Source of the DNA: Deroplatys truncata
Lineage: Eukaryota; Arthropoda; Insecta; Mantodea; Mantidae
Reading direction: 5' to 3'
Length of the DNA stretch: 64,000 bases
Assembly: GCA_030765065.1 (NCBI GenBank)
Contig: CM060990.1
Location: 662,668,618-662,732,617 of the forward strand
This document shows positions 1-64,000 of the stretch, piece by piece. The first letter of the stretch is position 1. Each line of letters opens with the position of its first letter. Made by a program: the position numbers and the translations under genes. The notes beneath the pieces are model-generated. The model made no database searches. It saw only the letters and a program-made list of their open reading frames with translations, and was not told where the DNA came from.

Positions 1-697
1 GTGCATTTAGAAGTTCAATCTGAGAGACGGAAATTCGAACGTTAAGCGGAAGATGTGTGCGAATCTCCATTGAAGCTTGTACGAAGAGAGATTTTGGTAA
101 GAGTCATTAGCCATAAAAAAGAGATCACACTGCATGATTTGGAGTTAGTGAAGCAAGTCGTTTATCGTACCGTAAAGAATTTCCGACGCGGCCAAATCCG
201 TGACTGATGTTCAACGCTTTGGTAGGCGGAGTTCCCGTAAGCGCAATCATAGCCTTTTGTTAGAGAAGAATCTCTGCAGTAATATCCCATGTTCTAAATT
301 AATGTAACTTCTTTATTCATCGCGTTTTCCTCCCCTTCGCGTTTTCCTCTTTGCGTCGTGATATGAAATTCTAGGTTTTCCTTTGGAAATGGCAATAATA
401 AAAGGTTCATTATGGGATTTTAGCTGTAATTTGTACTTTTGCCTTGAGCTTACACGAAATACGCATCATGTTTTCATGTTCTGTTGTGTTTTCGTATGTG
501 TTTAATCATGCATTGCCGCTTACAATTTGTTTTTTATGCTCTCAAACGAAATTCGAACAAACTTGATTAGTAGTATTGAAAACGCCTTACTTCTATGGAA
601 GAATTTTAATCTTTAAACTTCCCGTGTTCTGTAATCCTCAGAGAAAGGAAGGTCGTCTGTGCCCTGTCGATGTTTTGGTTATTTTATTGTAATGATT
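1..697. other. no gene recognised
   Basis: AT-rich sequence without a supportable gene. A short stretch near 60-230 reads like a degraded transposase helix-turn-helix but is too weak to call. Confidence 0.4.
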
Positions 698-1213
698 TAT
701 AGGTTGTACAACGGAGGGGAACACCTCACGCATTTCGACCTACACTGCCCTATCTATTGTGGCTAACATCCCCCAGGAGGAAGTTGATCGAGTGAAGGAA
801 CGACAGAAGGTTAAAGGTTGCAGGCAGGCAGGCCACAGAGACGCGCGGAATAACAGTTGCAGACTCGAGGAACTGGAGATACCTAGAGAGGGCGATGAAC
901 GACCCGTCGACCAGGCAGCCCTCTAGTGTCTACGGGGAATACTCTTTCCTTTGAGCAAACATCCACGCCATCAGTCCGGCACCGCCATACGCCACGAAAC
1001 CAGGAAGCATGCTTGAAAGATGAGAAGGAAACGGAATGAAAGAGAAATGATGGAAAGGAAATCGTGGTAGATGAGAAACCATTCCAGCATTCGCCTACCG
1101 ACCAGGGAAAACCACAAAAAAAACCCAATGTTAGAGTAGGCGGTGGACGGAAATCGAACGCGAGACCTCCCGGATGTGACCCTCACACATTACCGCGGAG
1201 CCATCTCGTTCGT
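698..1213 (-). mobile_element. SINE-2 copy, tRNA-derived, reverse
   Basis: The tRNA-like head lies at the right end (box-B-like motif and the 'gagccatctcg' start read in reverse). The body contains the diagnostic segments seen in all SINE-2 copies: a pyrimidine-rich 'tttcctt' tract, the 'gtactccccgtgg' block in reverse and the terminal 'gttgtataacctata'. At about 515 bp it is long for a SINE. Non-coding. ORFs across it are chance frames. Confidence 0.8.
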
Positions 1214-1323
1214 TTTAATGATATGTATGTACAGCAAGTATTTACTTGAGCCTCTTAGCCGAATTTGTTGTGTTTATAACGTCACCCTTATACTACTTTT
1301 CTACGGTAATAAGCGGTACAACA

Positions 1324-1410
1324 GGTATTGCATTTCATACATCTGATATAGGTTTCACTGAAAATGCATGTTTTGAGGTCCATAAACTTCTACAGAAAAG
1401 ACTGTGCCGG
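1324..1410 (+). repeat. fragment of repeat A, 5' end
   Basis: Resembles the conserved start of repeat A ('tattgcatt', 'tttcactgaaaatgcatgtt', 'ttttgaggt') but diverges on both sides. Probably an old fragment. Confidence 0.45.
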
Positions 1411-1465
1411 TTTGAGTGGGTCGTAAACACAACTCGAAACCGAACTTAAGTGGCAAGTTTTAAAC

Positions 1466-1975
1466 TAAGTGGCGCCGCGGTAGTGTGTGCGACTCTATTC
1501 GGTTGGTCCCGGGCTCGATCCCCGGTAACCCCCACTCTGACCCATGGCTTTTTCGTGACTTCCCCGGGTCGGTAGGCGAATGCTGGGGCGGTTTCTTCTC
1601 TACCGCGATTTTCTTTCCATAATTTCCCTTTCATTCCGTTTCCTTCTCATTTTTCAGGTATGCTTCTAGGTTTCGTGACATATGGCAGTGCCGGACTGAT
1701 GGCGCGGATGTATGCTAAAAAGGAAAGAGTACTCCCCGTGGACACCAGAGGGCTGCTTGGTTGGTTGGTTGTTCATCGCCCTCTCTAGACAGACGGTCTT
1801 TGAGCCTGGAACTGTTAGGGACTTCCACGTGTCTCTGTGGCCTGTCTGCCTGCGGCATATAGCCTCCTGTGGTTCCTTCAGTTCGTTCGTTCCTCCTGGG
1901 GGTATTAGTCACGATAGATCTATGTAGGTCTAATTGCGCGAGGTGTCCCCCTGCGTTGTATAACCTATACCTAAT
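1466..1975 (+). mobile_element. SINE-2 copy, tRNA-derived, forward
   Basis: Head with 'tggcgccgcggtagtg' and the box-B-like 'cgggctcgatccccgg', then the SINE-2 body ending 'gttgtataacctatac'. Opposite orientation to the copy at 698-1213, about 250 bp away, so the two form a large imperfect inverted repeat. Confidence 0.8.
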
Positions 1976-2689
1976 TGAAACCAAATTGTCAGCAGCATGG
2001 GCCACTGTATTCTGTCCCTCCTCCGCACAGGATATTAGTCAAGTAATGCCGAGTTCACATTGGAGAAACTTTAACGTCGCGACATGAGCGACAAGACGAA
2101 TGACCAATAGGAATCAGCATGAACGCGACAAAATACGTGCGACGAGAGTTGAACTGAAATTTACTTTTACCGTGCGGCATGGCGGCATCCACAGAAGGTG
2201 TATGTGTGTGTGTGTGTTTTAGATGGCATCAACTTCCACGAAATGGCATTCTTTTACGGAATAAACATTAAATTACACCGAGTTGTATGAATTGAGTTCA
2301 AATGCATACAAAACTACATGGAAAAATGTGTTGTAAAATTGTGTCGCCTCATTGTGAACATAGATTTTCAGTAGTAATACTGTGTAGCATGTCCCTCACG
2401 ACGTCAGTGTCGCTCCACTGGAAATTGGGCACAACACGGGAGGCTGTCGCTTCCCACAGCCGTTCTGGCGCAGTTTTTGAGACCGGAGACGCTGCTTTTA
2501 AATCAACTACTTCCTCAGTTGGTCCCCAAGGGTCTCACTAGGCCGAGTGCCTCCCGTGCGAGATTTCCCAGTAGGAGAAAAATCCCCATGAGGTAGCGGG
2601 AATGCAAGCCAGGCCCCCTCGTACCTCAGGCAGCAACTTTACCATAGAGCTACGGGAACGGTTTATTGAAAGCGCTTATATTGCGTATA
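1976..2689. other. no gene recognised; short (TG)n
   Basis: No coding region or recognised repeat apart from a short TG run near 2201-2217. Confidence 0.4.
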
Positions 2690-3432
2690 TATTGCAGGTT
2701 ATTCAACGAAGGGGGGCACATGGCGCACCTACAGAGATTTATTGTGGCTACCACACCTCAGGAGAAAGGAATGAGGTGAGGAACTTCTATAGGTCGTAGG
2801 CAGGCAGGTCAGAGAGATGCGCAGCACTCCCTAACATTTCCAAGCTCTCAGAGCCGTCCTACCCTGGAGCCGCCGAGTGAGGGCCATGAATGACCCACCA
2901 ATCAAGGAGCCCTCTGATGTCCACCGGGAGTATTCTTTCCATTGAGCATAAATTAAATTAAATTGAGTTTTATTTCTGGAGCTCTTTAACTGTTGTGGTC
3001 CTTAGCATTCCATTCTATATTGGGCGTGAAAGACCGAAAATTTTGCTCAGAGGCCTCGTTATCAGGCTTGAGGTTCTTTTACGTGCCGTAAAACTACGAC
3101 ACGGGACCACCGGCTTTACTTCCCTTCCCTACTAAGAATTTTTACGCCCGAAAAAATCCATAGCCCTACCCGCGACCTCGAGAACTAGAGGCTAGCATTA
3201 TAACCACTACACCACGGAGGACGGCAATTGAAAGATGAGAAGGAAACGGAACGAAAGGGAAGTGATGGAAAAGAAATCATTTTAGATGAGAAACCACCCA
3301 AACGTTCGCCTGGCGACCCCGGGGAAACCACAAAAAACCCATGGGTCAGCGTGGGCGGTAGCCGGAGATCGAACCCAGGACCTCCCGAATACTAGTCGCA
3401 CACGTTACCGCGGTGTCACCCCGCTCGGTATT
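2690..3432 (-). mobile_element. SINE-2 copy interrupted by SINE-3
   Basis: Reverse SINE-2. The 3' part is at 2690-2948, the tRNA head at 3229-3432, and a SINE-3 lies between them. The expected central SINE-2 segment (the 'cgccacgaaacc' block) is missing, so insertion and deletion occurred together or in sequence. Confidence 0.75.
2949..3228 (-). mobile_element. SINE-3 copy nested in SINE-2
   Basis: Read in reverse it starts with the tRNA-like head 'cctccgtggtgtagtggtta' and ends in the AT-rich tail 'caatttaatttaattta'. Contains the family blocks 'gggaagtaaag', 'cctgataacgaggcctctga' and 'cgtccat'-type sequence before the tail. Confidence 0.8.
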
Positions 3433-4080
3433 ATTGCGTATATTTACCATTATTAACGAGAAGCACATATAAAAATGAGGCTTTTCAATGAATGCACTTG
3501 TAGAACAGCTATAAAATTAAACGATAATGGGTTGAGAAATCTGTAGGATTGTACGTGCATAAATTATTTTTAATTGAAGCGTCAATGTTTTAGCACAGTT
3601 TAGGACGTTTTAGGTTATAAATTCTTTTCTTTATAAAAATTAAATACGACAGTGAGCCCACGGTTAAATACTAAATGTGCATATATAAAAATCTTAATAT
3701 TAGTCCAGGGTTTTTAGGACATTGTTGTATACAATCAATAACAGAGAAAATACTTAACAAATTTAATGAAACAAAAGGTATGAACATGCTTAGCACGTTT
3801 TCAGAATACGAGCGATGTTCAGCATTTGCAACAAATACGGATTCACAAAGACAGAATAGATTGTTATAGTAATACGCACGTTTCGTTACGGTCTCTAAAA
3901 AGTGTGTTACAAGAATCGATGTAGATACATGTCTAGTCGGCCACGATATGAATGCGTTTGGAGGAGGGCGCCACTTTTATTTTGATAATCAAGGTATTGG
4001 GATCAGAGGGAGTGAGAGGCAGGCGATAGGGTAATGTTGCACAATGAAAACAGTAGTACATTTGCAGGCCTCAGCCTCGC
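3433..4080. other. no gene recognised
   Basis: AT-rich sequence with no supportable gene or repeat. Confidence 0.4.
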
Positions 4081-4173
4081 TATACTCGGCGCCAATCAAG
4101 AAGGTGATTGACAGTTACGAACCACGTGGCGGAAAGCTTTAAATGAATGGGAGGGGATAAATACGTCACAGCG

Positions 4174-4187
4174 GTCGCCATAGCAAC
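4174..4187 (+). promoter_or_regulatory. RFX X-box-like motif 1
   Basis: GTCGCCATAGCAAC fits the imperfect palindrome of RFX X-boxes (GTNNCC-AT-RGNAAC). It lies inside the transposon, about 370 bp upstream of its coding remnant. Binding is inference. Confidence 0.4.
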
Positions 4188-4215
4188 CATTAGAAGGACC
4201 AATTAGAAATAAGAC

Positions 4216-4229
4216 GTTTCCATAGCAAC
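4216..4229 (+). promoter_or_regulatory. RFX X-box-like motif 2
   Basis: GTTTCCATAGCAAC is a second X-box-like palindrome, 42 bp after the first (start to start) and in the same orientation. CACGTG E-box cores lie nearby (about 4122 and 4263). Confidence 0.4.
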
Positions 4230-4547
4230 GATAGACGCAAATGCCTTGTTGCGATATCGTAACACGTGATTGGCATGACGTGCCGGGCGAGCGACCGTTG
4301 CAGTAAACATGAACTGCAGTCTTATCTTCTGCTGTCGCTGCAGTTATAAACAATGTCCTCCTTTTAGCCCCAGCTTGCTTATGTTTTTGTATCAGTTTAG
4401 AGATTGCCTGCGTATTGAAAAGTTCTTTTCCATCGTCCTATTTGTATGGTATATGTGTGTTACGTGTGTTTGAGTGCGTGTATTTGTGCGTGCGTGTGTT
4501 GTGTCAGCATTTATAATTGTGTTAACACATATAATGGATATTTAATA

Positions 4548-4715
4548 ATGTCCAAAAATAGTGACAAAGATAAGGCAGCCAAACGAAAAACTGAGCGCAC
4601 TCGGGAACCGAATAAAACTGCATTTGGTAAAGGTATCCCAATTAAAGAACAGGCGCGGGGAATAATATGCTCTGTGAGAGAATATTTCGAAAAGGAGAAG
4701 TTAAGGAGAAAATAA
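4548..4715 (+). pseudogene. transposase N-terminal fragment (IS630-type)
   Basis: Open frame of 55 codons from the ATG at 4548: a very basic start (KDKAAKRKTERTREPNK), then a helix-rich segment (IKEQARGIICSVREYFEKEK). That segment resembles the N-terminal HTH region of insect IS630/Tc1-type transposases, which typically read K-S-G-x-x-x-K-x-x-x-R-x-I-x-x-N-V. The frame ends at 4715 and the next conserved block continues in another frame from 4667, so the N-terminal part is joined to distal sequence by an internal deletion plus frameshift. The same N-terminal type occurs at 59833. No function as a protein is claimed. Confidence 0.6.
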
Positions 4716-5230
4716 TTCAGTGGCTTGTTCGCCACAATTTACCGATGAAGGAGGGACTGAAGAAAAGTGAGCTACTGGAACTTCTGAAAGCAAAGAAACC
4801 GCGGTTTCCAAGTTATGTAGTCGATGGCATTGCTGCAGAACATGGTCAAAAATAGTTAGGCTTCCCCCTTCTCATTGTTATTCTAACTCGATTGAATTGA
4901 TTTGGGCCGACATAAAGGGTTATGTTGGGCGAAACAATAAAGGTTTCATTGTGTCGTCAGTAATAAAGCTTACAGAAGAGGCACTAACAGCAGTAAAAGC
5001 TGAAAACTGGGGGAAAAAAAGCCATGACTCATACAAAGGGCGTAATAAGTGCAGCTTGGGAAAATGAAGGAGTTTTGGAAGAAACTATAGAACAGCTTGT
5101 CATTTCCATGGGGAATTCTAGCAGCTCTTCAGATAATGATGATGACGATGGTGGCAACATTGTGTATCAAACGCGCAGCAACAACAGCAGCGATGCAAGC
5201 GATTCGGAAATCTGCATTTTTTTCCATTAG
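4667..5230 (+). pseudogene. transposase C-terminal remnant (IS630-type)
   Basis: The frame from 4667 reads IIQWLVRHNLP, then KKSELLELLKAKKPRF and VVDGIAAEHG. After a stop and frame change near 4855-4870 come LPPSH, NSIELIWADIKGYVGR and EEALTAVKAENWG. The SIELIWADIKGYV block matches the DLNPIELIW region carrying the third catalytic acidic residue of this superfamily. The first two catalytic Asp blocks are absent. From 5024 the frame ends in an acidic serine-rich tail (SSSSSDNDDDD), a feature shared with the remnant at 60118-60232. Disrupted by at least one stop and frameshift, hence a pseudogene. Confidence 0.65.
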
Positions 5231-5504
5231 AATAAGCATCAATATTTCACAGGTATGTCTCTTCTGTTAACGCAGATTTTTACACTGATATATTCTTGCA
5301 TTTTCTATCCTCTGCACGTAGATTCATTATTTTACAATTATCTTCGTATACGAATATAAGTAATACCCGTTCTACAATGTAGGTGCAACCCAGTCTCTTC
5401 GACACAGTTCTAGCACGCTCTCCACGTGGTCGCGATGAGCGGCAACGTCGCCTCTCTCTCTCTCCGCTAAATGTCAATCACCTTCTTGATTGGCGCCGAG
5501 TATA

Positions 5505-5919
5505 GTAAGTACAACTCGGAACTGGGGATATTTTCTTTACCAACTGTTCTTACGATGCTCCATCCACTTGTTTCGTAACCGTTTAGTTCTTCTTCCCACC
5601 ACACTCATATCGTGGCGGACCAGTACGTGATATATTTTGTTTGTAAACTTATGACCAGAAACTCCTTGTTTACAAGTTAGAGCCTCCGATACGGGTATGG
5701 GCATGACTACAGATAAATCGTAGAACCCCCGAAAAGCAGAATATATCGCATTAATTACATTGCAATTCAGTTTTTATACCAATGGCACTGTAATAGTTTT
5801 GTGATTCATAGCAATCCTTTACTATACAGCTAATGGTAGTGTTTACGGTATTATTTTGTTTAGTAGTTTCATACTTAACAATACTCATTTGTGTGGCTAT
5901 CATCAAGTGGGAATGAACA
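5505..5919. other. no gene recognised
   Basis: No supportable gene or repeat. Confidence 0.4.
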
Positions 5920-6105
5920 ATGGCGGCCTTGAACACAAATACAGAGTACATCGAGTTGCTCTCATCTACGGAGACCGCGAAGGAATGCAAGAGAGACTTG
6001 CCGGCTCTATCAACAACGTTGTCAATAGGCGTCACCCAGCCCACACCATGTTTGGAGAGGCGTTTAAGTGAAACAAGCAGCTTACGTCCTATCGAACATC
6101 CCTGT
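5920..6105 (+). pseudogene. mariner-like transposase N-terminal HTH relic (DUF4817 type)
   Basis: Two overlapping frames each carry part of one domain. One reads IYGDREGMQERLA followed by NRRHPAHTMFGEAF; the shifted frame completes it with RLSETSSLRP. The pattern 'YG..G....RA...Y..R.P.RRHP...TF......L.ET.S..P' is the N-terminal HTH typical of insect mariner-like transposases (DUF4817 type). At least one frameshift breaks it, and no downstream catalytic domain is visible. Confidence 0.55.
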
Positions 6106-6626
6106 GCACGTCCGCGGACACGCCATACATAAGAGTTTGAACTCTTTCCAAAAGTTTGAGATCACACAACCAGGCGATGCACAAAAAGTACCGAAGTTGG
6201 CAGCAACTATTTTAAACACCTTCAGTAATTTTATAAAGTATTATCTGTTTATATGAAGTATTTCAGTTTTCTTTTATACGTCTTATCTATCTTCTATAAT
6301 CCCTACTGCCTGCGTCCTTCTCCGTATTTCAGAGACCCTAGTTGTAAGCAAAGCGTTTCTGGATATGGCTTTATTAGCAAAATATGATCACGTGGTGCCC
6401 ATTTGACTGTCATCGAAGAAACTCCACATTTTCAACAGAAAAGGGTGCAGATGTAACTACAGGAAATGTATTTTTCTCAAATGTGATTCGTTTAGCTTTC
6501 ATTCACTGAAGAATTCAAACAGCGATACAATAAATATTCAGGCAGCTTCTATATCATGTAATTGCTGGCTTATAAAAAATGCAGTTCCAATTTTAGACTC
6601 CAGAAAAGTCAGTAGCTCACCTTGTA
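6106..6626. other. no gene recognised
   Basis: No supportable gene or repeat. Confidence 0.4.
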
Positions 6627-7160
6627 ACCGAGCGAGGCGGCGCTGCGGTAACGCGTGCGACTCACATTCGGTCGGTCCCGGTTTCGATTCCCGACGACCG
6701 CCCACTCTAACCCATGGTTTTTTGGGGGATTTTCCCGGGTCGTCAGGCGAATGCTGGAGTAATTTCTGTCAGCCCCTGAATGCCCTGTTCCTTCGTTTCG
6801 TTCCATTCATCATTTCATTCATCCTTCACACCGTTAGGTCTGTTTCAGGGTTGAAAGTGTCGGCGATGGTGTTCCGGTGTGGCGTGGAAGGGTAAAAGGA
6901 TGCTCTCGTGATTTTTCCGCGCCTCGGCTGGTTGCCGGGGTATACGAACCGCTCCTTCGGAACGGGGTGTTCTGTCTGTCCGACTGTAGGGACGTCTCAA
7001 TCTGGAAACTATAGGGACTCTGTCATTGCTATGCCGTCACTCCTGGTTCCGATCGCTCGGTGTCTCCTCTCACCTCCTCCCTCCCGGGGGCGTCCCCTTA
7101 TGGGGGCATAGGTACAATGTTCTCTCTGAGTCGGTGCCGAACCCCCTCCAATGATAAGAG
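6627..7160 (+). mobile_element. SINE-2 copy, forward
   Basis: Head 'accgagcgaggcggcgctg' with the box-B-like 'ggtttcgattcccg', then the SINE-2 body ('cccgggtcgtcaggcgaatg', 'cggcgatggt', 'cactcctggttcc'). This body variant is shared with the copies at 8045 and 9330. Confidence 0.8.
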
Positions 7161-7334
7161 AAATACGAATAAGCCGCCCACCTTGTAATGTCCCGTATTG
7201 GATCCCTTAAAGTAATATGTGAGACTGTAACAAAGCAACAATTTGGCAGCAAAGTGGTTGAAATGCTCCAAGCCATTTCTTCTGAACGTAGACGTTTTTT
7301 CTAGGACTGCATGATAAACAGAAATAGACATTCT

Positions 7335-7520
7335 TAAAGCAGTTGGCTTCAAGTTATCTACACTCAAACCATTATCACTGCAAAAAATGTAAACAACAGC
7401 GGCCAAGGGTCACTGACAGTCAGGTAGAAACCTGTTTCAGTGTTGTCTGCAAACGCCAAAAGACTGTACGAGGGTTGGGGTCCGTGCGTATAGTTCAGTA
7501 AGAGTTCAATTTTATTACCT
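7335..7520 (+). repeat. repeat B copy 1
   Basis: About 185 bp closely matching 40745-40935 ('ggcttcaagttatctacact', 'caagggtcactgacag', 'tgttgtctgcaaa'). In both places it is followed by a 'cttccgtcct' segment and then a SINE-2, so this may be one larger composite repeat. Confidence 0.6.
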
Positions 7521-7522
7521 TC

Positions 7523-7780
7523 CGTCCTGGCTTTAATGCTCAGAAATTCGTATGCCTGATGATAAAGTGTTGTAAACTAATATTATCGAAACCGAGCGAG
7601 GTGGCGCCCCGGTACCGCATTCGGGAGGTTCCAGGATCGATTCACGGCGACCGCCCATTCTGACACAAGTTTTTTTCGGTGGTTTTCCCGGGTCGCCAAG
7701 AGAATGCTGGAATAGTTCTTTCAGCCGGCGAATTTCCTGACGCTCCATTTCGTTTCATTCACCCTTCATCCGTCCAAGCA
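7523..7780 (+). mobile_element. SINE-2 copy, truncated, with 5' flank
   Basis: From 7590 a SINE-2 head with an internal deletion (a 'gcattcgggagg' block follows too early) and the start of the body, ending near 7765. The segment including 65 bp of flank is repeated at 7979-8215 (456-bp offset). Confidence 0.7.
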
Positions 7781-7819
7781 CTAAAAATATCAAGTATGGA
7801 CCTTCCGTTTTTCAGTTAT

Positions 7820-7882
<63 letters not shown>

Positions 7883-7900
7883 CACTAAAACATCCAGGCT
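7780..7900 (-). repeat. repeat A fragment plus (CT)n(CA)n microsatellite
   Basis: 'aaatatcaagtatgg', 'cttccgttttt' and 'cagttatgct' match reverse repeat A. They are followed by a CT run (about 7820-7850) and a CA run (about 7850-7885), where other repeat A copies also carry a TG/CA tract. Confidence 0.55.
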
Positions 7901-7978
7901 ATGGCTGGTTGTAGTTCAGCTGCTTTTCCGTATGCATTACGGATAGAGTACATGTCTAAACTTACTATAGTATTACGG

Positions 7979-8550
7979 CGTCCTGGCTTTAATGTTTAGA
8001 AATTCGTATGCCTGATGATAAAGTGTTGTAGTCTAACACTATCAAAACCGAGTGAGGTGGTGCCTCAGTAACGCGTGCGACTCGCATTCGGGAGGTCCCG
8101 GGATCGATTCCCGGCGACCGCCCATTGTGACACAGGTTTTTTTCGGTGGTTTTCCCGGGTCGCCAAGAGAATGCTGGAATAGTTCTTTCAGCCGGCGAAT
8201 TTCCTAACGTTTCATTCACCCTTCATCCGTTAGATCTGTTTCAAAGTTGGAAGTGTTGGCGATGATATTTCGGTGCGACGTGACAGGGAAAAAGACACTC
8301 TCTGTGGAACTTTCTCTGTCCCGCGGCTTTCGGTTGGTTGCTCGGGGTAAAGAGCTGCACGAAGGGTGTTTTGGACCTTCTGTGTGGGGCGGAGGTCAGG
8401 GCGTTTCAGTCATTGCTGGGCCGTCACTCCTGGTTCCGGCCGCCCGGTATCTCCTCTCACCTCCCTCCTGATGTCGCTCCCTTGTGGGACATAGGTAGAA
8501 TATCCTCTCTGGAGCAGTGCCGAGTGCCCTCCAATGTTCAGGGGGGGAAA
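7979..8550 (+). mobile_element. SINE-2 copy, forward, with duplicated flank
   Basis: Nearly complete SINE-2 (head from about 8045, box-B-like 'gggatcgattcccggc'). It is preceded by the same 65-bp flank as the copy at 7523, so the pair arose by local tandem duplication rather than two insertions. Confidence 0.75.
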
Positions 8551-9329
8551 AATACCGCTATCGAAACTAGAATACATAATTTCAGTGTGAAAATAGTGAT
8601 ACACTTTTATGTTATATTGAATTCTGCAACTATTTCCGAAATGTGTATCCAGATAGCAATGAAATTGATGTGTTCCATGCTCTGTTGACATTTAAAGCTA
8701 AAGGTAACCTCTTTCGTGGATTTTGTGAAAAATCTATTCAATCCGTATTGCTAGGTATTAATATCAAATCTGGACAGTGAACAATTCATTTCGCACACTA
8801 ATTTAGTAGTTGACAAGAGATCTTCAGAAGCTTGAAAATACTGTAACTTGTATGTTGCAATTTGGTGACATAGAACAAGCAGTTGGGGTAAATAGTATTT
8901 CATTTAATATTTCCCTATTATTCGCAATCATATCCTTTCAAAAAGAACTTGCATCCATGTTAAACCATGCACAAACTACTGGTGGTATTAATAATTGTAT
9001 TTATACGGATATTAACAATATTAATTAATATGTCACTGTATTGTATAAGATAAGTTAATCTTTTCGTCCAAGTGAGTTTCAAAGTAGTTTATTTTACGAA
9101 CCACGCATATAGTTTCTTTTTCTTTTTTTCGCGAAAAATTTTGTTGTATTATTAAAACGAAGATGCGAATATTTAAAAATAAGCGCGATTTAAAAAAAAA
9201 ACTATAAAAACATTGATGTAGGCACAATCATTCATCGCTTAAAACACATTTTGACATGACGGAAGTATATAGAAATATCAAATATCCATATCCCATATAT
9301 TAAACTTACTAAATTCCACTATTTTATTA
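8551..9329. other. no gene recognised
   Basis: AT-rich with no supportable gene or repeat. Confidence 0.4.
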
Positions 9330-9845
9330 CCAAGCGGGATAGCTCAGCGGTTTTGTCTGTGGCCCGCATTCGGGAGGTCGTGGGCTCTATTCCCGTGGCC
9401 GATCTTATTGACCCATGGGTTTTTTGGCGGTTTTCCCGGGTCGCCAGGCGGATGCTGGGAAGGATTTTCACATTCCCTGAATTTCCTGTCCCTCCATTTC
9501 ATCTCCATTCTAATTTCACTTAATCTTTCATCCGTTGGTTTCTTTTAGGGTTGGAATTGTCGGCGATGGTGTCTCTCCCCGTCCCTCGGCTTTCGGCTGG
9601 CTGCCGGGGGTATCCGAACCGACTTCAGGGGCGTTGGACTCTCTCTGTGCGGGGTGGGGTCCCCGGTCTGCCTGTCCGTCTGCCGGAAGTCTATCTGGAA
9701 GCTTTGGGACCCTGTCATTCCTGTGCCGTCACTCCTGGTTCCACTCGCCCGGTGTCTCCTCTCGCCTCATCCTTCCTCCCGGGGATGCCCCTTGGGGGGT
9801 GTAGGTACAATATCCCCTATCAGTGCCGAGTCCCCTCCGTAGCCA
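9330..9845 (+). mobile_element. SINE-2 copy, head variant
   Basis: The head reads 'aagcgggatagctcagcgg' instead of the usual 'cgagcgaggtggcg', with the box-B-like 'gggctctattcccg'. The body matches the 6627 and 8045 copies. The same head variant occurs at 29460-30043, suggesting a SINE-2 subfamily with a different tRNA head. Confidence 0.75.
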
Positions 9846-10465
9846 ATCAACTATTTTCTTAATGGAATGTATACTATAAACATTATTTGTTTCAATTTGC
9901 ACTCTTCAGTTAATATGTATTTTTATGGCAAATCCTATTATCAGTCTGTAAGTAATTTCTCTCCTGAATAAGTTTTACACCCCCGCGCTGGTTTGTAATT
10001 ATTACTGAGTCCGTTATGTATTATTTTTAAACATGCTGTTGTTGCATTTGCAATAAAATATGTAGTTTAGGACAGTACTGTGTTTTCGTCCACGTGGGAA
10101 GTAGGAAAAAAAACCATCGTATTAGTGAACAAAGCAATGAGTTAATACTAAAATGATCGATTCCACCGACGTAAACCAATGGTGTTTTGTGGCTGACTAC
10201 CGTACGCTTTATTCATAGCCAATACTTGGTTATAGCATGTAACAAATCAACTGGTGACGTTAGCCAACGAATGCTGTGCTGGTATTACAGACTTACTGCC
10301 GCCATAGTATAGCTTGTCATTTGTGACAGCTCAGCACCTACGTATATGTTAGTCAATCACCCTTGATACCGTCAAACACTCCTTCGAAACCTCTGCCTTA
10401 AACCTCCAGTATGACGTAACACGTCCGCTGTTGACGTAGTTATTTATACTGCTGGCACGTGGTAA
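9846..10465. other. no gene recognised
   Basis: No supportable gene or repeat. Confidence 0.4.
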
Positions 10466-11509
10466 TACAGGATGAGCCAAAAGACTCCGAATCGCCTGCG
10501 CGGTGTTTTTCCTGTCCCCATCCTCGGCGCTCGTTGCAGTCTGCCGCTATCATAGAAAAGCGCGGATGAAACCATACATCATTTTTAAAACTACTTTTAA
10601 AGGCTTTACTTACCAACTTTATGAAAGGAGATGCTGAAACTGGCCACCATTGTTTTCCACACATTTTTGGCACCTCTTTAGGAAACTATCCATCATGGAA
10701 TTTTTGGGGGGAATTTTCCAAACGATCACCGATGTCGTCTAATGTTTTTTCGGTAAGAACCGAACGCCGTCTTTTAGATTTCTTAGCCTGAACCTTCCTG
10801 TGGCCTGAAATTTACTGTAAAGTTCATGGATTGTTGTACGGTCTGGAACTTTTACACCTGAAAATCTTTCTGCAAATCGTACTTTCACTTGGCGAGCTGA
10901 CTGAGTTAACACATACGAATCATAAATAAATACACGCTGTGCAGTCGAAAACATATACTGAGCCATAATATACGTTGTGACTAAGTACAGGACAAAATAA
11001 TAAATAACTCGTAATAACTGAACTACATAACATCACCGTCAAGTCAATACTGCACTTCACAGGGCACGACAGCGTGACTTTGTTTATAGCAGCAGTGCGT
11101 TATCATGTGTTTATCATACTTCCATGCGCCCAGTGGAAATACACCGCGCAGCCGGTAATATTGTTCATAAAATACCCCTCCGGGGTAACTTAAAACATAA
11201 AGTGTACAAGACAAACCCACACACTCTGGAAAAATTAAAACAAAATATCCGCCAGGAAATTTCTCAACGTGAACTACGGTGAGTGATGGATAGTTTCCTA
11301 AAGAGGTGCAAGAAATATATGGATAACGACGGTGGCCAGTTTCAGCATCTCTTTCGTAAAGTTGGTAAGTAAAGCCTTTAAAAGTAGTTTTAAAAATGTA
11401 TGGCATTATCCGCGCCTTTCTCTGATAGCGGCAGACGGTAACGAGCTCCGAGGACGCGGAGAGGAAAAACACCGCGCAGGTGGTTCCGAGTCTTTTGGCT
11501 CACTCTGTA
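10466..11509 (-). mobile_element. mariner-like element with long TIRs, internally deleted
   Basis: Inverted repeats of about 235 bp (10466-10700 and 11275-11509) start at TA dinucleotides with CAG(G)A-TGAGCCAAAAGACTC. The interior holds only the N-terminal transposase HTH region on the minus strand; the catalytic domain is missing. The TA target and HTH type put it in the Tc1/mariner superfamily. The right end lies 3 bp from a Tc1-type end at 11512. Confidence 0.75.
10739..10966 (-). pseudogene. mariner-like transposase N-terminal HTH (DUF4817 type)
   Basis: A 75-aa frame with QRVFIYDSYVLTQSARQVK, RFAERFSGVKVPDRTTI and KFQATGRF. It corresponds to the first HTH of insect mariner-like transposases, usually 'Q.VFIV..Y......VV..F...PGV..P....I..L..KF..TGS'. 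A complete transposase of this kind is roughly 350 aa; only the first ~75 residues remain, followed by the right TIR. As a truncated DNA-binding domain flanked by its own TIRs it could bind element ends, but expression is unknown. Confidence 0.65.
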
Positions 11510-11511
11510 CA

Positions 11512-12128
11512 TACAGTCATGGAAAAAAGTATTCATACACCGTCGTTTATGTAGAAAAGCTTAATTAGAACTAGATAACAACCAGAGAAGTTATTGTAGT
11601 AAACTAACAGTGTGGCATTTCCTTCCGAATTTGTATATACAAAAATATTGACGAAATTAGTCTTCTACAAAAATAAAATAAAAAATATGTGCTAGCTGTC
11701 TTCACACAGTGGTGAAAAAAGTATTCATACATATAAAAACAATTCAATTTATGCAAATGTCTGTACAATTTTAATACTTTGTAGGCATCCCTCTTTATCA
11801 CTTCTGTCAACCTCTTTGGCATGGAATCAACCAGATTTATGGTTGTCTCTGATGTAATATTTTGCCATTCCTGTTGTAATCATTGTTTCAGAGCCTTCTT
11901 ACTTCATATTTCATATTTTCTGACCATTCTTTCAAGTTGAATTGAGTTGAGTTTTTTTATTTATGGACGCTCTTTAACTACTATGGTCCTTAGCGTCCCA
12001 ATCTATATTGGGCGTGAAATACCGGCAATTTTGCTCAGAGGCCTCTCTATCAGGCTTGAGGTTCTTTTACGAGCCGTGATTTTTTTCAAGTGTATTCCAA
12101 AGGTCCTTAATTGGATTAAGGTCTAGGT
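11512..12128 (-). pseudogene. Tc1-like element 3' half, interrupted by SINE-3
   Basis: Reading leftward, near 12125-12092 the frame gives LDLNPIKDLWNTLEK, the Tc1 'PDLNPIENLW' block holding the last catalytic acidic residue. After the SINE insertion it resumes with LKEWSENM, then QQEWQNITSETTINLVDSMPKRLTEV, the typical C-terminus of Tc1 transposases. The end at 11512 (TACAGTCATGGAAAAAAGT) is a classical Tc1-type terminus. The 5' half is missing. Confidence 0.7.
11938..12083 (-). mobile_element. SINE-3, 5'-truncated, inside Tc1 relic
   Basis: Contains only the 3' part of SINE-3 (AT-rich tail to the 'cctgataga' block in reverse). It is flanked by the direct repeat TTTCAAGT (11930-11937 and 12084-12091), an 8-bp TSD that splits the transposase frame. 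Confidence 0.75.
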
Positions 12129-12528
12129 TGTGTGTTGTTCAAATGGTTAATGGTTTGAGTGCAATGTAAACATCACACTTTGAGTGTCTTCACGCAGAAT
12201 AGCTGCTCTGCTTCTTCTGTTGTGTTTTATAGTGCTTCCTTTATAGCGTCATTTCTTTCTGTTATAATAGTGATAATTAATATGGCTTCTGATAATAGCA
12301 TTAGCAGATTTGCAGTAACTATAAACGTTAACTTATAGTTTCTTCTTTCGTTAAGAGCGTGAGAAAGACGATTTATTTAGTCTGTATGTACAATAATGAA
12401 CCAAATGTTAGCATTGTCAATTGAGCCTGCAGGTAGCATTTGGCCCTCCTGTTCCCCAACGTGCAAAAGGCAACCAACGTAGCTTCCCACCACTTCTTTC
12501 AGTCCAAGTGGTAGTGGAACTATCTCAA
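12129..12528. other. no gene recognised
   Basis: No supportable gene. This is the unique left flank of the tandem array that begins at 12529. Confidence 0.4.
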
Positions 12529-12561
12529 GGGACAAGTTATAATACGGCGATATATTATGCT

Positions 12562-12890
12562 GGGGCGGCGCCGTGGCCGAGTGGTTAGACCGCTCGCCTC
12601 TCACCGAGGCGGCCCGGGTTCAATCCCAGGGACCTGCATGTGGGATTTGTGGTGGACGAAGCGGCGTCTGGGCGGGTTTTCTCCGGGTTCTCCGGTTTCC
12701 ACCAACTGCTTCATCACCTTTCCTTTCATCCATTTCACCAACATTTCGTTTCATCTACTTCCTTCATCCCATACCAGGCATTGGGCTGATCACCCATCCT
12801 GGATGCTCTGTCTGATCCATGAGACGGGCCTCTGACCCCAGGCACCCGCTTGTAAGTCCTATATAAGAGGAGGGTAGACAGATAATGAAT
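12562..12890 (+). mobile_element. SINE-1 copy in F1
   Basis: tRNA-Ser/Leu-like head: box A 'tggccgagtggttag', box B 'gggttcaatccc'. Tail 'ataatgaat'. Flanked by a perfect 13-bp TSD GATATATTATGCT (12549-12561, 12891-12903). The overlapping ORFs on both strands are non-coding. Confidence 0.9.
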
Positions 12891-13084
12891 GATATATTAT
12901 GCTCAGGCATGTTGTCAACAATGGATAATTGCCTCAGAGATAGATATGATAGGTAAAAAACCTTGATAGTAGTTCTGATAAGGTGAAGGTTGTTGTCCAA
13001 AACCCATTAAAATGTGCAATTATCTTTGAACCTTCTAGTTTCATAATCTGTATTTATTATCTGTCAGTTATGCGTAAAAGGGAC

Positions 13085-13330
13085 GTCTTCCTCCGTGGTG
13101 TAGTGGTTACCATGCTAGCCTCTAGTGGCCGAGGTCGTGATTTCAAACCCGGCGGAGGGTGATGGGGTGGTACCGTGTCGTAGATTTACGGCACGTAAAG
13201 GGACCTCAAGCCTAATAAAGAGGCCTCTGAGCAAAATTACAGGTCTTTCATGCACAATATAGAATGGGACGCTAAGGACCACAGCAGTTAAAGAACGTCC
13301 ATAAATAAAACTCAATTTAATTTTAATTAC
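13085..13330 (+). mobile_element. SINE-3 copy in F1
   Basis: Head 'cctccgtggtgtagtggtta' and 'tttcaaacccggcggagg'. The body is shortened after the head (the 'gggaagtaaag' block is missing). The tail 'caatttaattttaatt' is AT-rich. Confidence 0.8.
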
Positions 13331-13910
13331 AGAAGTGGCGTCACGTGACTTTAAAGAACCCTGTGCACATGAACAAGCAAATATTTTAAACTTCAAAGCT
13401 GACATTGTTGCTTTCCGTTTTTTCCACATTTGTGGAGATTGAAAATGTTTCACACGATGCAATTTTTGTTAAATTTACTTCAAAATTTTAGGGAAAAATC
13501 TAAAAAATGAAGAAAATGTTGGAAATGATTTTTCTGAAGTTGATGTTTATGAGGATGTTAATTATTACATTCGAAGTGTTCACATCGTTTTTAACAAATA
13601 TTAAAATTAATTAAATCTTTAATTATTCATCTTGTGGAGCATTTCTTGTCTATGGTTAAATAATTGTGTTAAAAATTAATAACTTCAAAACTAATAAAGA
13701 TATTGCAATGAAATTTGGTATGCACTCTACTCCTTGCATGTGTAATGAATGATATAGATTTGAAGCTAATATATACATAATTGTAGAAGGTTGCAATTTC
13801 ACGTATGTGTACACTTAAGCTATTAAAAGGCACACACTTCGAAAATACACAACTATAGACACTATAAAATTAGCATATTTTACTCCAGTAAGCATCAAAC
13901 ATATAGGGTT
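13331..13910. other. AT-rich part of F1, nothing recognised
   Basis: No gene or known repeat. The same sequence recurs in F2 and F3. Confidence 0.45.
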
Positions 13911-14286
13911 TTATTCAAAAAGGAGGAACAGATTTTAAATATTCATTTTTAATGAACGACAATATATAGCGACACATAGGACACATCATTGAATAGAGGA
14001 AAGTTCAAAGTTTTAAGCCCCGCATATTAGTTCCATTCAGTGTCTACAGCGGCGCTGTGTTTGTTTACGAGAAAATGGCGACGCCACAGAAAAAGTCGTT
14101 TTGTGTGCTGCATTACGCAAAGAGTGAATCCATTGTTTCATTGCAGCGTGCATTTCGTTGTAAGTTCAACAACGAGCCGCCTCGTCATAAAAAATATACA
14201 ATTGATACAATAAATTCGTAGAAGACGGCTGCGTATGCATACGGAAAAGCACTGGTCCTCCTCGCATAACAAATGGTGCTCATTTT
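13911..14286 (+). pseudogene. mariner-like relic: left inverted repeat plus N-terminal HTH
   Basis: 13911-14020 is the left inverted repeat; its partner survives only after F3 (25593-25706). From the ATG at 14074 the frame reads ATPQKKSFCVLHYAKSES, then VSLQRAFRCKFNNEPP, then stops. A one-base shift restores NKFVEDGCVCIRKSTGPPRI. Together this is the DUF4817-type HTH of mariner-like transposases ('FCVLEYAKT.S....QR.FR.K....PP', 'F...GCLCKGKS.GRPR'). It is cut off at 14286 by retrotransposon L. Confidence 0.7.
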
Positions 14287-14316
14287 TCTTTTTCGCAAAC
14301 TTCTCAGGATGGGGAC

Positions 14317-14634
14317 ATGGAGATCGTTTGTGATGAAGAAGTAGAGATATCGGCAAGTGAGGTAGCACTTTTAAGGCAAAAGCCTTCTGCTTCTTTGTCT
14401 AGTCGAGATCCTCGGATACGGAGCCAGCATAGGCGGATGGATGTAGAAAGTGCCATGATACGACAGCACTCCCAAGATGTGCAACCGTTGTCCGGTAACT
14501 CTCCGGCTCGTTCCACAACGAAAGAGGCGGACTCAGGCAAGCGGCCGGCAGTAGATGACAGCGATGATTTTGAGGATCACCAACGTTCCCCTAAACTTAC
14601 AAAGGATGACCCGCACCCGGATAGTGATGATTGA
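14317..14634 (+). CDS. ORF1 C-terminal remnant of L (first copy)
   Basis: 105 aa, hydrophilic. It has a basic arginine-rich middle (SSRDPRIRSQHRRMD) and an acidic, serine-rich end (VDDSDDFEDHQRSPKLTKDD, then DSDD). No zinc knuckle, coiled coil or RRM is visible, so the conserved ORF1 core was probably lost by 5' truncation. The open frame extends upstream across the junction at 14287 into the mariner relic, so the ATG used here may not be a real start. It ends with TGA at 14632-14634. The same frame then stays open for 25 codons to a TAA that directly precedes the ORF2 ATG. Position before ORF2 on the same strand is the main reason for calling it ORF1. Confidence 0.55.
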   Translation: MEIVCDEEVEISASEVALLRQKPSASLSSRDPRIRSQHRRMDVESAMIRQHSQDVQPLSGNSPARSTTKEADSGKRPAVDDSDDFEDHQRSPKLTKDDPHPDSDD

Positions 14635-14709
14635 GATTGTGTTGTTTCTGGAGTGCTCCCTGGTTGTTCTCCGCTTGCAACCATTGAATATACGATCCTT
14701 GCCCTTTAA

Positions 14710-17700
14710 ATGCCGGTAGGTCTTCAAATATGGGCTTCGCTCAACGTTAACGGCCTGCGACAGGTTATTAAACAACAACTTTTAAAGGAATTTTTGATCA
14801 GTAATGACATAGACATTTGTTTTTTACAGGAGGTGAATCTTTGTAATCTGGATTTTTTGTATGGCTTCGATTACGAGACCAATCTTGGCCCCGAGGGTTC
14901 CGGTACGGCAATTGTTTACAGACAAGGCTTACGATTACACAGTTTTGGATACCATCCTTCCGGTAGGGTTCTTTCGGCAGTGTATGATGACGTGACTTTC
15001 GTGAATATCTACGCACCTGCTGGTAGTAATAAACGCAAACAACGAGAGGAGTTTTTTCGGCAAGACCTCCTGACCCATATCCCATCGGGTGCTACCTTTG
15101 TACTTGTCGGTGATTTTAATTGTACGTTGGCGGCCAAAGATCAACGCGGAGCCTTTAATGGGTGTGTTACTTTGCAGCAGCTGGTGGAGCAAATGCGGTT
15201 AAAGGATACCTGGGAGCATACGCATGGTTCCGCAGTACAATTTACTTTCGTGAGAGGCCTATCAGCATCGCGGCTGGACCGCATGTATGTGCCGGCTGAA
15301 CTCTTATCACGTCTTTATCGTACAGAGATAGTGGCTGTCGCATTCAGTGATCATAATGCACTCATACATGCCTTTGAAGGTAGGGCAGCGTTCTACACTA
15401 GAGGTAGAGGTTATTGGAAATTAAACTGCTCGTTGCTTATGGATGAGCAGGTGCTAAGGGATTTCCAGGATCTTTGGTCGCGGTTGCGGGTATCCTTTCT
15501 GCTAGCACAGAATAAAGCCTTCTGGTGGGTGTGTAAAGCCAAGCCTGCGCTTCGGTATTTCTTTCGGGCTGCAGCCTGTCGTCGGGTTCTGGATAGGAGG
15601 GAAACCATGGACTATTACCTTCAAGTCCTTCAGGAACTACACATACGCCAACAGCAAGGTGATGATGTTCAGTCTCTTATGAGAGGCATCAAGGAACACA
15701 TTAAGGCCCGAAAATCTAACGAGTTACAGGGGTGTTTGTCCAAAGTACACTCGGCGGAAGTGGTGTTTGGGGAAAAGGCGAGTTTTTACCATCTGGCGAA
15801 GGAACGTAAACATGGTCGCCGGAAGCTCGTCACTCATTTGGAGGTTGATGGACAGAAAATTTCCACTACAGCCGGAATTCTTCGTGAAGTGCACTCCTTT
15901 TACGTCCAACGCTTCTCCATCCCAGAGGAATGCTCCAGTGCTGTGGGCGAGTATATGTCTGGGGTTGCTCCGGTTGTCCCGGAGGAGCTGCGGCAGGATA
16001 CGACACCTGTTTCAGCAGCAGAGTTCATGGAAGTGATCCAGTCGTCAAAGCTGCATGCGTCTCCAGGACCTGATGGTCTACCATATGAATTTTACAAGCA
16101 CTGTAGGCGCTATATTCGGGAAGAATTACTTCAAGTTTTCCAGGTAATGTGGACCTCAGAGCGATTTCCGCCTACTTTTGCAGATGGGATAGTGGTCCAG
16201 CTTCCGAAGTGTGCGCAGCCGAAGACTCCACAGGATTATCGGCCGATCACGTTATTGAACTGTGACTACAAGTTGTTTGTTAAAATCATTGGTGTTCGTA
16301 TGCAGAAGATTCTACCCTTTATACTTAGCGAGATGCAGGCTGCCGTACATAAGGGGACGGCCATTCATCATACGCTGGCGGCATTGAGAGGTGGTATATT
16401 GCACTGTGCACAGGAACAACAGTCAGCTGCAGTCATTAATTTAGACCTTGAGAAGGCCTTTGACAACGTCGTTCACGGGGCACTATGGAAACGTTTGGTT
16501 GCCTTGAAAGTGCCCGATAAGCTCCGTAATCTTATCCGAGCCCTATATGATGTTGCTTCGTCTAAGATTCTCTGCAATGGGTATCTGACAGCTGCTATAC
16601 CCGTTAAACGTTCCGTCCGACAAGGTTGTCCCATGTCTATGATACTATTTGCCTTGTATGTCGATCCTTTACTTCGACGTCTTCAATCTACTCTTACCGG
16701 AATCGATGTGTATGGTCAGAGACTGGTGGTACGAGCCTACGCTGACGATATTACTGTAATGGTTACCACACCCCGCGATATTATGCGCCTAAAAGATTGT
16801 TTACAGCAATATGAGGAGACTACCGGAATGACATTTAATATGAGGAAGTCCGAGATATTTCCCATTGGATTACAACCTCCGGATACATCAGTTTTGGGCA
16901 TACCTGTTGTGCAGCGTACGAAAGTTCTGGGGATCTACTTTAGTACTGACGCAGAGGATATGCGGGAATACAACTGGACGTCTCGTATTAATATCTTACG
17001 TGGTGTGATGTATCAGCAAAAAACCAGGATGCTGAATTTGGTACAACGTATATGGTTTTGTAATAGCTTTGCGCTCAGCAGAATTTGGTTCCTTGCATCT
17101 GTTCTTCCGCCCTCAAAACGCCATTGCCAGAGAATAGAACAGATATTAGGTTATTTTATCTGGACAGGAAAGCTTTATCGTATTGCGCGTACGCAACTCC
17201 GTCTCCCTAAAGGTCAAGGTGGATGGGGATTATTAGAGGTGGTTCGTCAGTCTCAGGCCTTGATGATGCGAATGCTCTTGCTTGCCATGAATAACCAGGG
17301 TGACCCCGTGGATATTGCGCTACAACGACAATACTCATCCTTTTTGAATCGGGGCGAGCGTGACAAGGTTCCCCAAATGTTACGTGAAGTTTATCAGGTC
17401 TTGGAGAAGTTACCACCGGAGAAAGTGGGGAATGGTGACTTTAGTACGGTGAAGAAGATTTACACCTTTCTTGTTCAAGCTGCTCCCATTATCCCTCATG
17501 TCCAGCTGAAATACCCACAACTGCCCTGGAGGCGCATTTGGAGATGTTTTAACCTTCCACAGATTAACTCCGATTGGATGGCAGTAACGTATGCGGTGGT
17601 AAACGAAATCCTTCCAACGGCGGACAAACTCTATCGCCACCGGATGGCTATTTCCCACAACTGCCCACTTTGTAATGCCGAAGATTCCCTTCCTCATCGA

Positions 17701-18015
17701 CTGATGGAATGTTCCGGTAAAACTGTGGTCTGGACTTGGGTTTTAGGATATTGTCGTACTTGGATACCTACCGGATGGATTCCTCAACCCTCTGATATTT
17801 TGCATTTGAACATTCCTAAAGTAAGCCCCCCATTTTATAATTCCCTACTCTGGCTGATTATGGGCACCTTTACTTGGCTACAAACGTTGGACGATGCAGC
17901 TGATTGTGTACTGCCTCATCTACGACAATTTTTACGTGCTGCGAGATGGCAGATGATTCGGCAACACAGAACAGGGCCATTCCAGCCTTGGATATTCAGA
18001 TTTAAGCTCCACTAG
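14710..18015 (+). CDS. ORF2 protein: AP endonuclease + reverse transcriptase (first copy)
   Basis: 1101 aa, uninterrupted. Residues 1-220 form an exonuclease/endonuclease/phosphatase-type domain: LNVNGLR (11-17), QE (40-41), NIYAPAG (99-105), GDFN (134-137), SRLDR (187-191) and SDH (213-215), all catalytic positions of APE endonucleases present. Reverse transcriptase: PGPDGLPYEFYK (452-463), YRPITLLNCDYK (510-521), INLDLEKAFD with catalytic D579, VRQGCPMS (636-643) and YADD (677-680). The thumb and C-terminal region include IWTGKLYRIARTQLRLPKG, and the end carries a CX2CX7HX4C knuckle (C985, C988, H996, C1001). The protein would nick target DNA and prime cDNA synthesis (target-primed reverse transcription). 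The start at 14710 follows a TAA stop immediately (TAAATG). Length and all catalytic residues fit an active ORF2; RT motif style resembles Tx1/L1-group elements. Confidence 0.93.
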   Translation: MPVGLQIWASLNVNGLRQVIKQQLLKEFLISNDIDICFLQEVNLCNLDFLYGFDYETNLGPEGSGTAIVYRQGLRLHSFGYHPSGRVLSAVYDDVTFVNIYAPAGSNKRKQREEFFRQDLLTHIPSGATFVLVGDFNCTLAAKDQRGAFNGCVTLQQLVEQMRLKDTWEHTHGSAVQFTFVRGLSASRLDRMYVPAELLSRLYRTEIVAVAFSDHNALIHAFEGRAAFYTRGRGYWKLNCSLLMDEQVLRDFQDLWSRLRVSFLLAQNKAFWWVCKAKPALRYFFRAAACRRVLDRRETMDYYLQVLQELHIRQQQGDDVQSLMRGIKEHIKARKSNELQGCLSKVHSAEVVFGEKASFYHLAKERKHGRRKLVTHLEVDGQKISTTAGILREVHSFYVQRFSIPEECSSAVGEYMSGVAPVVPEELRQDTTPVSAAEFMEVIQSSKLHASPGPDGLPYEFYKHCRRYIREELLQVFQVMWTSERFPPTFADGIVVQLPKCAQPKTPQDYRPITLLNCDYKLFVKIIGVRMQKILPFILSEMQAAVHKGTAIHHTLAALRGGILHCAQEQQSAAVINLDLEKAFDNVVHGALWKRLVALKVPDKLRNLIRALYDVASSKILCNGYLTAAIPVKRSVRQGCPMSMILFALYVDPLLRRLQSTLTGIDVYGQRLVVRAYADDITVMVTTPRDIMRLKDCLQQYEETTGMTFNMRKSEIFPIGLQPPDTSVLGIPVVQRTKVLGIYFSTDAEDMREYNWTSRINILRGVMYQQKTRMLNLVQRIWFCNSFALSRIWFLASVLPPSKRHCQRIEQILGYFIWTGKLYRIARTQLRLPKGQGGWGLLEVVRQSQALMMRMLLLAMNNQGDPVDIALQRQYSSFLNRGERDKVPQMLREVYQVLEKLPPEKVGNGDFSTVKKIYTFLVQAAPIIPHVQLKYPQLPWRRIWRCFNLPQINSDWMAVTYAVVNEILPTADKLYRHRMAISHNCPLCNAEDSLPHRLMECSGKTVVWTWVLGYCRTWIPTGWIPQPSDILHLNIPKVSPPFYNSLLWLIMGTFTWLQTLDDAADCVLPHLRQFLRAARWQMIRQHRTGPFQPWIFRFKLH

Positions 18016-18176
18016 CACAGTAATACCCTTTTCCTTTTTGTTAGGATCCTGTTCTTCCTTGCTTAAAAAAAATAATAAAAAAATAAAAAAAAATAAAATA
18101 AAAAAATTAAAAAAAAATAACTAAAAAAAATATATTGAGCTTGTAACAAGTTAAAAAAAATACAGGAAAAAAAAAA
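18016..18176 (+). other. 3' UTR and A-rich tail of L (first copy)
   Basis: About 50 bp of 3' UTR, then an A-rich tail broken by T and short words (aataaa, 'ttgtaacaagtt'), ending in a run of A directly before F2. The inner word ACAAGTTA (18146-18153) recurs right after the junction at 18180-18187. Confidence 0.7.
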
Positions 18177-18209
18177 GGGACAAGTTATAATACGGCGATA
18201 TATTATGCT

Positions 18210-18522
18210 GGGGCGGCGCCGTGGCCGAGTGGTTAGACCGCTCGCCTCTCACCGAGGCGGCCCGGGTTCAATCCCAGGGACCTGCATGTGGGATTTGTGG
18301 TGGACGAAGCGGCGTCTGGGCGGGTTTTCTCCGGGTTCTGCTTCATCACCTTTCCTTTCATCCATTTCACCAACATTTCGTTTCATCTACTTCCTTCATC
18401 CCATACCAGGCATTGGGCTGATCACCCATCCTGGATGCTCTGTCTGATCCATGAGACGGGCCTCTGACCCCAGGCACCCGCTTGTAAGTCCTATATAAGA
18501 GGAGGGTAGACAGATAATGAAT
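18210..18522 (+). mobile_element. SINE-1 copy in F2
   Basis: Same insertion as in F1, with the same GATATATTATGCT TSD (18197-18209 and 18523-18535), but 16 bp shorter. Confidence 0.9.
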
Positions 18523-18731
18523 GATATATTATGCTCAGGCATGTTGTCAACAATGGATAATTGCCTCAGAGATAGATATGATAGGTAAAAAACCTTGATA
18601 GTAGTTCTGATAAGGTGAAGGTTGTTGTCCAAAACCCATTAAAATGTGTTGTTTTTTTGGGTGCAATTATCTTTGAACCTTCTAGTTTCATAATCTGTAT
18701 TTATTATCTGTCAGTTATGCGTAAAAGGGAC

Positions 18732-18977
18732 GTCTTCCTCCGTGGTGTAGTGGTTACCATGCTAGCCTCTAGTGGCCGAGGTCGTGATTTCAAACCCGGC
18801 GGAGGGTGATGGGGTGGTACCGTGTCGTAGATTTACGGCACGTAAAGGGACCTCAAGCCTAATAAAGAGGCCTCTGAGCAAAATTACAGGTCTTTCATGC
18901 ACAATATAGAATGGGACGCTAAGGACCACAGCAGTTAAAGAACGTCCATAAATAAAACTCAATTTAATTTTAATTAC
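18732..18977 (+). mobile_element. SINE-3 copy in F2
   Basis: Same insertion as at 13085-13330. Confidence 0.8.
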
Positions 18978-19557
18978 AGAAGTGGCGTCACGTGACTTTA
19001 AAGAACCCTGTGCACATGAACAAGCAAATATTTTAAACTTCAAAGCTGACATTGTTGCTTTCCGTTTTTTCCACATTTGTGGAGATTGAAAATGTTTCAC
19101 ACGATGCAATTTTTGTTAAATTTACTTCAAAATTTTAGGGAAAAATCTAAAAAATGAAGAAAATGTTGGAAATGATTTTTCTGAAGTTGATGTTTATGAG
19201 GATGTTAATTATTACATTCGAAGTGTTCACATCGTTTTTAACAAATATTAAAATTAATTAAATCTTTAATTATTCATCTTGTGGAGCATTTCTTGTCTAT
19301 GGTTAAATAATTGTGTTAAAAATTAATAACTTCAAAACTAATAAAGATATTGCAATGAAATTTGGTATGCACTCTACTCCTTGCATGTGTAATGAATGAT
19401 ATAGATTTGAAGCTAATATATACATAATTGTAGAAGGTTGCAATTTCACGTATGTGTACACTTAAGCTATTAAAAGGCACACACTTCGAAAATACACAAC
19501 TATAGACACTATAAAATTAGCATATTTTACTCCAGTAAGCATCAAACATATAGGGTT

Positions 19558-19933
19558 TTATTCAAAAAGGAGGAACAGATTTTAAATATTCATTTTTAAT
19601 GAACGACAATATATAGCGACGCATAGGACACATCATTGAATAGAGGAAAGTTCAAAGTTTTAAGCCCCGCATATTAGTTCCATTCAGTGTCTACAGCGGC
19701 GCTGTGTTTGTTTACGAGAAAATGGCGACGCCACAGAAAAAGTCGTTTTGTGTGCTGCATTACGCAAAGAGTGAATCCATTGTTTCATTGCAGCGTGCAT
19801 TTCGTTGTAAGTTCAACAACGAGCCGCCTCGTCATAAAAAATATACAATTGATACAATAAATTCGTAGAAGACGGCTGCGTATGCATACGGAAAAGCACT
19901 GGTCCTCCTCGCATAACAAATGGTGCTCATTTT
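19558..19933 (+). pseudogene. mariner-like relic in F2
   Basis: Same left inverted repeat and frameshifted HTH as at 13911-14286, cut by the second L. One base (gacGcat at 19621) is unique to this copy. Confidence 0.7.
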
Positions 19934-19963
19934 TCTTTTTCGCAAACTTCTCAGGATGGGGAC

Positions 19964-20281
19964 ATGGAGATCGTTTGTGATGAAGAAGTAGAGATATCGG
20001 CAAGTGAGGTAGCACTTTTAAGGCAAAAGCCTTCTGCTTCTTTGTCTAGTCGAGATCCTCGGATACGGAGCCAGCATAGGCGGATGGATGTAGAAAGTGC
20101 CATGATACGACAGCACTCCCAAGATGTGCAACCGTTGTCCGGTAACTCTCCGGCTCGTTCCACAACGAAAGAGGCGGACTCAGGCAAGCGGCCGGCAGTA
20201 GATGACAGCGATGATTTTGAGGATCACCAACGTTCCCCTAAACTTACAAAGGATGACCCGCACCCGGATAGTGATGATTGA
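19964..20281 (+). CDS. ORF1 C-terminal remnant of L (second copy)
   Basis: Protein identical to that of 14317-14634 (105 aa, basic middle, acidic tail). The same caveat on its start applies: the frame is open upstream into the target sequence. The TGA at 20279-20281 is also followed by 25 open codons before TAAATG. Confidence 0.55.
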   Translation: MEIVCDEEVEISASEVALLRQKPSASLSSRDPRIRSQHRRMDVESAMIRQHSQDVQPLSGNSPARSTTKEADSGKRPAVDDSDDFEDHQRSPKLTKDDPHPDSDD

Positions 20282-20356
20282 GATTGTGTTGTTTCTGGAG
20301 TGCTCCCTGGTTGTTCTCCGCTTGCAACCATTGAATATACGATCCTTGCCCTTTAA

Positions 20357-23300
20357 ATGCCGGTAGGTCTTCAAATATGGGCTTCGCTCAACGTTAACGG
20401 CCTGCGACAGGTTATTAAACAACAACTTTTAAAGGAATTTTTGATCAGTAATGACATAGACATTTGTTTTTTACAGGAGGTGAATCTTTGTAATCTGGAT
20501 TTTTTGTATGGCTTCGATTACGAGACCAATCTTGGCCCCGAGGGTTCCGGTACGGCAATTGTTTACAGACAAGGCTTACGATTACACAGTTTTGGATACC
20601 ATCCTTCCGGTAGGGTTCTTTCGGCAGTGTATGATGACGTGACTTTCGTGAATATCTACGCACCTGCTGGTAGTAATAAACGCAAACAACGAGAGGAGTT
20701 TTTTCGGCAAGACCTCCTGACCCATATCCCATCGGGTGCTACCTTTGTACTTGTCGGTGATTTTAATTGTACGTTGGCGGCCAAAGATCAACGCGGAGCC
20801 TTTAATGGGTGTGTTACTTTGCAGCAGCTGGTGGAGCAAATGCGGTTAAAGGATACCTGGGAGCATACGCATGGTTCCGCAGTACAATTTACTTTCGTGA
20901 GAGGCCTATCAGCATCGCGGCTGGACCGCATGTATGTGCCGGCTGAACTCTTATCACGTCTTTATCGTACAGAGATAGTGGCTGTCGCATTCAGTGATCA
21001 TAATGCACTCATACATGCCTTTGAAGGTAGGGCAGCGTTCTACACTAGAGGTAGAGGTTATTGGAAATTAAACTGCTCGTTGCTTATGGATGAGCAGGTG
21101 CTAAGGGATTTCCAGGATCTTTGGTCGCGGTTGCGGGTATCCTTTCTGCTAGCACAGAATAAAGCCTTCTGGTGGGTGTGTAAAGCCAAGCCTGCGCTTC
21201 GGTATTTCTTTCGGGCTGCAGCCTGTCGTCGGGTTCTGGATAGGAGGGAAACCATGGACTATTACCTTCAAGTCCTTCAGGAACTACACATACGCCAACA
21301 GCAAGGTGATGATGTTCAGTCTCTTATGAGAGGCATCAAGGAACACATTAAGGCCCGAAAATCTAACGAGTTACAGGGGTGTTTGTCCAAAGTACACTCG
21401 GCGGAAGTGGTGTTTGGGGAAAAGGCGAGTTTTTACCATCTGGCGAAGGAACGTAAACATGGTCGCCGGAAGCTCGTCACTCATTTGGAGGTTGATGGAC
21501 AGAAAATTTCCACTACAGCCGGAATTCTTCGTGAAGTGCACTCCTTTTACGTCCAACGCTTCTCCATCCCAGAGGAATGCTCCAGTGCTGTGGGCGAGTA
21601 TATGTCTGGGGTTGCTCCGGTTGTCCCGGAGGAGCTGCGGCAGGATACGACACCTGTTTCAGCAGCAGAGTTCATGGAAGTGATCCAGTCGTCAAAGCTG
21701 CATGCGTCTCCAGGACCTGATGGTCTACCATATGAATTTTACAAGCACTGTAGGCGCTATATTCGGGAAGAATTACTTCAAGTTTTCCAGGTAATGTGGA
21801 CCTCAGAGCGATTTCCGCCTACTTTTGCAGATGGGATAGTGGTCCAGCTTCCGAAGTGTGCGCAGCCGAAGACTCCACAGGATTATCGGCCGATCACGTT
21901 ATTGAACTGTGACTACAAGTTGTTTGTTAAAATCATTGGTGTTCGTATGCAGAAGATTCTACCCTTTATACTTAGCGAGATGCAGGCTGCCGTACATAAG
22001 GGGACGGCCATTCATCATACGCTGGCGGCATTGAGAGGTGGTATATTGCACTGTGCACAGGAACAACAGTCAGCTGCAGTCATTAATTTAGACCTTGAGA
22101 AGGCCTTTGACAACGTCGTTCACGGGGCACTATGGAAACGTTTGGTTGCCTTGAAAGTGCCCGATAAGCTCCGTAATCTTATCCGAGCCCTATATGATGT
22201 TGCTTCGTCTAAGATTCTCTGCAATGGGTATCTGACAGCTGCTATACCCGTTAAACGTTCCGTCCGACAAGGTTGTCCCATGTCTATGATACTATTTGCC
22301 TTGTATGTCGATCCTTTACTTCGACGTCTTCAATCTACTCTTACCGGAATCGATGTGTATGGTCAGAGACTGGTGGTACGAGCCTACGCTGACGATATTA
22401 CTGTAATGGTTACCACACCCCGCGATATTATGCGCCTAAAAGATTGTTTACAGCAATATGAGGAGACTACCGGAATGACATTTAATATGAGGAAGTCCGA
22501 GATATTTCCCATTGGATTACAACCTCCGGATACATCAGTTTTGGGCATACCTGTTGTGCAGCGTACGAAAGTTCTGGGGATCTACTTTAGTACTGACGCA
22601 GAGGATATGCGGGAATACAACTGGACGTCTCGTATTAATATCTTACGTGGTGTGATGTATCAGCAAAAAACCAGGATGCTGAATTTGGTACAACGTATAT
22701 GGTTTTGTAATAGCTTTGCGCTCAGCAGAATTTGGTTCCTTGCATCTGTTCTTCCGCCCTCAAAACGCCATTGCCAGAGAATAGAACAGATATTAGGTTA
22801 TTTTATCTGGACAGGAAAGCTTTATCGTATTGCGCGTACGCAACTCCGTCTCCCTAAAGGTCAAGGTGGATGGGGATTATTAGAGGTGGTTCGTCAGTCT
22901 CAGGCCTTGATGATGCGAATGCTCTTGCTTGCCATGAATAACCAGGGTGACCCCGTGGATATTGCGCTACAACGACAATACTCATCCTTTTTGAATCGGG
23001 GCGAGCGTGACAAGGTTCCCCAAATGTTACGTGAAGTTTATCAGGTCTTGGAGAAGTTACCACCGGAGAAAGTGGGGAATGGTGACTTTAGTACGGTGAA
23101 GAAGATTTACACCTTTCTTGTTCAAGCTGCTCCCATTATCCCTCATGTCCAGCTGAAATACCCACAACTGCCCTGGAGGCGCATTTGGAGATGTTTTAAC
23201 CTTCCACAGATTAACTCCGATTGGATGGCAGTAACGTATGCGGTGGTAAACGAAATCCTTCCAACGGCGGACAAACTCTATCGCCACCGGATGGCTATTT

Positions 23301-23662
23301 CCCACAACTGCCCACTTTGTAATGCCGAAGATTCCCTTCCTCATCGACTGATGGAATGTTCCGGTAAAACTGTGGTCTGGACTTGGGTTTTAGGATATTG
23401 TCGTACTTGGATACCTACCGGATGGATTCCTCAACCCTCTGATATTTTGCATTTGAACATTCCTAAAGTAAGCCCCCCATTTTATAATTCCCTACTCTGG
23501 CTGATTATGGGCACCTTTACTTGGCTACAAACGTTGGACGATGCAGCTGATTGTGTACTGCCTCATCTACGACAATTTTTACGTGCTGCGAGATGGCAGA
23601 TGATTCGGCAACACAGAACAGGGCCATTCCAGCCTTGGATATTCAGATTTAAGCTCCACTAG
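20357..23662 (+). CDS. ORF2 protein: AP endonuclease + reverse transcriptase (second copy)
   Basis: 1101 aa with the same predicted protein as 14710-18015. All endonuclease (GDFN, SDH), reverse transcriptase (LDLEKAFD, YADD) and CCHC motifs are intact at the same residues. Absence of protein differences over 1101 codons means the tandem duplication is very recent, or that gene conversion or assembly duplication keeps the copies the same. Both copies sit on the same strand, 5647 bp apart, each preceded by its own F. Confidence 0.93.
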   Translation: MPVGLQIWASLNVNGLRQVIKQQLLKEFLISNDIDICFLQEVNLCNLDFLYGFDYETNLGPEGSGTAIVYRQGLRLHSFGYHPSGRVLSAVYDDVTFVNIYAPAGSNKRKQREEFFRQDLLTHIPSGATFVLVGDFNCTLAAKDQRGAFNGCVTLQQLVEQMRLKDTWEHTHGSAVQFTFVRGLSASRLDRMYVPAELLSRLYRTEIVAVAFSDHNALIHAFEGRAAFYTRGRGYWKLNCSLLMDEQVLRDFQDLWSRLRVSFLLAQNKAFWWVCKAKPALRYFFRAAACRRVLDRRETMDYYLQVLQELHIRQQQGDDVQSLMRGIKEHIKARKSNELQGCLSKVHSAEVVFGEKASFYHLAKERKHGRRKLVTHLEVDGQKISTTAGILREVHSFYVQRFSIPEECSSAVGEYMSGVAPVVPEELRQDTTPVSAAEFMEVIQSSKLHASPGPDGLPYEFYKHCRRYIREELLQVFQVMWTSERFPPTFADGIVVQLPKCAQPKTPQDYRPITLLNCDYKLFVKIIGVRMQKILPFILSEMQAAVHKGTAIHHTLAALRGGILHCAQEQQSAAVINLDLEKAFDNVVHGALWKRLVALKVPDKLRNLIRALYDVASSKILCNGYLTAAIPVKRSVRQGCPMSMILFALYVDPLLRRLQSTLTGIDVYGQRLVVRAYADDITVMVTTPRDIMRLKDCLQQYEETTGMTFNMRKSEIFPIGLQPPDTSVLGIPVVQRTKVLGIYFSTDAEDMREYNWTSRINILRGVMYQQKTRMLNLVQRIWFCNSFALSRIWFLASVLPPSKRHCQRIEQILGYFIWTGKLYRIARTQLRLPKGQGGWGLLEVVRQSQALMMRMLLLAMNNQGDPVDIALQRQYSSFLNRGERDKVPQMLREVYQVLEKLPPEKVGNGDFSTVKKIYTFLVQAAPIIPHVQLKYPQLPWRRIWRCFNLPQINSDWMAVTYAVVNEILPTADKLYRHRMAISHNCPLCNAEDSLPHRLMECSGKTVVWTWVLGYCRTWIPTGWIPQPSDILHLNIPKVSPPFYNSLLWLIMGTFTWLQTLDDAADCVLPHLRQFLRAARWQMIRQHRTGPFQPWIFRFKLH

Positions 23663-23824
23663 CACAGTAATACCCTTTTCCTTTTTGTTAGGATCCTGTT
23701 CTTCCTTGCTTAAAAAAAATAATAAAAAAATAAAAAAAAAATAAAATAAAAAAATTAAAAAAAAATAACTAAAAAAAATATATTGAGCTTGTAACAAGTT
23801 AAAAAAAATACAGGAAAAAAAAAA
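23663..23824 (+). other. 3' UTR and A-rich tail of L (second copy)
   Basis: As for the first copy, one A longer, directly joined to F3 at 23825. Confidence 0.7.
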
Positions 23825-23857
23825 GGGACAAGTTATAATACGGCGATATATTATGCT

Positions 23858-24170
23858 GGGGCGGCGCCGTGGCCGAGTGGTTAGACCGCTCGCCTCTCAC
23901 CGAGGCGGCCCGGGTTCAATCCCAGGGACCTGCATGTGGGATTTGTGGTGGACGAAGCGGCGTCTGGGCGGGTTTTCTCCGGGTTCTGCTTCATCACCTT
24001 TCCTTTCATCCATTTCACCAACATTTCGTTTCATCTACTTCCTTCATCCCATACCAGGCATTGGGCTGATCACCCATCCTGGATGCTCTGTCTGATCCAT
24101 GAGACGGGCCTCTGACCCCAGGCACCCGCTTGTAAGTCCTATATAAGAGGAGGGTAGACAGATAATGAAT
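23858..24170 (+). mobile_element. SINE-1 copy in F3
   Basis: Same insertion as in F1 and F2, with the 16-bp deletion of F2. Confidence 0.9.
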
Positions 24171-24379
24171 GATATATTATGCTCAGGCATGTTGTCAACA
24201 ATGGATAATTGCCTCAGAGATAGATATGATAGGTAAAAAACCTTGATAGTAGTTCTGATAAGGTGAAGGTTGTTGTCCAAAACCCATTAAAATGTGTTGT
24301 TATTTTGGGTGCAATTATCTTTGAACCTTCTAGTTTCATAATCTGTATTTATTATCTGTCAGTTATGCGTAAAAGGGAC

Positions 24380-24625
24380 GTCTTCCTCCGTGGTGTAGTG
24401 GTTACCATGCTAGCCTCTAGTGGCCGAGGTCGTGATTTCAAACCCGGCGGAGGGTGATGGGGTGGTACCGTGTCGTAGATTTACGGCACGTAAAGGGACC
24501 TCAAGCCTAATAAAGAGGCCTCTGAGCAAAATTACAGGTCTTTCATGCACAATATAGAATGGGACGCTAAGGACCACAGCAGTTAAAGAACGTCCATAAA
24601 TAAAACTCAATTTAATTTTAATTAC
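24380..24625 (+). mobile_element. SINE-3 copy in F3
   Basis: Same insertion as at 13085-13330. Confidence 0.8.
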
Positions 24626-25196
24626 AGAAGTGGCGTCACGTGACTTTAAAGAACCCTGTGCACATGAACAAGCAAATATTTTAAACTTCAAAGCTGACAT
24701 TGTTGCTTTCCGTTTTTTCCACATTTGTGGAGATTGAAAATGTTTCACACGATGCAATTTTTGTTAAATTTACTTCAAAATTTTAGGGAAAAATCTAAAA
24801 AATGAAGAAAATGTTGGAAATGATTTTTCTGAAGTTGATGTTTATGAGGATGTTAATTATTACATTCGAAGTGTTCACATCGTTTTTAACAAATATTAAA
24901 ATTAATTAAATCTTTAATTATTCATCTTGTGGAGCATTTCTTGTCTATGGTTAAATAATTGTGTTAAAAATTAATAACTTCAAAACTAATAAAGATATTG
25001 CAATGAAATTTGGTATGCACTCTACTCCTTGCATGTGTAATGAATGATATAGATTTGAAGCTAATATATACATAATTGTAGAAGGTTGCAATTTCACGTA
25101 TGTGTACACTTAAGCTATTAAAAGGCACACACTTCGAAAATACACAACTATAGACACTATAAAATTAGCATATTTTACTCCAGTAAGCATCAAACA

Positions 25197-25711
25197 TATA
25201 GGGTTTTATTCAAAAAGGAGGAACAGATTTTAAATATTCATTTTTAATGAACGACAATATATAGCGACACATAGGACACATCATTGAATAGAGGAAAGTT
25301 CAAAGTTTTAAGCCCCACATATTAGTTCCATTCAGTGTCTACAGCGGCGCTGTGTTTGTTTACGAGAAAATGGCGACGCCACAGAAAAAGTCGTTTTGTG
25401 TGCTGCATTACGCAAAGAGTGAATCCATTGTTTCATTGCAGCGTGCATTTCGTTGTAAGTTCAACAACGAGCCGCCTCGTCATAAAAAATATACAATTGA
25501 TACAATAAATTCGTAGAAGACGGGTGCGTATGCATACGGAAAAGCACTGGTCCTCCTCGCATAACAAATGGTGCTCATTTTGAACACATCAAATAAAACT
25601 TTGAACTTTTCTCTATTCAGCGATGTATCGCATGCGTCGCCATCTATTGTCGTTCATTAGAAATAAACATTTAAAGTCTGTTCCTTCTTTTTGTATAATA
25701 CTGTATTTACA
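25197..25711 (+). mobile_element. mariner-type element with ~110-bp inverted repeats, complete only here
   Basis: Left arm 25201-25311 and right arm about 25593-25706 are imperfect inverted repeats (for example 'ttgaactt(t/c)tctattca' against its complement in the left arm). Between them lies the HTH fragment starting at 25368 (KKSFCVLHYAKSES…). The F3/right-flank boundary (25581/25582) lies inside the element, so it crosses the point where L sits in F1 and F2. Confidence 0.7.
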
Positions 25712-26392
25712 TATACAAAGCTTACGATTCTAAACAAAGGAAGAAAATAGGCAAATGTTGAGCTCAAGTTATGAGCTAGTCTCAGTTTCAAGCAAGCAGC
25801 ATATAATGACGAGAAGAAAAACGTTTCTATGAAATGTTATTTCCGAAAATTCTAGATTACAATCTTTAATGAGCTTGCGAACTCGGCTGAAGAGTAAACG
25901 GTTCAGAGGTCATTGCACATAATTCCGATCTATGTGTTTGTTTACGTCTGAAATGAGGCTGCAAATGTGGAGCAACGCATAAGAGAAATTTGCTGTCTTG
26001 CTGGTAATAAATGTACTTTCTTCAGCATTCTTGATACAGTTGCAGCGGTTGTAAAGCAGGTTCTCTCAACTTCTGAGTATATAGGAATAACCGGTTCTTG
26101 TGTTTTCCGGAATAATCACATCATTTCACAAAGATTCTTTTTCGCATACAAATGTAACCCATTTTCCTACTAAATACTTTCTTTTTTTATTAAGAGCCTG
26201 ACAGGTTCACAGATTTAAAACAGAGCGCATGTATGTAAATATTTTTTACAAAATATGTTTCTCCTGAGCTTTCGTTCATCACTTTACTGGGGTGTGCTAT
26301 TCGAAAGGCCAACATTTTGCATTTTATTTCCATCCCAGATCGAATTTCAGCAGCGTTCCCGTACTATTAAATTCTTCTAGTTTAGCTTGACC
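25712..26392. other. no gene recognised
   Basis: Unique right flank of the array. No supportable gene. Confidence 0.4.
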
Positions 26393-27090
26393 GAGCGAGA
26401 TGGCTCTGCGGTGTCGTCCTCCGTGGCATAGTGGTACCATGCTAGCCTCTAGTTCCCAAGATCGCGGGTTTAAACCCGGCGGAGGGCGATGGAGTTTTTC
26501 GGGCGTAAAAATCCTTAGCATGGCTTCCTTCGGAAGGGAAGTAAAGCCGGTGGTCCCGTGTCCCTGATAAAGAGGCCTCTGACCAAAATTACCGGTTTTT
26601 CACGCCTAATATAGAATGGGACGTTAAGGACTATAACAGTTAAAGACTCAATTTAATTTATGTTTTAGCTCTGCGGTGATGGACTTTTCTGGTTTTCCCT
26701 GGTTGGCACAGGCGAATGCTGGAGTGGTGTATTCTACCACGGATTTCTTCTCATTTCATTTCCCTCTTTCATGTTGGTTGACTCCGGGGCTGTGGTTCGG
26801 TCGGTGTCGCGTAGATGGCGCAGAGCTTGCGAGTTGGAACTTCTTCTCAGCCCTGCTAGAGGGAAGCCTGTTGAGCCTCCCCTGCTGGTCGTGTTTCCCC
26901 GGTCCCACTAGAGGGACGTCTCCGAGCGACCCTCACATGGTCGGGTGGTCAAATATAGAACTATTGGGAACTCTGCGCGTCTCTGTCCACCTTCACCGGC
27001 CTGCTCTGCAGCCCATATGTCTCCTGCGATTCCCTCATACCCAGTTACCCTTATGAGTGGCATACCCTCCACATTACATATTTACCTTTA
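26393..27090 (+). mobile_element. SINE-2 copy interrupted by SINE-3
   Basis: Head start 'accgagcgagatggctctgc', then SINE-3, then a SINE-2-like body ('ggcgaatgctggagtggt', 'ggcgcagagcttg'), which is divergent. Confidence 0.65.
26414..26667 (+). mobile_element. SINE-3 nested in SINE-2
   Basis: Complete head 'gtcctccgtggcatagtgg', box-B-like 'gggtttaaacccgg', tail 'caatttaattta'. Perfect 11-bp TSD GCTCTGCGGTG (26403-26413 and 26668-26678). Confidence 0.88.
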
Positions 27091-27199
27091 CCATTCTTTC
27101 TTACTTCCCCTAAAGCTTAACAATGGTATGTAGAGGTAGTACTATATTCCATCCAAAAATTCGATAATTTATACCAAAGACATACATCTTTTAATAAAA

Positions 27200-28050
27200 A
27201 AATCTGATGTTTCATTCATACGACTTTCTCTACTCAATCTTCTGCAAACTATTCTTACAGAAGCTTATTATTCTAGCTACATCTTGTTAATCCGGATAAA
27301 CTTCCAATTCCCATTTACACCTTTCGTTGTCGCTATGTATCGGCTTTGAAGTTCCATGCTATTTGTACGACTAAAAAAAATCGGATAAATTATTGTTTCT
27401 AAAGCTTATTTTTCTATCTACTTCATTTTAACCCAGATAAACCTTTATAGAAATACTACATTACACATTTCGGAATAGACACAAAGGGTACAGCGATAGT
27501 CAAATGTTTAAGAACTGGGCGCTATACGTTGGTCTTAAAATTTCGCACTCTTTCCATGATATCCCGAGAAACAACTGAAAATCGAGGAATGACCAACTCT
27601 TGAACAATTTGAACCATTAATAGCAAGTATCTTGGAAATGATTGATGCCACAAAAAAGTTACTTGAAATAAGTTGTAAGTTTTACAGAGATCTACATTTT
27701 TTGTGTAGTACGTTTTCGTCTATCGCTTAACGTTTACCAGTTATACAAGATTATACAAAATTCTTGCGAATGCAGAAACTTCACAGGCTATTCGTATGAA
27801 AGCTCAAGATACACGTTTTATTTGTCGTGTAAATATTTTAATATATGGTATTTTAATCAAAATCGTTAGAACCATTTTTTAAAAATAAAAAAGTTCAAAA
27901 ATGTTTCATATAGAGTGGTTTGGATGGGAGAATTTTCTTTAAAAATCCTCGTGTCGCATCCTTGGAAGGTGCTGAACTTAAATACCAAGTTTGGTATTTA
28001 TCCGACTTTCCGTTTTTGAGTTATGCTGTTCACAGACACGGATGTTTTTC
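27200..28050 (-). repeat. repeat A, reverse copy
   Basis: Near full length. Diagnostic blocks: 'gataaaccttt', 'ctatcgcttaacgtttacc', 'ggtattttaatcaaaatcg', 'aaataccaagtttggtattt' and 'tttttgagttatgctgttca'. Joined head-to-head with the next copy. Confidence 0.8.
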
Positions 28051-29255
28051 TAACATTTTTGCTTTCTCTACCACGTACATAGCAGGTAGAGAAGGTATTG
28101 CATTCCACCCAAAACTTTGATACCTTGATTTCACCGGAAATACATGTTTTGAGGCCTCTTTAATCCAAAAGGTCATTTTTGTAAAAAGGTACGCGCGCGC
28201 GTATGTTTGTGTGTGTCACTGTGAACAGCATAGGTAACTCAAAAACGAAAACTCGGTTAAATACCAAACTTGGTATTTAGGATCAGTAACTTCCAAAGAT
28301 GCGACACGAAGATCTTCAAGAAAATCCCCCCACCCCAAACTATGTTTTACATGGAACATTTTTCCAGATTTTTTATTTTCTAAAAAATGGCTCTAAGGGT
28401 TTTGATTAAAATACCATATATTAAAGATATTTACTTCTTCTTCTTCTTCTTTATCTGTTTAACCTCCTCTTATGTAGGACTTACACCCCCCAGGACTTAC
28501 AGGCGGGTGCCTGGGGTCAGAGGCCTGTCGAGGAGCAGACACTCATGGATCAGACAGAATATCCAGGATGGGTGATCAGCCCGATGCCTGGTATGGGAGG
28601 AAGGAAGTAGATGAAACGAAATGATGGTGAAAGGTGATGATGGAGCAGTTGGTGGAATGAATGGCGGGGGAAACCGGAGAACCCGGAGAAAACCCGCCCA
28701 GACGCCGCTTTGTCCACCACAAAGCTCGGTGGGGGGCGAGCGGTCTAACCACTCGGCCATGGCGCCGCCAAGATCTTTACTTGACAAATAAAATGTGTAT
28801 ATTTAATTTTCTGGGAATAGCCTGTGAAGTCCTCATTATTCGAAAGTAATTTTGTATAATCGTGTATAACTGGTAAACGTTAAGCGATAGACGTAAGCGT
28901 ATTACACAAAAAGTGTAGTTGTCTTTAAAACACAATTTATTTCAAATAACTCTGCGGCATCAGCAATTTCTCATTCTTTTTAAGTCCCATCGATTTTCAG
29001 TTGTTTCTCGTGATTGCACGGAAACAGTATGGAATTTTAGGAACAGCATATAGCATCCAGTTCGTTAACATTCGACTGTCACTGTCCTCTTTGTATCCTA
29101 ACGAAATGTGTAAGGTAGCTATTTCTGAAAAGATTTATCTGGATTATAATGAAGTAGGTAGATGGGAAAATAAACTTTTGTGAGAATAATTTGTATGCCC
29201 ACTAATAAGCCACAGAGGGTAGAGAAAGTCCTGTGAACGTAACAAGCAGACATTT
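28051..29255 (+). repeat. repeat A, forward copy, with nested SINE-1
   Basis: Starts 'ctttctctaccacgta…gtagagaagg', then 'attgcattccaccc', a (CG)n(TG)n tract, and the standard body. Ends 'agggtagagaaagtcctgtg'. Interrupted at 28437-28769. Confidence 0.8.
28437..28769 (-). mobile_element. SINE-1 in repeat A
   Basis: Reverse SINE-1, with head at the right ending 'ggcgccgcc'. The tail is a (TTC)n run on the plus strand. TSD AAGAT(A/C)TTTACTT (28424-28436 and 28770-28782, one mismatch). Confidence 0.88.
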
Positions 29256-29459
29256 TGTTATTTGGGTTTAGGGGACTTCAAAACGTGTATTTCCTGTGAA
29301 ATCTTGTTATCGAATTTTTTGATGAAATCCACGTAGGGGAGAAAGTAAAAACGAATAACTCCCCATTTGAGGAAAGTATTTGAAAATTCAAACCAAGGAC
29401 AAGGAATATCTCGGAAATGGTTAACTTCACAAAAATATATGTTTGACATAAATTTTTGC

Positions 29460-30043
29460 TTAGGATAGACTAGGATAGGATAGGACTAGAAGCGGAGGGG
29501 GGACTTCGCACCTCGACCTACGCAGAGCTTTTGTGCTTATGCCCCTCTCTGGGAGGGAGGGATGCAGTGAGAGGAGACAGAGGGCGGCCGGACCAGGAGG
29601 CACGACAGGTAGAGGGCAGGGTCCCTACCATTTACAGATTTGAACTCCCCGAAAGCTGGCTGGTGCATCCAGCCCCGCTACCCCCTTAGGCTTACACATC
29701 CCCTGGGAGGTCCGGGACCCGGAGACCGCTCGCAGTCCCGAGGACGAAGGATTCCTTACAGCATCTTTTTCCCCTGCCATGCACACGCCGAGACCTCCTG
29801 CCGACACTTGCAACCTTGAAAGAGACCAAGCAGATGAAGGGTGAAGTGAAATGAAAATGGAAGTAAAATGGAGGGACAGGAAATTCCAGGGATGTAATGT
29901 TCCTTCCCAGCATTCGCCTGGCGACCCGGGGAAACCCCGAAAAACCCATGGATCAGGAAGATCGACCACGAGAATGGAACCCACGGCCTCCGGAATGCGG
30001 GACACAGAACGTTAGCCCCTGAGCCATCCCGCTCGGTAAATTG
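29460..30043 (-). mobile_element. SINE-2 (head variant) in repeat A
   Basis: About 580 bp, complete. The head at the right reads in reverse 'accgagcgggatggctcagg', with the box-B-like 'gggttccattctcg'. The 3' end is a (TCCTA)n-type tail ('aggataggataggact' on plus). Flanks 'taaatttttgctt' and 'taaattggtgcttt' look like a diverged TSD. Confidence 0.8.
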
Positions 30044-30329
30044 GTGCTTTAACGAGCTTTATGGTTTTGTGTAGCAAGATTTTGTCTATCTCTTAGGGCC
30101 GGTTTCACAGTTCAGGCTTAAGTCGAACCTTTACTAAACTACGGACGCAGCTTAAACAAAACTTAAGCTTTGGTTAAAGCTTAGCGAGTTTCACAGTAGG
30201 GCAACCACGTTTGGCTTTACTGAGCTGAACAACTCCTCGGAACTTTAAAGTTGGTAACGCTTGCGCATGCGCATCGAGCGAATTCCCATCATTTGTTTAT
30301 GTCGGCGCTGTTCCTGAAAGTAAGGTTAG

Positions 30330-30752
30330 GTTATTAAGATACACACATTAAAACGATCGAAAAAATCAGAGCCAAAACATACTGCTAACTTCACTTCTCA
30401 AGAAGTTAGCATTCTGTCAAAAATTGTAAAGCAGTATAAACACATAATAGAGTGCAAGCAATCTGATAAGGTACTGTGGAGCAGGAAGAACCAAACGTGG
30501 GGGAAAATTGCGGAGTTATTCAATGCAAAGAGCGGAATAATACACAGAGATGCTACCGTGTTGAAGAAGAAATATGACAATTTGAAGAAAGTTACAAAAA
30601 AGAAATACGCCGACGAGAAATGTGCTATTCGGGGTACAGGTGGAGATCCGGCTGTGCTATCGTTAATTACGCCAATCGACGAGGAAATAAAGGAATTAAT
30701 TGGTGTCCAAATCTATGGATATGAAACAACTTTCACACCCTGCATGCTGTAG
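30330..30752 (+). pseudogene. Harbinger Myb/SANT-like DNA-binding protein, N-terminal part
   Basis: The open frame (no ATG before 30558) reads KHTANFTSQEVSILSKIV, LWSRKNQTWGKIAELFN, HRDATVLKKKYDNLKKV. It has the W…W spacing and 'L..KY.NLK' helix of Myb/SANT-like domains found in the accessory protein of PIF/Harbinger elements, which binds element ends and brings transposase to DNA. The start is unresolved because the first ATG lies inside the third helix region; a start lost by deletion or an upstream exon is possible. Ends at 30752 after YGYETTFTPCML. The acidic and C-terminal parts are missing, so probably non-functional. Confidence 0.65.
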
Positions 30753-30933
30753 ATTTTGAGACGCCGGAAACATCTCCAGCTGCAATTAGCATGCTTCCTC
30801 TTGCATATAACCTCAACGTCAAAAGAAGCATCGCTTCTGACGAGGGGGATTTGTACCTGAAATATAAAGTAATAATACCTTATGAGCGATAAAGTATATT
30901 ATAAAGGTGTAAGAATAAATTTAATATTAAGTT

Positions 30934-31155
30934 TTACTTACCAGTCTGCTTATGTTTAATTGCATCATCAATAATCTCTAGTACCATAATCGCAGACTGT
31001 TGACTTAACCGAAACCTCTCGTAGAATTCTCGGTCATTCCATATATGGAAATGATTTGGACGCATTCTAAACACTTTAGGCCGTCTTCTGTTGTGGATAT
31101 GGTTTAAAATAATTAGCATTTCCTCGTCACTAAAATCGTCGTCCTCAGATAACAT
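30934..31155 (-). pseudogene. Harbinger transposase N-terminal exon
   Basis: 73 codons from the ATG at 31155: acidic start (SEDDDFSDEEM), then RPNHFHIWNDREFYERFRLS and a helix ending EIIDDAIKHKQTGK. The 'RP…F..W.D.EF..RFRLS' block is the conserved start of HARBI1-like transposases. The frame stops right after CTGGTAAGTA, a good splice-donor match, so this may be a first exon. The DDE catalytic domain is absent within the element. Convergent to the Myb-like gene. Confidence 0.65.
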
Positions 31156-31740
31156 GGCGACTCCTTAACTTAAACTGTAGTTCAGTACGGTTTAAGTCGA
31201 GTCTCGTATAATCATGGCTTAGCGCTTGAACTACGCACTGTAAAACTCAGCTGTAGCTTAACTCTTCGGTTAAGCCCGATTCGAAGTTTAAGCTTATACT
31301 GTGAAACCGGACCTTAAGGTTTACTAGTTACGTAAAAGTCATTCAGAATGAAGAGGACTTCAGAGGCAATTCTCAGAAAATTTAACATATGCATTTCATT
31401 TGTCATGAACATTTCTTAAACATATGGTATTTTAATCAAAACTGTTGAGCCATTTTTGACAAAATCAAAATTTACGAAAAATGTTTCATATAAAGGTTAG
31501 TTTGGGAGGGGAATTTTCTTGAAAATCTGTCGCATCCTTGAAGGATGCTGCCGATTTTATGCTGATTTGAAATAAATTTTGAATTTTGCCAACTTTTCGT
31601 TTTTGAGTTATGGTGTTCACAGATGTACAAGACATAATCACGAACCTTTTTATAAAAATGCTTTTTTTTAATTCAGGGAGTCTCAAAACGTATATTTCCT
31701 TTTGAAATGTCGGTATGGAATTTTTTTCTGCTTATAATAG

Positions 31741-32220
31741 GAAAGAAACTAATAAATGCATTGTAGGAGATACTGAGTTTTTAAGGATGCGAGGCGAATA
31801 TTTTCATAAAATTCCCGTCTCTCGTTTACATGGAAGAATTTTCTCAAAATGGGAAAATTTTGAAAATAGTATTGATGTGTTGGTTTAGAATCAGGTATTT
31901 AGATGAACGGTGTCTTTTCATAACTGTATGAGAGTAGTGTTAAGGCAACTTCGAATAAAACTAGCTTGGGAGAAGGGTTAGAGAATCGTTACAAAATTGT
32001 TTCTGGAAATAAATCGAATTAAGAACTGAAGATACGTAGATTCGAAATATTCGTTACTTTTAATTATAAAACTTAATTGAGTATAAATAGGGAACTAAAA
32101 CTGTTTGAAGGAGAGAAAACTATGTTGAACAATGTGACAAAGTAGGAAGAGAAAACTTTGCATGGACTAGAACTAGAGTTAATAAAACGCAAGCATTAAG
32201 GGCAGGGGGATACGGATAAG
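31741..32220. other. no gene recognised
   Basis: AT-rich. Weak repeat A similarity may continue to about 31870. No gene. Confidence 0.35.
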
Positions 32221-32221
32221 C

Positions 32222-32428
32222 GTCTACCGACACGGGTGGCCGAAGTCGTTAAGGCACAGACTCGTGAACGGGAGGTCCGCGTTTCAGTTCCCACCAAGAC
32301 CGTTCATTTTTTTAATATAAAAAAATAAGTTTCCTTCCCTCCTGTCCCTAATTATTTAATTTCATGTATCAGTATCCAACGCAGGTGGTGTCGTATGTAG
32401 TGAGATCGGTCGTTAAACAACATTAAAA
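32222..32428 (+). mobile_element. SINE-5 copy
   Basis: tRNA-Leu/Ser-like head 'gggtggccgaagtcgttaag' with the box-B-like 'gcgtttcagttcccacc'. Body ends 'cggtcgttaaacaacattaa'. A reverse copy lies at 57185-57330. Confidence 0.65.
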
Positions 32429-32559
32429 AGGGCTGGCCACGTAGCTCAGTCGGTAGAGCCTGCTGTGCGAGGGGTCCTGGCTTCGATGCCCGGCTGGGGG
32501 CTGGGAATTTTTCTCTAGCTAAGATTATTGCTTATCCTCCCCAGAGTCTGGGAATGTGA

Positions 32560-32591
<32 letters not shown>

Positions 32592-32716
32592 TCTAATGAT
32601 TAAAAACAAAAGTTACACGAGTTAACACCATTGCCAATAGGCAATAAGTTCCAAAGGAAAGGCCGTCGATAAGAGCAATGCAGTAAAAGGCGGGGTATAA
32701 ATGGAACTAAAAAAAA
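32429..32716 (+). mobile_element. SINE-4 copy, with (TG)n
   Basis: tRNA-Lys-like head 'cgtagctcagtcggtagagc', box-B-like 'ggcttcgatgcccgg', then 'tcctccccagagtctgggaa', a TG run at about 32562-32590, and a tail 'aatggaactaaaaaaaa'. Directly abuts SINE-5, making a head-to-tail pair. Confidence 0.7.
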
Positions 32717-32754
32717 ACATTCGTGTTACATTCAGAGGACATTCTCTACCCGCT

Positions 32755-33865
32755 ATCGTTTATTACTTCCTCTACTACGTATAGTAAATAGAAGTATTGT
32801 ATTCCACCCAAAAATTTGATGTCGAGATTTCACTGGAAATATATATTTTGAGGCCCTCTGAACCCAAAAAAGCATTTTTAGAAAAAGGTCCTTGTATGTT
32901 TGAGAACAGCATAGCTCAAAAACGAAAATTCGGATACATACCAAACAAGGTATTTAAGTTCAGTATGTTCCAAAGATGCAACACGAAGATTTTCAAGAAA
33001 ATCGCCCACCCCAACATTTTTCGAAATTTTTTATTTTCTAAAATATGACTTTTAAAAGATTTTGATTAAAATACCATATATTACAGATATTTACATTCAT
33101 TCATTATGTGTTTACCCTCTTATGTAGGACTTACATCCCCCCAGGACTTACAAGCGGGTGCCTGGGGCCAGAGGCACGTCGAGGAGCAGACACTCATGGA
33201 TCAGACAGAGCATCCAGGATGGGTGATCAGCCCGATGAAAACCCGCCCAGACGCCGCTTCGTCCACCACAAATCCCACATGCAGGTCCCTGGGATAGAAC
33301 CCGGGCCGCCTCGGTGGGAGGCGAGCGGTCTAACCACTCGGCCACGGCGCCGCCCTACAGATATTTACATGACAAATAAAATGTATATCTTGAATTTTCT
33401 GGGAATAACCTGTGAAGTCCTCTTCATTCGGAAGGAATTTTGCAGAATCTGTTTAATTGGTAAACGTTAAGCGATAGACCAAAACGTACTACACAAAAGA
33501 GTTGATCTCTTTGAAAAGCACAATTTATTTCAAATAACGTGGCATAAGCCGTTTCCGAGATATCCGTTATTAATTGTTCGAATTGCTCAGCACAATCTTT
33601 TCAAGTCCTGTCGATTTTCAGTTGTTTCTTGCGATTGCATGGAAGGAGTTTGGAATTTTACGGCCAGGGTATTGCGTCCAGTGCTTAAACATACGACTGT
33701 CGCTGTTCTCTTTGTATCTATAACGCAATATGCAATGTAGCTATTTCTGCAAAGGTTTATCTCGATTAAAATGAAGTAGATAGAAAAATATGCTTTAGTA
33801 AGAATAGTTTGTGTACCCACTAATAAACAATAGAGGGTAGAGTAAGTAATCTGAATTAAAAACAT
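32755..33865 (+). repeat. repeat A, forward copy, with nested SINE-1
   Basis: Starts 'ttacttcctctactacgta' and 'tattgtattccaccc'. Ends 'gatagagggtagagtaagta'. Interrupted at 33097-33355. Confidence 0.8.
33097..33355 (-). mobile_element. SINE-1 in repeat A, shortened
   Basis: Reverse SINE-1 lacking part of its central pyrimidine-rich body. Perfect 15-bp TSD TACAGATATTTACAT (33082-33096, 33356-33370). Confidence 0.9.
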
Positions 33866-34194
33866 CGGACTTTTTTAAATATGGCTTCTACAAACTATTC
33901 TTACGAAAGATTATTTTTCTACATACTTCGTATTAATTGAGATAAACCTTTGCAGAAATATTTTCGTTACACATTCTGTTCTAGGTACTTACAAGGGAGA
34001 TGCAGGAAACTGAATCGATATTCAGAGCCAAAAAACCGGGAAGATATATGCTGGCCTAGAAATTTCATACTCTTTTCATGACATCGCAGGAAACAGCTGA
34101 ATAGCGACAGCACTTAAAAGTGACAGAGTTGAAAGATCTGCCACAAAAACTTTTTGGAAATAAAATCGTCTGTTTTAAGAGATGTACGTAGTAC

Positions 34195-34680
34195 GCTATT
34201 CGGGAGGTCGTAGGTTAGATTCTTGCGGTCAATCTTCCTGACCCATGGTTTTTTCGGGGTTTCCCCCTGGTCCTTAGGCGAATTCTGGGAAGGTTCATTA
34301 CATCCCCGAATTTCCTGTCCCTCCATTTCACCTCCATTCTCATTTCACTTCCCCTTTCATCTGCTTGGTCTGTTTCAGGGTTGCAAGTGTCGGCGGAAGC
34401 CTCTGCGTTGCATGGCAGGGGAAAAGGATGCTGTATGTAACCCTTCGTTCCCCGGAATGGAGGCGGTCTCCGAGTGCCCGGCCCCCAATGGGATCAGCAA
34501 GCCTGTACCAGCTGTAAAAGGGTAGAGACCCTGCCCTCTGCCCTGTCGTGCCTCCTGGCCCGGCCGCCCTCTGTCTGCTCTTAACTCATCCCTCCTTCCT
34601 GGGGGAACCCCGCCAGGGTCTTAGGCACAAAAAATCTTGTAGGTCGAGGTGCTAAGTCCCCCTCCATCCTATTCCTACTC
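34195..34680 (+). mobile_element. SINE-2 in repeat A, 5'-truncated head
   Basis: Begins within the tRNA head ('attcgggaggtcgtagg') and ends in a (CCTAT)n-like tail. Body variant matches 29460-30043. Confidence 0.75.
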
Positions 34681-34995
34681 CTATGCAAGATTATACAAAA
34701 TTTCTCGCGAATGAAGTGGATTTCACAGGCTATTCCCAGAAGGTTCAATATATACATTTTATTTATCATGTAAATATCTTTAATATGTGGTATTTTAATC
34801 AAAATATTTACAGCCAATTTTGAGAAAATAAATTTAAAAAAATGTCCATTTAAAGGGTAATTTGGGGTTGGGGGAAATTGCTTGAAAATCTTCGTATCGC
34901 ACCTTTGGAAAATTGGTAATGAATTTAAACACCAAGCTCGGTATTTAACCGATTTTTAATTTTTGAGTCATGTTGCTCTCTCTCTCATTCACTCA

Positions 34996-35050
<55 letters not shown>

Positions 35051-35066
35051 CACACGCGCGCGCGCG
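34996..35066 (+). repeat. (CA)n(CG)n microsatellite in repeat A
   Basis: CA run followed by CG alternation, at the position where repeat A copies carry their TG/CA tract. Confidence 0.9.
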
Positions 35067-35195
35067 GTTCTTTTTCTAAAAATTCTTTTTTACTCAGGGT
35101 GCCTCAAAATATGCATTTCCGGTGAAATTTGGATATCGAATTTTTGGGTGGCATTTAATACTTTCTCTACCAACTGTGTACGTGGTAGAGAAAGT

Positions 35196-35544
35196 AATAT
35201 AATAATTGGCATATTGTAATTTTAGACTTCGAGGAAACGAAGATTATTAGAGGGAAAGCACTTGTGGGATTAAAATGGTATGCCATTAGAAACTAAAGGA
35301 ATAAATACGTAAAATAAGAAAAGAAGAAAAAAAAAACATAATGGCAGTAGGAAATTATCTAGGCAATGTAAGAATTAAATGTTTGAGGATAATCAGTAAA
35401 CAGGATGATCAAAAGAATCAAAACAGATTATGAGGTATTAGATTTAAATAATGACAAACTTACCCCCGTTTTTCCCGGTAAACTACAAGGTGTTCTCAAG
35501 TTCATTTTGAAATAACGTACCCCATTAAGAATTTAGTATCGTGA
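35196..35544. other. no gene recognised
   Basis: No supportable feature. Confidence 0.4.
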
Positions 35545-35665
35545 TGGCATACTATCATGGTAGCTTAGATTCGTGGTTCACATCCCGGCTATCTTATTGA
35601 ATTTTTCAATCTGATTCTAACTATTCGACGAAGTTTTCGAATGACTAAAAGAAAAAATAAACTAA
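35545..35665 (+). mobile_element. SINE-6-like fragment
   Basis: 'atcatggtagctta', 'cgtggttcacatcccggcta' and 'ttttcaatctgattct' match, in opposite orientation, the tRNA-like sequence at 52325-52430. The head is partly deleted. Confidence 0.4.
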
Positions 35666-36404
35666 AGAAAAAGGAAATAAATACACATTAATTGAAGTAT
35701 AGCTTTTATATAGACGTAGCATAACAAACCTCTCCCAGATTTGTTATATTCTGAATTATACTCACGAGATGGTGTTTCTTGGCAATATGTCTGGGGTTGG
35801 GCACAAAAGTTCTACTGTTACGTACGTTATTTTGTTTTTACGATGTTTTGAATGTATAACAATTGTAAGCGTGCCAGCTTTGCGGACGATAAACGACGCT
35901 TGCGACCTAGGCCGACAGACAGAATTTTTTGTACATAAATGTACACGACATGTTAAGCAATATAAAGCTTTCATTAGTAAGGTCTATACACTGTTGTCCT
36001 CCTTAAGCGCTTCATTGGGCACATGCCCTTTCTAAATCTTTTAATGCTGCCGAAAGAGCGAGAATGAAGTCAGCAATTCTGTTTACTTTTAGTTGCGTCA
36101 GAGCACGGAATCTGTCATTGCTGAAAGATGATGGGCGATGGTGAAGGCTAGAATGGACAAAGAGGAATGTCTCCACCTGCTCACATCAGAACTACGATCT
36201 CACGACCTACCAAGCCCTAATATGACTATTGCTTTTTTAGGTTACGCTTGTTTCCCGTCTCTTCCTTCTGCTGTCGCGCGTTTTCGGTCTTCGTGAGGTA
36301 ACGTTTTCGCTTTCGTTGTACAGATTTGAATATATTTGGAATATTCAAGATTTGGACTTGATTTAAGGTACGTGTATTGTTTACTTTATCTGTTACCTGC
36401 GTAA
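35666..36404. other. no gene recognised
   Basis: No supportable gene or repeat. Confidence 0.4.
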
Positions 36405-37195
36405 GAGGAAGTACTGCATTCCACCCAAAAATTCGATATAGAGATTTCACCGGAAATACATGTTTTGAGACCCCCGAATCGAAAAAATTATTTTAGAAAA
36501 AGGCGTGTGCGTACGCCGTTGTGAACAGTATAACTAAAAAACGAAAAGTCGTAAAATATCAAACTTGGTATTTAAGTTCAGCATCTTCCAAAGAAACAAC
36601 ACGATTTTCAACAAAACTATCCTTTGCATGGAAAAAATGTTCGAATATTTTTGTTTTCTCACGATTTTGATTAAAATATATATTTAAGACATATACATGA
36701 CAAATAAAATGTACATCTTGAACTTTTTGGGAATAGCCTGCTGTGAATCATCTTCATTCGTAAGGAATTTTGTATAAAGGGTAAACCATAAGAGCTAACC
36801 AAAAGCATATTACACAAAAAATTTAGATCTGCTTAAAACGCACAATTTATTTCAAATAAATGTTTTGTGGCTTCAGCCATTTCCCAGATATCCATTATTA
36901 TTGGTTTGAATTTTACAAAACATCATAAGTGCTGTTCAGTTGTTTTTTGCAATATTATGGAATATCAAAGCTAGTATATGACAACCAGGTTTTAAACACT
37001 TCACTCTTGTTATTCTCTTTGTATCTATAGTGAAATGTGTAATGAAACTATTTATGTAAAGGTTTATCTCAATTAACTTAAAGTAGTTAGAAGAATAGGA
37101 TTTTGCAGGAATAGTTTGCAGAACGTTATATAAAAATAAATGATAGTAGTGAGGTCATGTGAATTGAACACACTAAATTTTTTGTCATATGTCCA
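36405..37195 (+). repeat. repeat A, forward copy
   Basis: 'tactgcattccacccaaaaa' to 'gtgaggtcatgtgaattgaa'. Somewhat diverged but collinear. Confidence 0.75.
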
Positions 37196-37465
37196 TATTC
37201 CATGATGTGGCGAGCACATGTAAATGTAGTTTGGTAGGCCTGATTTGAGCCGATCTTCCCAGAATGGGTTGGTAGGCCTGTTTCCGGAAGGATCAACTCA
37301 ACGTTGGCAGCATTGTATTTGTTTTAGAAAGAGCTGGAAAGAACCACTACATTCGAGTAGCTTGGGGTGATGTATTGACCAGATGTTGTGATGTGGATAA
37401 CACTAGTCTGCATTTTCAAACTTTTTGTCAGATGATTTCTTAAAAGTAGGTGTTCTTGAATCAAG

Positions 37466-38351
37466 TTTTTATGCTGATTCCAGAAATAACTTCCGTTTTT
37501 TTTTCTATCACGTCAGGTTTTTACACAAAATAAGTAATGTTTTGACAATTTTACTAATGAGCGTAGAAAAGTATTCAAATACTATTTCACACAAGGTAAG
37601 TTTTTATTGAAGAAACATTTTAAGAATAGTCTCAAGAACTCCCCTAATTTATTTCATGACTACATTTTAACAAAACAAGAAGCCAAAGTGTTTCATTTAA
37701 TTTTTTTCAAACTTTCTCTTCTTTGACTTCCTTGCAGATCCTTGAAGATGAATGTCCCTCCTCAACATCCAACAGTAGTCGGCCATCATAGTTTCATTCC
37801 ATCTCCCCTGGCACCTCCTCTTCATTTCCTTAATATCTTGGTGAAAACGTTCACCCTGCTCTTCACTATAATGTCCCAGATTTTCTGGAAAGTAGTCGAT
37901 ATGTGAATGCAGAAAATGCACCTTTATACTCATGTTACAACCCATCTTCTTGAAATTTTCCAACATTGTTTCGACAATGGCCTTGTAATTAGGATCTTTG
38001 TTATTGCCTAAGAAGTTTTCAGTAACTGATCGGAAGGCGGTCCATGCTTCTATTTCTCTCTCATTCATTGTCTTCTCAAAATCGTCATCCTTCATCAATT
38101 TCTTTATTTGAGGACCAACAAAAATTCCAGTCTTTAATTTGTCTTGTGTAACGAAGGGAAATTTCTTGGAAAGGTACTTGATGCAGGGTCCATCCTGTGG
38201 TAGAGCCCTTACAAATTGCTTCATCAAGCCCAATTTTATGTGTAGTGGCGGAAGCAGTATCTTTATATCTCTATATATTTGAAGTGAAATTGTGAAAAAA
38301 CTGTACGTGATAGAAAAAAAACTAAAAGCAGTTCTGAAATCAGCATAAAAA
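37466..38351 (-). mobile_element. inverted-repeat-flanked element with coding region of unknown transposon family
   Basis: Arms of about 50-60 bp (37466-37530 and 38288-38351) share 'tttttatgctgatt(c/t)cagaa' and 'tttttttctatcacgt' in opposite orientation. The coding remnant on minus lies between. TSD and superfamily could not be determined. Confidence 0.5.
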
Positions 38352-38365
38352 TGAGTCAGAGTCAC
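37697..38365 (-). CDS. transposon-associated protein of unknown family, C-terminal exon
   Basis: The 222-aa open frame has two parts. The first ~32 residues come from the inverted repeat and look non-coding. From about residue 33 (IKILLPPLHIKLGLMKQF) the sequence looks like real protein: FPFVTQDKLKTGIFVGPQIK, EAWTAFRSVTENFLGN, KMGCNMSIKVHFLHSHIDYF, EEQGERFHQDIKEMKRRCQG and MMADYCWMLRRD, ending in a basic tail (RKSKKRKFEKN). From memory, proteins of this kind recur as many near-identical copies in arthropod and cnidarian genomes, which suggests a mobile origin; I do not know a function. Conserved His, Glu and Asp (HFLHSH, GERFHQD) could be catalytic, but that is speculation. The real start is probably a splice acceptor just upstream of ILLPP. 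Confidence 0.55.
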   Translation of the reverse strand: MTLTHFYADFRTAFSFFSITYSFFTISLQIYRDIKILLPPLHIKLGLMKQFVRALPQDGPCIKYLSKKFPFVTQDKLKTGIFVGPQIKKLMKDDDFEKTMNEREIEAWTAFRSVTENFLGNNKDPNYKAIVETMLENFKKMGCNMSIKVHFLHSHIDYFPENLGHYSEEQGERFHQDIKEMKRRCQGRWNETMMADYCWMLRRDIHLQGSARKSKKRKFEKN

Positions 38366-39217
38366 TTATTAGTTTTCAGCCATTCGATATCATGCAGACT
38401 AGTGTAATTAATCATAAAATAAGTGTGTTATCTTGATTCTCTCTCTTTAGAGATGTGACTTTCACAGGGTAAAGTGCTCCGGGCGTCTGCCTCGGGGCGA
38501 GGGGGTTGTTGGGTTGAGGATGTTCTTGTAAAGGATTTAATATGTGACTTTTAAGGTAAGAGATCTTGTGCTCTTCAAATTATTAAAATTGAAATAACTT
38601 CTTCTTTTGTATTTCTCCATAATAATCCGTTACCTTCGAGTTCAATTCCGTAGTTTTGCATGCCAAGCAAGTAGACGTGCCCCCCCCAATTGCCATGACC
38701 TGAGGCAAGGAAAGTTCAGTACATGTGTTTAATTAATCTAGGGTCGTGATAATATACGCTGCTTAAGTTCGCAAATTTATATCGCCCTTTATGAAGTCAT
38801 CTACACAAGAGGAACGAAGTTTCGCACTAACATATTTTTCCGAAAATCTCCTGGTAAACATTAGCAAGGAGATACTTGAAATGGGCTTTAATTGCAAGTA
38901 GAGGTTAGGAAATTAATCATTTTCAGTCACCATTATCTCACAACGGAAGTATCAAACACTTCATGCCAAACCTTGCCATTATTCTCGCAAACCTTATTTA
39001 TATTATCATTAATATTATTATTAACATAATGGTACCTAGCTAGCAAGAAAATACACGACTCTTTGACACTTACCCTCCGTTCATCTTTTGGGATGACGTA
39101 AGCAAGTTGTCAATCAAGTGGCTAGAATTATGCAAGGGGAGAGGTAGCAGGGTGATGTTTGAGGAGGTGGAGCTACACATTTCGTTACCTAATTATATGG
39201 CCCTGTTCCTGTATAGA
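38352..39217. other. no gene recognised
   Basis: No supportable gene or repeat. Confidence 0.4.
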
Positions 39218-39227
39218 CCACTTTTTG

Positions 39228-39818
39228 GGTAAATTGTCATACTGTTTCCCTCGTTTGTGTCACTTTTGCCCGCATTAGGTCTTACGCTGCTCTAACGTAA
39301 TGCTGCCAACATATGAATAATGCCACCGAAGCCGGTAAGATACTCAGCCTCAAAGCGTAGCCGAGAGATTGAGGGCCCTCAACCTCAAAGCGTAGCCGAG
39401 GGATGTTTTTTAGAAGGAGAGGAGTGCAGCAAGTTGCGGCCGATGCGAAGCGACGACAGAGCGTAGCCCAGGGATCTGCGCGTCTAAAACTCCAATGATT
39501 CACGTTCACAAAACAACAGCACATCGCATATTCAGCGCATTTCACTGATTATTTAGGTTGGCAGTACCCACTTTGCATGGAAAAATGGCTACGTTTGTTT
39601 TCTTCCTAACGCTATTTGCCTATATAAATAAAACACTTAAAACGGGTGGGTAGGTGGGTACTAGATATTGGAGAGACCACATCATGTTCTAAAATCACTC
39701 CTAAGGTAAGTAATTTCATTGCTTTTTCACTTCCTTATTCCTAATTTAGGTGGGCAAAAGAAAGACCTAATGCGGGCAAAAGTGACACAAACGAGGGCAA
39801 CAGTATGACAATTTAGCC
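39228..39818. mobile_element. MULE-like MITE with long TIRs and 10-bp TSD
   Basis: TIRs of about 55 bp (39228-39283 and 39764-39818; 'aaattgtcatactgtt…cctcgtttgtgtcactttt', nearly perfect) are flanked by the direct repeat CCACTTTTTG (39218-39227, 39819-39828). A 10-bp TSD with long TIRs fits Mutator-like elements. The 591-bp element is non-coding. Inside, 'cctcaaagcgtagccgag' occurs twice (about 39348 and 39386). Confidence 0.8.
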
Positions 39819-39828
39819 CCACTTTTTG

Positions 39829-40129
39829 AACCCACATGTACGTAAGTATTTTTATGTTTAAGTTCTCTCAACGTTATGTATTCAGAACCTCTATGGTTTT
39901 AATGGGTAATTGTTTAAAAGTTCGGGTATAAATTTTCACACATTCCATGAGTATCATAACAGCATTCATGCATTGAAATGCTAGAAAGATAATCGTAAAG
40001 CTAGTCGTTAAAATAAGAGCAACCACAAAATTAAATTAAAGAATAATAGTCATTTAGAATTAACGTTGTTAAGCTTTTTCAACAAGATTTAGTACTTACA
40101 CATACACACGTGCACACGCGGGCATTTTC
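39829..40129. other. no gene recognised
   Basis: AT-rich, ending in a short CA-rich stretch that leads into the repeat A fragment. Confidence 0.4.
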
Positions 40130-40235
40130 CTAAGAATGCTTTATTTGGATTCACAGGGCCTCAAAACATGTATTTTTGGGTGGAATGCAATACCTTCTCT
40201 ACCTACCAGGTACGTGGTAGAGAAAGTAAAAAAAA
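40130..40235 (-). repeat. repeat A fragment, 5' end only
   Basis: 'ctcaaaacatgtatt', 'gggtggaatgcaatacc' and the hairpin 'ttctctacctacc…gtggtagagaaag' at the outer end. Confidence 0.75.
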
Positions 40236-40744
40236 TTAACCAATCATCATATTAACACCAAATTAGATCGGCAGTAGCACTTAAAGGTTGTTTTTATCAT
40301 CCTAAAATGTTATTTAGCTATCTTCAGTAGTTTTGAGAAACACAAAATGTCAATGTCAATTACAGAAAAAATTTGCTCGAAGCAAAAATGGAGAAAGCAA
40401 ACTCGCATATATTTGCAAAGAAGGAAAGCGCATGGCTTGAGTACACAGAAGCTGCCATATTTAATAGCAGTAGCAATTTGTAGAGCAAAACATCCCCTAA
40501 AAGTAAGGCTGAAGTTTATCTCTCTACTCTAAAGTGTATAGGAGTTATTTTTATGTGAAATGGTGTGGAATTTACAGTTCAAAATGGCAGATGCAGTACC
40601 ATTTTTAAAAATACATTTAATATATAAGTATTGTGCCTATAGTTAAAGCATGTGTATTAAACTAAACAGGAAATTCCTATTTATAAGGTTGTATAAAAAA
40701 CTAAAAATGTCATTTTTTGGCAATTTTCGCTATTTAGTGTCCTT
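40236..40744. other. no gene recognised
   Basis: AT-rich, no supportable gene. Confidence 0.4.
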
Positions 40745-40935
40745 TAAGCAGTTGGCTTCAAGTTATCTACACTCAAACCATTGCCACTGCAAAGAATGCA
40801 AAACAACAGAGGACAAGGGTCACTGACAGGAAGGTAAAAACGGTACGAGTGTTGTCTGCAAAAGGCAAATGTTCAAGGATGGGGGATTTGTTACCTGCGA
40901 CGTCCCTGCCTATAGACCAGTGATAGTTCAACCTT
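40745..40935 (+). repeat. repeat B copy 2
   Basis: Matches 7335-7520 with scattered differences and a short insertion. Followed by the same 'ccttccgtcct' segment and a SINE-2. Confidence 0.6.
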
Positions 40936-41009
40936 ATTTCCTTCCGTCCTGATGCTTAGAAATTCCTATGTATGGTTATTACACAAATACGCGCGCGCGC
41001 AAGTCGCTT

Positions 41010-41735
41010 CATGAGCGAGGTGGCGCTGCGGTAACGTTTGCGACTCGCTTTCAGAAGGCCCTGGATTCGATTCCTGGCCACCGCCTACTCTACCCATGGG
41101 TTTTTCGTGGTTCGGCAGGCGAATGCTGGGGTGATTTCTTCTCTATCACGATTTCCTTTCCATCATTTCCATTTCATTCTGTTTCTTTCTCATCTTTTAG
41201 GTGTAAAATTAAATTGAAATTGTGTTTTATTTATGGACGCTGTTAAACTGCTGTGGTCCTTAGCGTCCCATTCCATATTGGGCGTGAAAGACCGGTAATT
41301 TTGCTTAGAGGCCTCTTTATAGGCTTGAGATTCTTTTACGTGCCGTAAATCTACGACACGGGACCACCAGCATTACTTTGCTTCCGAAGGAAGCCATGCC
41401 AAGGATTTTGACGCCCGACTTTTAGGTTTCGTGGCATATTGCAGTGCCGGACAGATGGCGCGATGCATGCTCAAAGGAAAGAGTACTCCCCGTGGATACC
41501 AGAGGGATGCTTGGTTGAGGGCTCGTTCATTGCCCTCTCTAGGCAGCTCCAACAGTGGGACGAGTCTTCGAGCTTGGAAATGTTAGGGACTTCCGCGCGT
41601 CTCTGCACCCTGTCTGCCTGGTAGCATCCCGTGGTTCCTACACTTCATCCCTTCTTCCTGGGAGGGTGGTAGTCGCTATAAATCTATGCAGGTCCCAGCG
41701 TGCGAAGTGTCCCCCCTCTGTTGAATAACCTATAC
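41010..41735 (+). mobile_element. SINE-2 copy interrupted by SINE-3
   Basis: Head 'gagcgaggtggcgctgcgg', box-B-like 'ggattcgattcctgg', full body ending 'tgttgaataacctatacg'. Confidence 0.8.
41205..41430 (-). mobile_element. SINE-3 nested in SINE-2, head missing
   Basis: Reverse SINE-3 from the AT-rich tail to 'gacgcccga', without the tRNA head (5'-truncated). Flanked by TTTTAGG on both sides. Confidence 0.78.
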
Positions 41736-42364
41736 GTATACTTAAGTCGCTGCATTATTCGTGAAAAGCGTTTTTATCCGCTACTGTACTGCGCAGGGGC
41801 TTAACATGAGCTACGTAGTAAGTGTACAGATGGCTTGCCGACAAACGAAACATATATGTGGCCGCGTTATATGTTTTCTATTGTATAAACACTTCGTTTA
41901 TGTCAGTTTGACTTTATAGGTGCATTCATGTACAATACGATCAGCACCTTGCGTAATTCTAGTGCCGTTGCTAAATGTGGAAATAAAAGTATGCGCACTA
42001 CAGTAATTGCGTGGGTACTGCTCTTTCTGTGTTCACTACAAATTGTAGGCCGCATGATCCGAAATAACAGGCGGCACAAAATGACAAAGAAATTTGAATC
42101 TTGTTAAGACATACCTAAAGTAAAGTTACAAAACAGCGAATGAGGAGTAATGAGTGAAAGGCTCGCCAACGATCTTGTAATCCAGCGGTTCTAATGCGGA
42201 AATATTGGCAATAGGGTTTGTCCACATTCGTGCGCTGTCGTCTTCAAATTGCGATCTAATGTGAATTTCTCCATTTTAATCCTTCTTAAGGGCAGGCCTT
42301 TGTGAAAGATACACAAAAATTGCTTATATAGCATAATTTAGATTTTTCACTGTTTTATTATTAA
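41736..42364. other. no gene recognised
   Basis: No supportable gene or repeat. Confidence 0.4.
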
Positions 42365-42511
42365 TACTTTTTACTTTCTCTGCTACGTATACTAAGTAGG
42401 GGAAGTATTGCATTCCACCCAAAAATTCGACACCGAAATTTCACATGAAATACATGTTTTGAGGTGCACTAAATGCATATAAAACATTTTTGGAAATATG
42501 TCCGTGTGTGC

Positions 42512-42560
<49 letters not shown>

Positions 42561-43285
42561 TCTATCTGTCTGTTAACAGCATAACTCAGAAACGAAAAGT
42601 CGGATAAACACCAAACTTGGTATTTAGGTTCAGTATCTTCCAGAGATGCGACACGAAGGTTTTCAAGAAAATCCTCCCACCCCAGATTACCCTTTACATG
42701 GAACATTTTTCAAAAATTTTAATTTTCTCAAAAATGGCTCTAACGATTTTGAATAAAATACCACAAGTTTAAGACATTTTTATGGCAAATGAATTGTATA
42801 TCTTGAATTTTCTGGGAATGTCTCTAAAAGCATTCTTCATTGTGAACGATTTTTGCATAACTGGTAAACCATAAGAGATAGACAAAGTTTTACTGCCCCA
42901 GAAATGTAGATCGCGTTATAATACACAATTTATGTCATATACATTTTTTTTTTTTGGTGAACCATTTTCGAGTTATTGCTTGTTATTCCCTTAAATTTTC
43001 TAATACTTATACTTTTTCTCGAATGGGAATTCGTTATTCATTTTTTTTGTCCTGGTAATGCAAAGAGAATGGAATACTCCACATAGCAACCAGCTCTTAA
43101 AATATTTGACTATCGCTTAAAGCCTACAATTCCCCTTGCATCTACAAGAAAATTAGCAATAAGATTAACTTCTCGATATCTCGATTAACATGAAGCATAT
43201 GGAGAATAAGCGTTTCTAAAAATAGTTTGTACAAGAGTAGAGAAAGTCATGTGAGTGTAACACATCAGATTTTTTATTTAATCGC
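42365..43285 (+). repeat. repeat A, forward copy, uninterrupted
   Basis: The longest uninterrupted copy. Starts 'tttactttctctgctacgta' and ends 'gtagagaaagtcatgtgagt'. Includes (TG)n at 42515-42559. The minus-strand ORF here is a chance frame that recurs because the repeat recurs. Confidence 0.85.
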
Positions 43286-43496
43286 GCTCGTTTGTCGTAC
43301 TTAAGCGGGGTTATACGTGGTCATCGTGGCTAGTTGCGAGTTAATATAAAGGTCTAACACATTATATTAATTGGATTTTTTGTTCACTTAACATACAGTT
43401 TGTCAATGGCAGTCTTGTCCTCGGTAGGTACGTTAAGTTTCACTGTCATGTGACTAATTCGAACCTGTCGGTATAAATCCACGGCTTTTGGTATTA

Positions 43497-44224
43497 CCGA
43501 GGGTAATCCAGAAAGTCCCAGACGTTTTGAAATAAACAATTAACAAAATGCAAATATCAACGTTTATTGTCTACATTTGAAAGGTACACTCTTAGTTATT
43601 TTTCTACATAATCGCCATTCAAATTGAGGCATTTATCATACCGTGGCAGAAATATTTCAATATCCTCTCTGTAGAAATCTGCCGCCTGCGACTTCAACCA
43701 CTGGTTTACACCGGCATGTAGTTCAGCGTCAGTATCAAAGCATCAATTTGATGCACCAAACTCCGTGAAATTTGGGGAAAATGTTCCGAAAGTTCTGTAA
43801 TCGTGAAACGACGATTTTCACGAATTTTGTCATTGATTTGCATTGACAGTTCATCAGTCATAACGCTAGGCCTACCACTGCGATCCTCGTCGTGAACATT
43901 GGTACGGCCATTTTTAAAATCAATGTACCATTGCCTGACTCGGCTTTCACTCATTATTCCCTGCCCGTAAACATCACAAAGTTCACGATAAATTTCAATT
44001 GGTTTGTTCTTTTTAGCCAACCGCACTTCACAAGTGGCGGGATTTTCTATTGCAGCGCACATTTTAACAACCCACAGAGAGCACAGTAAGGTAGGCACAG
44101 TCCTCATGCTACCACAGCTGGATGCGTACTGAATGTAGGAACGTTCTGACACCAAGATGACGGCTCTAGCCCTACTCATCGCCACGATAGGCCAAAACGT
44201 GTAGGACTTTCTGGACTGCCCTCG
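43497..44224 (-). mobile_element. mariner element, internally deleted
   Basis: TIRs read CGAGGG(T/C)A(A/G)TCCAGAAAGTCC inward from 43498 and from 44224, flanked by TA. About 728 bp against roughly 1.3 kb for a full mariner. Confidence 0.85.
43606..44185 (-). pseudogene. mariner transposase, deletion fusion of HTH and C-terminus
   Basis: On the minus strand the frame holds VRLAKKNKPIEIYRELCDVY, ESRVRQWYIDFKNGRTNVHD, EDRSGRPSV and ITELSEHFPQISRSLVHQI, the paired HTH with the RSGRPS linker of mariner. It then jumps to a distal segment and stops at 43706. In the next frame the true C-terminus follows: HAGVNQWLKSQAADFYREDI, RYDKCLNLNGDYVEK and stop near 43606. Catalytic blocks (first D, D34D motif) are deleted and a frameshift is present. 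The likely start is MCAAIENPATCEVR; the 42 residues before it are probably untranslated TIR sequence. Confidence 0.8.
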
Positions 44225-44754
44225 TATATAAGATTATTTGTAATTTTGTGTTTTTTTAAGTATTTATTTAAGGTCGCAGAACTCGATGTTTTCTTTTTTG
44301 CGACCACAATATTACAGCAATAAAACATATTAGACATACAAATAAATAATGGAGCAACAAAGACTATTGCAAAAACATATGTAGAATATTACATAGGTAA
44401 TTAACAATAGCATGACAAATCATTAAGGAATACAAAGTAAAGTGTTATAGTTTAAATTGATTTATACATAGAAATATCGTTAAAATAACAGATAGTATTA
44501 TGAAAGAACCTAAAGAACTATCATCCAGTTTATTCCTTTAGTTTAGACTTGAATTTTCTATAGAACAAAACGGGGGGGGGTGGCAAACAACTGTATACAG
44601 ACATCATTCAGAGCTGTAGTAATTTCTGATATTCTGTGTTCCTTCCTAGAAGTTCTGTATGCGGTGTTACTGTTCGGAGTGTTCTACAGGAGCTGCATAC
44701 TGGTGGCTCATATTTGGATATCAGATAGGAGTGAATTAGTTTGCTGTGTTCTGT
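44225..44754. other. no gene recognised; poly-G run
   Basis: AT-rich with a G run at about 44571-44580. No gene. Confidence 0.4.
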
Positions 44755-44905
44755 CGTCTAGGGATACCATGTTCCCACACACACTCTGGGGAGGATAGGG
44801 AATAATCTTGGCTAAAGAAAAATTCCCACCCCCAGACGTGAATCGAACCCGGGACCACTCGCATAGCAGGCAGATGCTCTACCGACTGAGCTATGGGGCC
44901 AGGTT
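44755..44905 (-). mobile_element. SINE-4 copy, 5' half, reverse
   Basis: In reverse: 'cccatagctcagtcggtaga', box-B-like 'gggttcgattcacg', then 'ttattccctatcctccccag'. The 3' half is absent here. Confidence 0.7.
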
Positions 44906-45025
44906 GAATTTTATGAAGGGTCTGTCATCTACCAACTGGCGTGCAGACTATTCAGTGCTGATGCAAACATCAAGACTGCTAAACGATTATGGATCCATAA
45001 TTTATAATTCGAATTTGAATGTTCT

Positions 45026-45125
45026 TTTTTAGTTCCATTTGTGCCCTGTCTTTAACTACATTGGTCTTATCGGAAGCCTTTCCTTTGGAATTTATTGCAT
45101 ATTGTGTTAACTCGTATTCTCTTGT
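45026..45125 (-). mobile_element. SINE-4 3' portion, reverse
   Basis: 'tttagttccatttgtgccc', 'cctttcctttggaa' and 'tgtgttaactcgta' are the reverse of the SINE-4 3' end at 32600-32716. A separate truncated copy. Confidence 0.6.
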
Positions 45126-45149
45126 CGTTGGGTTTCTTGCACTTTTTCA

Positions 45150-45340
45150 GGCGTAAAAATCCTTAGCATGGCTTCCCTCGGAAGGGAAGTAAAGCCGGCG
45201 GTCCCGTGTCTTAGATTTACGACATGTAAAAGAACCTCGAGCCTGATAAAGGGGTCTTGAGCAAAATTTCCGGTCTTTCACGCCCAGTATATGTAGAATG
45301 GGACGTAATGAACCACAAAATTGAACTAAAATAAATTCTA
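45150..45340 (+). mobile_element. SINE-3 copy, head missing
   Basis: 'ggcgtaaaaatccttagca', 'ggaagggaagtaaagccgg', 'cctgataaagg' and 'gaatgggacg'. Truncated 5' end. Confidence 0.75.
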
Positions 45341-45344
45341 AATG

Positions 45345-45890
45345 TCAGAACTTTGTCTCAGAACGCTACTGCACATCCGCACCCTTCACTAGTTTTGAAC
45401 CCATCTGTGTATATTGGTATGTAATTGGGAATTTACTTTTACTTTCATTGAACATGCATTTAAATACCACTTGATTAGTTTCCTCTTTGATGTGCTGCAG
45501 TAGATATAATTTTATTATAGGTTTTAATAGTGACCAAGGTGATAATCTATTAATATCCCTTGCTTTTTCTGAGGGGATGGTAAAATTAAACTCTTTACAG
45601 TATTTGCTTACTCTTTAAGTGTGGTGGGATCTGATTGGCTCTGCTTTCAGCATATTTATCATAATATCTATTGGAAAATAGGCATGTAAATGAAGCTGGA
45701 CTTCTGTTTGCTGGTACTTTAAGTGCATAGCGTAGAGTTAACTGTTTCCTTCTGATGTTTAGGGGCATTTCATATGTTTAAAATTGCAATTTGTTAACCA
45801 GACTGGTATGGAATGCACCAGTTGCTATTCTTAATGCAGAACTTTGGATGGTATCTAACACCTTAAGTGCAGTTGGAGATGTAGAAATCT
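45345..45890 (-). pseudogene. decayed non-LTR retrotransposon: RT C-terminus to RNase H start
   Basis: On the minus strand one frame reads TALKVLDTIQSSALRIATGA, FHTSLVNKLQF, NIRRKQLTLRYALKVPANR and RYYDKYAESRANQIPPHLK. This is the region after the RT domain of LINE ORF2 proteins ('LD.IQ…ALR..TGAF.TSP', 'R...L.L.Y.LK'). A shifted frame continues LSPWSLLKPIIKLYL, TNQVVFKCMFNE and, after another shift, YTDGFKTSEGCGCAV, which resembles the first RNase H catalytic block (YTDGS). At least three frameshifts. No relation to L, which lacks RNase H. Clade unresolved (Jockey/CR1/I-like). Confidence 0.65.
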
Positions 45891-46261
45891 ATGGTTATGG
45901 AAAGAGTAAGTCTGTTTCTTGGTAGGAATGGGCAGTCAAAGAGGATGTTTCCTTGTTCTCTTTGTACTCCTACAAATGGATTCATCCTTGTAGTTTCCTG
46001 AAGTGGCCATGTTCAGAAATTAATGCAACTACCTTCCTTATGCCTGTTCTATTCAACCTCAGGAGAGATGAGGAAAGATGTGGCATGGACCTAACACCAG
46101 TTTCCTGGCTTATCTTTGTCCAGGATAAGTTTGCCAACCGAATTGTTTTTCCCTAATCCATGCTTTTACCTAGGATTTGGCAGCATGTGTTCTGATTCCA
46201 ACCACGGGTTCAGGGCTAACATAGGGTATCTCAGTACGTTTTTTGCCAGCTGGCCACAGTA
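45891..46261. other. no feature called
   Basis: May contain further debris of the LINE to the left, but no motif is clear enough. Confidence 0.35.
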
Positions 46262-46324
46262 AACACCACCACCACCACCGCCACCGCCACCGCCGCCGCC
46301 GCCGCCACCGCCACCACCACCACC

Positions 46325-46355
<31 letters not shown>

Positions 46356-46390
46356 ATAATAATAATAATAGTAGTAGTAGTAATAACAGT
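46262..46390. repeat. trinucleotide microsatellite
   Basis: Compound (CCA)n, (CCG)n, (CTA)n and (ATA)n run. The long Gly/Ser/Ile frame on the minus strand comes from this repeat and is not a gene. Confidence 0.95.
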
Positions 46391-47237
46391 AATGATGATT
46401 ATGAGCTTCAGCGGAAGACAGAGTGAGTCGATTTCTTCTTCCACTCACGTTGGGTAGAGCACATAAAGCTTATGGATCTCAACACGGAAGCCTGGAGATT
46501 TTTTGCTCGAATTTTTCAATCCTGATCTCCTTTTGAAACTTTGTTCCACTAATGTAAATGAACATGTCGGAAATAAAAGTATTTATTTATAAGAATTGCT
46601 TATTTCCGTTATTGTTGTATTCTTTTGTAGATAGGCGTGAAGTCAGGACAGATCACTTTTACTTTCATTCACCAGGAATAGCAGAGAAAGAGAGACTCCA
46701 CCCAAATGTGGAACAATCCTTTCTTCCTTCACTTTTGCGTTTGGAATTCCAAATCACGACTTTGTGAATGGCTGACAGCTGCCAGCACCTTGAATAAGCA
46801 GCATTTTACATTTTTTTGCTTGGAATATAAATGCGCAAGTTCATTGTGCTGTAGCTGTTCACCCAGAAAAGAATAGTGCACGAATCTTGAAATTTATTTG
46901 TAAATAGGGCATTTAACGCCATAACGACATACTGAATCACCCACGGTTTGATCATTGGAGCATTTCCGCGTTACAGAAGTCAAATAAGGCCCAGCATGTT
47001 CATGCCGCTTTCTAAAGTTAGTAAGTTTTCTGTACAAAATCCTGGGAAAATACAGTATAACGCTAGGAAATAATTTTGTTGTAAATTGTGAGCAGTGTAT
47101 GGCATTCAGAGAAATACTGTTGGTCAAATATCAATAAAGCTCAGAATGAAAAGAGCGCTGGATTCTGACTCGACGCTGTCTTGTGCTGAACATTCAAATA
47201 CCCATCGCACTTGTCTGTATACTTCAGATACACAATA
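46391..47237. other. no gene recognised
   Basis: No supportable gene or repeat. Confidence 0.4.
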
Positions 47238-48109
47238 TACAGGATGCTTCAGGACCTCTGCGATAATCTCTGAGGAACGATAGATCTCGCAGAGGGGAAC
47301 ATTTTTTGTCAAGCAGCCACCTTCCTCCGACGCATCGTTACGGAGTTATTCATCCATGTTTGAAGCGTATCCTGTGGGATAGGTTTGAGAGGCACAACCA
47401 GTACACTTTGACACTCTGTTTACAACCGCTGAATCAAGTGACATCGCCTCTTTCTTGCCCCTTACGTCTGGTTAGGTTTGGTAGGTCGGAGACCCAGAGC
47501 CCAGTTTAACTCAAAACATGGCAAAATGAAAGGTCCCAGCAGATGATTACCAACGATTCCAGCCCAGATGTTTACGGAATACTATTGTTGGTGATGTCTA
47601 ACGAACACTGCATGATGGTTCTCAACATCCCAGATGTGGCTGTTCTTGCTGTTGAAGTATCCGCCTCGTGTGAAGCAGACCTCATCGGTAAACAAGACGT
47701 GCGCGGGAAATGTAGGATCTGCGATACTTCGTTGCAGAAACCACTGGACAAACTGAACACGAGGTGCGAAATCTTTCGGTCCAGTCCCTGTACTTTCTGG
47801 AGGTAGTATGCGTGGAGCTGTTCACAAACACTGAGGAGTTAAATTGGGCTGTGCGTCTCAGACCTACCAAACCTAACCAGACGTAAGGGACAAGAAATAG
47901 GCGATGTCACTTGACTCAGCGGTTGTATACACAGAGTCAAGTGTACTGGCTGTGCCTCTCAAACCTATCATACCGGATACGCTTCAAACAGGGGTGAGTA
48001 ACTCCGTAACGATGCGTTGGAGGATGGTGGTTGTTTGATAAAAAATGTTCCCCTCTGTGAGGTCTATCGTTCCTCAGAGTTTGTCGCAGAGGTCCTGTAA
48101 CAACCTGTA
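47238..48109 (-). mobile_element. mariner-like element with ~275-bp TIRs, internally deleted
   Basis: Inverted repeats 47238-47514 and 47834-48109 begin at TA with CAGG and share long blocks ('ggtagg…gagac', 'gatgcgt…gga', 'gcgtatcc'). The interior holds a short transposase core fragment on minus. Same architecture as 10466-11509. Confidence 0.75.
47525..47830 (-). pseudogene. mariner-like transposase core fragment
   Basis: The minus strand reads PRVQFVQWFLQRSIADPTFP, then HVLFTDEVCFTRGGYFN, then HIWDVENHHAV, a stop, and YSVNIWAGIVGNHLLGPFIL. The FTDE block carries the first catalytic Asp and 'VW.GI.G..L.GP' is the following core strand of insect mariner-like transposases. The N-terminal HTH and C-terminal catalytic residues are absent. 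The in-frame stop after HHQQ marks it as a pseudogene. Confidence 0.7.
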
Positions 48110-48574
48110 GATTGCATTTTCTTTATCTTCACATTTGAATTTAGGTTATTAAGCTACGTATAATGTATTTGTTTTCACCAAAAGTGGAAATAAGTGACAA
48201 AGTGCTTGTTTATGCAGTATTTGTAATCCTCAGTTTTGTAAATTCATAAAATTTTGGGAAAATGTATGTACCTACACCGAATACATGAAAATGAAGGGAA
48301 AAAGTGAAACTTCTAAGTGTAGTCGTTTAGGAAAAAGGCATTTTGTTTTACCATTACCGCTTTTAAAAATGCTCTACATGGTGAACAAATTAACACAGCT
48401 TTCTGATTTATTAAAACAAACCTCAAAACATATATTGTATTTCCACTGGCCGTGTGTAGGCTAAATTAGGGAGTATGAATCAGATTTGAAAATACATACA
48501 TATGGTTTTAGGTGTTCTTGTCACTAAGAGGCACATAGCGACTCTTTTCAAAAATCCGATTATCGTTTTAGCGT
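48110..48574. other. no gene recognised
   Basis: A weak repeat A-like stretch ('cctcaaaacatatatt') near 48420; otherwise nothing. Confidence 0.35.
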
Positions 48575-48705
48575 AGTGTATCTTTTCATATCTACAACAA
48601 AATGTGTATATATGTAATAAAAGTTTATCTCCATTAACAGGGAGTGGTTAGAATAATAGTTTTTGGACGAGTGAGTAGAAAAGGTCACGTGAATGTAACA
48701 CATAT
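48575..48705 (+). repeat. repeat A, 3' end fragment
   Basis: 'tttatctccattaac' to 'ggtcacgtgaatgtaacaca', directly before the next repeat A copy in the same orientation. Confidence 0.65.
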
Positions 48706-48742
48706 TTTTACTTTCTCTACATAGGGGAAGTATTGTATTCCA

Positions 48743-49032
48743 TGTCAACCTCCGTGGTGTAGTGGTTACCATGCTAGCCTCTAGTTCCCGAGGTCGCGGG
48801 TTCAAACCCGGCGGAGGGCGATGAATTGTTTTCGGGCGTAAAAATACTTAGCATGGCTTCCTTCGGAAGGGAAGTAAAGCCCATGTCGTAGGTTTACGGC
48901 ACGTAAAAGTACCTCAAGCCTGATAAAGAAGCCTCTGAGAAAAATTACCGGTCTTTCACGCCCAATATAGAATGAGACGCTGAGGGCCACAGCAGTTAAA
49001 GAGCGTCCATAAATAAAGTTCAATTTAACTTA
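48743..49032 (+). mobile_element. SINE-3, full length, in repeat A
   Basis: Head 'cctccgtggtgtagtggtta', box-B-like 'gggttcaaacccgg', all body blocks, AT-rich tail. Perfect 11-bp TSD ATTGTATTCCA (48732-48742, 49033-49043). The best reference copy of the family. Confidence 0.92.
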
Positions 49033-49475
49033 ATTGTATTCCACCCAAAAATTCTATGTCGAGATTTCACCGGAAATATATGTTTTGAGACCCCTAAACC
49101 CAAAGAAGCAGTTTTAGAAAAAGGCTATGTCTGTGAAGAGCATAACTCAAAAACGAAATTTCGATAAATACCAAACTTAGTATTTAAGTACAATTTCTTC
49201 CAAAGATGCGATACGAAGATTTTCAAGAAAATCCCCCATCCCAGCTACCCTTTACTTGGAACATTTTTCGAAAATTTTAATTTCTAAAAACTGGCTCTAA
49301 CGATTTTGATTAAATATTTACATGACAAATAATACGTATATCTTAAATTTTCTGGGAATAGCCTATGAAGGAATTTTGTATAGCCTTATATAACTGGTAA
49401 ACGTTAAGTGATAGACAAAAACGTACTTCACAAAAACATAGAGCTCTTTAAAACACACAATTTATTTCAAATAAC

Positions 49476-49844
49476 CGTGGCCGAGTGGTTAGACCGCTCG
49501 CCTCCCACCGAGGCGGCCTGGGTTCAATCCCAGAGACCTGCATGTGGGATTTGTGGTGGACGAAGCGGCGTCTGGGCGGGTTTTCTCCGGGTTCTCCTGT
49601 TTCTCCCGCCATTCATTCTACCAACTGCTCCATCATCACCTTTCCTTTCATCCATTTCACCAACATTTCGTTTCATCTACTTCCTTCATCCCATACCAGG
49701 CATCGGGCTGATCACCCATCCTGGATGTTCTGTCTGATCCATGAGTGTCTGCTCCTCGACGGGCCTCTGACCCCAGGCACCCGCTTGTAAGTCCTAGGGG
49801 GTGTAAGTCCTACATAAGAGGAGGGTAAACAGATAATGAATGAA
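49476..49844 (+). mobile_element. SINE-1, nearly full length, in repeat A
   Basis: Starts at 'cgtggccgagtggttag' (about 8 bp missing from the 5' end). Complete body including the 'cattcattctaccaactgct' segment lost elsewhere. Perfect 13-bp TSD TATTTCAAATAAC (49463-49475, 49845-49857). Confidence 0.92.
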
Positions 49845-50165
49845 TATTTCAAATAACTTTTTGTGGCATAAGGTATTTCCGAGATATTCGTTATTAATAG
49901 TTCCAATTGTTCAATACTTTGTCATTCTTTTCATTTCCTGTCGATTTTCAGTTGTTTGTCGCGATTACATAGAGTATGGAATGTTAAGGACAGCATCCAG
50001 TTATTAAACATTTGACTAACGTTGTAACTATAACGAAATGCGTAATATAGCTATTTCTACAAAGGTTTATCTCGATTAAAGTGAAGTAGGTAGAAAAATG
50101 AGCTTTAGTAAGAATAGTTTGTAGACCACTAATGAACGATAGAGGGTAGAGAAAGTCACGTGAAT

Positions 50166-51175
50166 GCAACATTTTTGTTTACCTGCGGATCAATATAATA
50201 CTGACCAGGCCCTGTTTATGGATCAGAGCAGGTGTCGCTGTATGTCAAAATTGATTCAGGTGATCATTTTATACATCCTGGGTTACCCTCACTTTCCCTA
50301 CAATAGAACTGTTGTCTTGCTTGAGCGAAATTGCCGGCGCAATATAAACTGTTCTACAAGCATTTTTTTCATTCATTTAAGATTGTTATTTCACTGTTAG
50401 TAAAAGCTGTATTGTTTTGTAACAGTCTTTTCCCTGACAAGTTATTGAGGTATGAAACAGAACCACGTGTGTCATGTAGTTCTTGTATCAAGGAACAATA
50501 CAGATTTTTTTTTTTGCTATATTCCCTTTTTTCGGTTGACCTTTTCAACTTGCTGTTCTATTGTGTTGTCTTGGAACCTTTCACTTTTAAATGATACCGG
50601 TAACAGACCTAATTAAGAAAGTCGATCAACTGAGAATCTAATCCAACAATACCTTATTGTTATGTAATGCATATTGGTTCCGTCTAGCGCAACGAGGTGT
50701 ATATTACTTCTTTGTCAGTACGTACTCTCAGGAAAACTCGAAGATGCCTAGTGAAGCTAGTTAGTAACTTGCTTTTCTAATCCGTTAACCTCAAATTTTA
50801 CTATTTTATATTTCTCCATAAGAGGCTATCCAGTTACCAGTGTTGTGGTTTCCAAATTGGTGGATGTTAGCGAATTTCAAGAAACAAAATCCACTTAAAA
50901 GAAAAACGAAATGTGCGATCTGATGTATGAGGCATTAGAGGCTTGTTTTCTGGCGTTGTCAGCATACAAATCACTTCATATCAAATCTAATTACATATAA
51001 ATTCATCCACAAACACACAGGATTTTTGAGGATATATGCATGTAATTATCCTTTAAAATTCTTCCTAGTTTGGTTTTTATATTTTTTAACGCGCTTCTCT
51101 TGAATGACGCGACTGACAGCACTGCTATACGAATCTGTTCGTGCAGTAGCGTCGGACCCGCCCACCGTTTCTCCC
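50166..51175. other. no gene recognised
   Basis: About 1 kb of AT-rich sequence without a supportable gene or repeat. Confidence 0.4.
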
Positions 51176-51189
51176 CTAGATAATGCTAA

Positions 51190-51470
51190 ATTAAATTAAG
51201 TTTTGTTTATGGACGGTCTTTAACTGCTATGGTCCTTAGCGTCCCAGCGTGAAAGACCTGTAATTTTGCTCAAAGGCCGCTTTATCAGGCTTGGGGTTAT
51301 TTTACGTGCCGTAAATCTACGACGCGGGACCACCGGCTTTACTTCCCTTCCGAAGGAAGCCATACTAAGGATTTTTACGCCCGAAAAATCTTATCGCCCT
51401 CCGCCGGGTTTGAACCCACGACCTCGGGAACTAGAGGCTAGCATAGTAACCGCTACACCACGGAGGACGA
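51190..51470 (-). mobile_element. SINE-3, full length, reverse
   Basis: Tail at the left, head at the right ('ccacggaggacg'). TSD CTAGATAAT(G/A)CTAA (51176-51189, 51471-51484, one mismatch). Confidence 0.9.
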
Positions 51471-51599
51471 CTAGATAATACTAACCTTGCGAAATGATAT
51501 ACATGTGTTATGCTGAGCTTTCTTATAGAAAGTGTTCAGTAGTTTTCTTCTGCATCTATACACGCTGACACCTGTCGAACATATTATTGAAACACACTG

Positions 51600-51875
51600 C
51601 GAATTATGTAGTCGAAATATCGGAAAACGCACGCCGGATACTGCCTTCTAATTCGTAGAGTGTAAGGGTATTTGTTGCAGAAGCTTTACCTGTAAGCAGT
51701 TCCCAAATGTGATAATCACATGGGTTTAGATATGGGGAGCCAGAAGGCCGATCAATTACTCTATCACCAAAACACGTAATGTGAAGCACCATCTTCTTCG
51801 TTAGTCCTATGTAGTCAAATTTATTCTCGGTTAGAACTGTTGGCTGTTTCTTTTTATATAACACGTAGCCAGCAG
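51600..51875 (-). pseudogene. mariner-like transposase C-terminal fragment
   Basis: The minus frame of 86 aa contains VLHITCFGDRVID, PSGSPYLNPCDYHIWELLTG and LYELEGSIRRAFSDIST. 'SPYLNPCDYHIW' corresponds to the 'SPDLNPCDYWLW' block with the last catalytic Asp of mariner-like transposases; here the first Asp of SPD is Tyr. The segment between GDRVID and PSGSP is shortened. No TIRs were recognised around it. Confidence 0.7.
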
Positions 51876-52324
51876 GGCCGTATTTAGAGGGGTTTTTTTA
51901 GGGTTCAACCCCTCCCGAAACTTCTGAAAATTTTATTTATTTAAATTCATAGCAAACCAATATGGAAAAATGTCATTAGATAACAGTAGGTCTATTGCTA
52001 GTAGCATATTTACAATAAAAATGGAAACTTAATATTGTCACCTTACATAGGTAAGCTGACCATACATCTCGGTTTTCGAAGTAAGTCTCCATGTTTTGTG
52101 CTGTAAGGTGGAATATCATCATTCTGGTGAGTTTTTCCTGTCTATATAATGCATCCAAACAAATTTCTTATCCATGTAACGTCTATATACCACGGAGTAG
52201 GTACATGGTAACTGTGTGGGGTACTGTTAAGTTTAGATATACTTGTGGAAAACCCTCCCCGAATTTTTTTTCTGGGTACGGGCATGGTACCCAGTGTGAT
52301 AATAATTGTTCTTTCACACATCAA
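51876..52324. other. no gene recognised
   Basis: No supportable gene. Confidence 0.4.
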
Positions 52325-52432
52325 ACTGGTGAATCAAATTGAAAAAACGTATGCCATAGCCGGGATTTGAACCACGGAACTTCCGCTTACCGCACCGCTG
52401 CTCTAACCAACTGAACTACCATAGCAACATGC
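52325..52432 (-). mobile_element. SINE-6-like element with tRNA-like head
   Basis: In reverse: 'gctatggtagttcagttggt', 'tagagcagcggtgcgg' and box B 'ggttcaaatcccggc', with good A and B boxes. The two ends that should form an acceptor stem do not pair, so it is a tRNA-derived element and not a tRNA gene. Related to 35545-35665. Confidence 0.55.
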
Positions 52433-52514
52433 CGGCACTCATTAACTATGGGAACATCCCCATTAATCACAGGAAAGAATGCCTTAATATTTCGGATTGC
52501 TCATCCCGGGATTT

Positions 52515-53250
52515 AAAAAATCTGATGTGTTGCACTCACACGACTTTCTCTACTCTTGTGCAAACTATTTTTACAAACGCTTATTCTCCAACTACTTCAT
52601 TGTAATCGAGATAAACCTTTGCAGAAACCATCTTGTTGATAATTTTCTTGTAGGTGCAAGGGGAATATGGTACGCTTTGAGCGCGTCAAATCTTTTAAGA
52701 GCTGGTTGCTATGTGCAGCATTCCATTCTCTTTGTATGTCCAGGACATAAAGAAACGAATAACGAATTCCCATTTGAGAAAAAGTATTAAGTATTGGAAA
52801 ATCCAAACAAATAACTAGGAATATCTCGGATATGGTTCAACCAACAAAAAAAAGTATATGACATAAATTATACATTTCATTTGCCATGAAAATATCTTAA
52901 ATGTATGACATTTTAATCGAAATCGTTAGAGCCATTCTTGAGAAAAACAATTTTCGAAAAATGTTCCATGTAAAGGATAGTCTGAGGTTGGGGGATTTTC
53001 TTGAAAATCTTCAAGTCGCATCTTTGAAAGATGCTGAATCTAAATATCAAGTTTGCTATTTATCCGACTTTTCATTTTTGAGTTATGCTGTTCACAGACA
53101 TACAGACACATACACACACGGACCTTTGTCTAAAAATGATTTTTTGGATTCAAAGGGCCTCAAAACATGCATTTCCGGTGAAATCTCGGTATCGAATTTT
53201 TGAGTGGAATGTAATATTTCCCCTACTTACTATACGTAGTAGGGAAAGTA
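52515..53250 (-). repeat. repeat A, reverse copy
   Basis: From 'aaatctgatgtgttgca' to 'tatacgtagtagggaaagta'. Somewhat shortened in the middle (near 52800-52870). Confidence 0.82.
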
Positions 53251-53399
53251 AACCAAAGTCCTGCGAGTTACATGAGATGCAGACTCCGAGAATTAGTGTG
53301 AGCCACACCTTAGCTCCGTATAAAACATTACACTAGTCCTCCAACGGCTCCTAGAACATAAAAAATGGGATATTTCATGTCGTCAGAGCACATTGTTTT

Positions 53400-53925
53400 A
53401 AACCTTAGATAGGTGTAGGTTATTCAACGGAGAGGACACCTTGCACAGATCTATCGCGGCTACCACCCCCATGAGGAAGGGATGAAGTGAAAGAACCTCA
53501 GCATGCTAGAGGCCGCAAGCAGGCAGGTCACAGAGACGCGTGGAAGCGTCTAACATTTTCAACCTCGAAGACCCGTCCCACTGCTGGAGGCGCTACAGAG
53601 CGCGATGAACGATCCATCAATCAAGTAGCCCTCCGCTGTCTACGGAGAATGCTCTTTCCTTTGAGCATGCATCCGCGCCATCTGTCCGGCACTGCCATAC
53701 GCCACGAAACCTAGAAAATTCCTGAAAAATGAGAAGGAAACGGAATGAAAGGGAAATTATGGAAAGGAAATCGTGGTGGAGAAGAAACTACCACAGCATT
53801 CGCATGCAGACCCGGGGAAACCACGAAAAACCCATGGGTCAGATTGGGCGCCCGCCGGGAATCGAACCCAGAACTTCCGGAATGCGATCACACACATTAA
53901 CCACGGCGCCACCTCGCTCGGTTTT
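53400..53925 (-). mobile_element. SINE-2 copy, reverse
   Basis: 'aggtgtaggttattcaacgg' to 'gcgccacctcgctcggtt'. Complete; head with reverse box B 'gggaatcgaaccc'. Confidence 0.82.
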
Positions 53926-54178
53926 AAACCTTAGCATTTCAAAAATAACCACGTTGAGGCTCCTCGCTGTGTTTTTCGTTTAAATCCATCCTGCTTTTTT
54001 TTCGAAAGAGTTGGCTCCCATTTAACAGCCTTACTCGCTGTTTCATAGAACGAATTGACAGCTTTCACAAGGTGAAATTCTGCATGCTGTACTAATTTCA
54101 TTAAAAATTCGTCATATTCCAAAGCTTTTAAAAGTTAATTAAAGGTCTTCAAAACCTGTAAGGCCATGGAATTACTGC
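53926..54178. other. no gene recognised
   Basis: No supportable feature. Confidence 0.4.
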
Positions 54179-54370
54179 AATTTTACGATTAAAAGGTATG
54201 CAGAATAACTAACGTACATGCCAAACCAGCTTTCTAAATCGTTAAGTATCCAGCTGGATAAAGGACTCTCGACATCTTTAAGAGTTGATATTAAAAATTC
54301 TTATGTGCTACATTTACATGACTCTATCTACCCTCTATCGCTTATTAGTGGATATACAAATTATTCTTAC
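54179..54370. repeat. 192-bp direct duplication, copy 1
   Basis: Matches 56967-57158 with about three mismatches. Roughly 110 bp is sequence found nowhere else in the window; the rest is the end of repeat A. Confidence 0.85.
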
Positions 54371-55175
54371 GAAGGTTTGTTTTCCTAACTACTGCATTTT
54401 AATCGAGATAAACCTTTCCGAAATGATTGCATTACACATTTCGTTACAAATACTAAGAGAATAACGACAGTGAAACGTTTCAGAACTGGACACACCTACG
54501 TTGGCCTTAAAATTCCATTCTCTTTCTATGACATTGCGAGCAGCAGCTGAAAATCGACATGGCTGTCAAAGAATGACAAAGTATTGAATAATTCGAACCA
54601 TTAATAACGAATATCTCGGAAATGGCTGATGCTACAAAAAAGTTATCCGAAATAAATTGTGTGTCTTAAAGAGATCTACATTTTTTGTGAAGTACTTTTT
54701 CGTCTATCGCTTAACGTTTATCAGTTGTACAAGATTATACAAAATTCCTTCCGAATGAAGTGGACTTCACAGGCTATTCCCAAAAAATTCAAGATATACA
54801 TTTTGTTTGTCATGTAAATATCTTTAATATATATTTTAATCAAAACCCTTAGAGCCATTTTTCAGAAAATAAACTAATTCGAAAAATGACCCATGTAAAG
54901 GGTAGTTTGGGGTGGGGTATTTTCTTGAAAATCTTCGTGTCGCATCTTTGGAAGGTGCTGAACTGAAATACCAAGTTTGGTATTTACCCCACATTTCGTT
55001 TTTGAGTTACGCTGTTCATAGTCACTCTCTCGCACACGGAAATTTTTCTAGAAACGCCTTTTTTATTCAGAGGACCTCAAAGCATGTCTTTACGGTGAAA
55101 TCTCGATATCAAATTTTTGGGTGGAATGCAAAATATTCTCTACTTACTATGTATGTGATAGACAAATTGAAAATC
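54290..55175 (-). repeat. repeat A, reverse copy
   Basis: 'ctctatctaccctctatcgc' to 'tacttactatgtatgtgata'. Near complete. Confidence 0.82.
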
Positions 55176-55540
55176 TCACGTGAACAGCTATTCTTCTATC
55201 TATTTTATAGTAATCGCCATAAAACTTTTGCCTAGTAACTATTTTCAATTAGGCAACATGGATTTAATTACCTACTTGCAAGCACAGAAAGTGCTTTGTC
55301 ACAAAAGAGTTTTCGTCATGAACTCATGTGGGAGGGGGAAAAAACTGAATCCCACCAAGTAGACTTTGACCTGCATTAGTTAAACAATGAACATTTTGGA
55401 GATAGATGCGAAACCAAATTATTTTAATAAACGCTGTCCATTAATGAGATTTTACATTTTTCTCGTAACACTTTGTCTGTTTTACGAGCTAAACAACATT
55501 TGCAAGAATAAAGATGACGACAAAATCATCATGGGAAATT
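55176..55540. other. no gene recognised
   Basis: No supportable feature. Confidence 0.4.
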
Positions 55541-56525
55541 TACCGGATGTTTCAGAATTACTTTTACAAACTTCGGGTATGGGTTCCTCACACCAAAAGA
55601 AGGAAAAAATGTTCATATGAACATATGTCCCATAATCCTTGGTTTTCGCGGTATTCCTGTCACAATGAAAGTGTGAATTCAATGTGCCTTCGGGGTGCAA
55701 CCTCAAAACCTCATTTCTCTATGCATTCATAGAAGGCGTTGACCCATTTTACTACATACGGTAGATGGCGAAGTGTTGCCATGGAGACTTGTTTACGTTT
55801 GTAATTTGTCATTAGTCCGTCTTCAACGTTTCAATTGTGTACATGTAGTGAGTTAACTGCACGTGTTTCGTTCCACCATTGCTGGATATTCATTTCGTGA
55901 ACAGGCAAACATGATTTTTATGTATGGTCGCGCGAATGGTAATGGACGCGAGGCTGCACGGCTCTATCAGATGGAGTTTCCAGACCGAAGACAAGCGAGT
56001 CATCCAACCTTTGTCGCTGTTTATCGTCGCCTTGCTGATAAATGTGATAAATGCCTGGCTCTGGCACATTTTAGTAGCATTGTTCGAGAAGCACTGACTG
56101 GTATCTACCATGACCGATGGATAGGCAGAGGAGGACCAGTTCCATGGTCTGCACGTTCTCCCGACCTCAATCCTGTGGATTTTTACCTTAGGGGGCATCT
56201 TAAATCATTGGTTTATGGAGCAGCCATCCCGGATGCAGAAACGCTTCATCGACGTGTCATGGAAGCCTGCGAAACCATTCGACACCATCCCGGAGGTTTT
56301 GACAGGATGCGACATTCCATGATTCGTCGAGTACAGGCAAGCAAGAGGAGGACATTTCGAGCATTTATTATGAGTTTTGTGTGTTATAAGTGTACCAGTG
56401 TGTTGAACACCTCCTAATGAGAAAACAAAGGATTATGGGACATATATTCATATGGACTTTTTTCCTTCTTGTGGTGTAAGGAACCCATACCCGAAGTTTA
56501 TAAAAGTATTTCTGAAACACCTGTA
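55541..56525 (+). mobile_element. mariner-like element with ~100-bp TIRs, deletion derivative with intact frame
   Basis: TIRs (55541-55640 and about 56425-56525) share 'aaacttcgggtatgggttcc' in opposite orientation. They are bounded by TA. 985 bp including a complete 184-codon frame. An X-box-like motif GTTGCCATGGAGAC lies at 55775-55788, upstream of the ORF. Confidence 0.82.
55863..56417 (+). CDS. short mariner-like transposase: HTH joined in frame to C-terminus
   Basis: 184 aa. Residues about 10-60 are the DUF4817-type HTH: REQANMIFMYGRANGNGREA, RLYQMEFPDRRQASHPTF, VYRRLAD. Right after it the frame jumps to the C-terminal third: ALTGIYHDRWIGRGGPVPWS, ARSPDLNPVDFYLRGHLKSL, then a helical end (ETLHRRVMEACETI, MIRRVQASKRR). 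'SPDLNPVDFY' holds the last catalytic Asp; the first two catalytic positions are deleted, so no transposition activity is expected. The deletion (about 150 codons compared with a typical ~350-aa protein) preserved the frame and no stop has accumulated. It could bind element ends and compete with full transposase. The tail beyond RRTFRAF reads into the TIR. Confidence 0.75.
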   Translation: MFRSTIAGYSFREQANMIFMYGRANGNGREAARLYQMEFPDRRQASHPTFVAVYRRLADKCDKCLALAHFSSIVREALTGIYHDRWIGRGGPVPWSARSPDLNPVDFYLRGHLKSLVYGAAIPDAETLHRRVMEACETIRHHPGGFDRMRHSMIRRVQASKRRTFRAFIMSFVCYKCTSVLNTS

Positions 56526-56708
56526 TATGCCATACCAATTTCCCGAACATTTGAAACTTTAATACAAATCTTTACCCATTTTTTTCTGAAAAATAAATAA
56601 TGAACAATTTTCTATGCAAATGATGTTTGCAGTGTAAGAAATTCGAACTTCTTCGCCTTGCGTCCTCCAAACCTGCCAAACAGCTATGAAATGTTGTACC
56701 TACTTTTT

Positions 56709-56784
<76 letters not shown>

Positions 56785-56966
56785 CGTTGCACAACTGTGA
56801 ATACTGTACTGAAACTAAACTAAAGGCCAGTTGATTTCTAACGCCCGTTTTTACAGCATATAGCACCAAAGGCGGTGGGCACTGATGATGCATGAAATGA
56901 AATGTTATGGTAGTTGGAAAACGTTGGAAACAAAACGTTAGGATACCTCCCCAATATTTGCTAGAT
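56526..56966. repeat. (TC)n(AC)n microsatellite in otherwise featureless stretch
   Basis: TC run at about 56710-56747 followed by an AC run to about 56782. No gene around it. Confidence 0.8.
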
Positions 56967-57158
56967 AATTTTACGATTAAAAGGCATGCAGAATAACTAA
57001 GGTACATGCCAAACCAGCTTTCTAAATCGTTAAGTATCCAGCTGGATAAAGGACTCTCGACATCTTTAAGAGTTGATATTAAAAATTCTTATGTGTTACA
57101 TTTACATGACTCTATCTACCCTCTATCGCTTATTAGTGGATATACAAATTATTCTTAC
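56967..57158. repeat. 192-bp direct duplication, copy 2
   Basis: Second copy of 54179-54370, 2788 bp further. The repeat A part is cut after about 60 bp and followed by SINE-5. Confidence 0.85.
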
Positions 57159-57184
57159 CAAGTAGAAGAAAGCGTAGATAAAAA

Positions 57185-57330
57185 CTCAGCGAGGGCCGTA
57201 CGGGCGTGATTGAAACCATGGACCTGCGTCCTCGAGTCCGTGTCTAACGACCTCGACCACCCGAACTGTGTATGATCCCTGGCTTAGTGTGGTATAGGTA
57301 GGAGGGAAGTCTTAATACGTTTCATTTTGT
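57185..57330 (-). mobile_element. SINE-5 copy, reverse
   Basis: In reverse: 'gggtggtcgaggtcgttaga', 'cgaggacgcaggtcca' and 'ggtttcaatcacgcc', a tRNA-like head as at 32222. Continues with 'ggagggaagt'-type sequence. Confidence 0.6.
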
Positions 57331-58012
57331 TATTAAACAATTTAGACTAAAACAAAAGTACTTATGTTGCAGCCTCATTAATCGTGGGGTACTATCTAGA
57401 GAATTCCATAAGAACAAAGCATTTCTGCATTAGTTTTTACAGCTCCACGCTGTTATGTGATTTTTTATTTTTATTTTAACGTTAGTAACTAAATCTCCAA
57501 TGCATACGATTTAGAAAATTAAAATTACATTACCATGATATTATAAAAGCTAACGGGAATAATGTTATTTGTGGTAGTCTCTTTAAAGTTTTCACAACAA
57601 AATGCTAAAGTTCTGAAATACTTCTCTATAAATTGGATTCAGACATTAAAAATACATTTTCTTGGTCTAAACATTTAATCGGAGAAACAATTCGTATTGT
57701 ATCTTTAAACAGTGTAAATATGATGAAATTTGGATGAGAGTAAGAAATGTAAAATGTAAATACTAACATAACCCACACTGAAAAAGAAAAAAAATGCTCA
57801 GATTATGAAAACTGAATCAGACGGAATCAGCGACCGTATGGTGATTACCACCCATTTTATGACGGCACGCTTGATATTATTTGTATTCTTTACATATGCC
57901 TTTAAGTCTGCCAGCTCTGCTGTATAGTTGTATCCCTTCCTGCATTCACAGAAAGCCAGTCACCTCAGCATTCAACAGCCCTAGGAGGCTTAATCAGACA
58001 AGTAATGCCTTA
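57331..58012. other. no gene recognised
   Basis: AT-rich, no supportable gene. Confidence 0.4.
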
Positions 58013-58315
58013 TATGGGGTGGCGCACGAAAAACCGGCGCGATTACAGACTGTCCATTGTCCCCCGCCAATTGTCACCTACTGTTGCGACTATGTTTTGT
58101 TTTGTATTGTCAGTATGAAAGCCGTAAGACTTGGTTCAGACATGTGAAGTAAATGTCTCAAGGAGATGTATTCTCTTCAAGAAAGAATCGCCGTAGTGGA
58201 GGCGTAGTGTCTGCCGCTTCATTTAAGAAAACGCGGAACATTTCTGCAAACAAGTTTCGGCGTTTCCATACCAGCAAAGAGCAGTATACAGGATTTGGTG
58301 TACGAGGGGCGTCCA
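58013..58315 (+). pseudogene. mariner-like element 5' end with HTH relic
   Basis: 'ggggtggcgcacgaaaaacc' near 58017 looks like an element terminus. From 58164 the frame reads EMYSLQERIAVVEA and stops. A second frame carries SFKKTRNISANKF, and the first resumes GVSIPAKSSIQDLV. Together they form a DUF4817-type HTH ('Y...ERI..VE', 'SF..TR..FA.KFPGV..P..SSI..LV'). At least two frameshifts. It runs into the palindrome at 58318. Confidence 0.55.
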
Positions 58316-58317
58316 AT

Positions 58318-59224
58318 AAGCAAGTTTCCCTATTTTATAAAAAACATTACACACAATTGATCATGTTGAATTAATTGTATTTATATTGTACACTCCTTCT
58401 GTTACTTTTCTACATATTCAACATGTTTTTCCAAGCATTTTTGGGGACCGGACACAGGTTTTTCCAAGCCAGTGTTGTACCAGGTCGGGTCCTGTGCTCG
58501 CAACCAGCTGTTCACTGATTTGACTTCATCATCGGTGTTAAAAGTGCTTACCTTTGAGTTGGAGGAACATTTGAAAATCACTTGGGGCAAGCTCCAGAGG
58601 ATACGAGGAAACTTCCAAGCTGAATCTTGACCCAGGTGGAGCTCAGAAGATTCAACTGGGAAGTTTTCTCGCATCTTCCATATTCCCCAGATCTTTTCCC
58701 AAGTGATTTTCACATGTTCCCCTGACTCAAAGGTCATCATGGAGGTAAGCACCTTAACACCGTGACGAAGATGATCAGAAGTGAACCAGAAGTCGGGTCT
58801 TGTGCTCGTAACCAGTACTTACATCCATGATGACCTTTGAGCCAGGGTAACATGTGAAAATCACTTGGGAAAAGATCTGGTGGATATGTAGGATACGAGA
58901 AAACTTCCCAGTTGAATCTTCTGAGCTCCGCCTGGGTCAAGATTCAACTTGGAAGTTTTCTCGTATCCTCCATATTCACCACAGCTTGCCCCACGTGATA
59001 TTCGCATGTTCCTCCAACTCAAAGGTAAAAACTTTTAACACCGATGATGAAGTCAAATCAGTGAACAGCTGGTTGCGAGCACAGGACCCGACCTGGTACA
59101 ACACTGGCTTGGAAAAACATGTTGACTATGTAGAAAAGTAACAGAAGGATTGTACAATATAAATAAAATTAATTCAACATGATCAATTGTGTGTAGTGTT
59201 TTTTATAAAATAGAGAAACTTACC
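58318..59224. mobile_element. foldback element: nested palindrome of mariner transposase 3' ends
   Basis: The two arms (about 58318-58741 and 58826-59224) are inverted copies. Each arm ends inward from 'aagtttccctattttataa' or its match and encodes on its outgoing strand the mariner C-terminus (VNSWLRAQDPTWYNTGLEK … YVEK). Within each arm is a smaller inverted repeat (about 58560-58730 and 58845-59015). The central minus frame contains FNWEVFSY, PPDLFPSDFHMLPWLKGH, the block with the last catalytic Asp. So four alternately inverted copies of one ~80-bp core sit in one locus. Confidence 0.75.
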
Positions 59225-59832
59225 ACAGGGTCAGTTGCAAACACAAAAAAGAATCGAACCCCGTCCGTTCGTACACCTGCTGTGATCGCGATTCGAGCAC
59301 GAATGATCCATAGTCCTAAGAAGTCGACACATAGAATTGTCGCGTACTGTCCATTCCAAACCAGAGTTCCCTCTGATGTTAACAGAAACACGTGCTTATG
59401 CTTGTCACGAATCCAAGAACACACTCTTACACCAACGTAAATAGTTCCTTAATGCATGTATTGTATCATGAAATATTCGGGCAGGAAACGCATAGAACTG
59501 CACATTTTATTGCAGTTATCATAAGAACTCATTGCTAAAAGTAATGGATATATACCAACTGTTAAGAGATTACAAAATATGATTTTTGTCTGCTGTTGCG
59601 CTAACGCCGAGAGTATCCTGCTTGTTAATACCAACTGTGTGCATGACTGCCATTCTCTTGCATATACAAGAAATGCAGCAATGAATTCCCAGAGGTGCTA
59701 TCTGAGAACCAAATTAACACTTTGCGTAACACAGGAAATATGGTAAGCGAACAGGTATTCATAATAAGAAGGCACACGTATGCTCAGCTCAGGTCAAATC
59801 TTGTGATTTAGTCAGTTGGTATTAGAGTTCTC

Positions 59833-60054
59833 ATGGCAGAGGAAGGTGCGTGTGGTGCGAATAAACTATTCAAACACAAAAGCGGCAAACAGTTAAAATG
59901 TGGCGAAAAACAAACAATACTTAATATATTCAACTCACTATCAGACAAATACCTGACACTTGCGTTAGTGCATATTACGAAACTAATGTCCGATTTTACA
60001 GGCGTTTCAGTGAGAAGTGTAACCAAAGCGTGCAGGGAATATAAACACACATAA
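59833..60054 (+). pseudogene. transposase N-terminal part (IS630-type)
   Basis: 73 aa from the ATG at 59833: LFKHKSGKQLKCGEKQTILN, IFNSLSDKY, VHITKLMSDFTGVSVRSVTK, ACREYKHT, then TAA. It fits the homeodomain-like HTH at the start of insect IS630/Tc1-type transposases ('KSG..L...EK..I.NVF', 'TGVS.RTV'). The rest of the DNA-binding part and the whole DDE core are missing, apparently by the internal deletion that joins it to the tail at 60118. The HTH itself has no stop or frameshift, so a short DNA-binding peptide could in principle be made. Confidence 0.62.
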
Positions 60055-60117
60055 GAGAACATAGAAGAGGAGAATCAAATGTGGGAATTTGTTTTGTGTG
60101 CGACACTGCTGTGGAAG

Positions 60118-60232
60118 TGTGGATAAGCTTGTCATTATTTTGGAGATCAGTTCTGATTCCGATGTGACAGTTGAGTCATCTTCGGAGGATTCGGATTTCG
60201 GTGCTGCACTTTTGTCCGAGGATTGTGATTAA
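60118..60232 (+). pseudogene. transposase acidic C-terminal tail (IS630-type)
   Basis: The frame reads VDKLVIILEISSDSDVTVES, SSEDSDFGAALLSEDCD, stop at 60230. An acidic, serine-rich end after a short 'V..L.I.L' strand is the same kind of tail as at 5024-5160. Out of frame with, or separated from, the N-terminal ORF. Confidence 0.5.
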
Positions 60233-60464
60233 CGTAAGTAAAATGTTCATTTCCGCATATTTATAAAATCGATTGTTACCTCAGGTTGAATTTTGAACTA
60301 TGATTCTCACGAAGGACGCCTTTTTGCAGATTGAAACGATGTTCAACAAGCACGTGAGAGGGCAACAAGCAGCCATTAGGGGCGGGGGATTGCGAACTAC
60401 TTTCACGCGGATAATACAAGAGTTTGTTTACTGTGAGAGGCACTCTGGTTTGGAATGGACAGTA

Positions 60465-60491
60465 GACCTACGCGAACGTTTCGCGTAGGTC
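60465..60491. other. perfect 12-bp-stem hairpin
   Basis: GACCTACGCGAA and its exact complement are separated by CGT. It begins immediately after the TA at the right edge of the transposon at 59345-60464. Confidence 0.9.
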
Positions 60492-60519
60492 TTGTCAACG
60501 TGTTTTACACCACATAGGG

Positions 60520-61190
60520 ATCTGAAGCCTCACAAAATGACATGTATCCAAGAACTGAAGGAGGAAGACAAGGCAAAACGTGAGAATTACTGTACACGGC
60601 TATGTCAAACAACTGAGAGTGAAATGTTGGATCCACCGCTGTGTTGAGTGATGAAGCCTGGTTCCATCTGACAGGACATGAACACCAGATACTGGTCAAC
60701 AAACAATTCATGAGGAGCCTCTTCACGATAAAAAATCGGAGTGTGGTTTGCTGTGTCAGCAAGTTGGATTGTGGGTCCTATATTTTTTTAAACAGTGAAC
60801 ACTGATGTGTATATGCGTATCTTTGAGGAAGTTTACGCCCCCATGAACACTCGTACGCTGTCTTTGAATAGGATGGGGCGACCTGTCACACTTCACGGGA
60901 GCCAATCTCTCGAATTCATGAAAGATTCACAGAAGAAAGGACTGTCAGCAAAGATCTGTGGCTGTTGCGTTCGCCGGACCTAACCACTTGTGACGTTTGC
61001 CTGTGGGGGAGTCCAAAGGGAAAAGTGTATGCAAATAATCCAAGGACATTAGAAGACTTGAAGGACAATATTCGTAATGAAATTTTGAGAATTGATGCAA
61101 CAGAGTTGCGCAAAATGCATAATAACATGTTGGGGCGCGCGCAAAAATGCATTGAAGCACAAGGAGGTCATTTTCAGCACCTAATGTAAA
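60520..61190 (+). pseudogene. mariner-like transposase, decayed catalytic part
   Basis: Several frames together give most of the catalytic half: LKPHKMTCIQELKEEDKAKR, VWFAVSASWIVGPIF, NTDVYMRIFEEVYAP, MRSPDLTTCDVCLWGSPKGK, VYANNPRTLEDLKDNIRNEI, IDATELRKMHNNMLGRAQKC, IEAQGGHFQHLM. The 'SPDLTTCD' block keeps the last catalytic Asp region and the C-terminus is complete. There are stops and frameshifts in the region 60640-60960; the final 75 codons (60965-61189) are open. The HTH was not recognised upstream. No clear TIRs. Confidence 0.75.
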
Positions 61191-61864
61191 AGACAAGGTT
61201 GTTTCAGTAAGTACAGACCTTTGCTTTAGCTTATTTTTTATTTCTTTTATTTATTTATCATCTCTTTATCTAATTTGTTTGTATCTGCTGGTGGCGGGTC
61301 GGCTTTTCGTGCAGCACCCCGTAAAACACTTATAAACACAGGAAACTTCTTCTGTAAATAACGTGATCAAAAACCTGCAAGAAATAAAAGCCTCCCCCCC
61401 CCAGAAAAATGGACCAGAAGACAAACAGTACTTCCAGAGCACAAAAAATGTCGTCAGGAGAGAAGAAAGTAAACCAAAACGCAGAAGACTTCCGTCATTA
61501 GCAGTGAAAGAGTTATAAAAATCTAATAAAGGAAGAGGATTAGATATAATGCTTATGTACAGCAGCTTAAAAGGCTACACGATGATTCGGTATAGAATAG
61601 TAATTGCAGAATCCACAAAGCAGGGAGTAATTATTTGTTCACAGAAAAACTAAAAGGTCAAATAGTGGATACGAGTTAACGAGATTACTGGAGAGAGTAA
61701 TCCAGTCCTTGAGGTTTATAATTATTCCTTTGTACGGTACATTACCCTGAGCAGTAATCACTCAATAATATCGCGCACTAAAATATAAATTGGCCAGAAA
61801 TAGCCTTGATGCATTCCATTGAATGAAACGTTTTAACGAATAGGTTTCTGTATGTAAGAAATAA
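61191..61864. other. no gene recognised; C run
   Basis: No gene. A C run at about 61394-61403. Confidence 0.4.
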
Positions 61865-62200
61865 GGCGGCGCAGTGGCCGAGGCGGCCCGGGTTCAATCC
61901 CAGGGACCTGCATGTGGGATTTGTGGTGGACGAAGCGGCGTCTGGGCGTGTTTTCTCCGGGTTCTCCGGTTTCCCCCGCCATTCATTCCACCAACTGCTC
62001 CATCATCACCTTTCCTTTCATCCATTTCACCATCTACTTCCTTCATCCTACACCAGGCATCGGGCTGATCACCCATCCTGGAGTTTCTGTCTGATCCATG
62101 CGTGTCTGCTCCTCGACGGGCCTCTGACCCCAGGCACCCGTCCGTAAGTCCTGGGGGGTGTAAGTCCTACATAAGAGGAGGGTAAACAAATAATGAATGA
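61865..62200 (+). mobile_element. SINE-1 lacking the middle of its tRNA head
   Basis: The head goes from 'gcagtggccgag' straight to 'gcggcccgggttcaatccc', dropping the D-loop/anticodon part between two CGAG words. Otherwise complete. Perfect 13-bp TSD ATGTAAGAAATAA (61852-61864, 62201-62213). Confidence 0.9.
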
Positions 62201-62213
62201 ATGTAAGAAATAA

Positions 62214-62929
62214 ACAAAATCCTAGATTTTGCAGACTTCTGGATCTTTTATACACGATAAAATATCAGATAGAGCCTTTTAGTCTCTTTCCCCTCCTTGG
62301 CTATTTTGCTAATTATTCCAGGCGGAAATTATAACCGCCGCCTGCCTTCTTTGTTGCCATCCGCTAACTCTTTTACCTTCACCGTTTTATATTTTGGTTT
62401 CCTTTGGTTAATTGTAGAGCAGATGACTTTTGATAAATTAGAGACCGAAGAAATATCTTTAATGTTTGTTATTCCGATATTCGATACTCGATACTCACTT
62501 TATAAAGAAAACTGTATCGGAATGTTTGCAGTCAAATAAATCATATAGTAATACAAATATATTTAGAATTCTTATTTCAGTTTTCGGATTTTCTCTTTTG
62601 TTATGTTTATTAGGTTTTACAATATTTGTTTTGTTTCTAATGCAACATTTCTCGTTCTTTATAACGTATTTCACGTTTGACGTTAATTTTTCTTTTTCTT
62701 TCTCTCATTCACAATTAATACATTTTTAATTGACCTTTCACAGCATGCAAATGCTTTATGCAAATATTATTATACAAATGGTATTTTTAAATAGTAACAA
62801 TTATTATTTATGACGCAATGTATTCGTAACAATAATATATGTGAATTTCCGTCCACTCCCTTGGATTTGTGATTTTAGTATGGCTTAGCAAATTTATTTA
62901 ATATATCCATTCCTTTCATAAATAACTGC
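62214..62929. other. no gene recognised
   Basis: Very AT-rich. ORFs are hydrophobic and unconvincing. Confidence 0.4.
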
Positions 62930-63715
62930 ATCAGATTTCACCAGAATTACATGTTTTGAGACTCCCTGAATCCCCCCCCCCAAAAGCAGTTTTAGAAAAA
63001 GGTCTGTGTGTTTGTGTGTGTGAGTGAAGAGCATAACTCAAAAAGAAAACGTCGGATAAATACCATACTTGGAATTTAGGTTCAGTGCCTTCCAAAGTTG
63101 CGACACAAAGATTTTCAAGAAAATCCCCCAACTTAAACTACCCTTTACATGGAACATTTTTCGAAACTGTTGCTCTTCTCCAAAATGGTTCTAATGATTT
63201 TGATTGAAATACCATATATTAAATATATTTACATGACAAATAAAATGTATATCTTGAATTGCCGCAAATAGCCTGTGAAGTCTTCTTCATTCGGAAGGAA
63301 TTTTTATATAATCTTGTATAACTGGTAAACGTTAAGCGATAGACGAAAACGTACTACGCAAGAAATGTAGTTATCTTTAAAACACACAACTTATTTCAAA
63401 TATCTTTTTTGTGTCATCAGCCATTTCCGAGATATCGTTCGATTGCTCAGCTCTTTTAAGTCCTGTCGACATACAGTTGTTTCTCGAGATGTCATGGAGA
63501 GAGTATGGAATTTTAAGGCCAGCGTATAGCGTCCAGTTCTTGAGCATTTGATTATCGCTGTTTCCTTTGCATCTATAAGGAAATGTTTAACACCAGCTAT
63601 TTCCGGAAGGGTTATCTCAAATAAAATGAAGTAGATAGGAAAATAAACTTTCGTAAGAATAATTTGTATACCCACTTATCGATAGAGGGAAGAGAAAGTC
63701 ATGTGAATGTAACAC
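62930..63715 (+). repeat. repeat A, forward copy, 5' end missing
   Basis: Starts inside the family at 'cagatttcaccagaattaca', has a C run and TG tract (62974-63022), and ends 'agaaagtcatgtgaatgtaa'. Confidence 0.82.
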
Positions 63716-64000
63716 ATACGATTTTTCTTTATCTTTCCATACATTCATGCCATACGTCCCGAGCCCTAGGATCTTGTTGAGAATCTTGTTGGAGGCATCT
63801 AAGCAGTATTCTTGCTGAAAACCTTTGGGCTCTCTAATATGGTAACAAGACCATTATTCCAATTTGGTCATGTAGAAACTGTAACAAGCTTTCCAGCCGT
63901 TGCTTTATGTTTTCAGTTCATAAACCATTATCATGATACCCTCCGTTAAAATACTCGACAAGTGAACGCCGATATAAATATGTTTGCAGGTCGGAAAACT
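63716..64000. other. no gene recognised
   Basis: No supportable feature up to the window edge. Confidence 0.4.

Follow-up and report, generated by a model that had tools for sequence, protein, structure and literature searches.

A single aberrant LINE insertion, which would have left about 1.76 kb of target DNA duplicated on either side of the new element (Fa-L-Fb), followed by a single unequal crossover within the duplicated segment, can account for the whole of an F-L-F-L-F array in an insect genome, and we give this combined reading a probability of roughly 70%. The array lies in a window of 64,000 bases (the whole stretch of DNA analyzed, containing no N) that forms part of a 707-Mb contig in a 4.29-Gb genome.

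Structure of the array

Self-BLAST of the window places the array at 12527-25581, with its units in direct orientation and a period of about 5648 bp (5.65 kb). Positions 18175-25581 match 12527-19933 at 99.5% identity across 7.4 kb, and 23823-25581 match 12527-14286 at 98.1% identity with 31 gap letters. The array is genuine, far beyond chance. Its parts, with the landmarks used below, are these.

12527..14286, + strand: F1, left copy of the putatively duplicated target (Fa); its left joint, CTATCTC|AAGGGAC, is the candidate first-strand site
12571..12861, + strand: tRNA-type SINE in F1, present likewise in F2 and F3; the window has four more related copies
13014..14022 (F1 coordinates), no strand: interval containing the change of F2 from F3-like to F1-like sequence
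14287..18174, + strand: L1, 5'-truncated LINE-1-like element with a non-templated A-tail
14317..14634, + strand: ORF1 C-terminal remnant in L1
14710..18015, + strand: ORF2 of L1, 1101 aa (endonuclease, reverse transcriptase, zf-RVT)
18175..19933, + strand: F2, middle copy, a mosaic with an F3-like left part and an F1-like right part; private bases at 18654 and 19621
19934..23822, + strand: L2, the same as L1 save one A
20357..23662, + strand: ORF2 of L2, 1101 aa, protein the same as that of L1
23823..25581, + strand: F3 (Fb), right copy of the putatively duplicated target, which continues into the original right flank
25206..25706, + strand: intact mariner-type MITE across the joint of F3 and the right flank (25581/25582), marking the unoccupied target

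A preliminary description of this DNA had L bordered on both sides by the same segment F with exact junctions, each F beginning with GGGACAAG after the A-tail of L. The junctions it quoted are exact, and its coordinates have been refined here; the beginning of F is also correct, apart from the two A's before GGGACAAG, which may be the target's own (CTCAA|GGG) or part of the A-tail and are here counted with F. The segments do form a repeated array, but they are not identical: the F copies differ by two indels, of 16 bp and 15 bp, and at four single-base sites, one of them within the 15-bp stretch, differences absent from that description. The two copies of L differ by a single A in about 3.9 kb, located in the A-rich 3' region.

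Segment F and the unoccupied target

F is host sequence, with a tRNA-type SINE and, at its end, the initial 376 bases of a MITE of mariner type. The MITE has arms at about 25203-25310 and 25594-25701 that are 85% complementary, and the 501-bp element recurs in 39 other near-full-length copies at 91-94% identity among the best 40 of 2648 candidates, so the mariner-type inverted-repeat element that the last F had been said to complete is there and is intact elsewhere. Its siblings read CATTTTGAACA uninterrupted in all seven that were aligned, as does F3; F1 and F2 stop at CATTTT, the starting point of L. Because F3 continues through the MITE just as the MITE siblings do, the joint between F3 and the right flank can be taken as the original unoccupied sequence. 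The earlier proposal that the last F marks the empty target is thereby borne out for the right side. A giant TSD should leave a direct repeat that flanks the insert without a gap and occurs once at the empty site; F abuts L on both sides, and the MITE siblings show the right side of the empty target. The left joint (X-F1) is presumably original as well. Complete F occurs three times in the 4.29-Gb assembly, always in the array, a count that is a lower bound (best 40 of 8200 candidates, very common words skipped).

Element L and its relatives

By its coding content L is a LINE-1-like retrotransposon, which we take to belong to the L1/Tx1 group. Its 1101-aa reading frame carries, as expected of such elements, an apurinic-type endonuclease followed by a reverse transcriptase in one ORF (Exo_endo_phos, 1e-13; RVT_1, 1e-33; zf-RVT, 4.1e-06), and its best relative among solved structures is LINE-1 ORF2p (9.4e-62). 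Genome-wide, the best 39 of 470 candidates comprise the two window copies and 37 others with 98-100% identity over the same 3.76 kb. Twenty of the 37 siblings were examined with about 3 kb on either side of the matched stretch, the remaining 17 by their junctions. Since the siblings extend about 1.04 kb farther upstream to a common 5' end (20/20 of those fetched with flanks, with 17 junction pieces in agreement), L is 5'-truncated by about 1.04 kb, inside ORF1; in three siblings that were read, ORF1 is open for 407 codons (two copies) or 322 codons (one). The 5' joint of L, CATTTT|TCTTTTTCGC, has no microhomology with the upstream sequence of the siblings, ACCC|TCTTTTTCGC. At the 3' end L reads ACAGG and then ten A's, two of them possibly derived from the target. 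T's stand in place of these A's after ACAGG in 11/11 siblings that bear the motif (the other 9/20 do not have it), so the A-tail of L is non-templated, a poly(A) tail added to the RNA as is characteristic of LINE-1-like elements.

The target sites of the siblings give a standard against which the ends of F can be judged. A search tied to the A-run finds exact duplications of 5-8 bp at the junctions of 21/37 siblings, of 4 bp in 8/37, and none of at least 4 bp in 8/37; among 1332 mismatched left/right pairs the same search finds at least 5 bp in 13%, and the sibling 4-bp duplications or absence (8 + 8 of 37) are near this control level. A looser search for short duplications, not tied to an A-run, does no better than its control (6-9 bp in siblings, 5-11 bp in mismatched pairs). 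The preliminary description suggested looking for other L copies with kilobase-scale TSDs: none was found among the 20 full-length siblings, where a long direct repeat abuts the junctions in 0/20 (for a left flank of 2 kb, beyond which longer or more distant repeats would be invisible), and the usual duplication is the 5-8 bp seen in 21/37. The 37 siblings are the best-scoring copies and all are full-length at the 5' end, so this sample holds no truncated copies. Repeats between the two flanks occur in 3/20 siblings (L010, L019, L025), none of them abutting the junctions; the strongest is that of L025, 99 bp at 91%.

The 21 sibling sites yield a preferred target, [CT][CGT]|AA[GC], with the first cut on the complementary strand. 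By this measure the sequence at the left end of F, CTATCTC|AAGGGAC, ranks within the top 0.59% of the window's positions on both strands, next to a leave-one-out sibling median of 0.56%, scores inflated by two A columns that the site-finding procedure favors; without these columns the figures are 7.7% for F and 7.3% for the siblings. Either way, the candidate first-strand site is typical of the element.

A probable target duplication of about 1.76 kb

F is probably a target duplication of about 1.76 kb from one LINE integration, because F3 passes without a break into the remainder of a MITE whose other copies are intact. Target-primed reverse transcription by the LINE-1-like element would have started at the ordinary site CTATCTC|AAGGGAC and halted about 1.04 kb short of the element's 5' end. 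The cDNA end would then have joined with a break in the top strand some 1.76 kb distant, within the mariner MITE (CATTTT|GAACAC), in place of one at the usual 5-8 bp. Fill-in or sister-chromatid bridging would leave Fa-L-Fb with its kilobase-scale target duplication. Given that the left end of F fits the sibling target motif, the first step of integration looks ordinary, and the oddity lies in a second break 1.76 kb off.

Possible sources of that second break are a further cut by the endonuclease, a replication fork and a sister chromatid. We regard it as unlikely that both ends of F were cut by L's own endonuclease, with nicks 1.76 kb apart on opposite strands. A top-strand cut at the right end of F, ATTTT/GAACA, does rank high in endonuclease likeness, in the top 4.55% of window positions (one of 28 offset/strand combinations scanned, its position fixed beforehand by the joint), and the second cuts of 21 siblings, at 19.5% to 95.5%, all rank behind it. 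One base beyond the right joint lies a still more endonuclease-like site (TTTTG|AACAC, top 1.1%); it was picked from the 28 combinations and is given no weight. If paired endonuclease cuts were the true source, a LINE could duplicate kilobase host modules by paired nicking, and such duplications could seed self-expanding tandem arrays in germ lines.

The choice first offered for F was between a giant TSD and its copying by break repair. The duplication of about 1.76 kb at integration holds up, and distant nicks and break repair fit it alike. The giant-TSD reading draws its support from the right side preserved after F3, the non-templated A-tail, the motif fit and the 5-8 bp of the siblings.

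A mosaic middle F and the probable expansion to two units

An unequal crossover in Fa-L-Fb predicts the order Fa - L - (Fb left, Fa right) - L - Fb, with near-identical L's. At the four sites that differ between F1 and F3, the state of F2 runs F3, F3, F1, F1: it equals F3 at the 16-bp and 15-bp indels on the left and F1 at 14022 and 14229 (F1 coordinates) on the right. A hybrid middle repeat with one switch is thus seen at 4/4 of these sites, two of them polarized, while the site order alone has a 1-in-6 chance of fitting. At the 16-bp site the sequence absent from F2 and F3 is kept in 3/4 other SINE copies, which makes the deletion the derived state; where F1 and F2 have G, 7/7 MITE siblings have A, which makes G a derived base common to F1 and F2. 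Polarity is assigned for these two of the four sites only, the 15-bp indel and 14229 being without it. F2 thus shares a derived state with each of its neighbors, and therefore recombination, gene conversion or repeat mutation is required. (The one remaining SINE copy, whose gap at the 16-bp site is larger, is uninformative for polarity.) F2 also has private bases, T at 18654 (A in F3; the stretch is absent from F1) and G at 19621.

From this pattern we infer that the array most likely came to have two units later, through an unequal crossover between two F copies. Crossing-over between Fa and Fb on misaligned chromatids would add one F-L unit, and the middle F would become a hybrid with its left from Fb and its right from Fa. 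A single insertion suffices as the best explanation of the two-L array. The initial account of the array was probably right in proposing a giant TSD for one insertion and missed the second step, the likely crossover recorded in the mosaic F2.

Alternative explanations

The mosaic can be reached by other routes. Fa-L-Fb might be real, and the second L and middle F an assembly-graph loop walked twice, which would likewise yield a middle F with Fb on the left and Fa on the right and two near-identical L's. The two bases of F2 that are absent from both neighbors (18654 T and 19621 G) run counter to such a loop, if not decisively, as does a window without any N, and we judge it improbable. Gene conversion could also produce the site order of F2, and a history in which the giant duplication made Fa-L-Fb and the second unit came by replication template switching or gene conversion, instead of a reciprocal crossover, could account for both the mosaic F2 and the identity of the L's. 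The simplest route, however, is one crossover in F, which needs no special breakpoints, and we hold the alternative history to be quite improbable. Two other schemes are rejected. Two independent L insertions are ruled out by the single A that distinguishes L1 from L2; a plain tandem duplication of an F-L unit, as was rightly argued at the outset, would not restore the empty site, for it would put L, not F, beside the right part of the MITE.

Two further explanations dispense with a giant duplication at integration. A pre-existing F-F tandem would supply two F's by itself, with L landing exactly at their joint and unequal exchange following, but this demands a base-exact hit of L on the joint, and L shows none of the short duplication there that 21/37 siblings have. 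The search with complete F (best 40 of 8200 candidates) found no F-F joint elsewhere in the assembly, and a prior tandem is very improbable. The layout of repeat, body, repeat, body, repeat also resembles what would be seen if F were a terminal repeat (an LTR or a Penelope-type pseudo-LTR). Tandem LTR elements arise by crossover between LTRs, which gives just this arrangement; the repeats in the window, by contrast, are duplicated host target and not part of the element. F has a SINE and a partial MITE and runs on into host sequence, a long repeat stands at the junctions in 0/20 siblings (the same terminal repeat would be expected around other copies), complete F is found only in the array among the best 40 of 8200 candidates, and the protein of L is a LINE-1-type endonuclease and reverse transcriptase. 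F as a terminal repeat is scarcely credible. One aberrant insertion followed by an unequal crossover within F remains our preferred reading.

Comparison with known systems

Long target duplications by L1 are known from experimental settings. In NER-deficient human cells, engineered L1 makes TSDs that range from 5 bp to 5.3 kb, with a median of 1495 bp; in complemented cells the range is 2 bp to 1.6 kb and the median 14 bp. The authors of that work propose that the second nick lies far off and that the long repeats later recombine, and suggest a shortened life span for large-TSD insertions, since long repeats recombine (PMC5223499). The window locus has a kilobase-scale target duplication like those, but that work concerns an engineered element in cultured human cells with loss of the insert foreseen, whereas here a native element is associated with gain of a unit. 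Extremely long TSDs with 5'-truncated L1 were found in HeLa assays by Gilbert et al., as reported in PMC2912911; L in the window likewise combines 5'-truncation with a radically altered target site, in a native element of an animal genome rather than in an assay of human L1. In a tumor, L1 bridged a 22.6-Mb tandem duplication, with joining of sister chromatids proposed (PMC7058536). There too the cDNA would be joined to a downstream break, leaving L1 between two copies in direct orientation; that duplication is somatic and spans 22.6 Mb, while the one in the window spans 1.76 kb and stands in a reference assembly. At the other end of the scale, ancestral-type R1 elements of Drosophila make 14-bp duplications (PMC2718515). 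The literature searched, in which subscription journals are thinly covered and absence is weak evidence, gave no case that we recognized in which unequal crossover had followed a natural LINE TSD of kilobase scale.

It would appear, then, that this locus is a natural animal-genome case of kilobase LINE target duplication, an outcome known in repair-deficient and cultured cells and, as larger L1-bridged duplications, in tumors (PMC5223499, PMC2912911, PMC7058536). Recombination between the long repeats here apparently gave gain, not loss. The array offers a route by which one retrotransposition may lead to a tandem array with duplicated host DNA, and the locus is a concrete place to test that route.

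Beyond the family's 3' end, several of the siblings (the other best-scoring genome copies of the 5'-truncated LINE-1-like retrotransposon L) carry additional sequence that separates successive A-runs. Some of this added 3' sequence is common to the siblings L025 and L050, and some is common to L053 and L054 and in part also to L056, a pattern as serial 3' transductions would give. The right flank of one sibling (seen as L042 and L059) shows that this copy is located within a roughly 66-bp tandem repeat.

Elsewhere in the window, ARAGORN predicts a tRNA-Ser (gct) on the minus strand at 44827-44900. This predicted gene may be part of a repeat, because self-comparison of the window finds a related stretch (84%) at approximately 32433-32547. 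The same type of comparison shows a long near-palindrome at 58454-59122, which matches its own reverse complement at 86% across 688 columns and is probably a fold-back element.
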